From Henricia sp. BOLD:AAB3569 (lineage: Eukaryota; Echinodermata; Asteroidea; Spinulosida; Echinasteridae): a stretch of DNA of 64,000 nucleotides. How positions within the stretch are numbered: position 1 is the first letter of the stretch; each line of letters opens with the position of its first letter. The notes under the pieces are model-generated. The model saw only the letters and a program-made list of their open reading frames with translations, searched no databases and was not told where the DNA came from. A program made the position numbers and the translations under genes. Location of the stretch: the NCBI GenBank assembly GCA_037783545.1, contig JBBELK010000068.1:1798001-1862000 (forward strand). The letters run 5' to 3'. This document shows, in pieces, positions 1 through 64,000 of this stretch.

Positions 1-178
1 TTTAGTCCGCCTGACGCCTTTTTACGCACACGATCGAAAGCCGTTTTGATGCACTGTACATGTATATATGGTTTCGATACGTCGAATAGACTTGTTCCCA
101 GTCCATTTGCGGCTACGCTGCCGCGGTTTATGAACCAACCGGTCCAGTTACCGACTTGACATCAAGTCTAGCCGCTAA
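1..178. other. unassigned sequence
   Basis: No coding, RNA or repeat signal that I can support. The window opens inside non-coding DNA. Confidence 0.4.
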
Positions 179-289
179 TAGACCTTTTGCACGGGCGGCC
201 ATGACAGGGGGTAGTCACAATTGTCACCGTGCGTCATGCAAGAGTGGGCACTATTGTCCCCTGTCATGGCCGGCAGTGCAAAGGGTCTA
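179..289. mobile_element. family G short foldback MITE, copy 1
   Basis: The left arm (TAGACCTTTTGCACGGGCGG, then CCATGACAGG) is repeated inverted at the right end, where CCTGTCATGGCCGGCAGTGC leads to GGGTCTA. The two arms of about 35 bp enclose a centre of about 40 bp. A second copy with the same arms lies at 52962-53104. A small open frame across it is an accident of the repeat. No transposase is encoded, so it is non-autonomous. The superfamily is unknown; the ends begin with TA, which could be the target. Confidence 0.7.
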
Positions 290-2070
290 TAGTCCGTGTA
301 ACGGACTCTTTGCCGCTACGAGGGGAATCCAAATAATTTGTCACCTTTGTTTCAGTACATGATCAGTGTGTTTGGTATATTTCAAAGATAAATGCTGAAA
401 GATTGGCACCTGAACATTTTTTGCTAAGTTGGCCTTCGCCTCATCGATTTAGGCCTACGCACACTTCGGTGGCAATGTATGTCATCCAATCCCATGAGCC
501 TTTGCGAACGGGCAATTTTTTCCGTAAATAAACAGCGCCCTCAATGTGTGGACATGTGTGATTTCAATTATCACTCCTATGGGACATTCGATACTACTGT
601 CAGTTCTCTAAATTTGCCTACATTCATGATAAGATTTATAGGTGTTTTTTTTTACCATGTTTATTTGATCCATTTTGTAATATAGGCCCTATGCAATTTC
701 CCAATGTATGATTAAATTCAAAGTGATCGTTTGTTTTCCATTAGAACACTTGTCAATCTGATGATATTCTTCTTGACAAGTCGTCAGCCGCTGGTCTATT
801 TTGGTCCTTGTCTGGACGATGCCGTTTAACATGGTGTGGAAGATCTCAATGTTATGGCGAGGTAGGAAAGGGAAGAGAGTATCTATTAGTTAAACAGATT
901 GAAAACAGTTTTAGCCACCATTCTGTGTGTGTAAGAAGTATCGTCTGTCTCATGCCTTCATGGTTGTTGCCGAACATTTAGTTTCTGACACAGAATATCA
1001 CAGATGCGAGGTGGATAGGATGATAAGCGAAAGGTCACATAATGAAGTTGTCTGCGATGTATTTCCATCTTAATAGCTGCAGGATGAGTGGCCGTGAGCT
1101 GCCAAACACCAAGCTCAGACAACCTCAACATTGTCCCGAGCCGGCATAACCTTGTCCATGACCGTAGCGCTCCGGTCACCCTGCTGCAGAACCGAACAGA
1201 TCACTATAATAATAAGACAGGCCTGCATCGCTGACTCACATCCCTTCATCACTGTCTCTTCGCTTTCTTTAACTCATTGCCAGGCGCGCGAATCCCGGAG
1301 TGAAGATGGCTTACCTTTACTCGCCGTACTTGACAGGAAGGCTGCACAAGCCTGTTGACCACGATTGGTAATGCTGTTAGGCGTGCGCGGATTGGGACGA
1401 TTTCCGTCTACACTTGGTGTTGCGTAACGGACCCCGGGAACTGACACAATCGCTTTGGTTGCCATGAGTTAGACATGACCATGGTCTTGTATCGCGTTTA
1501 CCTTGTCAGCTTTGTGGATGAGCTGGCCAACTTGGCAAACACCTAGACAGTTTCCAGAGCTGTGGCATAATTTGTGTTGTGTAGCCCGCGGTCTGCACAA
1601 TCATTGTGTCTCGCAACAATATACGATAACATAAATTAAGTGTGTTAAGAAGGAATTAAGAGAAATTCGATTTGGAATTCCTGTCATTGTTTTGGTAAGG
1701 ACGTGTAGTACCTTAAGTGCAAATGCACCACTTGAAACTAACATTGGTAGATGGTAACAAGAATAGGTGCAAACAACCTTGTTTCACGAGCTTATATGGC
1801 TCATGGTGTTTCTGTAGCTGTACGACGGTTGTGCTAATACTCCATGATTGGGTCCAAAGAAACCATTATGTCCGCACCATCATGTCCGTTTGTACCACAA
1901 TGGTGCTGTACAGACGACACATTAGTTCAGGGAAGAATAAGAAAGAACACCAAAAATAAGATCATGGCCAGATCATTATCCTGGCAGAGGCATACCTGGC
2001 TAAACTACTCCCAAGGTGAAGCAGCCATTCGCCATATTGCTTAAGGCAAGACAATGCCTTGCATAGGCGT
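290..2070. other. non-coding interval, nothing recognised
   Basis: Open frames here are all under 90 codons, overlap on both strands and show no domain. A run around 1130-1480 is somewhat richer in CpG, but no promoter or exon structure can be defended. Confidence 0.4.
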
Positions 2071-2079
2071 GTATAGCGG

Positions 2080-2145
2080 CCGGATCCTCCCTTGCCTTCC
2101 AACTCTATATGGCCCTGGTTCGAATCCCGTCCGGGTCAGTACAGG
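2080..2145 (+). repeat. tRNA-like (box B) SINE remnant
   Basis: A good RNA polymerase III B box (GGTTCGAATCCCG) sits at about 2117, followed by CCGGGTC. No clear A box or full cloverleaf can be drawn upstream, so this is a decayed tRNA-derived SINE head rather than a tRNA gene. Confidence 0.35.
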
Positions 2146-2194
2146 GGATGTATTTTTAAGTCTCTGCTTGATCCCATGTATTTTCCCCCACACG

Positions 2195-2758
2195 TCTGTG
2201 TGGGATTTTCTTCCCGTCTCATATTGTTCTCATTACCATTCTGAAATCGTTCGCTCTCAAGTCTCAATCCGTATATTTTCAAGGATATCGTCAAAACCCA
2301 CCGATGTTTTGTAAACTAATTTATCCGTTCCATAAAGCAGTGCAGTGATTATACACCAAGCTTTCTGCTTCCTCATCCAAATTGGAGATTGCAATTTCCA
2401 TGGATAGTATTTTACACTGTCTCTAAAAACAGATTGGTTGAATTCAACCAATGTGGTTGGTAGATATGTGTCCAACCAATATATTGGTTAAAATAACCAA
2501 TCATATTGGTTAAAATAACCAATCCGTATTGGTTAACTAATATGGGTTGGTCATTTTAACCAATATGATTGGTTAAAATAATCAATAGGCCTATGATTGG
2601 TTATTTTAACCAATATATTGGTTGGACACATATCTACCAACCACATTGGTTGAATTCAACCAATCTGTTTTTAGAGTGTAGGGAGGTGTTTTACATGATT
2701 GTTATAGGTTAGAAAACGAAATCCATTTTCTGGGGGAAAAAATCTGAACAAGCTCCTT
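2195..2758 (+). mobile_element. family P2 TTAA-type MITE, split by another MITE
   Basis: The flanks of the palindrome at 2413-2680 align with the P2 copies at 21222-21519 and 41295-41626. Shared blocks include TTTTCAAGGATATCGT, TAAAGCAGTGCAGT, CATCCAAATTGGA and AACGAAATCCATTTT. The 3' end reads CTGAACAAGCTCCTT, matching the family end. The 5' end is decayed, so the start is approximate. The copy is useful because its two halves show exactly where the inner element inserted. Confidence 0.65.
2413..2680. mobile_element. CCAAT-rich palindromic MITE with TA target
   Basis: The ends are TA-CACTGTCTCTAAAAACAG and its inverse CTGTTTTTAGAGTG-TA. The arms run about 90 bp and consist largely of ATTGGTT and AACCAAT words, 15 or more in all. 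The uninterrupted P2 copies read TAGTATTTTCGAGAAG and AAGTATTCTTGGGAGG at the equivalent place, so the insertion lies between TAGTATTT and GGGAGG with TA duplicated. That fits Tc1/mariner-type targeting. The density of CCAAT-box words (NF-Y sites in animals) is an oddity of this family. Confidence 0.8.
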
Positions 2759-2761
2759 CAA

Positions 2762-3560
2762 GGAAATAAGTTATCCACAACCCATGCATGAACGCCACCA
2801 AGTGCCGAGTCAATCATTGACTTAGGTGCTCGGGTCTCAGTCAGACGTGTCTTGATTTAGAGGAAAACATCGGTTGTCGGACGCTTTACCCGATCCTTCC
2901 TGTTATTAGGAGGTGTAGGTTGAACAGAGGCTGGTGAAAGGGAGTCGGGTTATATAAGGAAGGAGTTTCAATTCACATCAATTACCGCTTCGTTTGGGCC
3001 TGTTGTTCCCACTGAGTTGGGTATGATGAACTCACGAAATGATCCACCACGTGAACTGAGTCATTTTGTACGGTATGCCTATACTTGAATGCTATTTAAA
3101 AGCAAGAGCACATGTGGTGTACCGTGCAGGCTGAGTGTAGCGGACTGACTTTGGTTGGATCATGTTGTGAGTTCGGATCCCACCATGGCCCGTCCATTGT
3201 GCGCGTGCCTTTTGGCAAGGTATACATGTACTTTGTCATGAATGTATAAGTTTTGAGATTGCCCAATTAACCCCGCCCCACTTGGTTGCTGTTGTTATGC
3301 CTCACAAGCCATTACAAAAATGGCGACACACAACGCACGAAGCAATGGGGAAAGCCGGGAAAGCACATATTCATTGGAGAAAACTCAAAGGTATATATGT
3401 TTTAGGGTGACAGTTATCCCGGTGTCGCCCCCTATGGAGAGAACCCTGCTGGCAACTCGCCTCCACTATGGAATTTTGTTACATGAAATAGCAAGTGAAA
3501 GGTTTATTCATCTGAGGGTCTGTCACGTGATAGCCAACCCTAAACTGCGACACTGTTTCG
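2762..3560. other. non-coding interval
   Basis: No gene is recognised. The GCCCAATTAACCCCGCCCC stretch near 3263 recurs inverted at about 13955-13973, so part of this interval is an old dispersed repeat. Confidence 0.4.
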
Positions 3561-3561
3561 A

Positions 3562-3819
3562 GACCACCGTTTAGCTTCATGGCTCAGTAAAGCAGAAGGT
3601 TCACGGTTCGAATTCCGGTGAAGCAAAGTTGTTTTCACTGCGTGCAGATTCGCAATCCAAACTCATGAACATTATTTTGTCCCCCATCGAAATACGTGAG
3701 TTTGGGAATCGGGGTGCAGTGAAAAACAACTTGCCTCCACCGGGATTCGAACCACGGACCTTCTGCTTAACGTGCAGACGCCCTACCAATTATTGAGCTA
3801 TGAAGCTAACTGGTGGTTA
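3562..3819. mobile_element. palindromic element with tRNA-like arms
   Basis: Reading inwards from the right end on the minus strand gives TTAGCTTCATAGCTCA, an anticodon-like arm (TCTGC, loop ACGTTAA, GCAGA), then GGTTCGAATCCCGGTGGAGG. The plus strand from 3571 gives the same tRNA-like start, a deletion across the anticodon arm, then GGTTCGAATTCCGGTG. Both halves continue into the same 40-50 bp (GTTGTTTTCACTG), so the whole is one inverted repeat of about 258 bp. The minus arm folds roughly as a tRNA with a GTT (Asn) anticodon, but acceptor mismatches argue for a tRNA-derived pseudogene or SINE pair. Confidence 0.6.
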
Positions 3820-4317
3820 CAAAACACTGCATTGCAGTTGTTCCTCGCTCAAAGAGCAGTAGTTGCTTTTGGCCTGAAAGACCAAATGAAGAGAAACCCC
3901 GAACTAAGTTCGGAATAAATAACATTTACTTTAATTCAAAGTACCCGACCGGTGCTGGGATATATTACAAGGAAAGCCAAAACGCAAAGGCCTTCTTTTT
4001 TTCTCAACGAAAGACCCCTTTCTTGCCGCGGGTCGTACAACGTGCTTGCTTGGCTCTCTGCGGTGACCCGACCCACTCTGCGCCGGGCTTGCCCCCGAAA
4101 ACTCTTCACGCTTTGACTGGTTAATATTTGTTCACTGCTAAATGGTTGGAGGCAAAATATGAAGAAAGATGTCTCCTAAGTCAGCAGTTTTTATTTTAAG
4201 CACAGATCCGGGAATTGGGAGAACGGACTGCGACTTGGGAAATGTAGGTCGAGAGGCCGTATACAGTCGCAACGCCATTTCCATTTGCAAGTATATAGTA
4301 ACCAATGGGCACGATAT
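3820..4317. other. non-coding interval
   Basis: The longest open frame is about 100 codons and is compositionally ordinary, with no domain recognised. No repeat partner was found within the window. Confidence 0.35.
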
Positions 4318-4623
4318 TTAAAGACAAATTACATAATTGGAATTTTTTTTAAAGAACAGCATTATATAGGCCTAACTGAAGAATATAGATGCAGTAATAC
4401 ATGTACTTCAAAAAACCTTTAAAATTCCATGGTTTTTGTGTTAAAAAAAAAACACACTTTCAGTTGGCAATTTCCCCCACAAAGGTATATTTTACACGGG
4501 AAAAAAATTCATGTGGTGTTTGTTACCATTTCTATCAACACTTTTAGTGGGATTTTTTTCTCTTGCCAACTCGTAATTAAAGTAACATTTTGGGTAACTG
4601 CAAATGATGTATTGGGGCTTTAA
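4318..4623 (-). mobile_element. family D TTAA-flanked MITE, copy 1
   Basis: Both ends are TTAA. The minus-strand end reads TTAAAGCCCCAATACATC, then ATTTGCAGTTACCC, as in the copies at 18645-19001, 34454-35349 and 56841-57728. The body carries the family blocks CACAAAGGTATATTTTACAC and ATGTGGTGTTTGTTACCATT. It shares the TTAA at 4620-4623 with the next copy. Confidence 0.65.
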
Positions 4624-4782
4624 AGGTCTGTGTCAATTGGAACATGAAACTTTACGGATTCTTGGAGTACGGGTTGGCGAACTAGCCTGCGGAAATTTGA
4701 GCTACATGGATGAATCATTTAATGCTTCAAAAAACCTAAAATCCATGCAGTTTTTGTGTAAAGTGAATGGTAAAAAAAATAT
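4620..4782 (-). mobile_element. family D fragment, copy 2
   Basis: This segment starts at the shared TTAA and contains inverted family D blocks (GTTGGCGAACTAGCCTGC and AAAACCTAAAATCCATGCAG). It stops abruptly at 4782, where the GTGTTGAATT inverted-repeat element begins. It is best read as a D copy interrupted by that later insertion. Confidence 0.5.
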
Positions 4783-5138
4783 GTGTTGAATTATTTCCGC
4801 TATGGCGTGCCATAGTATGGACACAGTAATGGCAGATATGATAGTTGTTGACGTCACGCGTATGGCACGCCAAAGCGGAAATAATTCAACACTGATAATT
4901 CTGCCATCAACCCTGAAAAACAAGTCTCAATATTTTTTAAAACTTGCCAACAAAAGCACGGTATGCCAGTATCAAACAGTCTATCAACATTTCAAAGTCA
5001 TGCCAACTTCTTTTTTCTTGCGCAACATTTGCAAAAATATGCGTCAACATTGAATTATCAGTGTTGAATTATTTTCGCTTTGGCGTGCCATAGTATGGAC
5101 ACAGTAATGGCGGATATGATAGTTGTTGACGTCACGCG
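4783..5138. mobile_element. GGCGTGCCATA inverted-repeat element with 78 bp outer duplication
   Basis: A palindromic core, about 4861-5092, begins TATGGCACGCCAAAGCGG and ends CGCTTTGGCGTGCCATA. A 78 bp segment (4783-4860) is repeated directly at 5061-5138 with about five differences; it runs from GTGTTGAATTATTT to GTTGACGTCACGCG. A shorter related core lies at 59434-59575. The 78 bp unit therefore plays two roles: arm of the palindrome and direct flanking repeat. Confidence 0.65.
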
Positions 5139-5678
5139 TCAAGAATAAGGTCTATAGTGACGTCAGAAATCGATTACTATCGACAGCATTCCCCAGTCCA
5201 AGTTTAAACAGCGGCGATAAATCAGGTTAATTGCGCCAATCAGTGCATTACTGCTTCACTAAAAACAGAAAAAGACCTAAGCCCGACCACCTGCAGAAGA
5301 GGGGCACGGTTTCCGACTGCCCTCAAGAGTCGACGCGCGCCCAGGCAATTCTGATGATCTGAATTTCCGTCGTGTAATCTAGCCGCATTACAGGCAGCGG
5401 CCCAGGTGCAAAAGTTACCGAGCAAAGAACCGGTGCTGACAGTCACTAATTGTGGCAGTTTATAGAGCCCGGGGAAAATCCTCCGTGCAAGTCTCCCAGA
5501 CAAGTTATTGAACCTATCTCGACCGGGTTTATGCGGGGATTTATCATATGAAGTTATAAACTCCCAACAGATGGAACATGGTGACATCTCCATTTTGCTG
5601 CATGGTTTTTAATTTTTTCTAGAGCACAAATCTGGTTCTCTGATTCGGAGAAGTGATTCAGAGTCGGAATTTAGGCCG
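5139..5678. other. non-coding interval
   Basis: A 117-codon minus-strand frame (5240-5593) shows no recognisable domain, codon bias or splice context. I do not call it a gene. No repeat partner was seen. Confidence 0.35.
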
Positions 5679-6000
5679 TTAAAGTCCAAAACTTGCCATT
5701 CTGGGATAATTACGGGACATCGCGGATATAGGTCCCATTGGATGATTTGTAGTGACCAAAACATTACTGCATGAGTTCAGAAGAAAAAAAATCGTATTGT
5801 TGATAGCAATGGCAACCACATGAATTCGTTTCTGTTCAAGATGGTACTATTGCACACACTTTACCATAATCTTACCACAAAAACATGCATGGGATTTAAG
5901 GGTTTTCTGAAGCATTCAAGCATCTAATTTCGGCAATTTACCAACATTCTTCTTTAGATATGTTATGCCCTGTTCCAGGAGAAGTTTAGTGTCGGAAATG
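5679..6000 (+). mobile_element. family D MITE, decayed copy 3
   Basis: After a TTAA this copy carries the ordered D blocks GTTGATAGCAATGGCAACCA, CATGCATGGGATTTAAGG, TTTTCTGAAGCATT and ACCAACATTCTTCTTTAGAT. The 3' end is not sharp. Confidence 0.5.
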
Positions 6001-6578
6001 ATACCTTGGGTGTTTAAGTATTAGTGATAGTTTCTTTCTATGCATTCATTTGTGATGGACTTAAATATGTCGTTTTTACGACGCTTTTCATGTTAAAGCT
6101 CATTCAGTGATAAGTTAAAATGTACAAAGTAAGATTGGCTTTTGTCGTTATGTTCAGAAATGCTGTTCATGTAATACTGTATACGCTGACCACCAATGCG
6201 CATCTTGTTTAGGTACAGCGTATTTGGCAGAGATATATGCCTGGAGCACGTAGCGCGGTACCATTGTTACAGTTGCGCCACCGGCTTGGCACATACGTTG
6301 CAGAACACACAGATTAGACAGTTTCGGCAAGCTCAAAATCCGCGCGCGTATACGTATCCGTACCATCTTCAGCTTTGACGTCATCACTTTATGCGGTCTC
6401 CTCGTACGTGATGCGGATCAGCCACACGTAGGACAACGTATGGGAGCCGTTTGACACGGGAGCGGTACGTATATAATTAATCTCGACTTGTTTACACCGA
6501 ATTAGTGTTATGTCACACGGATACGTCTGCGAACACGTACCATTAAACTGAGATGCCGAAACTGTCTATCTGCATATA
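6001..6578. other. non-coding interval
   Basis: Overlapping short frames occur on both strands at 6154-6387 with no domain. Nothing else was recognised. Confidence 0.35.
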
Positions 6579-6785
6579 TTTACGCGTTTGAACGGTTCAA
6601 TTGTATCCCCTGAATCAGTTATACAGAGTGGAAACTGATGTTGATTGAACAGTTGCCAGTTATGTGTTCAAAACTTCGATCTGAAGACGCATTACTAGTC
6701 TGGCAGAATGGCACCTTTCCAGTCAACAATGTGCATCCTATAGAACTGATTCAGAGGACACGACTGAACCGTTCGAACGCGTAAA
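6579..6785. mobile_element. foldback MITE, TTTACGCGTT ends
   Basis: The left arm TTTACGCGTTTGAACGGTTC runs on to CTGAATCAGTTATA. It is matched inverted by TATAGAACTGATTCAG leading to GAACCGTTCGAACGCGTAAA. The arms are about 50 bp with a centre of about 105 bp. No second copy occurs in the window, so the family is defined only by structure. The target duplication is unclear. Confidence 0.6.
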
Positions 6786-9700
6786 TAGGGTCTATTAGCC
6801 TTTTCCAGCTTTAGTTGCGTACACGGCCGTGGTGTGTCATGTATAAGAAATGAACAAAAGTACAACAATTCAGAGCGAAATCACCTTGAACTCCCTAGAT
6901 TAGTCCACAACTTGACATGAAACCATTATAGGCCGATATCTAACGATATCACAGTGGTCTAAAATAACAGCCAGGTAACATTCATCATCGAGATAGCATC
7001 TCAGCCCGTGGCTACATTACTCACGTGTGAAAGGCGTGCAGTAACCCGCAGGTATCGCATCACGCACCTGTAACATCACGGGATACGGCCCACATTAATA
7101 AAATGGCTGCCACGGCCTGCTGCACATTACTAAATAAAGGTTGATGTTAACTGATTTATCTTCCTGCGCAATTGCTTCCTTCCGTGGCCGTGCCGCTTGC
7201 CGGCTTTTGCTGATGTTCGCGCCTAGGAGCAACAGTCGACTGACACACGCCAATCCCCCTGATATACGAGACGTCAATATTTATGCGAGGGTGGGGCGAA
7301 GTTGCTCAGTACGCCGCAAACACTGTCAGAAGGATTCTCTCTCGGAGACAAAGCAGGCGGCTAAAGGGAGTTGCCAAAATATGACAGTCAATGACGAGAT
7401 ATTTGGTAAATTTCAACCCAATTGGAACGGGGAATTGAGCTGTCTGTCTGCATTCTAAGCGGCTAAATCCTTCGAGTTTTGTTTTGTTCAGTTTGGTTTT
7501 TCTATGATTAAGCTTTCTTGGATGACTGTCCCAACCATGCTTAGGTAGGCCTATGTCTGTTCTTGTATATGAGGCAAGCCAAACGCTTGTATACCCTTCA
7601 TACCGGCCTACTGTAGAGCTGACAGACATATATTTTATTATTTAAAAGAATGTTAACATAATGAATAAAATTCAATCCATTTTACAGACTGTGTCTATCT
7701 GGATACATGTATACCATACGCCATACCTACCATAAACTCACGAGAATCATTCATGATACGCACGAGTATTTTCGATACCTAATTAGAACATGCACATGGA
7801 CTGAAACCTCCTAATGTTTACAAAAGAAAGGTGTACAGGAAAGGTGGAAACGATTTTACTGATTTATAATACTAAACTGATATCTCGCCAAATAACGGTA
7901 AGGAATATCGTTAATTGACAATTTTCAACAAAACGCAAGTCTGCGTATATACTCGTATCGTACAATTAAGGGACATCGCAAGTAATTGCAAGGATATATT
8001 TGGTATGCGATGTCCCTTGTATACGCCACCATATCGTACTGATGATTTAGAAAGAGGTAGTAATGCAACTTTGTGTTTATTTTATATCTAAATAAAGTCA
8101 GCAGTTTCATCGAAAATACAAATCAGTATTTGTGCACATCTCATGCACAAATTGTAAAAATCGACATCTAGTTCTGCACACAAACGGGTCAAGCTTATGG
8201 CAAAAACAATAAAGTTGTTTGGTCAACTATAATACAGGGCCATAGCCATCCTAGAAGAAGATTCTGGGCCAACTTATCACTAAGAATGTTTTTAAATGCA
8301 TGTAGTCAAATTCAACTGCCATGCATGACAACTGGACCTCGAGTATCAGAGTCAGGTAGTCCATAAAATTCTTCCTCCATGGGTAGTCCGACCATCCGCC
8401 GACCTCGCCGGTTACTGGCGTATGATAGGCCTGCCTTCGTGCCTCATGACAAAATAAAATAGTTGATGCTACCATGGAGGAAGTGTTTCTTCCTCCATGA
8501 TGCTACCATGGAGATTATTTTACTTTTTCTACTTCCAAAATCTTTGGAATAACTTCATTGGACATCAGTTTTATTTCAAACTGCATGCATGGAAAAACTT
8601 AATCGGCGAGATATGATAGCAAACTTGTGACACGTGTATGGAAAGTCGTCAATGACCACTCATTTGGAAAGCTGCAACCATCAAGGACGTGACCCTCATC
8701 TAGCCAAATACGTGCAAAAAACAACATTGCCCCTCAGAGGAAAAACATTTACTCGTCTGTAGAAAGTGGAATATGAAATGGAAACATGTATTTTCGATCA
8801 GACCGCTCGTGATGAGCGACTAGAGACGAGTCGGGCGATGGCAGACACGTGGTGGAAACTGCTATCAAAATACCCGGCCTGATTGCTAACTCGCCTCACG
8901 TGTCATTTCGGTCTTGCTGCGGCCGTCACCCCGCCTTGTGATCAGCCAACCTCGACAAATTAACCCTTCAAATCTTGTTTATTGCAGGCCTCGTCACACC
9001 GAGACCTGGCTGCTATTATAGATGCCATCCGCTGCAGCCGATAATTCGCACAAAGAGAAAGAAATATGCAAAAACCATCATCCCCAAAATCTTCATAACT
9101 TAAAAGTGACGGGCACTAACAATTTGGATGTACAAAATCGGCACGCTGTACATTTAATATCATTACCAAGCTACGAGTGGGTTCTTTCGCGCTCAAGCTA
9201 CCCGCACTCTGCCGTATTCATCCCCTTGTGACCCGCTTGCATACCTCTTATAATTTCTTGGTTGATCAGACACGAATTTCGATCGCGGTCGTTTTTCGAA
9301 TGAATTTGTTGATTCCAAAACTTCCGCTTCGGGACTCAGTTTGACTTTTAAGGTTCTTTGTTAATAATGGGCGATAAAGATATTAAGTCGGTTCGGATTT
9401 GCATCCGTGTTGTTAGCTTTTTACGACTAATAATACATGTAGACATAATATAGCATTGTATTGGAGCCAATTTTGCTGGAGAAGAGGTCTCCAAAGGTCT
9501 CGATGAGACCTTTTTAGACAATTGACAGAAAATGGGCCATATAGTTTAATGATGTTCAAACTGTGAACATATCAACGTACGCATTAATACCAAGAGTATA
9601 GTTGGGATAACGAACAGGATCTTCTGGTGTCAGCAAAAAATGTTTAGATATGCCTCGGAAAAGTTTCCAATAAATACTTTAGATCGTATTTTGTACATAT

Positions 9701-10559
9701 TTTGCGATCCTCTGTCATCCAGAGGCAGTTCTGGACAATATCCACAAACGGATGATTTATTCTGGCACACGGGAAATATGATCTCAAGCCAACCTTTCCG
9801 ATCAATGATAAAAGCAGGGGCATTTATAGTAATGCAGAAAACAGGTCTAGCAGATCACGGCCATCACTTGCCCCCTTTTTCTCATACGAAGATTTATAAA
9901 CGGACCAGCTCTCGGCTCCACGCGGCATCTCGAGCGTGTGTCCCCAGCGATCGCTGGCCCGTCTGAAGCCGCGGACTCGGCGCGGGAGCGTAGCACAAAC
10001 CGTTGGCTGCTTATAGAGCGGGGCCTTTGACGAGCCGCTATAGCGGGGGCAGTGGCTGCCATGTTCCCGTACCATCGGGACGCCAGTGATTGATGGCATC
10101 TATTTATTCGTAGCTTTAGTTGGCGATCGAGTTTGTAAATGAAGCAAGCCCCAGAGGCAATGAGGCGCTTCCCAGTGTTGCCTGTTGTCCAACTTGGGAC
10201 AAGCCCGCTATCGATCTGAAACCAGATCACTTTGCCATCTTCAACAAACCCGCAGTTAATTCTCCACAGAAATATTGAATTTCCACCTGTGCTTGCGACT
10301 TCCTGGGCTCTGCGATGAAACTTTTGATTTGATTGGACGGAATTGTAAATTGTCCTGGCTTTAAATGCTTAATTGAAACTGGTAGGCTTATCAAAGCTCC
10401 GATACGCGAAATCGGTTCTTTGTTGAAATCGGTTCTTGGCACAGACAATAGGCTATTAATATTATATATTTCAAATATCATCAAAGTTACACTGGATGTA
10501 TATCGCATACAATCATGCACCTTGAAATTGAATAAAATAATTTCAAATTGAACGGAGAA
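6786..10559. other. long non-coding interval
   Basis: No exon or RNA gene is recognised across 3.8 kb. A short hairpin built on CCATGGAGGAAG lies at 8471-8515. A CpG-rich stretch at about 9905-10085 could be an unmethylated island or an upstream exon, but no splice-bounded frame supports it. Open frames at 9640-9966 and 9847-10230 look like shadows within GC-rich DNA. Confidence 0.35.
8471..8515. repeat. CCATGGAGGAAG short hairpin
   Basis: ACCATGGAGGAAG is followed within a few bases by CTTCCTCCATG, and then by a second ACCATGGAG. The same hairpin motif occurs at 34134-34160 and, degenerately, at 44285-44400 and 53625-53650. It is a short dispersed palindrome of unknown origin. Confidence 0.45.
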
Positions 10560-10732
10560 CAATAGACAGCCGAAGTGTGACGTAGTTGCCATGGCAATTG
10601 GCTCTAAACTATCATGGCCGTCGGAAAAAGTATTATTGCAAAGCACAGGGACACGGTTCAGTGATTTTTAGTTTAGAGCTAATTGCCTAGGCAACCAACA
10701 AAAGAGGACGTATTCACTTCGGCAGTCTATTG
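10560..10732. mobile_element. family Y MITE, divergent copy 1
   Basis: The ends are CAATAGACAGCCGAAGTG and its inverse CACTTCGGCAGTCTATTG. The arms continue through GTTGCCATGGCAATTGGCTC, matched by AGAGCTAATTGCC. The ends resemble the TAGACTACTGAAGTG ends at 27753-27923 and 61203-61366, as does the inner GTTGCCATGG block, so I place it in the same family at a distance. Confidence 0.6.
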
Positions 10733-13700
10733 GTCGAAACGGAGGCTCGGGTTTTAATCCAGATAGGCCTATAGGCTATTCAGCCTAATTTTCTGAGCTG
10801 AATTTGAAACGGACACACTTTTAAATTAGATGTAGACCTATGTTGTGTTTAACTTCAGATGCCACATAATGTTTAACTTCAGTTGTACAAGAACTGGGAT
10901 GTAGGGCATTGTGTTATACAGCCGTCCGAAATTAAATAATAACAGTTGCTCTAGCCGGTAATAAGCCGCAGGCTGCTGTAAACCTATCGCTTCACGAAGT
11001 GATTGTAAACGAGTTTGAAAACTGATACAGAATTCATGCGGAGGGATTACGTCGTTTGTGACTGGATAATGGCGTCTTTCCTGCTGTTGAGTCTATTCAG
11101 TTCCTACTCGCGGCGAGGGACCCCTATAGTTTTAACCTAAGCAGACGAGTTCTTGGCACTGATTATTCGGGTGGGAATTCAAGTCGGCGTAGCCTTACAG
11201 TGTTCATGAGCTGGGAGAGACCCTTTTGAGCTGAGATCCTTTATTTGCACACCAGTCGGAGAAATTATTGAGCACTTGGGGAAAACAAAATCACGCGACT
11301 GCCCAATAAATCTTTGGGGACATATCTAGATCCAGAGTTTGGGAAGAGGGGTTATGGAGGTCCTGGGAAAAAAGGCTAGAGGTGAAAGTGGTTAGCGTTG
11401 ACGATAAAAGCACGACGCTGTATAGGGTAAGACTTTGGCATATGCAGCAGGATATGTGGCAGAGGGTATCCCCCTTTCCATTGTTCCCCCATTGTGTCTC
11501 AAACATCCAAGGAATTTCTAAGGAATTCCTTTCAGTTTTTAGGGGGTGGGGAGGGGGGTGGGGTTGGTGCGTTAACAAAAGGGAAGAGTGTGTTGAGGAA
11601 TGTGGGCGTTAGGGGGAAGTCCCTTTGTCACATATCGTGCTGTGGGGAACAACTTGGGAGAATAATCTAGGCCATGGTAATGCTCCACACATATTGGATG
11701 CACCATGGATAGCAGACAGTGCAGTATCTTGCCTGCGGTAAGATGGCGGATGGTGGATTCATTCAGTGAGTAGCTTGCAGTCTATTGTATATGTAGGTCA
11801 GTGCATGATCCGGACAAGACTGATTCACACACAACGAACTTAACAAATACTGAATGACAAAATATTCCCGCCCCATTTAAAAAATCCCTCGGGAGCAGTG
11901 CACTAGTTTTCACCCATTTGCAACAGATTATTATTATTTATTATAATCTCTTAACCATCTCTCTGGATCGGAAGGCAGCCGGGCTCTGCCCCTTGTCTTG
12001 AGATTTGATGATTCACCTTCGAGGCGTTTCGTAGATCAGCCGACACCTGGCGGGAAATTACTCCAAGGGGCGTGGCAGATGCGTCTTTCCCTGGGGTGGG
12101 GCGTCATAAATTGGACAGCAATTTTTTTAGGTATGACCATGCGCACTGTTGCGCTATTGGTAAACGAAAATTAAACTACACTTGGGTCATTCCATGGGTC
12201 ATTCCATGAAAACGGGAAACATGCCACCTTACGTTTTGACACTTCTGGAGTTGATTTTTTTTATAAATACCAGACTTCAGAGAACGATTACCCTCGGCAT
12301 ATATAAAGAATATATGACCTCATGAATCGAACACCACCTTTATCTGTTGATACTACCCAAAACATAACGAGAACGATTCAATAAACTATAGTGCGATCCT
12401 CTAAATGCAAGTGTGACATTTTGAAACTTTCGCTTAAAATTTTACAAATTTCGCTCATGATGTAATTTGAATCGATAAAGTCCGGGTGCTATAGAGCTGA
12501 GTAAAATTAGCAACTATCTTTTCCAGAAAGAAACTGGTCAAAAAGACTTGAAATGTAATCGCAAGAGTTGAAACATGCCTTCCATGATATACGCATACGC
12601 CATATAGTTATGGCGCGTAGCTGTTACTGGCTAGCCTCCATATCATACGCGTAGTCTAGTAATGCGCTTTGTTTCATCTGTGACGGATTAATAAATAACG
12701 TACCTTTTGTTACTTTTGGTGTCAATTCTGTGAATACAGAGTTGATTTAATGCACCATGTCAGAGTGAAAGCGTGAGAAGAATCAGCTAAAAACAGAGCC
12801 GCAAACCAGATTTAAAAGATTGACACAGATAAATGTAGTGCGAAACCCAATATGGAGTGTGCATCACCATGAATGATTACCGTTATCATATCTGATAATT
12901 TGAAACCGTATATGCGAAACTTCTCTATTAATAACATTGAGGAAGTCACTGGTGATTTAGACTCCGGATGTGACTGGATCACAGCGTGGAAGCGAGGAAT
13001 CTCATCCACTTGAAATTAACGAGAACCATGAACTTGGAACGTTCTTAGCAGGTTTGGGCAAGTGAATTATTTATTTGTGGTCGCTTCAGGGTAGACTATC
13101 ACGCACAAAGGGGGGCGAAGCTGGTTCATTTTTACCGCCGTGGAAATCGGGTCAGAACACCCGACCGACTCGATCTTCAAGCCCGCTTCCTCCCATTTGA
13201 TCACGGTCAAGCGTAATTACGTTCATTGTCCAAAATTAAGAGTCTGTCGACATCACTTGGTCAACTTCGAATTGGCCAACATCTTGTTTCGCGGGGTTCA
13301 CTGATAATTTGCACCGTCATCTACAAGGGGCATGCAGGAAGTGCTAGCCAGGGCTTCAAAAATAAATTTAGTCAAATTGAAACAAACTGTTAGTCTGTAT
13401 AGTGACAATGAACAGAACATCTTTAACGCAAATATCAAAAGTAGCATGCAGGCGTATGAACGCGAGTGGCGAAAAAGCAAATGGGACTCCTTTTGCGGGT
13501 ATACTTACGAGTTACGAAGTAATTTTAGAAATTTGCATCGATCTAACAATTATATATTTACATAGTTCCACCCTGTCAATCAAGCCGAACCCGCCGACCA
13601 ATCACAACAGAGCTAGCAGACATCGCCCACATAGGTCAAAGTGCATTGCCTCACAACAACACAACAACATACAGTTTGTACAGTGTTGTATGCGGTGATC

Positions 13701-14229
13701 CGGATGAATTTTTTTGTTTCAAGGCCGGGCGATTCGCTGTTCAAAGGTAAAAAAGCACGTATTTCATAATATGACATCCCTGTATTACTGGCCCTTCACT
13801 CAGTGTAGTGTTCTAAGATAACTGTCGACCCCGAAACATGAATACCTTTGAGTTTTCTCAAATGAACCTGTGCTTTTCGTTGAAAGTCCCGTTGGTTTGT
13901 GCAGTGTGTATGGACATTTTGACGATAGCGTGTGAGGCATAGCAACAATATTCAAGGGGGCGGGGTTAATTGGGCAAAATCGGAACTATGCATTGATACA
14001 AACATATACATGTATGTACAGATAAAATGTATGAAAGCTGCATGCAGATTAAATAAAAGGATAAATGTGATATGATTAGTTATTGTCGTTTGTGATTTCA
14101 CTAAACAAAAAACGTATACATACTTATAAAACAAACCGACATACCATTCTGGATAGAACATAGGCCCTATACATGTAGTTTACAATTTGTGTGTGTTAAA
14201 GCATAGAGCAAGGAAAAGCTATGTGTACA
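10733..14229. other. long non-coding interval
   Basis: No gene is recognised. The AAGGAATTTCTAAGGAATTC area near 11503, with flanking TTGTGTCTCAAACATC, is an inverted relative of 35480-35520. At 12183-12205 a 14 bp unit (GGGTCATTCCATG) is duplicated in tandem. The G-rich run at 11537-11570 is simple sequence. Confidence 0.4.
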
Positions 14230-14315
14230 CACTATGAGCAACTAACAATGGAAATTGGGCACAAACCATTGTTATTTGGTGTGTGCTCAATTTCCATTGT
14301 TAGTTGCTCATAGTG
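14230..14315. repeat. 86 bp hairpin with 34 bp near-perfect stem (small-RNA candidate)
   Basis: The left arm 14230-14263 begins CACTATGAGCAACTAACAAT. It pairs with the right arm ending ATTGTTAGTTGCTCATAGTG at 14315. I count one G-T wobble and no mismatch over 34 positions, plus a further ACCA/TGGT pairing in the loop. The length matches a pre-miRNA, but the almost complete complementarity is more typical of a young foldback or endo-siRNA source. No second copy was seen in the window. Confidence 0.6.
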
Positions 14316-15214
14316 ACATGGACCCCATTTAAAGTTGTATGTACTCTGTCTGAGGGCGCTGTTCATAGTTGAAGACTGGAAGCGGAATCGTGCCACTACC
14401 ACATTATCAGCAATGTTAATGTCCTGGTGTGGAAAGCTAAAATGAGCCCCGTTTGCACGACCATAACTACAAACATGCGCACTGTGGTTCAACCAAAAAC
14501 CAGCCCGTGTTTCTGACGGCCAAAGCTGACCAATGGTAATTCAGAAATGACGTCAGACATTTGTTTCTGGCTATACACGGGCGCCAAAACATGCCCTCGA
14601 TTTGTCCAGTTGCATTGCGTTTAACAGCTTGTCATTGCGAATCTGGGTGGGTGGGAAAAGTTTCTCAAATACAACCCCAGATCTGTCACAACTGGTCAAT
14701 CGAGCAGATGGAAAAGGAGGGTCTATCTAACTTATTATAACTGGGCCCCCCTTTCTTCGTCATCACCCATGAAGGGTCACGAGGGTTTCTCACCCGTGGG
14801 TCGGGGCACCGGAAGTAGTGCGCACCCGCTAAAGTGCGATGACAGGCGTGAAAGAAAATGGTTCGGACATGTTGATATTCTGATGCCATAACGGTGACAC
14901 AGATTTTTGGTGAGGGCAAGGTTTACTGACTTTGTCTTATAGACCGTTATGAAGACACACATCGCACATTTTGTTGGATACACAAGATGGCAGCTATAAA
15001 TATTTCGATATTAGTAGTTTTATAACTCCCGTTCACGGGAAGCACCATAATAAGATTCTTACGCCAAACGACATCAGTAAATATTCTGGAGAAAGATTGA
15101 TTGGAACCCAACATCCAAGGTGTGGATGCAGAGTCTTGTCTGTGGGCTTGCCAGCTTGAGAACTTGACGTAAAATTACATCGTAACGCTAAAAAGGTGCC
15201 CTGTTTTGCCCTAT
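14316..15214. other. non-coding interval
   Basis: No gene or repeat was recognised. Frames near 14686-14983 overlap each other and have no domain. Confidence 0.35.
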
Positions 15215-15345
15215 ACGGAGGAGGCGCATTCGGGTTGGCGTAGTGCCTGTAGTGGTTCTTTCCTCGCCTTTCACCTCTGGGGTCTCGGGTTGGACGTGTG
15301 CTTGGATAAGGGTAATTCAGTCTCCCATTTCTAAGATTTTATCCA
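15215..15345 (+). mobile_element. SINE-B, degenerate copy
   Basis: GGGTTGGCGTAGTGCCTGTA, GGTTCTTTCCTCGCCTTTCA and CTCTGGGGTCTCGGGTT match the 5' tRNA-like half of SINE-B at 63793. The B box is damaged. The 3' half is missing or unrecognisable. Confidence 0.5.
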
Positions 15346-15450
15346 CTTCTTTGTCTCGAGTGAAGTTTCAGATAATCCCGCACAGAGAAATGCCATAAAA
15401 TGAACAACAGCAACTATATAAAATGGGAGATAATTTCAGAAATGGCTGCT

Positions 15451-15920
15451 TTAAAGATATTATACATGATTAGTAAACTGTACAAATAGTTTTATCTCCC
15501 TGTGTGATTGAAGATATGCATGATTAAAACCAACCTGAGCAAAAACCAACTCCGTACTTTTGAGAAAACAGTCAAAAAAGGGTTTGCAGTCATTTCGCCC
15601 AAAACCATTTCGCCCTGAACCATTTCGCCCTGAACCATGGCCTGTGTACGAAGTGGTTTTGGGCGAAGTGGCATTTGGGCGATGTAGTGTTTGGACGAAG
15701 TAATTTGGGGCGAAATGGCACTCGGGCGAAGTGGTTTTGGGGCGAACTGAATTTTCGTCTCATGAGACGAAAACTAATTGTTTTACTAATTTCTCAAAGA
15801 TGATATAGCACTTCAGACAAAACCATTTCAGGGGGAGTTTCCTACGGTCATCATGTTTATATTGTGTAAGTTAGGCGTAAACATTTCTGATTTTCGAGAG
15901 TACCAATGATGTACCTTTAA
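15451..15920 (+). mobile_element. TTCGCCC-family TTAA MITE, copy 1
   Basis: Flanked by TTAA at 15451 and 15917. The terminal inverted repeat is short: ACATGATTAGTAAAC on the left against TACCAATGATGTACC on the right. The centre (15590-15750) is a run of CATTTCGCCC and GAACCATTTCGCCCTGAACC words that then appear inverted as GGGCGAAGTGGTTTTGG, giving an internal multi-hairpin. Other copies are at 43886-44105 (cut by a SINE) and 61430-61928, with 5' fragments at 47761 and 56618. Confidence 0.7.
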
Positions 15921-17280
15921 GAGATGGCTAAGCTAAGCGGAAGCGGAAGTCCAAAGTACTTGAGACCCGTTTTCAAAAAAAACATCATTGGTCAGTTTGT
16001 AAAGTGGTCCACATATTTTAATTACCTTTCAATTTACGAAGTTGGTCCAACAAATGTTTTTGATGTAAGTGAATTACAGACATCGGAAGCAGGTCATAGC
16101 TTATCCACGTTAGCTGATGCCCTCATGGCTAATCATGGGATACGGCGGGTTGTACAGGGCAGGTCTTGGGTTGGACCCGTCTGCCACCCGCTGTCCGCGC
16201 ACTGTTCGTACACGTATATACCTCTATAATAATTACGACTCGGAACCTCTTGTCAAAGGAAGTCAAAATAAAAGTGAAAAATGAGGCCAATTTATTTTTA
16301 AATGAGTGCAAAGTCACGTAATCAACCACAGCCTCGTTCCATAGATATGCTGCCAAAACTTATATAAGCCTGGTATAGACGAACACATTTGTCCTTTGAA
16401 ACTATAACCCTTTTTTGAAGTATGGCAAAAAATAAGGGTTTATGGTTTGGTTATTAATTCAAAGTGAGTGCACAGCAACAACATTTGTATCACTTTACAC
16501 TTAATTGGCCTATTTGTATTTTATTGATAATTCTGTATGTATAATTACAACGGGTATAAATATATATTTGCCATAAATTAATTATAATGGATTCGTGTGT
16601 ATGTATTCCTTGTACATTTACATTCAAACCGCCATTTTGTAAAATAGGACACCTCACGGTGAATGTATGCAAATTATTTTACGGTATGCAAATTCAGTGC
16701 ACACATTGAATGCACAAATTCAATGCACACATTTTTCTCTTGTTTCCTTCCTCCATGATGTTAGGAACAACATGTTAACAATTAATGTATGCAAACTGAA
16801 TTTCAACCATAGAAATTGAATTTAAAGTAACAGACTGATGAAATAGCTCATCATTGGCAATGTCACAAGAAACATCCGTGAATTTGGATACTTTACGAAA
16901 ACGGCCTGTTTTGTTGGAAAATAGAGATTGTTATTCCTCAATGCATGGTTGGAAGTATATACATGGTTCGTTGCCTCCATGTATGCCATTAATGTCTGTA
17001 ATCCCATTATCTGGCTATCGTAGTAATGGTCATATCTTAACCGAAAGGGATATTTTCACACCATAAATCAGTGGAATAAACGTCAGTTGTAAAACTTAGC
17101 GCCTTTGATGTTTACCGCTCAAAGGCACCGCGGACCTCGTGCACGCGGACGCCGATACATCCCTTTCCACGGTGTAGGTGGCCAGGTATGAACTCTGATC
17201 CGAGAATGAATTGCACACAATCGATGGACAAATTGTATTCCCTCTGTTTATGATAAATAATATCAAACTTGGATGAGGGA
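15921..17280. other. non-coding interval
   Basis: No gene is recognised. Two octamer words (TATGCAAATT at about 16666 and again at 16684) and a short repeat of TTCAATGCACACAT lie at 16660-16740. The 16845-16930 block (AATGTCACAAGAAACATC) recurs at 27585-27650, so it belongs to an unassigned repeat. Confidence 0.4.
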
Positions 17281-17345
17281 AAACCGTTATAGGGCCTTAT
17301 CAGGATTCGAACCCTAGACCTCCGACTCATAAATTAAACATAAAT
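17281..17345 (-). repeat. tRNA-like SINE remnant (box B)
   Basis: The minus strand carries GGTCTAGGGTTCGAATCCTG, then ATAAGGCCC. The same B-box context (TCGGGTTCGAATCCCGATAA) lies at 59180-59205 on the minus strand. No full cloverleaf can be drawn. Confidence 0.35.
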
Positions 17346-17719
17346 ACGTGGACCATGGTCACCTGCTGACACCCGTCCCCACCCCTCCCCCTCCCCCACT
17401 TCAACCCCAGAACCGACTTTGGGAGAACACGATGATGCTGAATTGACTTTGAAGAAAGATAATTTCACTGACCCTATATAGTGTGGTTTACACAAAAATA
17501 CATTGATGGAACCCCTTGTTGACATACCAAAAGCGGTGGTTTTCAAAAGTAACCACAGAATGTCATGATTACTCGATGGCCGAAAGACTAAAACACTATA
17601 GGCCTAGTAAAAACCACTGGGATTTGTGGTCAATTCACTGTTATTCTCAATTCAATACTGGCTATACAAGAGTGGTGTCGCCCGTAGTGATTCCCAGTGT
17701 TTTAATGGATGTATGGGAG
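17346..17719. other. non-coding interval
   Basis: Contains a C-rich patch (CACCCCTCCCCCTCCCCCAC near 17380). Nothing else was recognised. Confidence 0.3.
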
Positions 17720-18300
17720 TTAAAGGGCCCCTTATTTAGGATTTTTATCAATGAAATCTATGCTTTAAAACCACTTTACTCAGTTAAAGTCATAAAAATC
17801 CTATTTGGAGCTTGCTTTGGGGTTTAAAACAAAGGTTTTTAGTTTTTATGCTAATGAAAATATGCATATTCATGACCAAGGTCACGATGTCACAAGAGGC
17901 AAGCACTGGAAAATCACATTCAACTGTGCACAAAAGATTCCACTTTTTTCTCAATTTTCCTGAAACTGTTGTAATCCATGGCTGTTTGAGTTTGTTTTAC
18001 ATGTTGCCTACTGTATGCCATGACAAAACTGGGGGTAGAAACTGCAGCAATTTGCCACAAGTCCAACTTGAAGTCTTATGTTTCTTCTTAACTTTTCCCT
18101 TCTGTCATTCTTATGTGATGCACTCCAAACAGCGCCCTCTGTCCGTGATTTATTGCAATGAAATCTTCAAAGTTGAAAAATGCCACCTTTTATTGATTTT
18201 ACATCCAAACGAACAATAGTATGTCTTGCTGAACAAGTAATCCGTCATTATGAAGCAAAGCTTAGGCACAAAGTTGTTTAGGATGTCACAGGCCCTTTAA
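17720..18300 (+). mobile_element. family E TTAA MITE, copy 1
   Basis: 581 bp between TTAA sites. The termini are AAGGGCCCCTTATTTAGG on the left and CACAGGCCCTTT on the right. The interior (CATATTCATGACCAAGGTCA; ACATTCAACTGTGCACAAAA; CAGCGCCCTCTGTC) aligns inverted with the 581 bp copy at 54466-55046. The same interior blocks occur in the shorter copies at 20525 and 26950. It shares its right TTAA with the D copy that follows. Confidence 0.75.
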
Positions 18301-18648
18301 AGGCCCATATATCATTTGCAATGACCCAATTTAATTTTCCATGAGTTGACAAGAAATACCTTACTCGAAGTGTTGATAGCAATGGTAACAAACACCACAT
18401 GAATTTATTTCCGTTTAAATGGTATTTCATGCTGGAAATGATAACCAAAGGTGGTTTTCTATATTTAAAAAAAGTCCTATACCATTCACTTGTACACAAA
18501 ATCCATGTATAGATTTTCAAGGTTTTCTGAAACATGGATGCAGAAACTTTTTTCAGGCTAGTTTACCAACATTCTTCCTTAGATATGTTACACTCTTTTT
18601 TCACGAATCTGTAAAATAGTTTTATCTTGCAAATGATACATACTTTAA
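18297..18648 (+). mobile_element. family D TTAA MITE, copy 4
   Basis: Begins TTAAAGGCCCATATATCATT at the right TTAA of family E and ends GCAAATGATACATACTTTAA. The body carries GTTGATAGCAATGGTAACAA, GATTTTCAAGGTTTTCTGAA and ACCAACATTCTTCCTTAGAT. Both TTAA sites are shared with neighbours. Confidence 0.7.
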
Positions 18649-19001
18649 ATGCCCATAATATCATTAATTTTGCAGTGATCCAAAATGTTACAGATTACAC
18701 GATTGAAAAGAACAATTGAAAGAACAATGTTGATAAACTGCCTTGTTGAAATTTCAGCCACATAATGCAGTAATACTTCACAAAACTTTAAAATCCATGT
18801 GTAGTTTTTGTGTTGAATAAATGGTTAAAGAAATCGTTTTCAAACGATTCTTTAAACAAAAAAAGCACCTTCAGTTGGCAATTTCTCCCACAAAGGTATA
18901 TACCATTTCACACGGGTGGGAAATCATGTGGTGTTTCTTACTATTGCTATCGAGAAGTAAAATTTTGGGTATTTATAGCAAAAGATGTATTGTGGCTTTA
19001 A
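18645..19001 (+). mobile_element. family D TTAA MITE, copy 5
   Basis: Begins TTAAATGCCCATAATATC and ends GATGTATTGTGGCTTTAA. Its second half holds inverted D blocks (CACAAAGGTATATACCATTT and ATCATGTGGTGTTTCTTACT), so the copy is internally rearranged or a foldback variant. It is third in a chain of TTAA elements. Confidence 0.65.
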
Positions 19002-19132
19002 CGAGTTGGAAAAAAACTTCATCTAAAGTGTGGATAGCAACGATAAAACCCACATGGGTAGTTCTCTGTGAACTTTAATTTTCTGTAGGGAAGAATATCT
19101 GAGGGTGATTTCAGATAATGAGCGTATACATG

Positions 19133-19496
19133 TACAGTTGAAGTCAGAAGTATAGATACATGTACACCACTACCATCATCACCCAAAATGGTAAACAGGA
19201 CTACCCGAACCATTGCAAGGTGAGGAATTCCACAAAATCCAGAATTTAGTAAAGACTGTTACAAAAATGGTGTAAGCACACCCATCTGTGTACACAGGGG
19301 TTTATGGGGTACTTGCATTGTTGTCCTATTTTCCCTTTTCTTTAGAATTCCTCTGTGGGGTACCACTGTTCCTTTTGAATTTCTTTATGGGGTACCATTG
19401 TTCCATTGTGTTTGGTACCCCACAAGTGTGTCCGTGTTAGACCACACATCTTAACACTGCTATACAGTTGTATTTATACTTCTGACTTCAACTGTA
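19133..19496. mobile_element. Tc1-like non-autonomous element, copy 1
   Basis: TA followed by CAGTTGAAGTCAGAAGTATA, with the inverse TATACTTCTGACTTCAACTG followed by TA. The first 18 bases closely resemble the outer inverted repeat of Sleeping Beauty and fish Tc1 elements (CAGTTGAAGTCGGAAGTTTA, from memory). The 360 bp body has no transposase frame. It contains an internal repeat of GGGGTAC around 19295-19425. A second copy lies at 34181-34398. Confidence 0.8.
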
Positions 19497-20524
19497 TAGG
19501 CCTATGGCCTCAATTTTCAGAATCCAGTTAACACAACATCATGCGTGGTTAATGTTTTCTGAAACGTTGGCTCCAATAATATGAAGCTGACATTTAACTG
19601 TGCAGGCTATAGTTGACCAACATCCTTCCTTTCACAGAACCAATTTATCTGCAAACGAAATGGCTGAAAAGTTTAAATAATTTATAATGCAATCATGTTG
19701 TGACTTCACCGTTTATCAATCTACAGTTGAATCGCAGATGCAACTAACATCTGCTAGGTGCTATAGGACTATACGGTGCAGTATGGTACTCATCCATTTG
19801 AAATCTGTATAGGAATGAGACAGGCCAGGCGCTGCTTCAGAATCTTTGATTAATGCGTAAAAATCTCCTTCCCGCCCAAAAATGCATTTATGACATCTCC
19901 AACTCCCAAGTCAGTCTTAAAAATAACCGAACGAAATCCAGACCTCTTTTCTCTAGTGGGAACTATTTCTTTTCTGTTTCTTTTCTATCGGTTTTGTTTA
20001 CTGGCAATTCGCAACATTTTATAGATGGTCGGGATTTACGGGAGCTGAAATACGGCCGACCGTAGCGCGGTCTGATGCGTCCCGCGGGGATTCGGCCGCG
20101 CAGTCCCCCTCGCATCACACTCTTGAACTTGGGGGCCCACGCAGGCCGCCCCGACAGGCAACCAGCTGTTAGAATCGTTTTACGTCGGTAGATAAAAATA
20201 TCCTAAATCTAGGGCCGAATTTCAAGCATTGCTAACCCCTTTTGCAAGCACGTTCCTGCCTCGGACCGACCGACGAAGAATCGGACATAAAACTTAAGGA
20301 GGTAGAACCACAAAAACCGAACTCGTTTTTTGTCGAGCCGCGCGGCACTCCCCGGCAATGAAATAACATGTACCGTGAAATATCGCGAAACCTCAACTTA
20401 GATTGACTTAAATTAAGCTGTTAAAACGTTTGCGGAATGTTGTATTTTGTCACGTACATATTCTTCACTTTGTGGTTTCTATTCCTGTAAAAGGTTCGTG
20501 TAGTGCATGCCTCATGTACATGCC
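19497..20524. other. non-coding interval with CpG-rich patch
   Basis: 20040-20350 is rich in CpG (CGGCCGACCGTAGCGCGG; CCCGCGGGGATTCGGCCGCG) compared with its surroundings. This might mark an unmethylated island or promoter. I find no frame, splice pair or RNA gene to confirm that. Confidence 0.35.
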
Positions 20525-21042
20525 TTAAAGGGCCCCTGAAATGCTCAATAACTTTATGCACAGTGTTTGCTGCATATGAAGGATCCTTCATATGCAGCAA
20601 AAACTGTTACTTAATTTTCAGAGTTGAAAAATGCCAAATGTCTTTGAAAAATGTCTTTCTACACAAGTATTTGTGTATATATAGAAAGACAATACTACTG
20701 TTCATTTTGATGCCCCATGAATAAAAAGTGGCATTTTTCAACTCTGAACATTTCTTCACATAAACTCACAGAAAGAGAGCGCTGTTTGGGGCACGTCACT
20801 TTATAGGAACACACAGCAGAAATGCAAAGAAAAAACATAAGACTTCAAACTGGAATTGTGGAAAATTGCTGTAAAACAAACCTAAACAGTAATGGGTTAC
20901 AAAAGTTTCACCAAGTTGGAGAAAATTTTGGAAACTTTTGTGCACAGTTGAATGAGATTTTCCTGTGTTTTCCTGATCGTAAATTAATGGACTAGTTCCA
21001 TAGCACAGATTTCATTGATAAAAACACCATTTCAGGGGCCCT
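20525..21042 (+). mobile_element. family E MITE, copy 2
   Basis: Begins TTAAAGGGCCCCTGAAATG and ends CATTTCAGGGGCCCT. It contains a perfect 32 bp palindrome at 20568-20599 centred on GGATCC. An extra inverted pair also occurs: CAGAGTTGAAAAATGCC at 20621 and GGCATTTTTCAACTCTG at about 20730. The 3' TTAA has been lost. It closely matches copy 3 at 26950-27486. Confidence 0.75.
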
Positions 21043-21044
21043 CA

Positions 21045-21221
21045 GAAGCAACCCTTTGCTATTACTATATTCTAAAGGAGAATGTTGGTAAACTAGGCTG
21101 CAGTAGAAATTTAGTTTTAGGAAACCTAGTAAAACCAATGCATGGTTTTTGTATTAAGACATCCTCATATTTAAAAAACAACTGGAAAAAAACAATGCGG
21201 TGTTTGTTACTATTGCTAGTA
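21045..21221 (-). mobile_element. family D fragment, inverted
   Basis: Contains inverted D blocks (GAATGTTGGTAAACTAGGCT, AAAACCAATGCATGG, GTGTTTGTTACTATTGCTAG). It is sandwiched between family E and the P2 element at 21222. Confidence 0.5.
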
Positions 21222-21519
21222 TTAAAGGAGCGTGACCAAATCACATTTCGAACCCTCCATTTTTCCCATGGGTGTTGAGATTTTGATACCATTTCATTTG
21301 TCATATTTTTCTCATTATCCTTCACGTTCTCGATCCGTATATTTTAAAGGATATCGTCCAAAAAAAATGTATCTGGTTCCATAAAGCAGTGCAGTAATTA
21401 CACCAACCTTTTTGCTTCCACATCCAAATTGGTTTTCTTCCTATGGATAGTATTTTCGAGAAGTATTTTATAAGATTCTTAGGTTATAACGAAATCCATT
21501 TTTTTGAAAATTCCTTTAA
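21222..21519 (+). mobile_element. family P2 TTAA MITE, complete copy
   Basis: TTAA at 21222 is followed by AGGAGCGTGACCAAATCAC. The right end reads AAAATTCCTTTAA. The body matches the copies at 2195, 41295 and (inverted) 46893. At 298 bp it is the cleanest uninterrupted P2 copy and serves as the empty site for the insertion at 2413. Confidence 0.7.
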
Positions 21520-22380
21520 CACTTTGAGGAAGTTTTTTATGTCAACATAATTTTGGGTGATAGCCTAAAATGCTACAAAATTAGGCTAGCGTTGAGACGA
21601 CAGTGCATTGAAAGAGAGCAAATTTTCGGGAAAAAAGATTGAACAGTCGAAGATCACCGTACATGTATTTCCCATATGTCCGTTTTACATCTTTATATGC
21701 CCCGTAATTCCGGTCAGATGAATACATGTACCACAAAGGCTCTCCTTTGCGCATGCGCGCGACCTGTCGTCATCTTCGCTAAAAGCACTAGACAAAAACA
21801 GAAATTAATGGACACCCCTGACCAACTTTACGATGAATAACGACTCTTGCTGACAAATCGTCTCCGATTAAACCGGCGACGGACAAACGCGGCTGTTGTT
21901 GGCTTGTCAAGAAGAAAATTGAAAAAGTGGGTCATGGAATGGAAGGAATATTTGAGATGAAAGCGGGGGCACCACAATGAATAATAAGTGATAATTGAAC
22001 AACATTTGAAAACAATTTTGTTTTCAAACTCTCTCAGGACATGACGCCATATGGCAAAATGTTTGAGACCCGAACTTTTATGTAATTTTCATGTTTTACT
22101 AAGGTGTTCATTGATACTTTTTTTTCGGAAATAAAAACCACCCTCAAAATAAGCACCACCTAAAGGCAGCCATGTCCGAAAACTTGCCCTCCATTACATG
22201 GCAAAGGCGAGCACTTTTCAGCATTCATTTTGCCCAAACATGGCACAATTCTAAGACGCTATAGTTGCAACATTTTCCTATACCTCCATGGTTGCAAGAC
22301 CACACTTTTTTTACAACATAAAACATTCGGGGGCCCAAGTGCCTTTTTATGCACAGACTGGCGCTCGGCGCATGCATGGA
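21520..22380. other. non-coding interval
   Basis: No gene or repeat was assigned. Confidence 0.3.
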
Positions 22381-22384
22381 TCGG

Positions 22385-22755
22385 ACCCTTATAGTGTGGC
22401 GCGCCCGGTAGAACGGGGCAGTCGGGTATTGGCGTATATGGGGGCTTTTTGCCCGCCTTTCACATCTGACGTCCTGGGTCCGATTCCTGAGCATGTATGT
22501 GGATTAGGTTTGCATGCCCTATAGACCGTATCGAAAAGCCGCCATTTCGTGGGGCAGTTTCTTTGTTCCTTGAGGACATGCATGGTTGCACATATTGTGC
22601 TTCCAACGGTTTAAGTAACAAAAGGTGCCCCACGAAATGAGGAAACCATGCAGCATTGGGTTCCTCATACAAGAGATTTCCCCGGGGTTTTCCTCACACT
22701 TCTAAAACTCCAACCTCTTCTTCGTTATCTCAAGTTGATAACAAAGTAAAATTTG
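22385..22755 (+). mobile_element. SINE-B interrupted by family H MITE
   Basis: The 5' part (TTGGCGTATATGGGGGC; CTTTCACATCTGACGTCCTG; TGTATGTGGATTAGGTTTGC) matches SINE-B at 63793 up to CCCTA. The tail (TTTCCCCGGGGTTTTCCTC; CACTTCTAAAACTCC; TCTTCTTCGTTATC) resumes after 22650. The SINE at 63880 reads CCCTATACTTGACC without interruption, which fixes the insertion point at the TA. Confidence 0.75.
22520..22648 (-). mobile_element. family H MITE inside SINE-B
   Basis: Starts TATAGACCGTATCGAAAAGC. It carries AACAAAGAAACTGCCC-type and AAGGTGCCCC blocks in inverse order relative to the copy at 28586-28734. The right terminus is decayed. It is younger than the SINE it splits. Confidence 0.7.
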
Positions 22756-24220
22756 ATGGCATATAATGGGCCTTAGTTGAGCACTATAAGTTGACATACA
22801 ATTAACAAAAACGACATTTTGCGGAACCACTAATATAATGCGGCCAGATATATATACTCTGGTAATTTTACATAGGCTCGTGCGTAATTCAAGACACAGT
22901 CAAAGCGTGTGATTATCAACATTATTCTTTAGTTTCCTATGCCTGTGTAATGCTGTTGTTCCTGTTTTTTTTAAAAAGTTTTCCAATCATGCAATCTGTC
23001 TTTAAATGATAAAAATGTTGTTTTGAAACTTTCAAAATATCGGGTCATCAACCTATCGTGCGTTCAACTTGCTGCTGGGAGACGTCTTTCAAGGTGAGGT
23101 GTGGGGTGTTGACCGTATTCTGACGGTATATTGAGAAGGGGGACCAGTGATGAATATATTTCATCCACGCAAGGCTACCGGGTCAACGCACCTCCTTCCC
23201 CGGGAGCAGACCCCGGGTGAGCCCGGCTGGTCGTCCGCTATTGCTTACGGTGAAGGGCCCCATCCCAATATGCTTCTTATTGTAATGTAACTTGACAAAC
23301 GTCAAGAAGATTCCATGGGGCAAAGTATTTCACAAACTTCCAAGGATTACGAGGGATAAATAATCATCTCTTGATTAAAGTCAAACCGGAAGTAATCAAT
23401 AGCTCCCCTCGCATGGCGCTGTCTTGTTTTGAACTCATTCCAGAAACGACACGTGATGCGAATTACAACTGTCTATAACGCACTTATTTGTCAAAATTAA
23501 GGTCACATAAGAAACAGTAATCAACACATTTTTAATGTTTTATCTTTTTCTTCCTTTCGCAAATGGATTTAATTTCAGATGCCCGCAATGCTTCCGAAAT
23601 AAAAAATATAAACCAATCCCTTGTCGCAGCAACAAATCAGGTCTCGCGTGGTGTTTGCCGCATTGAAAACTGAGCGGAGAAAACGGAATGAGATTCGCAC
23701 CCAAGTAAACGGGTGTAACGTACACCAGACCGAAGAGATGCGTTCTATCCCAGAACTTAGGTCCGAAATCTGGTTTTGAATTTTTTTGCCGAGTTTCAAA
23801 ATTGACAGAAATTGTCTAGTTCGGTAGTTTTGAAAGTTCCCGTGCATCAGTTTCTACCATTTATTTAAAACCCCTTTTCATACATCAAATGACCGGAAGA
23901 AATCGGAAGAAATGACCGGAAGAAGAAAGCTAAAACGAGCAATTTCCGAGGCCAAATTGTTTGTCAGATTTGCTTGGTATGTGCATGGATGTGTAAATGA
24001 CCTTTCACTTCACCTGACTGGCCAATACACATGATTTGCAAGCATCAAAAAGAAAATCACTAAATCATCACGAAACGCCGTTTTGACGACAAATGATAGT
24101 CTACATGACCATACCATTGTGTAAAACGGTGCACGGTGTGCTGTCCCTGGCCATGTCCGCATTGGTAACATTTTGGGAAAAGGTTTATTTTATTATCTGA
24201 CAATCCTTCAATGTGTATGG
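22756..24220. other. non-coding interval
   Basis: No gene was recognised. Frames at 23540-23847 are overlapping and featureless. Confidence 0.3.
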
Positions 24221-24224
24221 GTTT

Positions 24225-24345
24225 CTAAAACTCCTCAAAACAAGCTTGGAAATATGTTTTCCATCACCTATATTTCACTTATTTGTGACCTGTTCATATT
24301 ATGTTGCATATCAATGGAAAGTTCATTAAATTTCTTTAGCAACGA
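24225..24345 (+). repeat. CTCCTCAAAA-family repeat fragment
   Basis: AAAACTCCTCAAAA leads to TTTTCCATCACCTATATTTC, then TGTGACCTGTTCATATTATG. This is the inverse of the right end of the element at 25560-25855 (ATTATGAACAGGTTACAAAT and ACTTTTTGAGGGG). Confidence 0.5.
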
Positions 24346-24400
24346 CACCACATATTAATAAATAGTGATTTATTTTAGGGATATTGTGACAGTCACTTGA

Positions 24401-24418
24401 GTTGTTGTTGTTGTTGTT
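24401..24418 (+). repeat. (GTT)n microsatellite
   Basis: Six tandem GTT units. A related TGT/GTT tract lies at about 42107-42122. Confidence 0.8.
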
Positions 24419-24483
24419 AATTTTATGGCATCTTCGGCAACTGAGGCCCTTTATGCCATCAACTATACGGTTTTTTAAAGCTT

Positions 24484-24702
24484 TAACTATAAGTTTATTA
24501 TCAGCTGGAGATGACGAAGAAGGAGTTGCAGTTTTAGAAGTGGGAGGAAAACCCCCAGAGAAATCCCCAGGGAAAAACCCACGCGGTCAATAGGGACTGC
24601 AAACCCAATCCACATACACAACCAGGATTTTAACCCGGGACACCAGAGGTGAAAGGCGAGGAAAGAACCACTCATACGCCAACCCGACCGCCCTCAGTCG
24701 TC
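24484..24702 (-). mobile_element. SINE-B, near-complete copy
   Basis: On the minus strand this reads GGTTGGCGTATGAGTGGTTC, TTTCCTCGCCTTTCACCTCT, a B box (CCGGGTTAAAATCC, damaged), then TGTATGTGGATTGGGTTTGC and a tail ending CTTCTTCGTCATCTCC. It matches the copy that runs off the right edge of the window. The A-box-like GGCGTATGAGTGG and B box mark RNA polymerase III ancestry. Confidence 0.7.
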
Positions 24703-24734
24703 ACTTGATGGTTCAGCAACTCTGATGTGGGCGG

Positions 24735-24940
24735 GTCTCAAACAGAATTTGGCAAACATGTGCCATTACATTTATTCGACCAAAAAATGAAATCTCTGTC
24801 ATAACGAGGAATAAACAATACATTATTGGTATGCACGTTTTGTGCTGTCTTTCACACAAATGCATGATCAATACAGACTTTCCAATGATATGACATACAT
24901 AGTGCTGACAAATTTCCAAACCTTTTTGAGAAGTTTTAGT
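24735..24940 (-). repeat. CTCCTCAAAA-family repeat, inverted copy
   Basis: The minus strand reads AAACTTCTCAAAAAGGTTTG, GAAAGTCTGTATTGATCATG and GTTTATTCCTCGTTATGACA. This parallels 25563-25740 block for block. Confidence 0.6.
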
Positions 24941-25559
24941 TTCATCTGGTGTACGTCAGGAAAACCTGACAACAGGGAACCACATTCATTTTATTGCTGT
25001 CATGGTTGCCAGCATCCATGAATACAAGCCTTTAAACATGTCAGTGTTTTGAATGTGACGTCAGCTGTAAATCTCGAATCCCATTATATTTCTGAAAATG
25101 GCGGCAAACTTTAGTAAATAGCCAAAAATGAAGGTTTCGTAAATTGTTTCCATTAATATTTTCTCCCGATTTCCCTTTAGAGTCGTAGTAATTATTTCAG
25201 TAATCAAGTCATCGTTTGATCTAAAGAAATCTGACATCGTAGATCAAAAAAATAGATGAATAACGGCAACTCGACTCCACTAAATTTATTGAAAATCATT
25301 TAAACCAACCTCAAGGGGGCGCTGTAACCAAAAAGCACTGGTACCTCGAGGCTCGTAACAAGTGATCGAAAAATAATGTTCCAATTCAAACCAGATGTAG
25401 ATTCAGAACATTTACGACACCAAAATAGTTATCGGCAGCTTTTGTCCGCGTGTGATCCGTGCAGACTATTCATGGATTGACAGTGGATACAAAACGTCGC
25501 TCGTTTGGTGTCCTTGTGAGTAATTTAAAGTAATAAAAAACGCCCACCATGAACCATAA

Positions 25560-25855
25560 TAAACTCCTCAAAAAGGTTTGGAAATTTGTTAACACTGTTT
25601 GTCATATAATTGGAAAGTCTGTTTATTTACCATTACAATGGTGACCCATTTGTAATGATCATGCATTTGTGGGAAACGCAGCACAAACAACATTTTAATA
25701 TGTCTTGTTTATTCCTCGTTATATAGAGATTTCAAATTTGGAAAATTCTGTCTGATACCTACCCGCAATCCCATTGATACGCAACATGATTATGAACAGG
25801 TTACAAATAACCGAGGTATGGAAAACAAATTTATATACTTTTTGAGGGGTTGAGA
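25560..25855. mobile_element. CTCCTCAAAA inverted-repeat element
   Basis: The left end AAACTCCTCAAAAAGGTTTG is matched at the right by ACTTTTTGAGGGGTT. The body holds TATAATTGGAAAGTCTG, AATGATCATGCATTTGTG and TTTATTCCTCGTTATATAGA. Relatives are at 24225, 24735 (inverted) and 32417-32560. No frame of note. Confidence 0.6.
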
Positions 25856-25871
25856 ATGGGTATAAGACCAA

Positions 25872-26111
25872 GGGCCAATTTCATGGCGCTGCTAAGCACA
25901 AAAATTTGCCTAGCACAGGATTTATTTGCTCTATTTTGCAAAAATGGACTGCCAGCCAAAATCGTAGGTGGTGTGTATATTGAAAGGTATTCTCCTACTC
26001 TTGCGAAAAACACAAGTTGGCGTATAATTTTGGCTTGTAATCCATTTTATAAAGCAAATAAATTCTGTGCTAAGCAAATTGTTGTGCTTAGCAGCGCCAT
26101 GAAATTGGCCC
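25872..26111. mobile_element. GGGCCAATTTCATGGCGCTG foldback MITE
   Basis: Left end GGGCCAATTTCATGGCGCTG, then CTAAGCACAA. The right end is its inverse TTGTGCTTAGCAGCGCCATG leading to AAATTGGCCC. The arms of about 60 bp also include AGCACAGGATTTATTTGC, paired with GCAAATAAATTCTGTGCT. It is 240 bp long. Ends of this kind are familiar as an abundant repeat in echinoderm and other deuterostome genomes (from memory, not checked). Confidence 0.75.
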
Positions 26112-26949
26112 TAGGTTAAACGAGTTATTATTGTAAACATAATTGCATAACAAAGTAGGCACTGTTTTATTATATAATTCTTGCAATTATCCCATCACAT
26201 GTCACCGCGAGAATCCACAAAAATCCACAGTGTGCCGGTTGGTGAATAATGGGCAGAAGAAGAATAGGGCTAATAAACAGAGAAAATATCACGACCGGTC
26301 GTGGGTTCGAGTCCCACCCGACCATCCGAGCACACTAGTGCATACTGCGTCGTGTATGGGCAAATTACATCCATCGTTTAACATCGTATGGGCTGACGCA
26401 ATAATTCTCTTATTTCAAGATTACTTTTGTTATCTTTTAACCTTTTGCAAACCGGGAGCAAAACACGAATTTTTCAATCCTATAACGCCAATTTGACCCA
26501 CTTGAATCGACAAAAAAAAAACTCGCGTAACTTGTTCGTGTTTTCACTTATATTTGTTAATATAATTTTTTGCAAAATAATTGTAGACATACAAGACAGT
26601 CCTTAGACAGATATCAGCAACTATCAACCCGAGCATTTCTCGGCCATTTCAACGGGCCCATGTCCGCTGTCAACCTGCCCGTCAACACCGCATGAGACTA
26701 GACTCCCAACGAGTCAAGCCCGTGGAGAACCTAATGATCCTTCCGGTAGACAGAAACGAAACCGGAAAACGGACTTGCGCGGAGCTGGACACAATTTATT
26801 TTTCCAGAACGATACAATTATACATTTTGCCTCCTTATTTTGACGATTAAACACTTTCGTGTGTGATTTTGATGACGGTATAACGAATGTGGTTCCAACT
26901 GTTATCCAATAGATTTTCGTAGTGCATGTCTGCAAATTCTATGCATAAT
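26112..26949. other. non-coding interval with a T-arm-like box
   Basis: GTGGGTTCGAGTCCCAC at about 26300 forms a perfect tRNA-type T stem-loop. The rest of a cloverleaf is not present, so it is treated as a SINE or tRNA remnant. No gene was recognised elsewhere. Confidence 0.35.
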
Positions 26950-27486
26950 TTAAAGGGCCCCCGAAATGCTCAATAACTTTATGCACAGTTTTTGCTGCAT
27001 ATATGAAGGATTACTTGTGTATAAAGACAATAACTACTGTTCATTTTGATGCCCCAACTTTCATAATTTCTTCACATAAACTCACAGAAAGAGGGCGCTG
27101 TTTGGGGCATGTCACTTTAAGAACACACAGCAGAAAAGCAAAGAAAAAACATAAGACTTCAAACTGGAATTGTGAAAAAATGCTGCAGTTTACAACAGTC
27201 AACATGTAAAACAAACCTAAACCATCATAGGTTACAAAAGTTTTAGCAAGTTGGAGAAAATTGTGAAAACTTTTGTGCACAGTTGAATGAGATTTTCCTG
27301 TGTTTTCCTAATGTGACATCACCCCTTTACTCATGCATATGTAAATTTTCATTAGCATAAAAATAAAAAACCTTGATTTTAACCCCCAAAACAACTTCCA
27401 AGTAGGGTTTTTATTATTGTAAATTAATGGACTAGTTCCATAGCACAGATTTCATTGATAAAAACACCATTTCAGGGTCCCTTTAA
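26950..27486 (+). mobile_element. family E TTAA MITE, copy 3
   Basis: TTAA at 26950 is followed by AGGGCCCCCGAAATGCTC. The right end is CATTTCAGGGTCCCTTTAA. It matches copy 2 through GGGCGCTGTTTGGGGCA, AAACATAAGACTTCAAACTG and AGTTGAATGAGATTTTCCTG. The segment TTACTCATGCATATGTAAAT at 27330 is absent from copy 2 but present in the 581 bp subfamily. This copy therefore links the two subfamilies. Confidence 0.75.
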
Positions 27487-27681
27487 TGATAAAATGTAGC
27501 TTTTAACGACCACAAAGCCTGTCCGGGGCACAAAGCCTACCCAGCAATTATTGCAACCATATAAATTAAAGAAAAGAGTTAATGAAACAGCTCATCACTA
27601 GACAATGTCACAAGAAACATCTGAGAATTCGGATATATATATTACGATAACGGCCTTTAATACTGAAATTATTTGCGCTAA

Positions 27682-28010
27682 TAGACCGTATCGAAAAGCT
27701 GCCATCTTGTGGGGCACCTTTTGTTACTTAAACTGTTCCACAATGTAAGCACAATAGACTACTGAAGTGAAAACGTCACCCTTTGTGTGTTGCCATGGTT
27801 TTTGGGTCTACACTAAAACCAGTAAACTGTTTCCCTGCGCTATACCAATGGACGTTTCAGATTACCAGCGAATGTTTAGACCCAATTACCATGGCAACTG
27901 ACGTCACACTTTAGTAGTCTATAGGCCTAGGCTACATGTATTTGCAAGCATGCATGTCCTCAAGGAACAAAGAAAAACAAGATGGGGCCCACAAAATTCG
28001 ATACGGTCTA
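27682..28010 (+). mobile_element. family H MITE split by family Y
   Basis: Ends TAGACCGTATCGAAAAGC and ATTCGATACGGTCTA. The halves carry AAACTGTTCCACAATGTAAG and CATGCATGTCCTCAAGGAAC, as in the intact copy at 28586. Between them sits the Y element at 27753-27923. The intact copy reads AAGCACAATATGTGCAACCA, which locates the insertion at a TA. Confidence 0.75.
27753..27923. mobile_element. family Y MITE nested in family H
   Basis: Left end TAGACTACTGAAGTGAAAAC; right end TCACACTTTAGTAGTCTATA. The inner blocks CCAGCGAATGTTTAGACCC and CCATGGCAACTGACGTCACA are inverted relative to the copy at 61203-61366. The copy at 10560 is more distant. Confidence 0.75.
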
Positions 28011-28585
28011 TTGCATAACCCAGCACGATTTGTGACACAAAGATTCCCCCCTTGTCTCAATATTTTAACGCACTCTTAGCTTTTGTTAATGTTAACATGA
28101 TATCTAAAGTCTGGAAAGAAGCCTTTTAATGAAAATTACATATATGTGTCCAAGACACAATGCAGACACAATGAATACTCTGGTATGGGCCGAATGCTAA
28201 AAAGCGCCCTACTCCACCTCCCAAGATAACAGAACAAACAAGAATTCCATTCTGCGATGTGCCGTGAGAAGAAAGGGGTTTGAAATTCAACACTTGTATC
28301 GAAAGATACGAGTAGACCACACATCCGTGTCCAAATATATTAGAATTAATTTTCTGAGGTGTGAAAACAAGAACGCAGTAAATTGCCCGCGATGGTGTTG
28401 AGAGATGTACAGTTAGAAAGGTATAGCTGGAGTGGGTCCTTTTCAGCGACATTGAAGCATGATGTTCTCAAAGGCGGCATAAATTTAGTTTTTTGCCAAA
28501 AGTTGAATTAACAACCGATGCATCTGGGTTATTTAGTATTATTTAATCAAAACACCAACCTTTTCATACGTTTTTGCAAATCGTG

Positions 28586-28734
28586 TATAGACCGTATCGA
28601 ACAGCCGCCATCTCGCGGGGCACCTTTTGTTACTTAAACTGTTCAACAATATAAGCACAATATGTGCAACCATGCATGTCCTCAAGGAACAAAGAAACTG
28701 CCCACAAGATGGCGGCTATTCGATATGGTCTATA
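28586..28734 (+). mobile_element. family H MITE, intact copy
   Basis: 149 bp. TATAGACCGTATCGAACAGC at the left pairs with GGCTATTCGATATGGTCTATA at the right. GCCGCCATCTCGCGGGGC pairs with CCCACAAGATGGCGGC. Used as the empty reference for the nested copies at 22520 and 27682. Confidence 0.8.
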
Positions 28735-28884
28735 CTACCTTTAATGAGACTGCCAACAATTATTTTTAAAGGCCAGTTGTGTCATATCTCTAATGCCCCC
28801 AAAATGTTACTTTGGTTGACGAGAAAACCTAAGTCAAAGTGTTGATAGCAATGGCGACGATTTCTTTCCCCAAGTTGGTACGTT

Positions 28885-29251
28885 TTAAAGGAGTGTGACC
28901 AGATCACTTTTTTTTACCCATAACTCCCCGGGACTTACCTTATGGGTCATGAGATTTTTATATCATAACATCCGTTATATTTTTCTGATTACGAAACTGA
29001 AACTCCCGCGCTTCTAGGCCGCATATTTCCGAGGATATCGTCGAAAATCCACCGATTATTTGTAAACTAATTTTCCAGTATCAACGTTTATCCACTGAAA
29101 GTCGACTCGATAGTTTTGTTCAATTTTTTACTGGAAATCGCGAATTTTTTCGGGTTTTTGGGACATGGGAGGTGTGTATGGGAGTTACTTGATAATATTG
29201 GTAAGTTACATCGAAAACTATTTTCCAGAAACTCTGGTCACGCTCCTTTAA
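28885..29251 (+). mobile_element. family P1 TTAA MITE, copy 1
   Basis: 367 bp including both TTAA. Left end TTAAAGGAGTGTGACCAGA; right end TCTGGTCACGCTCCTTTAA. It is more than 95% identical by eye to 49392-49758 and, inverted, to 59973-60342. It shares TTTCCGAGGATATCGTCGAA with family P2, so P1 and P2 are sister families. The TTAA target points to the piggyBac or Kolobok superfamily; the sequence does not decide which. The similarity among copies suggests recent movement. Confidence 0.85.
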
Positions 29252-29338
29252 TTAACAACTGAAGGTTTTAAGGTGTGCGCACATTTACCACTCACTTGAC
29301 ACGAATGCATGCGTGGATATTGAAGGTTTTCTGAAGCA

Positions 29339-29480
29339 TTAAAGGCAAGGCTCGTCAGCAATGCGCGCGCGCCAAATTCGTGCCACGAAATACGCAGCTC
29401 CATAGCAAAGGTATATGGAGCTGCGTATTTCGTGGCACGAATCTGGAGCGCGCGCATTGCTGACGAGCCTGTGCCTTTAA
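29339..29480. mobile_element. GCTCGTCA foldback TTAA MITE, copy 1
   Basis: An almost complete palindrome between TTAA sites. AAGGCTCGTCAGCAATGCGC pairs with GCGCATTGCTGACGAGCC; inside, TACGCAGCTCCATAGCAAAG faces TATATGGAGCTGCGTATTTC. The arms are about 62 bp with a loop of about 10 bp. Copies are at 41699-41839 and 56724-56844. Confidence 0.85.
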
Positions 29481-29737
29481 GTTTAATTGTTGCGTGTATG
29501 GCTAAAATTTATGCAGACTAGTTTACCAACATTCTTCCTTAGATATAAGTTAATCCTTATTCCAGGAATCCATAATATTGTAGCTTAGCATCAGTGCACC
29601 ATTTGCAGTTACCAAAAAATTCACGAGTTGACAATAAAAGCTCTCACGACGGGTAAAATATTGAAAAGTCAGTGTGTTCAAAGCTTGTAAAAATGCATTA
29701 TGCGTGGTGCTTGGCTTTAAATTGATTAACAACTTAC

Positions 29738-30182
29738 ATAAGGGTAATTCCCAAAATTAGGGGTCCAAAAGAGTGACATGTTTTTAATCATTGAAAGTGG
29801 TTTCCCAGTAGAAAATAATTATTTTTATTTGAACAAATGTCACTCAAATTCAATGTTTGTGTGTAGATATGGCACCAAGGTTAATGCAAACTCATTCTAC
29901 AGCCAATTTTCATTTGGGCGGGCGTAGGTAACTCGGGACACCAAACTCCTATCCAATACCATGGAACAAATTATAAGCCTTTATGGTCTTTTGTTTTAAA
30001 TATTTTTCAGGAATCAGAAAACAAAATATTGACGAAAATGATGCTGCCTCCTATAATCACAGGCCACAGTCTATTACTGAGAATTTGTGATGGTCATAAG
30101 TGGTGATTTTTGAAGCAGAGAGTGTCGTATAACTGAGACGCACCAAACATTCTGGATTCCTAATTTTGGGAATTACCCATAA
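29738..30182. mobile_element. GGGTAATTC element with ATAA duplication
   Basis: ATAA, then GGGTAATTCCCAAAATTAGG; at the right CCTAATTTTGGGAATTACCC, then ATAA. The element is 437 bp between 4 bp duplications. The terminal repeat is about 28 bp; the interior is unique in the window and non-coding. Its ends resemble those at 31740-31985, whose duplication TTAT is the reverse complement of ATAA. Confidence 0.75.
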
Positions 30183-30837
30183 TTGAGTTGCGCGCTCACG
30201 GCGCTGACCCGTATCGCTTCTCACTCACCCACATGCTCTACCCGTGACGGTAACCAGACTATATCGTGTTCAGGAAGCGACCAATGGGAAGGGCCGTCTT
30301 ACCATCCCCAACTCATCAATTTTCTCCCAAGTAATTTCATTTTTAGAACCATGCCTGCCTTAATCGAAGTGATGTTACCGTTTACCGTTTTAGCGGGTGT
30401 CGGGGCAACTCCCTTCCCCAACACATTGGGACTAGGTCTGGTAATAGTTACACCCATTCCTAATCCTTCATGTTGCGCATAGATATAACCTGCCAGTGCA
30501 CAATGAGTGATTGGAAATTGAGACAGATTGAAATCCAACGGGATTTAGTCAAAATATGGGCTCGATTTGACGTATTGACCGCTTGAATGTGTCTTTAATT
30601 TCAAACCTGGATCGCAGTTTCATACGGAAAAAGATCACGCATCGCGCGCGTAATCCACTTTTCTTTTAGCTAATCAGCGTGAAGAAAAAAAAGTCACGTA
30701 ACTGAATATTCTTCATCACATCGAAACGTGTGAGTCATGAGCATGGCTGCGACAATTTTGTGTGAAGTTGGCGCTTGTTCAGCGATGTTCACACGATTTG
30801 TTAAGTGTTGTTCTTTCTCACACAAATTGTCAATTTT
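30183..30837. other. non-coding interval
   Basis: A 99-codon frame at 30183-30482 lacks domains and overlaps one on the other strand. No feature is called. Confidence 0.35.
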
Positions 30838-31150
30838 AAATGGCGGGAACCAATTGTTGAATTGTACGCACGAATTGGTAAATCGCGGATAGGAATTGGT
30901 AAATCGTAGACACGAAATATTAAATCGTGCGCACAAAATCGTCCGCGTGAAGTGGTAAATCTTGCGCATGGAATGATAAATCGTGCGCACGAAATGCTAA
31001 TTCGTGCACGCAAAATGGTAAATTATGCACACGAAATGGTAAATTATGCACACGAAATGGTATATCGTGCGGACAAAATGGTAAATCGTGCGGACAAAAT
31101 GGTAAATCGTGCGCACGAAATGGTAAATTGTGGCTACGAATTGGTCACTA
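30838..31150 (+). repeat. 21 bp minisatellite
   Basis: About fifteen units of a 21 bp motif, consensus ATGGTAAATCGTGCGCACGA, spaced every 21 bases. Since 21 is divisible by three, all frames stay open and give spurious 7-residue peptide repeats on both strands. The units on the right half are the most uniform; the left units are decayed. Confidence 0.85.
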
Positions 31151-31735
31151 AATTTGGTACGGACAACCATTTGGTAGGGACAACCATTTTGAATTTGATC
31201 TCGCCACACTGAATCCAGTTCGTTGAGCTCGTCGATGTTCGGGGTGATATTATTAAAGCACCGTTCTATAGGGAATTTGTGTGACACAAGTCCTCAAATA
31301 ACAGCGCATTCAAATAACATAGCATTAAAATAACAGAGCATTCTTTCGTGAAGAGTAAAGGGATTCCCGGTGTCTCTGGCCGTCGGCTGCCAATGGCGCC
31401 ACCCACCTATGTATCTCGATGTTTAGGTGGAAGACACTTGTAAGCTTAATGCAATTCAGACTACGGGCTGCGAATCGAAGTTCATTAAATCCATGAAATA
31501 AATTTTAAAAACTCCTACTTTGTACAGTTTTTTTTAATTTTCAATAGGACAGATGAGGAAAAAAAAAGAAGAGGAAATGAGCTGATCAGCTGAAAAGTTG
31601 CATGCCTGAGATAAACGGAAAGGGTATATTAAGCAATATTGTTGGGGGAAAATGCACGAGTACGCATTGTTTTATTCTCAAAGGAATAATTTCACAATTT
31701 ATTTTATTTGGTACCACCATTTCGATTATGGGTCA
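31151..31735. other. non-coding interval with shared 'GGCGCCACC' repeat
   Basis: 31340-31490 (TTCTTTCGTGAAGAGTAAAG; CTGCCAATGGCGCCACC) recurs at 41670-41950, where it is split by a GCTCGTCA foldback. Nothing else was recognised. Confidence 0.4.
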
Positions 31736-31989
31736 TTCTATAAATTTGGAGTCTAATTTTTCTGTCCCCGTTACATCTGACATCTTGTAAAATGTTGTAT
31801 TTTGTAAATCCAGGACATGTTCTTTAAATGCCTTCTATTTCAAAGAGTGATTACATGAAATACAATTCATAAAAATATGGTTTGAGGGCATTTTTAATGA
31901 TACTTGTATGGCAAAAAGCAGTATGTCAGGTTTAACGGGGACAGAAAAATGTCACACGTTGGACCCCAAATTTATAGAATGACCCTTAT
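31736..31989. mobile_element. GGGTCATTC element with TTAT duplication
   Basis: TTAT, then GGGTCATTCTATAAATTTGG; at the right CCAAATTTATAGAATGACCC, then TTAT. It is 246 bp long. A second inner pair, TTTTTCTGTCCCCGTTA and TAACGGGGACAGAAAAA, extends the arms. The 4 bp duplication excludes the usual TA, TTAA and 8 bp classes; candidates from family knowledge include Chapaev/CACTA-like and Sola. No transposase is present. Confidence 0.75.
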
Positions 31990-32129
31990 CACTTTGAGTG
32001 AGGCTTCCAACTCATTAACTAGGTTTTCAGGTCATTGCAAATTACTTTAGCTTTTTTTATAACTGTCAAAAATAGGACAAAATTTACAGTTACGAAGATT
32101 GATGAAAACAGACACAATACCGGAGATTT

Positions 32130-32395
32130 TGGGTGATATTAACCCTCCCCTACATCCGGGCTACGTGATTTAGCCTACACCATCCCCCTATACCCCCAAT
32201 CCATAAACGGCAAAAACCGTTAACGGATGTTACATGTGGAATTACCCCAGCCCTACATCCGGGCTACGTGACCAATAAAACCACCCACCGACACCCTCCT
32301 CCCTTTAACTTCTAGACGACAAACATTAACGGATATCGTATGTGATGTTTCTCCTCCTCCTACATCCTGGCTACGTGATCTAAAGTCTTTACCGA
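32130..32395 (+). repeat. about 105 bp tandem repeat, 2.5 copies
   Basis: CCCTACATCCGGGCTACGTGA occurs at about 32145 and 32247 and, as CCTACATCCTGGCTACGTGA, at 32357. Between the copies, GTTAACGGATGTTACATGTG and ATTAACGGATATCGTATGTG also repeat. The units are diverged, so the array is old. Confidence 0.65.
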
Positions 32396-32416
32396 CAACC
32401 CGCCCCACCCTTTAAA

Positions 32417-32560
32417 GATAAACTCCTCAAAAAAAGTTCGGAAAGTCACGTTTGACTGACGATTTCTCTCTTGTTACTAAATCATTTGCCTTGAATTTGG
32501 TATCATTGGAAAGCCCTTTTATTCCTCTTTACAGTGATGTGTCATTTGTTATGATTAATT
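32417..32560 (+). repeat. CTCCTCAAAA-family fragment
   Basis: Begins AAACTCCTCAAAAAAAGTTC and contains ATTGGAAAGCCCTTTTATTC and GTCATTTGTTATGATT, following the order of blocks at 25563-25680. Confidence 0.5.
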
Positions 32561-32734
32561 AATTGGGGGATGTGCAGTATAGCGGAATACAGGGGTGGGT
32601 GGAAAGTGAAATGTCACAAAATTCACTGCTATTGTCATGCAGTGCATTCCCCTTTTGCTTGGAGGATGGGAATGTGTCAATGCACTTTTTCTGGGGGGCG
32701 GGGGGGGGGGGTTAACCCACGTCCCAAGTGGGGA

Positions 32735-32835
32735 GTGCAAAGCCAATCCACGTACACGCCCAGGAATCCAACCCAGGACGCCAGAGGTGAAGGCGGGAAA
32801 AGAACCACTATAGGCCAACCCGACTCGTGTGAGGG
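32735..32835 (-). mobile_element. SINE-B 5' fragment
   Basis: The minus strand reads GGGTTGGCCTATAGTGGTTC, CGCCTTCACCTCTGGCGTCC, TGGGTTGGATTCCTGGGCGT and GTACGTGGATTGGCTTTGCA. The tail is missing; a G-run (32694-32710) lies at the break. Confidence 0.65.
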
Positions 32836-33654
32836 CGTCATTTTGGCCGTGGTGTGCTATGCATGTGTGAGGGCGTCATTTGGCCGCGCACCATGTGAGG
32901 GCGCCCTTGTGGTGTAAAGGCGCGGCCTTTTGATGCAAAGGCGCGGCCTTTTGATGCAAAGGTTCCCTTTTCACCCCATTTGTTCGCCGTATATACATCC
33001 CCATGCATCATGTATACAGCAAACACAACACTCCATTTAAGTGTGCCACGTAATCTACATCCTCAAACCACCTACTTCCCCCGCCCAATCGCTTCCACAG
33101 TTAATACGCAACAAAATATATCTTTTTACCAAAATAGTTGGGAGGTTACTGGGGGAAAGGAAGCCCAACCTGCATGGCATCCAGAAATTGGCATGCTCTT
33201 GAGACATGAATTGGGACCGTGGCTGACATTGATGGACGACCACAGGATAGCGAGTCAGTGGCGAAAACCAACCGGGAAATCAGCAAATGTCGGGTATTCG
33301 GACAATACATTTCCCTGAAGTCGTGTTGGGTACTAGTCGCATTGAAATGTGAACCGAGCGTATACTGGCAACTGTTTTTCCATGTTGTGTGGGTCATTCC
33401 TCCGGGGTAATACACGAAAAACCTTTATTCAAAAGCGTCATTTTTGCCCAGTTTTCGGACAAAATGGCGCCACCCATGCTACCATCGCTTTGTGAGGTTT
33501 TCCCGTGTGTCATCATATTTTGTATGAATTAAAAATAAAGTACAAGTTGTACAAGTTGCACTTCGTTTATTTACTTATTGTACGAAATCAAATAAAGCAT
33601 CATCGGCGCCATAGAAAAAGTCACCTCATGCATAATGACGTCATGGTCTGTTTA
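32836..33654. other. non-coding interval with short local duplications
   Basis: GTGAGGGCGTCATTTTGGCC at 32831 recurs at about 32867. AAAGGCGCGGCCTTTTGATG at 32917 is repeated in tandem at about 32937. No gene was recognised. Confidence 0.45.
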
Positions 33655-33935
33655 CATGCGCGTAACATTTTGTTTGTAACCTCAGTGTACTGGCTAGCAT
33701 CCCAAATTCTTCACTTTCAAATGGAGGTACAGTTTAGAAAGTCACCATACTACGTTGTTCTATCTATAGGTGGTGCACGCCAATGCATAGAAACAAACAC
33801 TTTGGTTGCTTTATGCCATTCTCCCCTATTGTTAAAGCGCAGGGAAACAATTCTGTTTTCACTGGTTTTAGGTAAGACCCAGCAATCTTGGCAACACATA
33901 AAGGCTGACGTTTTTACTTCAGTATTGTATTGGTT
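33655..33935. repeat. composite of two dispersed repeats
   Basis: 33700-33815 (TTTCAAATGGAGGTACAGTT; GGTGGTGCACGCCAATGC; GGTTGCTTTATGCC) recurs inverted at 55640-55775. 33825-33935 (TTAAAGCGCAGGGAAACAAT; TACTTCAGTATTGTATTGG) is the right half of a family Y copy like 61290-61366. The 148-codon frame covering both is therefore not a gene. Confidence 0.6.
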
Positions 33936-34180
33936 TAAAAAACGCGAATGACTCTGCAAAGTTTTGTTTGTACTTAAGCGAGATGGTAAAGGCAGATTAT
34001 GGGATTTCGTTGACAAAGACGGATGACTGAACCAGCTGGTTATGTCATGAGGGAGTTTTAAACTCAATAAAGCCAGACAACGGTAGATCAAATGTCACCA
34101 GAATAGTGTGCCTTTTATAATAGCAAGTGTATACCATGGAGGAAGTTTCTTCCTCCATGTGTATACTAAAGGTATAGACC

Positions 34181-34398
34181 TATAGTCGAAGTCAGAAGTA
34201 TATATACATCTACACCACTACCATCATCACCCAAAATGGTAAACAGGACTGTACAAGCTATGTTTTTAAGTACTGCACGCCATGAGGAATTCCACAAAAT
34301 CAAGAATTTAGTCAAGACTGTTACAAAACTGGTGTAAGCACACCGTTCTTAACACTTGGTTGCATACAGTTGCATTTATACCTCTGACTTCAACTGTA
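34181..34398. mobile_element. Tc1-like non-autonomous element, copy 2
   Basis: TA, then TAGTCGAAGTCAGAAGTATA; the right end is CTCTGACTTCAACTG, then TA. The body (CACCACTACCATCATCACCC; AAAATGGTAAACAGGACT; GAGGAATTCCACAAAATC) matches 19150-19270. It lacks the internal GGGGTAC repeats of copy 1, which explains the length difference (214 against 360 bp). Confidence 0.75.
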
Positions 34399-34453
34399 TG
34401 TAACACGCTAACAGCATTTTCCTTGCTGCAAATATCCCCATTTCCCTATGAAG

Positions 34454-35349
34454 TTAAAGCCCTAATACATCATTTGCAGTTACCCAACTAAATGTGTGTT
34501 TTAATTGTCTGCAGACACGGGGTTTGTTTTACCTTTTATTCAACACAAAAACCATGCATGGATTTTTTAAGTTTTCTGAAGTATTGGGCCTACTGCATTC
34601 TACACTCGACCAAAAAAGTTCTGTCACCAGTAAGACATTTGTAGATATTTATTATGAAATTGGATTTAATGTAGGAAAATAATATATCAAATTTTAGCTG
34701 AACACATCGCTCAAAGGAATAGAGCTCAACGGAGTCCATGATGGCAAGCTTCACGGAACAGGAATGCAACAAAGGAGTGTGGGGTCAGAATGAAAAACCC
34801 CAAAAAACAACGATGTCAACCTTATTGCACTCAAGCAAGGGGAGTTACAGTTCAGTATTTTGCTTCGACCATACCTAATGCAATGGCACGATTCAGATTG
34901 GACAATTTAACCATTTTGATTTGGATGTTTTGACAAGACATTGATAAATCCAAACTCACTTAAAAATGTCCTAATTGTCTACACACAAATTGCCCAAATC
35001 ACAAGTTGCATTGTTCTTTGGTGTTTTTCATTCTGACCCCACACTCCTTTGTTGCATTCCTGTTCAGTAAAGCTTGCCATCATGATCTCTCTTGAGCTCT
35101 ATTCCTTTGAGGGATATGTTCAGCTAAAATTTGATATATTATTTTCCTACATTAAATCCAATTTAATAATAAATATCTATAAATGTCTTACTGGTGACAG
35201 AACTTTTTTGGTCTAGTGTATGTGGCTGAAATTTCTACAAGGCAGTTTATCAACATTATTCTTTAGTTATGTAAGGCTGTTGTTCCTGGAATTTGTGAAA
35301 ATATTTCATCTCCAAATGATGTAGACTAATGGGTCTACAGAGGCTTTAA
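34454..35349 (+). mobile_element. family D copy split by a long-TIR element
   Basis: Starts TTAAAGCCCTAATACATCAT and ends AGGCTTTAA. The blocks TTTTCTGAAGTATTGGG before, and GGCTGAAATTTCTACAAGGC after, the insertion join smoothly when compared with 46370-46450 and 50910-50960. Confidence 0.7.
34603..35218. mobile_element. 616 bp TA-flanked element with 210 bp inverted repeats
   Basis: TA is followed by CACTCGACCAAAAAAGTTCT; the inverse AGAACTTTTTTGGTCTAGTG is followed by TA. The arms extend to about 34812 and from 35010, roughly 95% identical by eye, around a 197 bp centre with no coding frame. The equivalent uninterrupted D copy reads GCATCTATGTGACTG near 50928, so TA is the target. Long inverted repeats with TA targets fit some Tc1/mariner relatives. 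Confidence 0.85.
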
Positions 35350-36383
35350 ATACTGTCTCGTGCGCTTGATAGTTTTAGTGTTCCAGAGAAGCCGGTTTTG
35401 TGTACTCGATCGCAAGGGTCGATTACAATCCTGAAACGACATGCAACTTTATACGCAATTCCTATACCAAGCACGATCAGAATTCCTTTAAAATTCCTTA
35501 GATGTTTGAAACACAATGGGAGAACCCCTGTCACATGTGCTGCTTGTGGGAATTCCACCCCACTTCAAGAAATGCTTTTGACCAAATAACTACCATTGCC
35601 ATTTCCTCTGCAGAAAAGAGGATTATAGAGCGGTTTCACACCTGTCACGGGTCACTAAACATCTCCTGTGTTTGTCCTTGGAAGAGAACAATAAAGATCG
35701 GAAGAGAACAATAGAGCTCGTGCTTTTCTGCAAGCAGCCACGTGCGTTTACTTTTGAAAGTGGGGGAACAAGCGCCCCTTGCACTCACCCCCTCTCCCCG
35801 TCTCCTACGCCTATGATACGTGAGGGTCGTGACCTTTCGATCCCACGTTAAAGCACTATACGCAAGTATACAATTTAAATGATAAATTTCTCAGATTCTT
35901 CAAATTCTTTGGTCTTTTAACGGTGCGGCGTAACAATAGTCTGCGCATTGAAGATTTTACGCATTCACATTTTCGAATCAGGTATGGCGGAGAAAAGGGA
36001 GAGAGGCATTTACATACAACAATGCACCAACACCCAAGCCAAAGTGTGCTCTCACGTTGTGTCCGCCATACTTTTAAAAAAGTGATGGAGATGTGTGGTG
36101 TGCGTCGCTGTGTTTGGATTTCAATGTATGGAAACTCGCTTGCCCTTGTTGACAGTTGTGAATGATAGAGCAGTAAAATTCGATACGAAACATTAAAGAA
36201 AGGTACATTTTTCAACCCACTGTTACAATGGAGTCGCAATGGAGTCGGTACAGAGTCAGAAATCGGAATGGCCGTGTCGGGATGGAGTCGAGATGCAGTT
36301 GGAATGGAGTCGCATGCTCAGTTGGATATCCAGAGAAGCGGAATTAAAACGTGACGAGAAGATGCGTCGGAATGCGAACAAGG
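35350..36383. other. non-coding interval
   Basis: 35480-35520 is an inverted relative of 11460-11520. 36230-36320 holds a degenerate GGAATGGAGTCG short tandem repeat. A 127-codon minus frame at 35856-36239 shows no domain. No gene is called. Confidence 0.4.
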
Positions 36384-36705
36384 TATGGTTTAAGTACTTC
36401 TCCATGATAGGCCCTATGGTTTAAGTACTTCTCCATGGTATGCCCTATGGTTTAAGTACTTCTCCATGGTATGCCCTATGGTTTAAGTACTTCTCCATGG
36501 TATGCCCTATGGTTTAAGTACTTCTCCATGGTAGGCCCTATGGTTTAAGTACTTATCCATGGTATGCCCTATGGTTTAAGTACTTCTCCATGGTAGGCCC
36601 TATGGTTTAAGTACTTATCCATGGTAGGCCCTATGGTTTAAGTACTTCTCCATGGTAAGCCCTATGGTTTAAGTACTTTTCCATGGTAAGCCCTATGGTT
36701 TAAGT
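36384..36705 (+). repeat. 31 bp minisatellite
   Basis: About 10.4 copies of a 31 bp unit containing TATGGTTTAAGTACTTCTCC, then ATGGTATGCCC. Units differ mostly at one position (T, G or A in GGTAKGCCC). Such homogeneity suggests recent expansion. It ends about 170 bp upstream of the LINE fragment. Confidence 0.9.
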
Positions 36706-36815
36706 TGGCAATGATTTAAGTTAAAACAAAACTATAAAAACTATAGACGAATGGCGTTTGTCTTTGTTACAAACGCTATAGGGCTATCGGGCTAAATGAA
36801 TGACAGGTTGTGTAA

Positions 36816-36878
36816 TGACGTCATCGTGATGTAATTGACGTCATCATAACGTCATCATATGATGACGTCATCATAACG
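36816..36878. promoter_or_regulatory. cluster of three CRE-type palindromes
   Basis: TGACGTCA occurs at 36816, 36837 and 36863. CGTCATCATATGATGACG forms an 18 bp palindrome between the last two. TGACGTCA is the consensus CREB/ATF site in animals. There is no host gene nearby; the LINE fragment begins immediately downstream, so regulatory use is speculative. Confidence 0.4.
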
Positions 36879-38805
36879 CAACACTTGTACGCATAGCAAA
36901 CGTCAGTTGGAACGCAAATGGTTAACATCTGGCCTCGAAGTACATCGGCAGCTGTATCGTGAGCAATGTTTCAACTATGCAAAATTACTTGAGAAGTCGC
37001 AGGCTGATTATCACAGAGCACGGATCAGCACTTGTGAGCAAGGAAAGCTCTTCCGCCTTATTGACGAACTGTCTGGTAACAGATCGGCGAGGGCTCTCCC
37101 AGTGCGTCAATCAGCTTCTCAACTTGCAGGTGAATTCTCAGAGTACTTCTGCGAGAAAATAAAAGCGGTCAAGCGTGAACTATACAGCCCTGGCAGCATC
37201 AGTGTTCAGGACCCAAGTAGGCATGTGAACCAGCTGAGCAGCCTTCAGGAAATGTCGCCTGAAACGGTTCGTAGAATCATCATGAACTCAAATACAAAGT
37301 CTTGTGCTCTGGATCCGATTCCGTCATGGCTGCTGAAGCAGTGCTTGGACGAGCTCCTACCTTCGCTCTGCGATATTGTGAATCAGTCCATTACATCTGG
37401 AGATGTACCCCAGAGCTTTAAAGACGCCCGGGTAACACCAATAATTAAAAAACCTACACTTGATCGAGACTGCTTAAATAGCTACCGGCCGGTTTCAAAC
37501 CTGTCTTTCCTGTCTAAGGTGACTGAGCGTTGTGTTGCCGCTCAGTTGACCAGTCATCTTGTGGAGCACAACCTGCAGGAGGAGCGACAATCGGCCTACC
37601 GTAAGCACTATTCTACAGAGACGGCACTGACACGAGTTTTTAATGATATACTTCAAGCGATCGATACTCATGGGGAGGTGATTCTTGTGCTGTTGGATTT
37701 GACAGCTGCGTTTGATACCATAGACCATGGTATCTTGTTACAGAGACTGTCAAACCGCTACGGTGTGACTGGAACTGCACTTAGTTGGTTCAGGTCATAC
37801 CTCTCTGAACGTACACAATCAGTTGTCATCAATAGCGTGAAGTCGGACCCGTCAGTTCTGACAGAGGGTGTTCCGCAGGGCTCGGTCCTGGGCCCGTTGT
37901 GTTTTACTCTGTATATAGCGCCTCTAGAAGAAGTTATTGCATCATTTGACGGTGTCCAGCTGATGTCTTACGCGGACGACACACAACTTTACATGATTAT
38001 TAATCCCAGGGAATCTTCATCTATTTCACAACTCGAACAGTGCATCATTAGTGTTAAATCTTGGATGATCGCAAACAGGTTGAAACTTAACGAAGGAAAG
38101 ACAGAACTACTGCATATCACATCCAGGTTTCTGAAACGTCCCTCATCATCTACTGTTTCTATCGCGATCGGTTCAGATGTTATTCATCCAGCGTCATTCG
38201 TGCGCAATCTTGGGGTGACTATGGACGGACACTTGAACATGTCAACGCACATCAATAACGTCTGCCGGGCTGGAAACTTGGCACTCCGTAGGATTGGACA
38301 AATTCGTAAATATTTAAATCAACCCACGGTGGAGAAATTGGTACATGCCTTCATTACCTCACGCTTGGATTATTGTAACAGTTTGTTTTATGGTTTGCCA
38401 GACCGGGAGATAGCTAAATTGCAGCAGGTTCAAAATGCGGCCGCTAGAATGGTTGTAAGGGCGAAAAAGCACTCTCATATAACACCGGTCCTCAGACATT
38501 TGCATTGGTTGTCAGTCCGAAAGCGAATTTCATTTAAGATTTTGTTATTGACATATAAGGCCCTCAATGGGTTAGCACCGGGTTATCTTGCTGAATTATT
38601 GTCAAATTACGCGCCATCACGCACTCTAAGGTCATGCAATAAGCATCTACTGACAGTAGTCAAAACATCAACATCATACGGTGATAGGTCATTTTCAGCG
38701 GCTGCTCCCAAACTTTGGAATGAGCTCCCATTGTCTGTTAGATGTGCACAGTCTTTAAATGAATTTAAATCATCACTGAAAACTTATCTTTTTAGATGTA
38801 ATTAG
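36877..38805 (+). CDS. 5'-truncated non-LTR retrotransposon ORF2, reverse transcriptase (CR1/L2-like)
   Basis: This is the only long frame in the window, open from 36877 to the stop at 38805; residue numbers below count from 36907. Residues 1-40 ([15 protein letters not shown]) are the linker that in CR1/L2-type LINEs joins endonuclease to reverse transcriptase. The RT core follows: PIIKKP and [14 protein letters not shown] near 175-200, catalytic Asp264 and Asp270 in [18 protein letters not shown] from 321, and YADD with Asp357 and Asp358. All three catalytic aspartates are present and no frameshift is seen. The tail ([37 protein letters not shown]) is typical of this group. The endonuclease domain is absent, as expected of a 5'-truncated insertion, so the product cannot retrotranspose alone. 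There is no native ATG; TTG at 36907 is not a real start. The clade (L2, CR1 or a relative) is uncertain. Confidence 0.93.
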
Positions 38806-38918
38806 CTGTTAGGTTTAATAACAAAACATTTTTATTGGGTAATGTGTGAAATTCTTGTACAGCGCCTTGAGATGTCTATGGACATATAATGCGCTATATA
38901 AGCACCGTTTTTTAAATT
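38806..38918 (+). mobile_element. LINE 3' untranslated tail
   Basis: Downstream of the stop, TACAGCGCCTTGAGATGTC and ATAATGCGCTATATAAGCAC resemble the conserved 3' end seen in CR1/L2-group LINEs, where a short hairpin near GCGCTATATAA is used by the reverse transcriptase. There is no poly(A) tail; the element fades into AT-rich sequence near 38915. Confidence 0.7.
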
Positions 38919-39769
38919 TATTATGAGATAAAGATTGATGTTTTATACAAAGTTTCAAGTTGATGTCTTGAACCGTCTTGATATTATGTAACTCAACTCG
39001 CGCCGCTTATTGATACACTACGTTAAGAAGTCGATCGCGCACCGCACAAAACTTTGCAAAACATGGACTAGAAGCTGTCGTTGTTTATAAGTTGAATGTT
39101 GCAATTGAATTGAAATATATGGTGGCCCTGAAGGGACTACAATTGACGTGAAAATTCACGTCCCGCGCTGTGGGACACATATTTTCCCACAAATATTCAC
39201 GTACAAATTCACGTCCCGCGCTCTGGAACACATATTTTCGCACAAATATTCACGTACAAATTCACGTCCCGCGCTCTGGAACACATATTTTCCCACAAAT
39301 ATTCACGTACAAATTCACGTCCCGCGCTCTGGAACACAAATTTTCCCACAAATATTCACGTGAAAATTCACGTACGAATTCATGGTCAAACTCCCTTGTC
39401 CACAAATTTGCCCACAAATATTCACCTAGTTGAAGTAAGCCGACCATCGATTCCGCCGCCGATTCAGCCGCAGATTCGAAAAGGATGGAAAATCCAGAAT
39501 ACACCAGAGGATGTTTACCAGACAATTTCATAATTTTCCTACATGTCCGCACAGACTCCTGTTCAACTTAAAAAATTGTAACTTATTCTGCTGCAAGACA
39601 CAACTAATTTTGGTTTCAGCTTCGGCTGCTCAATAATTCGTACATAATTAAGGATTTAAAGGTACCTCTCCCCAAATAGCTATAAAGTGAATATTTTTCA
39701 CCAAAAATTTCGAACGCACATCCTTTAAAGAATTTGTTCCCTTCATGTTGTACAAATTAACTGATTCGA

Positions 39770-39984
39770 ACCGGCCATTCAACACCGGCTAGCTCGGTGG
39801 TCGAGTGGTTAATACGTCTGCCTTGTTTGCAGGAGGTTATGGGTTCGAATCTCGCCCGAGCACGCTATGAAGTTTTTCATAGTGTCTCGGGAAAGCACTG
39901 AGTGCTAATATACGTCGGGTAGGGGCAGAACAAACCCTAATTAACGTTCATTCTCCCCGACGCAGGCTAAACCAATTACTGACA
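39770..39984 (+). mobile_element. SINE-A in the centre of the foldback
   Basis: A tRNA-like head at 39789-39862 has A box AGCTCGGTGGTCGAGTGG, an anticodon-like arm TCTGC-CTTGTTT-GCAGG (TGT in the anticodon position), B box GGGTTCGAATCTCG, and acceptor strands AGCTCGG/CCGAGCA. It is followed by the family tail (TTTTTCATAGTGTCTCGGG; AATATACGTCGGGTAGGGGC; AACGTTCATTCTCCCCGACG). Other copies are at 44106, 52275 and 52500. The tail after the tRNA head rules out a cellular tRNA gene. Confidence 0.8.
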
Positions 39985-40047
39985 AATTAACAACTTTTAA
40001 TGCATATTCGAATCAGTAGATTCTAGTTCCGGGCACACTTTGGTTGC

Positions 40048-40220
40048 ACAATCTTGGTTTCAGCTTGAGCCGCACCTTATTTAGTACTTAATTAAGGAGT
40101 TAAAGGGACCCCTCCCCAAAGAGCTAAAAAGTAAAGATGTTTTACCAAAATATTCGAACGTCCCTTTAACTCCTTAATTAGGTACTAAATAAGGTGCGGC
40201 TCAAGCTTAAACCAAAATTA
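40048..40220. repeat. inner palindrome of the foldback
   Basis: TTTCAGCTTGAGCCGCACCT, then TATTTAGTACTTAATTAAGG, is inverted as CCTTAATTAGGTACTAAATA and AGGTGCGGCTCAAGC. The loop segment AAAGGGACCCCTCCCCAAAG recurs in the left arm at about 39660. The foldback's right half therefore carries its own nested hairpin. Confidence 0.7.
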
Positions 40221-40674
40221 GGTGTGTCTTGCAGCAGAATAAGTTACATTTTTTAAAGTTGAACAGGAGTCTGTGCGGACATGTAGGAAAATTATGAAAT
40301 TGTTCCGAATTGAGCCCGTCTGGTAAACATCCTCTGGTGTATGTATTCTGGATTTTCCATCCTTTTCGAATCTGCGGCTGAATCGGCGGCGGAATCGATG
40401 GTCGGCTTACTTCAACTAGGTGAATATTTGTGGGCAAGAGAGTTTGACCATGAATTTGTACGTGAATTTTCACGTGAATATTTGTGGGAAAATTTTGTGT
40501 TCCAGAGCGCGGGACGTGAATTTGTACGTGAATATTTGTGGGAAAATATGTGTCCCACAGCGCGGGACGTGAATTTTCACGTGAATATTTGTGGGAAAAT
40601 ATGTGTCCAAGAGAGCGGGACGTGAATTTTCACGTGAATATTTACGTCAATTGTAGTCCCTTCAGGACCACCAT

Positions 40675-41213
40675 AGAAATAGCCACGGGTTTCTGGGACA
40701 CGAATTTGGTCCCGGAAACTCCAAAGTATATTTTTGTCGGAAAATGACAGCTAGACAAAACATTTTAAAAAGAATTAGGCCTTCTAAAAGTGTGAATCAT
40801 CCCGGAAGACTACTTCTGGATCATAATCTTGTATCAGTTTTATCGCCTCGGGCTCAAACACGTACCATTTTTGACAACCAGTGTCATAATTGAGTTGGTC
40901 GTTGTCAGTCTGCTCATGGTCTGCTCAAGCTTCGTTTGATGGAACGTTTGGCTTCACCCTGTCCTTGTCACGGTGTCACATTGGCTTAGTAATGATTGAT
41001 TGACATGACATGTAACATCTGGGTGTCGTACTAACTGGGTCAAACATTTCACAAGAGACGCCGATGACTGTGATTTAACCAGTTAGTCCAGTTAATCTGA
41101 TTATAGTGACACCGCGTATATTAAATTATGGGTTCCCCGAACAAACTACAGTTAGGACTAGTAAAGGTTTTGTGAAATAAATAGGTTTTGTGAACATTAT
41201 TGAAGGTGAAACA
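40675..41213. other. non-coding interval
   Basis: No gene or repeat was recognised. Confidence 0.3.
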
Positions 41214-41289
41214 CCCCCCCCCCCCCCCCCCCCCACACCCCCCCCCCCCCCCCCCACACCCCCCCCCCCCCCCCCCACCCCCACCCCCC
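41214..41289 (+). repeat. poly-C tract interrupted by A
   Basis: 76 bases almost wholly C with scattered A, directly before the P2 copy. On the other strand this is a G-run array that could form quadruplexes. Tract length is likely to vary and to be error-prone in sequencing. Confidence 0.9.
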
Positions 41290-41294
41290 ACTTA

Positions 41295-41626
41295 CCTCAA
41301 GGGCGATGAGATTCAATTTGTTGATATCATATCATGTCATATTTTTTCTCAGTACCATTCTGAAATTTCGCGTTCTCAATCTGCATGTGTATTTTCAAGG
41401 ATATCGTTAAAAAAACCAGCAATGTTTTGTAAGCTAATTTAACCGGCTCAATAAAGCAGTGCAGTAATTAGGCCTACACCAACATTTTTGCTTCCACATT
41501 CAAATTGGAGATTGCAAATTTCCTGTTTTCTTTTCATGGAAAGTATTCTTGGGAGGTATTTTATGTGACTGTTAGGTTAAAACGAAATCCATTCTGGAAG
41601 AACAAAATCCGAACACGCTTCTTTTG
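41295..41626 (+). mobile_element. family P2 MITE, copy 3
   Basis: Carries TACCATTCTGAAATTTCGCG, TTTTCAAGGATATCGTTAAA, TAAAGCAGTGCAGTAATTA and TTGGGAGGTATTTTATGTGA, and ends CCGAACACGCTTCTTTT. The 5' terminus is replaced by or fused to the poly-C tract. The uninterrupted TATTCTTGGGAGG here is a reference for the insertion at 2413. Confidence 0.65.
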
Positions 41627-41698
41627 TGTAACCATAAATCAAGTGTAACACACTTGAACGATTCCAGAGTACTCTTTTGTGAAGAGTGAGGGATCCCC

Positions 41699-41839
41699 TT
41701 AAAAGCAGAGGCTCGTCAATACGCGCGTGAGGCCAAATTCGTGCCAAGAAATACGCAGCTCCATTGCAAAGGCATGAAGCTGCGTATATCGTGGCACGAA
41801 ATTTGCCTCACGCGCGCATTGACGAGCCTCTGCCTTTAA
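41699..41839. mobile_element. GCTCGTCA foldback TTAA MITE, copy 2
   Basis: TTAA, then AAGCAGAGGCTCGTCAATAC; the inverse TTGACGAGCCTCTGCCTTTAA closes it. The arms contain CCAAATTCGTGCCAAGAAAT facing ATCGTGGCACGAAATTTG. The flanking repeat (AGAGTGAGGGATCCCC before; CTGCCAATGGCGCCACC after) matches 31355-31410, which lacks the insertion. Confidence 0.8.
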
Positions 41840-42584
41840 TTGCTTCTAGTTGTCGACTGCCAATGGCGCCACCTACCGATATGCGATGTCTTGGTGAAAG
41901 ACTTGTGAACTTCATGCAATTCAGCTTATATGGGCTGCGAAATGTTCCGTATAAACTCATTATACTGTGCAGTGCACGCAAACACGTACATATATGTCTG
42001 CTACATGTATATGGAACAATTAATAGTCGTTCTATATTGTTCTTAATTCTTTATATTTACATAAGTTTTGACAGAGCGGTACATGTAGAATGAGTCGAGT
42101 ACTGTACTGTTGTTGTTGTTGTAGTGGGTAGGTTGGCACGTATGGCAAACGTAGTGTGCCCCGTGTGCCAGAGTACTGTACTATATTTCATGTTATGTTT
42201 TATCCACGGCCATATAACGTTACCTTCCAACTCATGTAAAATAAGCCTCCCACGGTCCCCCATACTTCAAGGACACCGCATCCCCTAAGCAAAAATCGGT
42301 GTCATCTTCCAAATTTACACCTATTCAGTCACAAAACACCAGGTTACCGGACCCCCGGGGCCGTGCTAACTAAAAAGAGCCACCGCGTGGAGGGAAAAAA
42401 AATGGTCCGGTCCGTTGTTGCCAGCCACGTCTATCAGACACCTCTTCATGTGTCCTTGCATACACTGTGGCTAATTAGAAATGTTGCTAATTTGGAAGAT
42501 ACCATCGATGTTTCGACAACTCTGTGAAATGTTGCGCTCTTTGTACGGTTGCGTTCAAAACGAGGCTCTACGTGCAAAAAACAT
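41840..42584. other. non-coding interval
   Basis: Contains the right part of the GGCGCCACC repeat and a TGTTGTTGTTGTTG tract at 42107. No gene was recognised. Confidence 0.4.
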
Positions 42585-42975
42585 GAGGGAGTGCCCTTAC
42601 AGGGCCAGGGCGTTGGTACGGGCTGATGTGCCTGCACAGATTTTGTGACGGAAACACGTGACGCAAAGGTCACATATACAGAGCCGCGGAGCATTGTGGG
42701 TTGCTAACAGCCAGACGAAAAACTAATAAATAGTATGTTAACGCTCATATAGGCCTACCCAATGCAAAAAGTCAAATTTACGAATAGAATAGGCCTAAGT
42801 GTACTGTGTGCAAGATAGCCTCGTCTTTTGGGGAAATTTTTTTTTTGCGTGCGTTTACAAGAAAAAGACGCGACCTCGTGGTCACTTGTCGTATACAATT
42901 TTGGCCAATGAGGGCGCCAACAATTAGCCCGTCCCAGCGCCCTGTAAGAGCGCTGGGTACGAGCAAAGGAGTAAC
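42585..42975 (+). mobile_element. family F inverted-repeat element, copy 1
   Basis: The left CCCTTACAGGGCCAGGGCGT, then GGTACGGGCTGATG, is matched by TTAGCCCGTCCCAGCGCCCT at the right. The interior GTGACGGAAACACGTGACGC, GAGCATTGTGGGTTGCT and CCTCGTGGTCACTTGTCGTA recurs at 53880-54130 and 51465-51590. The long minus frame here is part of this repeat, not a gene. Confidence 0.65.
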
Positions 42976-43500
42976 CGTTGTTGCGTGCACACCGGCAGTC
43001 TCTCTGTCCAGGCAATATACATCCCGTCCAAGGGGCGAGTATTTGTTGGAGCCTCGTAAAAAAAAGACTTGTGGGGGAGGGCGAACCTTCAGTTTTATTA
43101 CTCTGTTCGTACCCTGTATTCACTGTATATCGCTATTGTGTCTCCCGCCCTTTTTAACACCTGTCCAGATTGGTCTTTCTTCGTGTCGCCCCATGCAGAC
43201 ATTTCGCTGCATTCCAGAGCGCGTTATTGTCATGGTAACGCGTGGAATTGATAGGCGTTTTGTAGGTGGCAATTTTATAAAACCTTTATAGGGAATTTGT
43301 CTCGTTGAAAGATGGTGCGTGTGTGTTCCCGCACACACGAGCAGTTTGTGTCAAATCTACCGTTTTTAACAGTACAATATGTAGTATGCCTACATGTTTC
43401 TTCGCCTTTTCAAAGTGTGCAAATGACGGGTGTTATATTAACACATTTAATACACGTGTCATGGGTGCGGCTATAAGTGGATACATGTACATGTAGGCTA
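42976..43500. other. non-coding interval
   Basis: No gene was recognised. The 161-codon plus frame that starts in family F (42806-43291) has no domain. Confidence 0.35.
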
Positions 43501-43885
43501 CTTGTAACATTTGTATTTTTTATTATTTTTTCGGCCAACACAAGCAACAATACAACAGGGTATTCATTACAAGAAAAATAGATAAAGTAATAAATAAGTA
43601 AATGAAAAATAAGTAATATAAAAAGTGAGGGAGGGGGAGGGTAACTTAACCATCCATAATCTATTTGGACAGTGCACAAAAAGGATGAATCAAGAATGGC
43701 TCGGGATAAGAATATTTTTGTAATTCCGTGCGGAGAATAGAACTGACATGTTGGAATAAATATGATTTATTTAATTGATTATTACAAATGTGGGACAATA
43801 GGGGATTTTTGCAATACATGCAAATCCCATACATAATAACAGAAGGTTGCGCAAGACAAATCTTGTCTAGGTTTACTAGCAACAA
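43501..43885 (-). repeat. possible LINE or SINE tail, unassigned
   Basis: An AT-rich segment with TAAGTAATAAATAAGTAAAT simple repeats next to a 74-codon minus frame. It may be a LINE 3' end on the minus strand, but no diagnostic motif is visible. It ends sharply where the TTCGCCC family begins. Confidence 0.25.
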
Positions 43886-44105
43886 TTAAAGATAGTGTAC
43901 ATGATTGGTAAACTGTTACAAATAGTTTTATCCCCCTGTGTGATTGAAGATATGCATGATTAAAACCAACCTGAGCAAAAACCAGCTACGTACTTAGTCT
44001 AACATTTGAATAAACAGTCAAAAAAGGGTTTGCAGTCATTTCGCCCCAAACCACTTTGCCCTGAACCATTTCGCCCTGAACCACGGCCTGTGCACGAAGT
44101 AGTTT
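43886..44105 (+). mobile_element. TTCGCCC-family MITE, left part
   Basis: TTAA, then AGATAGTGTACATGATTGGT, AACCAACCTGAGCAAAAACC and GTCATTTCGCCCCAAACCAC, as at 15451. It is cut at 44105 by a SINE-A copy; its right half is not found beyond the SINE, so this is a truncation and not a simple insertion. Confidence 0.65.
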
Positions 44106-44213
44106 TGCCCTTACCCGACGTAATTATTAACACTGTATACTCTGTGCTTTCCCGAGACACTAGGAAAAACTTCATAGACGTTTTAACCACTCGACCACCG
44201 AGCTAGCCGGTGT
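44106..44213 (-). mobile_element. SINE-A, lacking the B-box region
   Basis: The minus strand reads CTAGCTCGGTGGTCGAGTGG, TTAAAACGTC, then jumps to TATGAAGTTTTTCCTAGTGT, CTCGGGAAAGCACAGAGTA and ACGTCGGGTAAGGGC. The anticodon and T arms are deleted, leaving an A-box-only head. Confidence 0.7.
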
Positions 44214-44284
44214 TGAAGTCCGATCAATCCTTTAGTCAATCCTTTAGTCCGATCATGGACCTTTCCTACCACCATGGTCCGATC

Positions 44285-44405
44285 TTATTTTTAAAATACA
44301 TGAACCATGGTGTAGGAGTTTGTTCCTTCCTTCATGATTACACCATGGAGCTATCCATGATTACACCATGGAGCTATCCATGATTACACCATGGAGCTAT
44401 CCATG
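44285..44405 (+). repeat. CCATGGAGCTATCCATGATTACA tandem repeat
   Basis: ATGATTACACCATGGAGCTATCC is repeated three times with a 24 bp period from about 44333. It is preceded by the inverted ACCATGGTGTAGGAG. It is related to the CCATGGAGGAAG hairpins at 8471 and 34134. Confidence 0.7.
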
Positions 44406-45395
44406 ATTAAACAGAGGTGGGACAGGGGTTGGGTATGTTGAAACAGCACAAACATGATACTCTTGGAGTTCTGAACAGAACAAAAATGTAATGTTTGTCC
44501 TTACCTGTCAAATGGCCGAATGTAGTCCTCGTGTAAAATACAACGCCGATTTCTTGACAAATCTGCCCAATGCACGACCCAAGTTAGCTCCTCGAGTAAG
44601 TTTGGCCAAGCAAGGTTCAAACTTCAAAGACAGAAGATTTGTGCCTGATCCGCGCAAGTCTCTCGTTGATAATCCCAAAATCCAAAGTATTTTAAGCCTA
44701 TAAGCGACAGGTCATTTCTGTTTCGTACGCGCAATAGTTTCTATGTGATACATGCTTTTTGCGATGGTACGAGCTTGCTGATTGGCTAGCCATTACCAAA
44801 CGCACGCGCTGATTGGCCGCACCAATAGTAGCAGCTTACACCTGGACGTACCTGAGCCTCTAGTGACCACAGGTAACTGTAATCCTACACGGCACACAGG
44901 TTAAATTTTTATCATGGAAATTTAAGAGTTTTAACCTGGTTTTTGCCTTAAGTCCGATCTTATTTTTACATCTAAGTTTTCCCTCCACATTTGTATTTTT
45001 GTTTCTCTTGCGTCGAGAGATCCGAGAGATAATTCCGTTTAATTTGAAAACAATTAGAAAGACCCCCGACCGTGGCCCCGTGGTCGGTGAAACGTGAGCG
45101 GCGCTGGCCAGTCTCTCCGCGGGGGCCAAGTGGCTCCACAGTCGGTACACCTGAGTCAATAATCTGCTACCTGGGTACGGCTTCGTTGCATTCACTGTCC
45201 AATTACGCCACTCGCCATGAGCACTATTTTGTTTAATTCCACGCAAAATGATATAAACACGTCTTCTTACGTAAACCAGCTCCGTTACGCTGGCCCCTCG
45301 GGCAGTTTATGGACTTGCTCCTCAGCTTGCTTGACAATACAGAAAGTTGAATGAAGCAAATGTATATGAAATCAAATGACGATTCTGTATACTTG
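44406..45395. other. non-coding interval
   Basis: A 128-codon minus frame at 44860-45246 shows no domain. TGATTGGCTAGCCA and TGATTGGCCGC near 44780-44820 are inverted-CCAAT words. No gene was recognised. Confidence 0.35.
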
Positions 45396-45965
45396 TCAAG
45401 GGGCCGTGGGGCCGTCCATAAAGTACGTACGCACGCATGAAATGCCGACTTTCTATACCCTCCCTTCCCCTGTATACGCACGGCGTACGCAGTGGCTCCA
45501 ACGCTCCCTCTCCCCCTGTACGCATACGCATTCCATATATACCTCAGCATTGGTAAATGGTTCAGTACTACATGTATATGGTGCTATGTACTACTAGTAC
45601 GATTCGCATGTCGCTTCCAAAGTCTTAAATAATTGAGATTTATTTTGCATTTTTTTTTTTTACATAAAATAACATCAAGCTTTAGAAACTGCAGATTTAA
45701 GAGAAAAATGTAAGATGTGTGAGAAAAATGTGCGGCCTGTCTTATATGTTTTGTATATAAGGTCTGAAGCCATGGTCAACTTGTCCATCCTTTCCCGATT
45801 TAGTAAAAGCAAATTTTCGGTTTGCGTACATACGCATTGGCTTGGACCCCCCTCGCCCCCTGTACGCATGGCGTACGGAATGTCAACACACCCTCCCCCG
45901 CACTCCCCCTCCCATCTCCGTGCGTACGTACTTTATGGACGGCGCCCGTCCAAAGTTGTCAACAT
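45396..45965. mobile_element. inverted-repeat element, GTCCATAAAGTACGTACGCA arms
   Basis: GGCCGTCCATAAAGTACGTA at 45410 is inverted as TACGTACTTTATGGACGGCG at 45927. ACTTGTCAAGGGGCC at the left faces CGCCCGTCCAAAGTTGTC at the right. The inside contains two versions of CCCCTGTACGCA, then a GGCGTACG- or TACGCATT-type block, separated by unique sequence. Frames across it are shadows. Confidence 0.5.
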
Positions 45966-46147
45966 TTTCACGGGTCTACAGAGCGTAGGAAGGGGAAGGG
46001 ATTCGAGAGCCGCATACGACTTTACATGCACTGTAAAATGTTGACACTTCACGGTACTGACAACAAAGTTGATAGTATTTCGGGGGAGGAGAAGGTCTTG
46101 AAAAATCAGTCTGTAGACGGCCCCTAAAGTTGTTTATTTTCGTACAT

Positions 46148-46470
46148 TTAAAGCCGATGCATTACATGTGCAGTTACCCAAAATTTTACTTCACAAGTTC
46201 ACAAGAAAAACCCGACAAAAAATGTTGATAGTAATAGTATAACCATGGTATAACAAACAATATTTTTTTCCTTGTAAAATGGTATATTTGTGGGTGAAAT
46301 TGTCAACTGAAGGGCTCTTTAAAAAAAATATCTATGGATGATTTTTTTTATTTGGCCATTCATTCAACACACACAAAAAACATGCATTTATGTGGCTTAA
46401 ATTTCTACAAGGCAGTTTATCAACATTAATCTTTAATTGTGTAACCTGTTTTTAAAAGTGTTTCAATTAT
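46148..46470 (+). mobile_element. family D MITE, copy
   Basis: TTAAAGCCGATGCATTACAT, then GTGCAGTTACCCAAAATTTT, GTTGATAGTAATAGTATAAC, AATGGTATATTTGTGGGTGA, and TTTCTACAAGGCAGTTTATC. The last block is the uninterrupted reference for the insertion at 34603. The right end is unclear. Confidence 0.6.
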
Positions 46471-46892
46471 GTAATCTGTCTTTAAAAATAAGTATTTTCA
46501 ATTAAGAAAATAGTGTATTTTTCAAAGAACTTGAAATGTTCTCCCCTCTATTTACACTTCCACTAATTACACTTTGTGGTGACTGCCAAAATATCTTGCT
46601 AATTTTTGCTGTCATAAATTTTACTTTTTGGGAAATTTAGCGCACAAAACTATCCGCCATGTCGACTGCCACACAATGGCCGATGCACATTTTGTACATG
46701 TATAGGCCTACTTCGTATTTTGCCGTGTATATCCGTCCACGGTCTGTATAAATAAAATTAACTTTATGCTCATTATTTAGCGACCACTTCTACAAGGAAC
46801 AAAATAATCATCTGCCGAGCAGACGGACCTCGTCTGGCCGATGAATCGAGCGCCTGCACGGTGGAAGAAACACGCGCTCTCCCCACCACCAC
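46471..46892. other. non-coding interval
   Basis: Nothing was recognised. Confidence 0.3.
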
Positions 46893-47289
46893 AATCGAGT
46901 TCACCAAGTCGCAGGAGAGAAAAAACAGGGAAATTTGCAATCCCCAATTTGGATGTGGAAGCAAAAAGTTATTTATTTGTTTAATTCAATGGTTTATTTC
47001 AATCACAATGACCAACAGCTGCTGCTGACCGGGCCACCTTACATGGGATAAACGATGAATATAAGATAATATACATAAATAACTTGGGTACGTGTTTATA
47101 TAAAGAGTAAAGAATAATATTAAACGTTTAAAAACAAATTACTAATGAGATAATATAAACTATCCAAGCTACAGTAATTAATTGAACAGATTATAAGATA
47201 TTTGAAATCTCAATATTTAAAATCTCAATACCCATGGGAAAATGGGGTGGGGTGAAAACAAAATTTGATTTTGATACACTCCTTTATTA
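46893..47289 (-). mobile_element. family P2 MITE with an internal insertion
   Basis: 46930-46968 (AAATTTGCAATCCCCAATTT; GGATGTGGAAGCAAAAAG) and 47222-47289 (CCCATGGGAAAATGG; TTTTGATACACTCCTTTATTAA) are the inverted ends of P2. The 250 bp between (GGTTTATTTCAATCACAATG, then AT-rich) is not part of P2 and looks like an inserted retroposon tail. Confidence 0.5.
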
Positions 47290-47760
47290 AACATTATTCG
47301 TCTGTCGTCGAGTACGCCACTTCCCGAGCCTTTTGAGCCCAATAATTACAAACGTCAAGCAGCGTGTTCACGCGAGGTCTTTCATCGGGTTCCCTACCCG
47401 TGTTGTCTCGGCCGAGAGTGTCGGTGTGGCACGGTGCAGTCTTCGGCGTTTCGCTTCCATCCACACGGCAGCTTGTATGATGTGGTCCTTGGTCGAAATC
47501 TGTCCGTATACCAATAAACACATATAGTATACAATCGTTTTTTTGGCGATGTTCTTATACGAGGAGGGTTCAAAGGGTATACAAAATACATGTATCTAAG
47601 AATGTTTTCCTGAAGGTATGCCAGGTGTCTAGTTTTACATGTTCCTGTCAGTTTCACATTATGTCACGTTTGGCACTAAATGCCCATTTAGATTTGTTTT
47701 ATGCATCCCGTGAGATTTGTGGTAAATGTGCGAGATTTTTTGTCTCACCGTAAATGTCGT
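47290..47760. other. non-coding interval
   Basis: Overlapping frames lie on both strands at 47294-47657 without domains. A moderately CpG-rich patch is at 47300-47470. Confidence 0.35.
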
Positions 47761-47860
47761 TTAAATACTGTACAGATTAGGCGTACATGATTGGAATATT
47801 GTTAAAACTACATTATCTCCATGTGTGATTAGGATGTCTATGATGAAAACCAACTACGTG
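47761..47860 (+). mobile_element. TTCGCCC-family 5' fragment
   Basis: TTAA, then GCGTACATGATTGGAATATT, CATTATCTCCATGTGTGATT and GATGAAAACCAACTACG match the first 90 bp of the family. A TA-flanked element follows directly. Confidence 0.55.
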
Positions 47861-48428
47861 TACGTGTAAAAAAAAAACCTGTCTTACTTTTAATCTAGAA
47901 TAACCTTGTAATTTTCCAATGGATTTAAACCAAAATTTCACATCTGTAAACAAGACCTGACAAATTTAACTGAGTGAGTTTCATCAGTTTTGTCCAAGAG
48001 GGTGAGAATTAATAGCCATACAAAAAAAAAACCATAAATTTCAGAATTTGCCACTTTCGACTTTGGCATCCGCCATTTTCAAATAAACTGTCTATGTCCA
48101 AGGTCCCTTTGCACCTCCTGATAAAAATGCTCAATAACATTTGGAGTGATCCTGCCTTTCTTCATAAGCTTTTGGCTGCAGCACACATTCCACCACCGTC
48201 TCAGCGATGTACTGACATTGAAGGAGGCGAAGTCAAAAGTGGCGAATTCTGAAATTGACTTTTGTTTTCGTGTGGCCATTAAATCTCACCCTCTTGGACA
48301 AAACTGATGAAACTCACTCAGTTAATTTTGTCAGGTCTTGTTTACATTATGTGAAATTTCGGTTTAAATCCGTTGGAAAATTACAAGATTATTCAAGATT
48401 AAAAGTAGGACAGGTTTTTTTACACGTA
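47861..48428. mobile_element. TA-flanked inverted-repeat element, CGTGTAAAAAA ends
   Basis: TA, then CGTGTAAAAAAAAAACCTGT; the inverse CAGGTTTTTTTACACG, then TA. The arms (47863-48010 and 48285-48426) include TTAACTGAGTGAGTTTCATC and its inverse. A second inner pair, GAATTTGCCACTTTCGACTT and AAGTCAAAAGTGGCGAATTC, surrounds a 170 bp core. A 66-codon minus frame in the core is not recognisable as transposase. Confidence 0.8.
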
Positions 48429-49391
48429 TAGTAAATGTAAATCAGCTCGGTATCTACGTTCCGAAAAACAATGAAAGTTTGTTAATAATTTCAAAAAATT
48501 GTGTGAAGCCGCTGTCCTATTTAGGCTGGCTCTGTGGTTGCACTGCACGGACAAACGGAGCCATCATGCTACAGTAGTCAGGGGCCTAGTTTATTTCACT
48601 TGAGGGCGCCTTCGTATATGTATAAATCCATCTTCAATTATCGAGTTCCTATTTTTTTTTACAAAACCATCTCGGGCGAAATTATTGCATTGGATAGCTG
48701 GAACCACCTCTATCTTCCATTTGAATAAGGTTTTTTCTGGTAAACGATTGATTAAAATTTGAGGACATTGCTTTTACAAGGAAAATGGACCTAACCCACT
48801 TTACATTTTCTTTTCGTGACAGTGGTGCTTTTTATTTTCTATTTCTGTAAAAAAATACCCAAACTTTGCGTGCATTTTGTTTTTTACATTAATTGGTGCA
48901 GACTCATAAATGTTTCAGTAACATTGGCGTATCATTTGGCGCCATGGTGTGCCATGTGTTCCACGAACCTCGTAACTAAACATAACGTGCAACCACAGAC
49001 TGCAGACGATACGGACAATGCATACACTGCGCTGCGTGAGGGCGCCATTGTAACAACGCGTGGTGCCATTTTGGCCAAACATTTTGGCGCCATCGGGAAA
49101 CCACGAAGCCAAGTCACGGTCGTTATGCACGCAAAACTTGCGGCAATTACAACAAATGAAAGCCCAAAAAAGTACAACATTTCTTCAATTATACAAATAC
49201 AGAAAAGTCTAGTCGATGACAGAAGGCCATGCAAACATGTATAGACCGTGTAAGTCTCGTTTCGGGTCACACTTCCGGAAACCAGTCAGGGAATGGCAAT
49301 GGGTTTTTACGTTGTGACGATCGTCTTTGAATTATTACTTTACCGTACCGCGTTTGTAAGCGCCCAAACACCAATAAATGGAAAAGGCACC
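48429..49391. other. non-coding interval
   Basis: A 142-codon plus frame (48816-49244) overlaps a 112-codon minus frame. Neither has a domain. GCGCCATTGTAACAACGCGT and similar words near 49045 suggest repeat DNA. Confidence 0.35.
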
Positions 49392-49758
49392 TTAAAGGAG
49401 TGTGACCAGATCACTTTTTTTTACCCATAACTCCCCGGGACTTACCTTATGGGTCATGGGATTTTTATATCATAACATCCGTTATATTTTTCTGATTACG
49501 AAACTGAAACTCCCGCGCTTCTAGGCCGCATATTTCCGAGGATATCGTCGAAAATCCACCGATTATTTGTAAACTAATTGTCCAGTATCAACGTTTATCC
49601 GCTGAAAGCATACTCGATAGTTTTGTTCAATTTTTTACTGGAAATCGCGAATGTTTTCGGGTTTTTGGGACATGGGAGGTGTGTATGGGAGTTACTCGAT
49701 AATATTGGTAAGTTACATCGAAAACTATTTTCCAGAAACTCTGGTCACGCTCCTTTAA
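49392..49758 (+). mobile_element. family P1 TTAA MITE, copy 2
   Basis: 367 bp between TTAA sites. It differs from copy 1 at only a handful of positions, such as GGTCATGGGATT for GGTCATGAGATT. The terminal repeats are intact. Confidence 0.85.
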
Positions 49759-50449
49759 CTCTATAGATTCAATAAAGAAAATGAAGAAAATATTGTTCGA
49801 GTTTGTCACAAACAAATAAAAATGTTTGACCTTTTGTTTCCGGTTTGCAAGTATCTTTACGAAAGGCAGGCTCAGGCTTGGTGCATCTCAGAAATATTAA
49901 CGTGGTTAAACAAATACCTGGTTTGAACGACAACTTGAACGTTCACTTCTGTTGAGAGTAGATAAAAACCACCACAAAACCCAAATGAATAAAGTACACA
50001 TGGTCAGGACGGAAATCGCAAAGACGAATCAAGAACCTTTGAAAACGGCCATAATGCACTGTACTCGCGCCAACTACACTGCGCCAAAATATTGGCGTAA
50101 CTTGCGGACTACCAGCGACGCGCTGTCATGGCTGTGTTTTTCTATGGCGTGTAGGGTTACCAGTTTATCTCACAGACGGAAATAAAAGGTCAGATTAAAA
50201 ATGTTATGAACTTTTGGCTCAATTAACTTTTCTCACAAGTAATAAATGTGATTTTAATAATGTTTACAGTGGACCCCGAATCAGTAAGTGAAACTGGTAA
50301 TTTTGACGTGGTGTCAAAATGGTACCGAAAAAAAGCGGTCGCTGCACGTGGTCAAGCTCCTTTACGAGGTCGCCGGAAGAAGGCGAGTCTCGCGGAGTCC
50401 CGCGCGTTCTCGAGGTCAACTTAAGACTCGTTGTGTTGTCTGCATTGAT
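49759..50449. other. non-coding interval
   Basis: No gene was recognised. Confidence 0.3.
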
Positions 50450-51012
50450 GAACATTTTACTTTATGGGTTGACAAGAAACACTTAAATGTAGCAATGGTA
50501 ACAAACACCACGTGATCTTTTTTTCTGTCCAAAATGGTACCTTACTGTGAGGGATTAACAATCAAGAGTGTTTTTTTAATGAGCTATTTTTAAGAGCTAA
50601 TTTTTCACCATTTACTGAACACAAATTACGCATAGTTTTTACGTTTTCTGAAACACTGCTCTTTCCAAACTTTGTCCTGAGGAAGTGCAGCTTTCCTGGT
50701 TGGTTACGACTAAATACTGCGTGTACGTAATAATGCAGCACCATTCGTTATATTTATGTAAGTGGCGCGGCAGTAGGAGAACGTTTGTAACAACAAACAC
50801 CACAAGATTTTTCGCGTGTAAAATGGTGCCTTTGTGGGAGAAAGTGCTAAAATAAAGGTGCTTTTTTACCATTCCGTTCAACAACAAAAACCATGTTTTT
50901 AAAATATATTTTTTTGAAGTATTACTGCATCTATGTGACTGAAATTTCTACAAGTTTATGAACTTATTCTTTCGTTATGTAATGCTGTTGTTCCTGGATT
51001 TCGTAAAAACGT
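50450..51012 (+). mobile_element. two family D copies in series
   Basis: 50450-50690 carries GGGTTGACAAGAAACACTTA, GCAATGGTAACAAACACCAC and GTTTTTACGTTTTCTGAAAC. 50720-51012 repeats the series with CAACAAACACCACAAGATTT, AATGGTGCCTTTGTGGGAGA and GTATTACTGCATCTATGTGA. The last segment doubles as the outer arm of the large inverted repeat. Confidence 0.55.
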
Positions 51013-51246
51013 TTTATATTAATGATATAATTACCTTTAAGTTGAAAAAAAAGAACATGGGTAGTGTGTTCTCAGAATGAAGAACGAGAATACCCGAGTT
51101 GCTGCTGAAACGGTTGATGTGAAGTGCGCCACCAAGTTCAAAACGGAGCAAGTTCGGACGTTCGCTCGTACACGTACACAGCGCCAAGGGCTAATCTGTT
51201 TGCGCCCTCATTTGCCAAATTGTATAGACTATGTGCTCTTCGTTTA

Positions 51247-51294
51247 TAAGAGCAAGTTCGGGCGGGCGACTATAGTCGCCCGAACTTGCTCTTA
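51247..51294. repeat. AAGAGCAAGTTCGGGCG palindrome
   Basis: TAAGAGCAAGTTCGGGCG and CGCCCGAACTTGCTCTTA meet around GGCGACTATAGTCGCC, with only 4 bases unpaired. The same GAGCAAGTTCGG word marks every arm of the surrounding inverted repeat. Confidence 0.7.
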
Positions 51295-51834
51295 ACTTTA
51301 GATATAAACAATTCTAAACCGCCCTCTGATGAAAATTGGTCGTCGTTACGCGCACGCATCCTGTTTTGCATAAATTTGGTTTAATAATGTGCCAAAGGTT
51401 TTGGTTTGCTTATATATTCAGTGCAAAAATCTAATTTATGAATAAAATGAGTGTACTTTGTGCGAGACCTACCTTGTCTGCTGGAAAATTGTATTTATGT
51501 CTGTTTACAAGAAAAAGACGTGACCTCGTGGTCACGTGTCGTATACAATTTTGGCCAATGAGGGCGCCAACAGATTAGCCCGTAGACTGGTTCCCGTCCA
51601 CATATTCCACACAGGAGAATTAAGGACAGGTAAAGGGCGCTTCATGTTGATCTGTAATTGGTCGTCTTTGCGCGTGCGCATTGTTTTTTATATTTAAAAA
51701 TTGGCCAAGCCCTTTGCTTTAGGCAATTTACCTTATTTACATAATTGGATATGTTCGACACGCACGGCCAAGTTACAAATGTCAATGCAAAATCTGCGCA
51801 CTTACTAAAAAAAGAAAGAAAAAAATTAACCACG

Positions 51835-51858
51835 TGACGGGCAGAATTCTGCCCGTCA
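51835..51858. repeat. 24 bp perfect palindrome
   Basis: TGACGGGCAGAA is followed directly by its reverse complement TTCTGCCCGTCA. A further hairpin (CCGATCCCTATA with TATAGGGATCGG) follows at 51873-51918. Confidence 0.8.
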
Positions 51859-52274
51859 TGGCTGCCCTTTACCGATCCCTATATTTTCGCAATAAGCGAA
51901 CCAATCTATAGGGATCGGGAACCAATATAATTAGCCCATCCAAGGCGAACGCCCGAACTTGCTCCGTGTTGAACCTGGTGGCGCACTTCACATCCACCGT
52001 TTCGGCGGCAACTTAGAGCAATTCGGGCGGGCGACTATAGTTAACTAGACTAACCTACCCCCGGGGCTTGGTTCCTCTAGTCAGACTAGCTAGTCAAACC
52101 ACGCAGCGTTCGAGTGACATCTAGATCGAATATGGTTAGTCTAGTTAACTTTTGTCGCCCGCCCGAACTTGCTTCTAGGTATTCTCGTTCTTTACGCGAA
52201 CTCAATCACCGATGTTTCATTATCATTAATATAAAACGTTTTTACGAATTGCAGGAACAACAGCATAACTAAAT

Positions 52275-52470
52275 GTTAATTAGGGTTTGTTTTGCCCTTA
52301 CCCCACGTATATTAGCACTGTATACTCAGTGCTTTCCCGATACACGATGAAAAACGTCATAGCGTGCTCGGGTGGGATTCGAACCCACAGTGCTAATATA
52401 CGTCGGGTAAGGGCAAAACAAACCCTAATTAACATTCATTCTCCCCGACGCAAGCTAAACCAATTACTGA
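52275..52470. mobile_element. SINE-A composite: two halves fused head to head
   Basis: 52275-52388 is the minus-strand SINE-A tail and T arm (GGGTTTGTTTTGCCCTTACC; GAAAAACGTCATAGCGTGCT; GGGTGGGATTCGAACCCA). At 52388 the sequence switches to the plus-strand tail (CAGTGCTAATATACGTCGGG; TAAGGGCAAAACAAACCCTA; GCAAGCTAAACCAATTACTG). The 5' tRNA half is absent from both, giving a palindrome of SINE tails. Confidence 0.75.
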
Positions 52471-52498
52471 ATAATTGCGATCCCCTTTGCTAACTGAT

Positions 52499-52722
52499 AC
52501 AAACCGGCCATTCAATACCGGCTAGTTCGGTGGTCGAGAGGTTAGGACGTCTGCCTTGTTTGCAGTAGGTCGTGGGTTCGAATCCCGCCCGAGCACGCTA
52601 TGAAGTTTTTCACAGTGTCTCGGGAAAGCACTGAGTATACAGTGCTAATTAATTTACGTCGGGTAAGGGCAAACCCAAACTAACATTCATTCTCCCCGAC
52701 GCAAGCTAAATCAATTACTGAA
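52499..52722 (+). mobile_element. SINE-A, full copy
   Basis: ACCGGCCATTCAATACCGGC, A box TAGTTCGGTGGTCGAGAGG, TCTGCCTTGTTTGCAG arm, B box CGTGGGTTCGAATCCCGCCC, acceptor CGAGCA, then the tail to CAATTACTGA. The T stem pairs perfectly (GTGGG with CCCGC, one wobble). This is the best cloverleaf of the family. Confidence 0.8.
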
Positions 52723-52961
52723 AATCTATTTTTTTAAAACTGTCATCGTCTGGGGACGAAAACTAAAGCACTCCTTCAATTCTAATCTTTTCAATTCGGT
52801 TTAATGTTATAGGGAGTATCGAGAGTGCGTCACGTTTATTCACTGATTACCACGTGCTTGAAATAAAATCACCGCTGCATTAATTTCTGAAAGTAACATA
52901 CGTACGCTACTGGGAAAAATGGTGCCACTTTTGCGAGCTAGATTGTCCAAATGGACCGCAA

Positions 52962-53104
52962 TAGAGCTTTTGTACCGCGGCCATGACAGGGAGCAGGTTT
53001 TCATATTTAAATGATGTTACAATAGATCCACAAAGTGACTACTCGTGCTTGACATACTGTGACAATGTGACTGCCCCTGTCATGGCCGCCGTGCAAAGGC
53101 TCTA
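52962..53104. mobile_element. family G MITE, copy 2
   Basis: TAGAGCTTTTGTACCGCGGC, then CATGACAGGGAGC; the inverse CCCCTGTCATGGCCGCCGTG, then GCTCTA. The arms match 179-289; the centres differ, as expected for a MITE family with conserved ends. Confidence 0.75.
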
Positions 53105-53510
53105 TAGGCAAATTGCCTTACCTGGAGTAAGATGGCCGGCATTGTACATGGTGCCCAAAAATGAAACCGAAATTAAAATGCTAATTACTCTGTAATTAGA
53201 AGATTTTTGAAGATGACAACCACGATTCATTACATCACCGTGTTCACTTTCTTACGACACCAAGAAATCTCAAATATTACGTGGATGACTGAGCTGGTAC
53301 CAATGGCCCAAAGCTACCTTATCAAAACAGCTTTGCACTAGATTATGAATAGTTGTATCGGCTGAATAAAGATAAACAGAATACATTTTTTTAAACTAAA
53401 TTTAAAAATAATTCATTCAATCATAAACTTTGGTGTTTCCAATTATGTCTAAGACGCAGAGTGAGACCGATCGCAAAAAGAACATAGCGCCCTCTATATT
53501 GGAGTGCAAC
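53105..53510. other. non-coding interval
   Basis: Nothing was recognised. Confidence 0.3.
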
Positions 53511-54215
53511 GCCATTACGAGTTTCGCTCGTACCCAGCTCGCTGGGACGGGCTAATGTCATGTGTCTGCACATTGTAAAGCAACGACGTCTAAAATTGAA
53601 GCCACCGTTCGCCATTGTACCCCACCATGGAGGTCTTTTCCCACCTCCATGACCCCACCAAATACAATGCCTTGCCTAGACTGGTTATACTGTCTTCACT
53701 AGTATACATCATGGTCTACATGTGTTAAGTTGAACGCAGGCGGTCGCATGGACCGTGGAGCAGTCTAGGCCAAGCATTGTTCGTGGGGTACAATGGCGGC
53801 CGGCGCGTGGCTTCAATTCTCGTATAACTAACTGCTATTGCATACTCTATCCAGTGATTATATATCGATGGTCTGCACATATTTTTGTGACGGAAACACG
53901 TGACGCAAAGGTCACATATACAGGCCCGCGAGCATTGTGGGTTGCTTGCTGCCATACGAATAATTAATAAATAGTATACTAACGCTTATATATTCAGTGC
54001 AAAAATCAAATTTACAAATAAAATGAGTGTAGGCCCTACTGTGTGCGAGACCCACGTTGTCTGCTGGAAAATTGTTTTTACGTCTGTTTACAAGAAAAAG
54101 ACGTGACCTCGTGGTCACGTGTCTTATACAATTTTGGCCAATGAGGGCGCCAACAAATTAGCCCGTCCCAGCGCCTTGTGAGGGCGAGCTGGGTACGAGC
54201 GAAATTACGAGTTAC
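53511..54215 (+). mobile_element. family F inverted-repeat element, copy 2, with nested hairpin
   Basis: The left ATTACGAGTTTCGCTCGTAC, CCAGCTCGCTGGGACGGGCT is inverted at the right as AGCCCGTCCCAGCGCC and AGCTGGGTACGAGCGAAATT. Inside is another inverted pair, GAAGCCACCGTTCGCCATTG, TACCCCAC and its inverse at 53785-53818. The right interior matches 42640-42930. No transposase frame is present. Confidence 0.65.
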
Positions 54216-54312
54216 CGTGTTTAAAGGCATTTTACACCACCTCAGCAGCCCCCTGCGGCGCCCCCACGCAACTGGTTTGTTTCTTTTCCTAAGGGCGTGG
54301 CGTTAGTATATT

Positions 54313-54469
54313 TTAAGTGGGCCTCCCACTGTGCGATTTTTGCCACGAATTTCCAACGATTAGGTACGAATTGGTGATATTACCTGAGACTGTCTATAGA
54401 TTCTATACACAATCGTACCTAATCGTTGGAAATTTGTGGCAAAAATCGTACAGTGGGAGGCCCGCTTAA
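54313..54469. mobile_element. GGGAGGCCCGC foldback TTAA MITE, left copy
   Basis: TTAA, then GTGGGCCTCCCACTGTGCGA; the inverse CGTACAGTGGGAGGCCCGC, then TTAA. Further pairing occurs through TTTTTGCCACGAATTTCCAA and ACGATTAGGTACGA. The loop is short. It shares its right TTAA with family E. Confidence 0.8.
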
Positions 54470-55046
54470 AGGGCCTGTGACATGCTAAACAACTTTGTGC
54501 CTAAGCTTTGCTTCATAATGACGGATTACTTGTTCAGCAAGACATACTATTGTTCGTTTGGATGTAAAATCAATAAAAGGTGGCCTTTTTCAACTTTGAA
54601 GATTTCATTGCAATAAATCACAGACAGAGGGCGCTGTTTTGAGTGCATCACATAAGGAAGACAGAAGGGAAAAGTTTTAAAAAAACATAATACTTCAAGT
54701 TGGACTTGTGGCAAATTGCTGCAGTTTTCTACCCCCAGTTTTGTCATGGCTTACAGCAGGCAACATGTAAAACAAACTCAAACAGCCATGGATTACAAAA
54801 GTTTCAGGAAAATTGAGAAAAAAGTTGAATCTTTTGTGCACAGTTGAATGTGATTTTCCTGTGTTTGCCTCTTGTGACATCGTGACCTTGGTCATGAATA
54901 TGCATATTCGCATTATCATAAAAACTAAAAACCTTTGTTTTAACCCCCAAAGCAAACTCCAAATAAGATTTTTATGACTTTAACTGAGTAGAGTGGTTTT
55001 AAAGCATAGATTTCATTGATAAAAATCCTAAATAAGGGGCCCTTTA
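54466..55046 (-). mobile_element. family E TTAA MITE, copy 4
   Basis: 581 bp, the same length as the copy at 17720 and aligned to it inverted through all blocks. Left end TTAAAGGGCCTGTGACATGC; right end AATAAGGGGCCCTTTAT. It lies exactly between two GGGAGGCCCGC foldbacks. Confidence 0.8.
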
Positions 55047-55050
55047 TGTG

Positions 55051-55192
55051 AAACCTGCCCACTGTGCGATTTTTGTCACGAATTCCCTACGATTGGGTAC
55101 GATTTTGTGTAGAGTCTATAGGCAGTCTCCGATAATCGTACCAATTCGTAGGAAATTCGTGGCAAAAATCGCACAGTGGGAGGCCCGCTTAA
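55051..55192. mobile_element. GGGAGGCCCGC foldback TTAA MITE, right copy
   Basis: CTGCCCACTGTGCGATTTTT, then GTCACGAATTCCCTACGATT; the inverse ends AATCGCACAGTGGGAGGCCC, GCTTAA. The left terminus is damaged where it meets family E. Confidence 0.7.
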
Positions 55193-56617
55193 CACGAATA
55201 ATCATAATCGAAAACGTAGACTTGTTCGATTGATCTTAGGAAGAAATCAGGGGGTGTGGATCTTTAAAAAAAAAAAAAAAAAGGAGCCAAAGTCTGATAT
55301 TTCGATGTATTTGTAAAAATTGCTTTATCTCCTACATTTTCAAAATCGTATCTTATCTGTTGAATAATTACAGCCAAACGAGATATTTTGAAAGTATATA
55401 CTTATGAGTAGGCCTACATATAACGAAAATAAATGCTTATTTAATAATAAATGCTTATTTCATTTAAAACAACTTTTTGGGGGTCCGAAGCTCGTCAGAA
55501 ACGGTCTGTCAGAATTAGCCTTTGCGTGTTTGGCATGCCATAAATAGCATTTGGTGTACTGACGTACTTCCTTTCATATGAACACTCGGTATTCACTTGA
55601 CCAGACTATTTTTTTGTTCCCATGTGGTGTACGCAGTAGATGTGAAGTAGGGACCAATACCGTGTATAAAGCAACCAGACTTTTGGTTGCTAGGCAATGG
55701 CGTGCACCACGTGCCAGCAACAGCGTAGTATGTGACTTTCTAAACTGCACCTCCATTTTGAAAGTGTTGCTCGTATGAGTTGCGCAGTGGCAGCCCAAGG
55801 TGGAAGGCGGGACTGCGGCGTGTGTAAAGGGTAGGCTATACAGATACGCCTTGTATATACATTTTATTTCTGTGATTTAGACCCTTAGGGTGGGCTCCCT
55901 GTAACACGTAGGCCTAAAGTGGATAAAATAGTCTTTGGAGATGACATGAGTTCAACCAAGTTCAAACAGACATATCTATTTTCGCTCGGCTATCATCGCT
56001 CCTGACTTCCAACAAATACACCCCGAGCCATTCACTCATATTGCACTCCCAACTCTGTTTTATTTCACACACCGTGAAATATTTCTGCGTCGAAGGCGCG
56101 AAAAGTGATAGCGTGGGCGCACGTAGCTCTAAGGGATATCCATCCGCACCCTCACCCGGCCACCATCACCTGTTCCTTGGTCGGGAGTTTTTCCTCCTCG
56201 GAAGATAAGAAAATCAACAGTCATATCAGGTGAGAGCCTGCAATCCGCTCGAACATGCGTGCTTATGTGAGGATTTTACAACGGGATGAAATCATTTCGG
56301 TCTCGCCACAACAAAATAACACTGGCGACAGATTATTGGCCCGGATGCGGGCAGAGAGCTAAAAGTATCGCAATAAGTACGGCCCTGTTGATCGGTCGTT
56401 ATATACCGCCCACACCTGGTACTGTTTTGAAAACCGAGCTTATGTAGAATTGGGAAATAATCACCGATCACAAGCGAACAGCTTCCTTGGCTAAAGATGA
56501 CGAAAGAGAGCAAATCTCCTAAGGCATGTTGTAGTTTTTAAAACCTACCAAATGTCGCCTTCTGGTTTATCCTCTAGACCTGTAACGAAACATGTCGTGG
56601 CCTAGGGGCCCGATGAT
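55193..56617. other. non-coding interval
   Basis: Includes a poly-A tract (55265-55282) and the inverted partner of the 33700-33815 repeat at 55640-55775. A GTGAG donor-like site at about 56229 follows a CpG-rich stretch, but no paired acceptor or frame supports an exon. Confidence 0.4.
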
Positions 56618-56723
56618 TTAAAGATACGTGTAGTTTACATGTCTTGATTTGAATACTGTTACAAACGGACGGCGTTATCTCCATTGGTGATTGAGGATGT
56701 GTGTGATAAAAGCCAACCTGTGT
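56618..56723 (+). mobile_element. TTCGCCC-family 5' fragment
   Basis: TTAA, then ACTGTTACAAACGGACGGCG, TTATCTCCATTGGTGATTG and TGATAAAAGCCAACCTG. It is cut at the TTAA where the GCTCGTCA foldback starts. Confidence 0.55.
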
Positions 56724-56844
56724 TTAAAGGCACAGGCTCGTCAGCAATGCGCGCTCGCCAAATTCGTGCTACGAAATACGCAGCTCCATATAGCAAAGGC
56801 ACGAATTTGGCGCGCGCGCATTGCTGAAGAGCCTGTGCCTTTAA
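56724..56844. mobile_element. GCTCGTCA foldback TTAA MITE, copy 3
   Basis: TTAAAGGCACAGGCTCGTCA, then GCAATGCGCGCTCGCC; the inverse GGCGCGCGCGCATTGCTGAA leads to GAGCCTGTGCCTTTAA. At 121 bp it has lost the inner GGAGCTGCGTA part of its right arm. It shares the TTAA at 56841 with family D. Confidence 0.8.
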
Positions 56845-57728
56845 TGACCTATTACATCATTCGCAGAGATTCAAAATTTTACTTCTGAGTTGAACAGAAA
56901 AACCGTACTATAAGGCTGCGTTCGGGCGTGTACTCGAGTTATACTCCTGCGCGCGTGAACGGCAAGAATAACGACACTCGGGTCAATGAGAGTAGGCCTA
57001 TGCTCTCGCTACTCCCCAACAAATGGGGAGTGTGCTCGTACTCCTGTCAAGTGTCATGTGATTTGTACGAAGATGGGTGGAATATGGGTGGGATTTTTGG
57101 TGAATTTGCTTAACGTGTCAACTCAATAACTGAAACAATAACTAACTAAGGTTTGTTTGTTTTAGACGGCATCAAAGGTTCTCACGACTTACGGCCTGTA
57201 TTTCCTCAGTTTCTTGTGAGCAATGAAACGGCATTGTGTGCAGCGATGGCAAGAGACGTCCATCTTCACTGATTGCCATTCGCGCACGCGGACTGCGGAC
57301 TTGCCGTTCGCGTGATGTGACCCGAGTGCAATGCGCACGCATTACTCCCGATCAGTAACGAGAACTGCACGCCCGAACGCAGCCTAAGTGTAAAATGGTA
57401 ATTTTGTGGGAGAAATTACCAACTGGAGGTGGTTTCTTTAAAAAAAATTCCACACACACTTTTTGTACTCAACACAAAAAAACATGCATGGATTTTAAAG
57501 ATTTTTTTTTTAAACATTTGTTTTTTAAAAAGTATCACTACGTCTTTGTAGCTTTTAACACAAAAAAATGCGTGTGAACACTAATTCGTATATAATTTTA
57601 TTTTTTTTTTCGGTTATCGTTTTCTGATAAAAGGATATGAAACTATCTTCCACTGAAATATTTTTTTGTCAAATGGTTTATTAAAATGTTGGGACATTGC
57701 AAATTATGTATAGGCCTACGGCCTTTAA
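56841..57728 (+). mobile_element. family D copy split by Harbinger-like element
   Basis: TTAATGACCTATTACATCAT, then TTCGCAGAGATTCAAAATTT before the insertion; AAATGGTAATTTTGTGGGAG, ACATGCATGGATTTTAAAG and GACATTGCAAATTATGTATA leading to GGCCTTTAA after it. Confidence 0.65.
56911..57387. mobile_element. PIF/Harbinger-like MITE with TAA duplication
   Basis: TAA, then GGCTGCGTTCGGGCGTG; the inverse CACGCCCGAACGCAGCC, then TAA. It is 471 bp with GC-rich subterminal pairing (GAACGGCAAG with CTTGCCGTTC; ACTCGGGTCA with TGACCCGAGT). The 3 bp TAA target fits PIF/Harbinger. No coding capacity. Confidence 0.75.
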
Positions 57729-58060
57729 AATGATATATCAAAGCGTTGTACTCATGCCGGCCGTCACAGCCATTTGGCGATTGAGCTGTCGACACCCACC
57801 AACACGTGGTTTCCATACTAGAGTTGTTACTGCTTGGTTCCCGCCAAATTAGGTCAAACGATTTCGGGTTCACGATTTTGATCTGACGGTGTTTTCAAAG
57901 CAATGAAGTAAAACCCCTACTGATTGGAACTAATTTTTCGATGTCCTAAGTCAGCGGAAAAGGGGTCAAAAGTCAGATACAGGTGGGTCATCATCAAATT
58001 AATACGCCGTATGTGCAAGATAGACCACTCATATATTCGAAATCAATTTAATAAATTAAA
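57729..58060. other. non-coding interval
   Basis: Nothing was recognised. Confidence 0.3.
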
Positions 58061-58234
58061 GTACGAAAAGGCGCCATTTTAGTAAGCAAACTAGACGCGC
58101 CTCGTGTCTGTTTGACATGCCTACCGAGCCAGGATGCTGCTGTAATTTTTTGCCACAGATTACACCACGAGAGGTATGACAAGCAGGCACGAGGCGCGTC
58201 TATCGGTTGCTTACTCAAATGGCGCCATTCGTAC
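58061..58234. mobile_element. foldback MITE, GGCGCCATTTT arms
   Basis: GTACGAAAAGGCGCCATTTT, then AGTAAGCAAACTAGACGCGC; the inverse GCGCGTCTATCGGTTGCTTA, then AATGGCGCCATTCGTAC. It is 174 bp with arms of about 50 bp. Single copy in the window. Confidence 0.75.
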
Positions 58235-59430
58235 ATGACTATACGGCGCTATCATCTTTGTTCGTCATAGAATTCGGGTTTTGCAATGTACATGTTTTCA
58301 AATTACAATCAATGTTCGTGTATTTTTTCCTCGTTTTGTCGTTAGACAGAACAAAATGCTGTTTAATATCTTGCGTATAGAATGGGCGAGGCTAAGGTAT
58401 ATAAACCCATTCATTCCACGACGTCCGATCTGTTTCTGCAGTCCGAGTCTATTATTCTTCCAGGTGGCGTTATTATAGTCTGGATCCCAGACCAAAAGAT
58501 TCCGACTATTTTGAGATAATCTTTAGGTCCGGTATCCGCCAGTATATATGTGATCAAAACGGAAGGAATTCCTCCTGTCTATGAACATTTTCGAAGTTAC
58601 CCGAGTACACGTCTGGACGTTAACGTTGATCGTCATGTGTTTCGAGAATTAGAATGGCATGGACGCCGCCGAATGTTTGTTGATGACAAGGTTTTAATTT
58701 GATTTCCTATGGGCATGTGGAAATAAGTTCTAAGAAGTCTTGGTATTTTTTTTCTCCAGAATTTATTTTTATCATCAAACCTTTACAAGGTACATACGTC
58801 ATATGTTAGATTAAATTCTTATAATTCTTATTGACTAGATATGGAATACAACCCCTTTGAAATTGTAATATACTGGCTGCGATTACAAACACTCCGGCCG
58901 TAAATTAAAATTAAACCGAAAATTAACGGTTGTGAGCTTCAACCAATAGCTGCGCTCCTAGAAGTGCATGACATGTTAGCTAATTAGACGTAACGCGTAA
59001 CGGCTACCGGTCCTCATATTCTGTTCGTTCAATGTGGAATATGTGGAGCGGGAACCAGTCTAGCGTCATTATGCCACATGTAGTTGGAGACTTTGGAACT
59101 CTTGGTGGCAGCAAACACGTACGTAGACTTTTTCCACGATTTACTGCGTAGGTTTTAGGTATGAGAGAAAAATCATGTGGGCTTTATCGGGATTCGAACC
59201 CGAGACCATATTGGTATACTCCCTCATGTTTTCGTCGAGAATACTCACGCATGCGCACCTGACTAGCAACAAGGGAAAAGAAAGAACACGAAATTTAAGA
59301 CAAATTAATGTAAATTCAATCATGAATTTACAATGTTTTATTAGGAACAACTCAAAGATAGTTTGTGCGGGGAAACAGCGGCTGTATTAGAGGCTAATCA
59401 GCACATATTAAATCAGTACCTCATAAATTT
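58235..59430. other. non-coding interval with a tRNA-like remnant
   Basis: 59178-59205 on the minus strand holds B box TCGGGTTCGAATCCCGA, then TAAAGCCCAC, related to 17281-17345. No full cloverleaf. Otherwise nothing was recognised. Confidence 0.35.
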
Positions 59431-59433
59431 TAC

Positions 59434-59575
59434 TATGGCACGCCAAAGCGAACAATAATTAAACACTGATAATTTAATGTTGACACAATACCCTTTTTTC
59501 TCTTGCGCAACATTTGCGAAAATATGCGTCAACATTAAATTATCAGTGTTGAATTATTGGACACAGTAATGGCGG
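59434..59575. mobile_element. GGCGTGCCATA-family element, short copy
   Basis: TATGGCACGCCAAAGCGAAC, then AACACTGATAATTTAATG at the left; GTCAACATTAAATTATCAGT, then GTTGAATTATTGGACACAGT at the right. It also carries CTTGCGCAACATTTGCGAAA as at 5017. The right CGCTTTGGCGTGCCATA block has been deleted. Confidence 0.65.
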
Positions 59576-59850
59576 TTAGCAACCGGTTGTCAAGCCAAGT
59601 GAAACCCAATAATACATCTGTACTGCAGTTGCATTACATGTATATTACAAATTAAAAATGGTACATGTAGTATAAATAACAAAAAAAAATTGAATAAAAT
59701 CTATCAGTTTATCAGTACCAGTTATAAATGGTGCATGACAAGGTATTGTTATGTTGGGAAGAAGTACCTTTAGAACAAGTGGAAAATCATTGTACAGTAC
59801 AAATTTTTACGATAACCAAGTGACTGAATGCGATATAACCAAAGAACATT

Positions 59851-59889
59851 CCCCCCCCCCCCCCCCCCCCCCACCCCCCCCCCCACCCC
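59851..59889 (+). repeat. poly-C tract
   Basis: 39 bases almost entirely C. It accounts for the proline-rich spurious frame across it. Confidence 0.9.
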
Positions 59890-59972
59890 CGAGTCTCTTC
59901 GCAAATTCTGTCACACATGCGCAGATCACGTCCTCTGGGGATAAACTTGGCAGATAAATGTGCACAAGTTAA

Positions 59973-60342
59973 TTAAAGGAGCATGACCAGAGTTTCTGGA
60001 AAATAGTTTTCGATGTAACTTACCAATATTATCAAGTAACTCCCATACACACCTCCCATGTCCCAAAAACCCGAAAACATTCGCAATTTCCAGTAAAAAA
60101 TTTAACAAAACTATCGAGTCGGCTTTCAGCGGATAAACGTTGATACTGGAAAATTAGTTTACAAATAATCGGTGGATTTTCGACGATATCCTCGGAAATA
60201 TGCGGCCTAGAAGGGCGGGAGTTTCAGTTTCGTAATCAGAAAAATATAACGGATGTTATGATATAAAAATCTCATGACCCATAAGGTAAGTTCCGGGGAG
60301 TTATGGGTAAAAAAAAAAGGTGATCTGGTCACACTTCTTTAA
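59973..60342 (-). mobile_element. family P1 TTAA MITE, copy 3
   Basis: 370 bp between TTAA sites, in the opposite orientation to the other two copies. Left end TTAAAGGAGCATGACCAGAG, right end GATCTGGTCACACTTCTTTAA. A few substitutions and one A-run expansion separate it from copies 1 and 2. Confidence 0.85.
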
Positions 60343-60479
60343 GACATTGGTAATAACGACAATAAGTTCCTATATCGCACACGAACTCGCCAAGCAGAGC
60401 GCTGACGTCATTACCCCGGCCACTAGGCCCTGTTATATAATCCATTGGGAACATGTAGCCCCAGCTGCCTGTAAGGCAC

Positions 60480-60672
60480 TCATGAGCTAATCAGACACAC
60501 AGCACCTTCAATACCCTCGCAGCTATACCCATTTGCTGCTGGGTGGAGAAACGCAGTTTGTGGCAAAGTGTCTTGCCCAAGGGCACATGCACCGTAGCGT
60601 GGCCTGGATTTGAGCCCATAAACTGTAGAATCAAGCAGGGTTTTAGCGCGATGCACAGGACCGCTCAGCCAC
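60480..60672 (-). mobile_element. SINE with conserved CTTGGGCAAGACACTTTG central domain
   Basis: On the minus strand a Leu/Ser-like tRNA head carries A box GTGGCTGAGCGGTCC and B box GGGCTCAAATCCAGG. It is followed by TGTGCCCTTGGGCAAGACAC, TTTGCCACAAACTGC, TTCTCCACCCAGCAGCAAAT and GGGTATAGCTGCGAGGGT. A GGGCAAGACACTT core after a tRNA head is known from widespread metazoan SINE superfamilies (V-SINE or Nin-DC type; assignment from memory). It is unrelated to SINE-A and SINE-B. Confidence 0.7.
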
Positions 60673-60869
60673 AGCAAACAAGTGCATATTATGCAACAAA
60701 AATATAAATTTTTGCTGTTCCAAAATCAAAATACAAGGACCATTTACATATACATGTAACCGTACAAGACCAGTGCACGTATTGTTTTTTAATTTGCATA
60801 ATAAAATGATAGTTTGGTAATCATAAACATTACTTATATAACACAATGCTTTATGGCTTTGGGGTTATA

Positions 60870-60968
60870 TTGGCCTTTTTCAAAATCTCGACTTGGGCTC
60901 AGGCTCCATGTGCATGGTTTACGTGCAGCCGGAGCCTGAGCCCAAGTCGAGATTTGGAAAAAGGCCAA
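60870..60968. mobile_element. TTGGCCTTTTTC foldback MITE, copy 1
   Basis: TTGGCCTTTTTCAAAATCTC, GACTTGGGCTCAGGCTCC, then a loop, then GGAGCCTGAGCCCAAGTCGA, GATTTGGAAAAAGGCCAA. The arms are about 38 bp in a 99 bp element. A second copy is at 62935-63030. Confidence 0.8.
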
Positions 60969-60999
60969 AGTTTGAAAAAAACGTTATGCCTTCTGGCTT

Positions 61000-61090
61000 G
61001 CCGATCGGTGTGTATAGATTCTACTCAAGTCACCAAATCGCCGTGTGTATAGACTATACTCAAGTCGCCAAATCGCCCAAATTCACGAGG
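61000..61090 (+). repeat. 40 bp direct duplication
   Basis: GTGTGTATAGATTCTACTCAAGTCACCAAATCGCC-type unit (61008) is repeated at about 61042 as GTGTGTATAGACTATACTCA, AGTCGCCAAATCGCC. A short local duplication only. Confidence 0.65.
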
Positions 61091-61202
61091 TCTTGTCAAA
61101 AGGCTACGCACTATACTTAAAATATGTAGTTCCTGTTTGTTATAAACTCTATCAAATTAGTTTATTAAGATTTCATTATCAATGATCCAATTTAAAAGTA
61201 CA

Positions 61203-61366
61203 ATAGACTACTAAAGTGTGACGTCAGTTGCCGGGGTAACTGGGTCTAAACATTCGCTGGTAATCTGAAACGCCTATTACTAAAGCGCAGGGAAGCAGTT
61301 CACGGAGTTTATCGTAAACCCAGTAATCTTTAATAGCAAGTGACGTTTTCACTTTTAGTACTCTAT
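61203..61366. mobile_element. family Y MITE, copy 3
   Basis: TAGACTACTAAAGTGTGACG, then CAGTTGCCGGGGTAACTGGG at the left; CACTTTTAGTACTCTA at the right. TTCGCTGGTAATCTGAAACG and AAAGCGCAGGGAAGCAGTTC match the inner part of 27753-27923 in inverse order. Confidence 0.7.
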
Positions 61367-61429
61367 GACAAAGGCTTTGCATGGAAATAATACACTGTAG
61401 ATGCAGTCTAACGTGATTGCGTTCATAGA

Positions 61430-61928
61430 TTAAAGGCAGACCACATGATTGGTAAACCGTTACAAATGGTTGTATCTCTCTGTGTGATTGAAGATGTTAA
61501 TGATTAAAACCAACCTGAGCAAAAATCAGCTCCGTACTTTGTCTAACATTTGAGAAAACAGTCAAAAAATACTTTACGGTCACTTCGCCCCAAAACCATT
61601 TCGCCCCGAACCACTTCGCCCTGAACCACGGCCTGTGCACGAAGTGTTTTTGAAGCGAAGTGGTATTCGGACGAAGTGGTTTTGAGGCAAGGTGGCTTTT
61701 GGGGCGAATTGGTTCACGGCGAAGTGGCGGAGGGCGAAATGGTTTTGGGGCAAAGTGAATTTACGTCTCGCGAGACGAAAAATAATTGTTTTGCTCATTT
61801 CTCAAAGACTATAGCACTTCAGACAAAATCATTTCAGGGGAAGTTTACTACCGTCATCATGTTTATATTGTGTAAGTTATGTGTTAATCTGTGAACATTT
61901 CAGATTTTCGAGATTACCAATGATGTGT
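61430..61928 (+). mobile_element. TTCGCCC-family MITE, copy 3
   Basis: TTAAAGGCAGACCACATGAT, then GGTCACTTCGCCCCAAAACC and GAACCACTTCGCCCTGAACC; the inverse words GCGAAGTGGTATTCGG and GGGCGAAATGGTTTTGGG follow. The end matches copy 1 through ATCATGTTTATATTGTGTAA to ACCAATGATGT. The 3' TTAA is lost. Confidence 0.7.
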
Positions 61929-62934
61929 TCTAGTTTTATTTGACTCAACAGGATGGCATATTGTAACATGTCATACAACACCGAAAACTATATCACATAC
62001 GCACAAAACCCTCGGGATTACAAAATCTGGAAAATAGCACTTGGATTTTAATTTCTGACCCCCAGGAAATGATGATCCCACTGTTGATAGGTCTACCAGA
62101 TGTTACTTTTTGCTGTTTGGGTCCGGTCGCCGTTTTAATATTCGTCAAATTGTGACACGTTTCGGAGAACTTGTATTTAGCCTATGCCAAATTCAGCAAT
62201 GCCTGGGTCGGTGTGCGTTCGTCAAATTCACCCGTCCACACTAGGCTCGGCCGCGCCGAGGTTCAAACTGCCACGCAAATGTATTTTTATTAGATACGAG
62301 TCATTTCACACAAGGGGTTACAACACGAGTGGTACCCGAAAATCTGGTTTGGGCGCCATTTTGTTTCCAATATTACATTTAAACTTCATAGGCGTCTACA
62401 TATTGTTTGCCTCTCCAAATACCAATGAAGGATACCATTTGCACCGGCGGCCATGTTATGTGACAACAATATACACAAAGCACTTAGTCATGCATGACTT
62501 ATGAGTGCTTCCAAGATGGCTGCCGTCTATTGGTCTCTGATCGTCCACTTTGCATATACAATGTGATGTACCAGCAAATAAAGTTTTGGATCGTTTTAAA
62601 CCAGGAAGCTCAGTGCAATAGTTACATTTTGGTTTTTGTGCTGCTAAGTATTAAACCTGTTACATAATTTAAAAATATTAATAACTTTTTAAAGACACAT
62701 TTGCTTGCATTGAAACTGTAAAACACTGTTAAAAAAAAAATGGCGTTATTCAAATCTCCACATGCAGTCGAACATCGATAATACTAGTACTGCTAATACG
62801 ACATTCTTCTTATGACAAGGAAAAATTAGGTCACAGTCCTTTGCTCTTCATTCCTTTACACTTGCAAATTTAGGTCTAAAATCGTTTGTTCTATCATTCT
62901 TTTACATCTGATACATAGTACATAGGGGCTTTTC
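61929..62934. other. non-coding interval
   Basis: A GC-rich palindrome (CTCGGCCGCGCCGAG) lies at about 62246. AAGATGGCTGCC at 62513 resembles a YY1-type element. A 106-codon frame at 62184-62504 has no domain. No gene was recognised. Confidence 0.35.
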
Positions 62935-63030
62935 CAAATATCGGCTTCGTCTCCGTCTCCGTCTCCATAGGGTTTACATGGAGCCAGGGCCTGAGCCTGA
63001 GCCCAAGTCGAGATTTGGAAAAAGGCCAAA
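62935..63030. mobile_element. TTGGCCTTTTTC foldback MITE, copy 2
   Basis: The right arm CCTGAGCCCAAGTCGAGATT, TGGAAAAAGGCCAAA matches copy 1. The left arm GGGGCTTTTCCAAATATCGG, then a short (GTCTCC)n expansion, is diverged. Confidence 0.65.
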
Positions 63031-63112
63031 GTTTCTGTTTTAACAGGTAAGCTGCAAAGTCACAAGGACCTTTTAATAACGAGGACAAATTATATAAAAG
63101 GGACCGTGACAG

Positions 63113-63661
63113 TACGTGCCTTTACGGTTCCCCCACAATTCACTGCGCGCGATACATGGCGCAGTGCATGATGGAATACAAATCTAGTACACTTGGCCTC
63201 GGTGTTCAATCTTCTCGTGTAGAATCGAATGAGAATTGGCAGATAAGTGGAGCTATCGTCCGCTTCAAACTCGTAAAACGCGGCGAATTTGTGTTTTGGG
63301 GGCGCGGTACCCACGGCACTCGCGACACGCACTCTCTCGGCTTCACGGATTACCATGACAACGGGTTTTCGACAGTCATCTCAATTGTTCCACCCCTAGA
63401 CGCCGATATAATCCCAAATAGACCAAAACAGATATACAGTTGGTTGAATCTGTATCTGAGCTCTATATTACCAGCGAACATTGTGTCAAAAACACAAATT
63501 CGCCGCGTTTTACGAGTTTGAAGCGGACGATAGCTCCACTGACCTGCCAATTCTCCTTCGATTCTACACGAGAAGATTGAACACCGAGGCAAAGTGTACT
63601 AGATTTGTATCCCATCATGCGCAGCGCGCAGTGAATTGTGGGGGAACCGTAAAGGCACGTA
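63113..63661. mobile_element. TA-flanked element with about 175 bp inverted repeats
   Basis: TA, then CGTGCCTTTACGGTTCCCCC; the inverse GGGGGAACCGTAAAGGCACG, then TA. The arms include TTCAATCTTCTCGTGTAGAA and ATAGCTCCACTGACCTGCCA-type blocks, and AAACTCGTAAAACGCGGCGA. The centre is 63300-63480. Three overlapping 80-120 codon frames on both strands arise from the palindrome and are not genes. Confidence 0.8.
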
Positions 63662-63792
63662 TTACAAGCCTTTTGCGTGTAATTTGCATAATGTACAAAA
63701 TTCTAGGATGTCAAGGAAAAAATACCTTTAAACTAAAGATAGAAACTTATCTGAACAGTTATTTAACACGGGTGTAAATAAAACGCACGATG

Positions 63793-64000
63793 GGCGGTCG
63801 TGTTGGCGTAGTGGTTCTTTCCTCGCCTTTCAAGTCTGGCGTCCCGGGTTCGAATCCGGGGCGTGTATGTGGATTGGGTTTGCAGTCCCTATACTTGACC
63901 GCGTGGGTTTGCCCCGGAGGATTTCTCCCTGGGGGTTCTCCTCCCACTTCTAAAACTAAAACTCCTTCTTCGTCATCCGAAGTTGATAGTAAAGTACAGT
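63793..64000 (+). mobile_element. SINE-B, best copy, runs off the window edge
   Basis: A box GTGTTGGCGTAGTGGTTC, B box CGGGTTCGAATCCGGGG with a perfect T stem, then TGTATGTGGATTGGGTTTGC, AGTCCCTATACTTGACC, TTTGCCCCGGAGGATTTCTC and a tail CTTCTTCGTCATCCGAAGTT. It is the reference copy for those at 15215, 22385, 24484 and 32735. The 3' end lies outside the window. Confidence 0.8.

Follow-up and report, generated by a model that had tools for sequence, protein, structure and literature searches.

Organization of the element chains

The window, a 64,000-nucleotide stretch of Henricia sp. DNA (C68:1798001-1862000) from a genome assembly of 740.7 Mb in 2104 contigs, contains chains of short repetitive elements (Table 1). 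The chain at positions 17720 to 19001 is made up of three elements with exactly one TTAA per junction, the TTAAs lying at 17720, 18297, 18645, and 18998. A first-pass annotation had read this chain as an E element followed by two D elements; the single TTAA at each junction was confirmed, but the third element proved to be mainly of K type. The E element aligns with its own family over positions 1 to 581 at 97%, and of 40 family members scored from 2818 candidates, the 39 other than that in the window cover E whole at 97 to 98%. The match of 18297-18648 to D1 is 85%. When D1 plus K was used as a query, 33 of the 39 other matches ended at query positions 342 to 356, i.e., at the D1 end, identifying D1 as an element in its own right; its copies are mostly 84 to 88% identical to the D1 of the window. 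Within the third element, positions 46 to 330 match positions 7 to 303 of K1 at 71%, while positions 1 to 91 match the inverted right end of K. A Pfam search with a single-frame translation of 17720-19001, stops included, returned no families.

Table 1. Positions of the elements that form the four chains in the window
Element	Positions	Strand	Remarks
E element, 581 bp	17720-18300	+	TTAA-bounded, ends AGGGCC...; youngest in chain
D1 element, 352 bp	18297-18648	+	TTAA-bounded; TTAA at 18297 in common with E, at 18645 with next element
K-type element (second D of the first-pass annotation)	18645-19001	+	K-right-type end also at left edge
K element, second chain	4318-4623	+	TTAA at both ends
D-type fragment	4620-4782	+	TTAA at 4620 in common with K; far end not at TTAA
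F element, 157-bp palindromic MITE	54313-54469	.	Family duplication TTA/TAA (3 bp), not TTAA
E copy between two F copies	54466-55046	-	Left junction TTAA, right now TTTA
Second F copy	55043-55192	.	Left end diverged
I-family element, left piece (about 110 bp)	56618-56727	+	28-103 match I copies at 72%
G element, palindromic	56724-56844	.	Second member of 56618-57728 chain
K-like element with long interruption	56841-57728	-	Last member of 56618-57728 chain

The same pattern had been described at 4318-4782, 54313-55192, and 56618-57728, which held only in part, as these three chains are looser than that at 17720-19001. At 4318-4782, K and a D fragment are joined by a single TTAA and the fragment adjoins another repeat; inspection of the sequence revealed no TTAA at 4782. 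The order at 54313-55192 is F-E-F, with one TTAA at the left junction only and TTTA now at the right. As the chain at 56618-57728 opens with a piece of I, followed by G and the K-like element, G seems to lie inside an older I element rather than at an I edge.

F was considered as a TTAA family and ruled out. Both flanks were read for eight genomic copies and were TTA on each side in three, TAA on each side in three, mixed in one, and unclear in one. PIF/Harbinger (Tourist-like) MITEs generate a 3-bp TWA duplication, and the 3-bp TTA/TAA duplication in six of the eight F copies is of this form, so that F looks PIF/Harbinger-like by its duplication. The TTAA used by E in F-E-F is composed of the terminal T of F and a TAA. 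Two F-E junctions besides that of the window were seen, and their flanks differ. Of 40 F copies scored, 4 lie directly beside a further F (C281, C99, C158, and C480), with the 3-bp duplication shared or nearly so.

Two tRNA-Thr (TGT) genes were predicted on the same strand of the window, at 39791-39863 and 52524-52596, the latter approximately 90 bp after a palindromic repeat at 52276-52432. These two predictions may belong to a repeat.

Class of the TTAA elements

Judged by their termini and target duplications, E, D, G, H, I, and K are nonautonomous TTAA elements with AG...CT ends, similar to Kolobok elements and T2-MITEs. In PMC6004289 and PMC9587614, T2-MITEs and the Kolobok superfamily are characterized by a TTAA duplication and AG...CT (5'-RR, YY-3') ends. 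All 41 full copies of E in the fetched loci are TTAA-bounded (the second E copy of the window has lost one), the TTAA is intact at 33 of 37 D1 ends read, and in the copies listed the duplication was also found for other families. Twenty-five of the 26 ends of 13 library elements (F and X157 left out) start with AG after the TTAA, as expected for 5'-RR...YY-3' termini, with the left end of 18645-19001 (AT) the sole exception. The families thus fit Kolobok as described in PMC9587614, but the fit to T2-MITEs as described in PMC6004289 is partial; the motif AGGRR is present in H and the single end M, but not in E, D, G, I, or K. The class is assigned here from the ends and TTAA duplication of the elements, and the transposase type is putative.

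Head-to-tail arrangement of Kolobok-type TTAA elements is also seen in the KolobokP multimers, which according to PMC9587614 have long terminal direct repeats in common and are attributed to circles or to unequal crossover, whereas here short elements of different families adjoin. Similarly, the coral CMITEs (PMC2872659) include TTAA MITEs lying side by side and one (CMITE-IN) whose insertion site is a TTAA in a different repeat. They differ from the present elements in having piggyBac-type CC[C/T]T ends and in forming tandem arrays of like copies, ascribed to slippage. The piggyBac MITE motif as given in PMC2872659, CC[C/T]T, is absent from the start of all listed ends, and identity as piggyBac MITEs was rejected because the ends do not fit. 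The genome does encode piggyBac transposases (116 PF13843 matches scored out of 422 candidates, all above the cutoff). On C1249, C153, C296, C1014, C215, and C424, all outside the window, such transposase frames are regularly spaced, with eight matches on C1249, several of them 7994 to 7995 bp apart, and three on C153 at 8524-bp intervals; an autonomous piggyBac unit is apparently repeated in tandem there.

Insertion sites and the availability of element edges

An element inserting at a TTAA duplicates it, and where the TTAA chosen is at the edge of a resident element, the only possible outcome is element-TTAA-element. As insertion at a flanking TTAA necessarily yields a single TTAA at the junction, this feature says nothing beyond site choice, and the question becomes how often edges are chosen. 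Insertion of E at an ordinary site is illustrated at locus L026, where an I element is split by E; the E-free form of I is present in the window, with one TTAA at 15524.

E has a site preference, as YTTAAR was found at 28 of 38 E sites compared with 534 of 1587 background TTAAs (33.6%; P = 5e-7). The same motif occurs at 57 of 92 element edges versus 477 of 1495 other TTAA sites. Across the window and 17 nonredundant 10-kb loci, which were fetched around E copies and hence are not random, edges of non-E elements account for 92 to 106 of approximately 1594 TTAA sites (5.8 to 6.7%). Edges were recognized by comparison with the ends of 15 elements, a library drawn in part from the chains themselves and extended with the sides so recognized. 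Scoring was repeated with the own element of each site left out, the version used for the simulations below, and this gave 16 double edges at a threshold of 11, 15 at 12, and 13 at 14 (two focal E sites included). De novo clustering of TTAA sides was also tried, but it mixed true edges with broken interiors and was replaced by the anchored end scoring. TTAA-rich local repeat arrays at 2488-2610 and 36390-36703 of the window could pass for element edges.

Adjacency of E to other elements

Outside the window, 5 of 37 nonredundant E copies adjoin a library element via one TTAA; the neighbors are G (L013), K (L020 and L047), H (L042), and an X157-like end (L045). The number expected was 2.1 to 2.5 if all TTAAs are used uniformly (P = 0.06 to 0.10) and 3.2 to 3.8 if weighted by preference (P = 0.21 to 0.34). 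Duplicate or allelic loci (L010, L015, L022, L030, and L057) were omitted before counting, as were, from the E set, the second and third E copies of the window. Identical or nearly identical flanks surround E on different contigs in the pairs L009/L010, L014/L015, and L018/L022, and 5 kb apart in L029/L030; both haplotypes, or duplications, are apparently present in the assembly, inflating copy counts.

A query spanning the junction of E and D, for which 40 matches were scored out of 2632 candidates, identified 13 places other than the window where the right end of E meets a D/K right end over at least 110 bp, plus one of approximately 80 bp; two of the 13 lie close together and are alike, probably representing a local duplicate. 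The 13 to 14 crossing matches were followed by matches to E alone, and E-D as one moving unit was rejected on these grounds. Between 16 and 22 such junctions were expected under uniform insertion and 26 to 37 under weighted insertion; the expected numbers derive from first-look candidate counts that are possibly too low. Decayed D and K ends will be missed; thus, the low count is not evidence of avoidance. Overall, E shows no significant excess of adjacency, and its frequency beside other elements roughly matches the supply of edges.

Shared TTAAs among the older families

With the focal E copies removed, 14 of 1549 TTAA sites in the window and the 17 loci (approximately 232 kb) have an element on both sides, one of which (54466) involves F. 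A block-wise simulation of sequential insertion gave 3.3 such sites under uniform insertion, 5.3 with a 1.75-fold preference for edges (a factor assumed on the basis of E; P = 0.0003), and 8.2 with a 3-fold preference (P = 0.018). At a stricter threshold, 11 shared TTAAs were found against 2.8 (uniform), 4.5 (1.75-fold; P = 0.004), and 7.0 (3-fold; P = 0.073). The window, where the pattern was first noticed, supplies 5 of the 14; with it excluded, 9 remained compared with 1.7, 2.75, and 4.3 expected under uniform, 1.75-fold, and 3-fold insertion, respectively. When the TTAAs skipped before the next element were counted, there were 14 direct neighbors (two of them focal E) versus 11 in bins 1 to 6 together, and the excess therefore cannot be put down to local clustering alone. 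We take the excess in the pooled old families to be real but modest, at two- to threefold. The first-pass annotation had named adjacency no higher than chance as a result that would count against self-targeting; this is what was found for E, whereas the pooled old families exceeded chance.

A sample of D1 copies drawn without regard to their neighbors (40 scored of 3136 candidates) was read at the left end in 20 copies and at the right end in 17 of these. Of the other 20 matches, seven were already-sampled loci (including two mutual duplicates and the query), two had a known K at the right end, and 11 lay outside the set that was read. None of the 20 unselected left ends has a K right end beside it (upper 95% bound, 14%), and G was present at two; neighbors among the 17 right ends were H, G, a K left end, and a K with a deleted end. 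In total, 6 of 37 D1 ends abut elements, one of them (L117, the K with a deleted end) called by eye after the score had missed it. The count becomes 8 of 49 when six already-sampled loci are added, where L056 rests on a weak score of 10, and 10 of 51 with the two known K carriers. Against a rough expectation of 8.8% per end, which combines landing on edges with later arrivals, the latter part being a guess, these give P values of 0.10, 0.06, and 0.012, respectively. D1 ends show the same modest excess as the pooled old families.

K-D junctions

Junctions between K and D recur dozens of times in the three end combinations searched. A query joining the K right end to the D left end (K_R-D_L), taken from L012, was crossed in all 40 places scored out of 6764 candidates, and one from L070 was crossed at 305 bits or more in all 40 scored out of 5727. 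After removal of the source and of three pairs of equal score and length from the L070 matches, at least about 36 distinct places remained, compared with 12 to 15 (uniform) or 21 to 27 (weighted) expected. An artificially joined query of the K right end and the D right end (K_R-D_R) was crossed in 36 of 40 scored matches. For the K left end and the D left end (K_L-D_L), there were 18 crossings of at least 60 bp and 11 of 30 to 45 bp, against an expectation of 9 to 11 (uniform) or 17 to 22 (weighted).

To compare the ages of the two halves, divergence from the consensus was determined in eight distinct composites outside the window, excluding L012 and L072, a near-copy of L075. The K half averaged 9.8% and the D half 4.3% (P = 0.016). 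The order in L012 looks reversed (D half, 18%; K half, 3.6%), and its D half may be another D subfamily. Pairwise distances of the K and D halves were not concordant (Mantel r = -0.33) across 10 composites, which included the odd L012 and the near-copies L072 and L075 but not L071, which has a different right half. In a tree of D modules, poorly resolved with one starred branch of 25, those from composites are intermixed with solo ones, and the two labels clustered no more tightly than in 109 of 500 shuffles. The composites at L070, L075, and L068 have a TTAA at both outer ends and that at L074 at one; the outer flanks of these four differ from each other, and only L072 and L075 share theirs. 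Descent of all K-D pairs from one ancestral unit was rejected as a full explanation on account of the distances, the ages, and the K_R-D_R crossings. This evidence favors repeated landing beside an older element over a traveling pair, although some travel is possible.

Origin of the chains

The chains are best read as stacks of separate, successive insertions by nonautonomous TTAA-duplicating transposons (E, D, G, H, I, and K), and we consider it probable that common elements, a preference for YTTAAR, and the availability of edges together explain them. On this account, shared TTAAs are common for two reasons: 6 to 7% of the sampled TTAA sites already border a known element, and E prefers YTTAAR, a motif often regenerated at edges, where the element supplies TTAA-A and the flank is often a pyrimidine. 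The relatives of E probably share this preference, that of the old families being our inference. At 17720-19001, the K-type element is likely to have come first, followed by D1 at its left edge and then E at the outer edge of D1. The first-pass annotation had proposed that every arriving element inserted at an edge of its predecessor, and this is supported by the different ages of the members (E, 97 to 98%; D1, 84 to 88%; K-type, approximately 71%) and by K halves roughly twice as diverged as D halves in the eight composites outside the window. The successive-insertion account leaves the modest excess in the old families unaccounted for.

Strong self-targeting, as the first-pass annotation had proposed, is not supported. 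Under this explanation, a transposase bound to resident terminal repeats would steer insertions to the adjoining TTAA, and ATCATTTGCA-type repeat ends (K right, D left, and D right) would attract D. It could draw on the old-family excess and on K_R-D_L, which is above expectation and commoner (at least about 36 places at 305 bits or more) than K_L-D_L (14 matches at 305 bits or more) when numbers of the two K edges differ little in the sample (12 to 15 versus 9 to 11). We nevertheless judge it unlikely, given that E has no significant excess, that E-D/K junctions are not in excess, that K right ends are absent from the 20 unselected D1 left ends, and that the neighbors of D1 ends include several G and H elements, whose terminal repeats are of other types. 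A narrower form, in which D docks at the TTAA beside K right ends, its own left end preferably facing them, guided by a transposase acting on the shared ATCATTTGCA-type repeat, with K-D pairs perhaps sometimes moving as one, is a decidedly unlikely proposition; if true, it would constitute end-guided targeting by a TTAA transposon, with K left ends and E as built-in controls.

Movement of neighbors together, which the first-pass annotation had also raised, is not needed for E-D and may apply to a minority of K-D pairs. The idea that K-TTAA-D pairs transpose as composite units agrees with the crossing of K_R-D_L in every place scored and with the outer TTAAs and mostly differing flanks of the composites, but the older K halves, the discordant distances, the interleaving of solo and composite D modules, and the K_R-D_R crossings make it quite improbable as the source of the chains. 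Local duplication, by which slippage or unequal exchange would copy an element beside itself, has been described for coral TTAA MITEs (PMC2872659), and the F-F pairs could be of this kind. Since the members of 17720-19001 differ in family and age, they are not copies of their neighbors; local duplication is contradicted for E-D and hardly credible for the chains.

Successive insertion would make these chains a mostly ordinary outcome of common elements, favored TTAA sites, and a fresh good site at each new edge. Among the titles and abstract openings of the literature searched, none was seen to count junctions with a single TTAA between TTAA MITEs of different families. The present analysis offers a worked null for TTAA "daisy chains": with 6 to 7% of the sampled TTAA sites being edges and a preference for YTTAAR that edges often satisfy, single-TTAA junctions are expected often, and they should not be read as targeting without correction for edge density and site preference.
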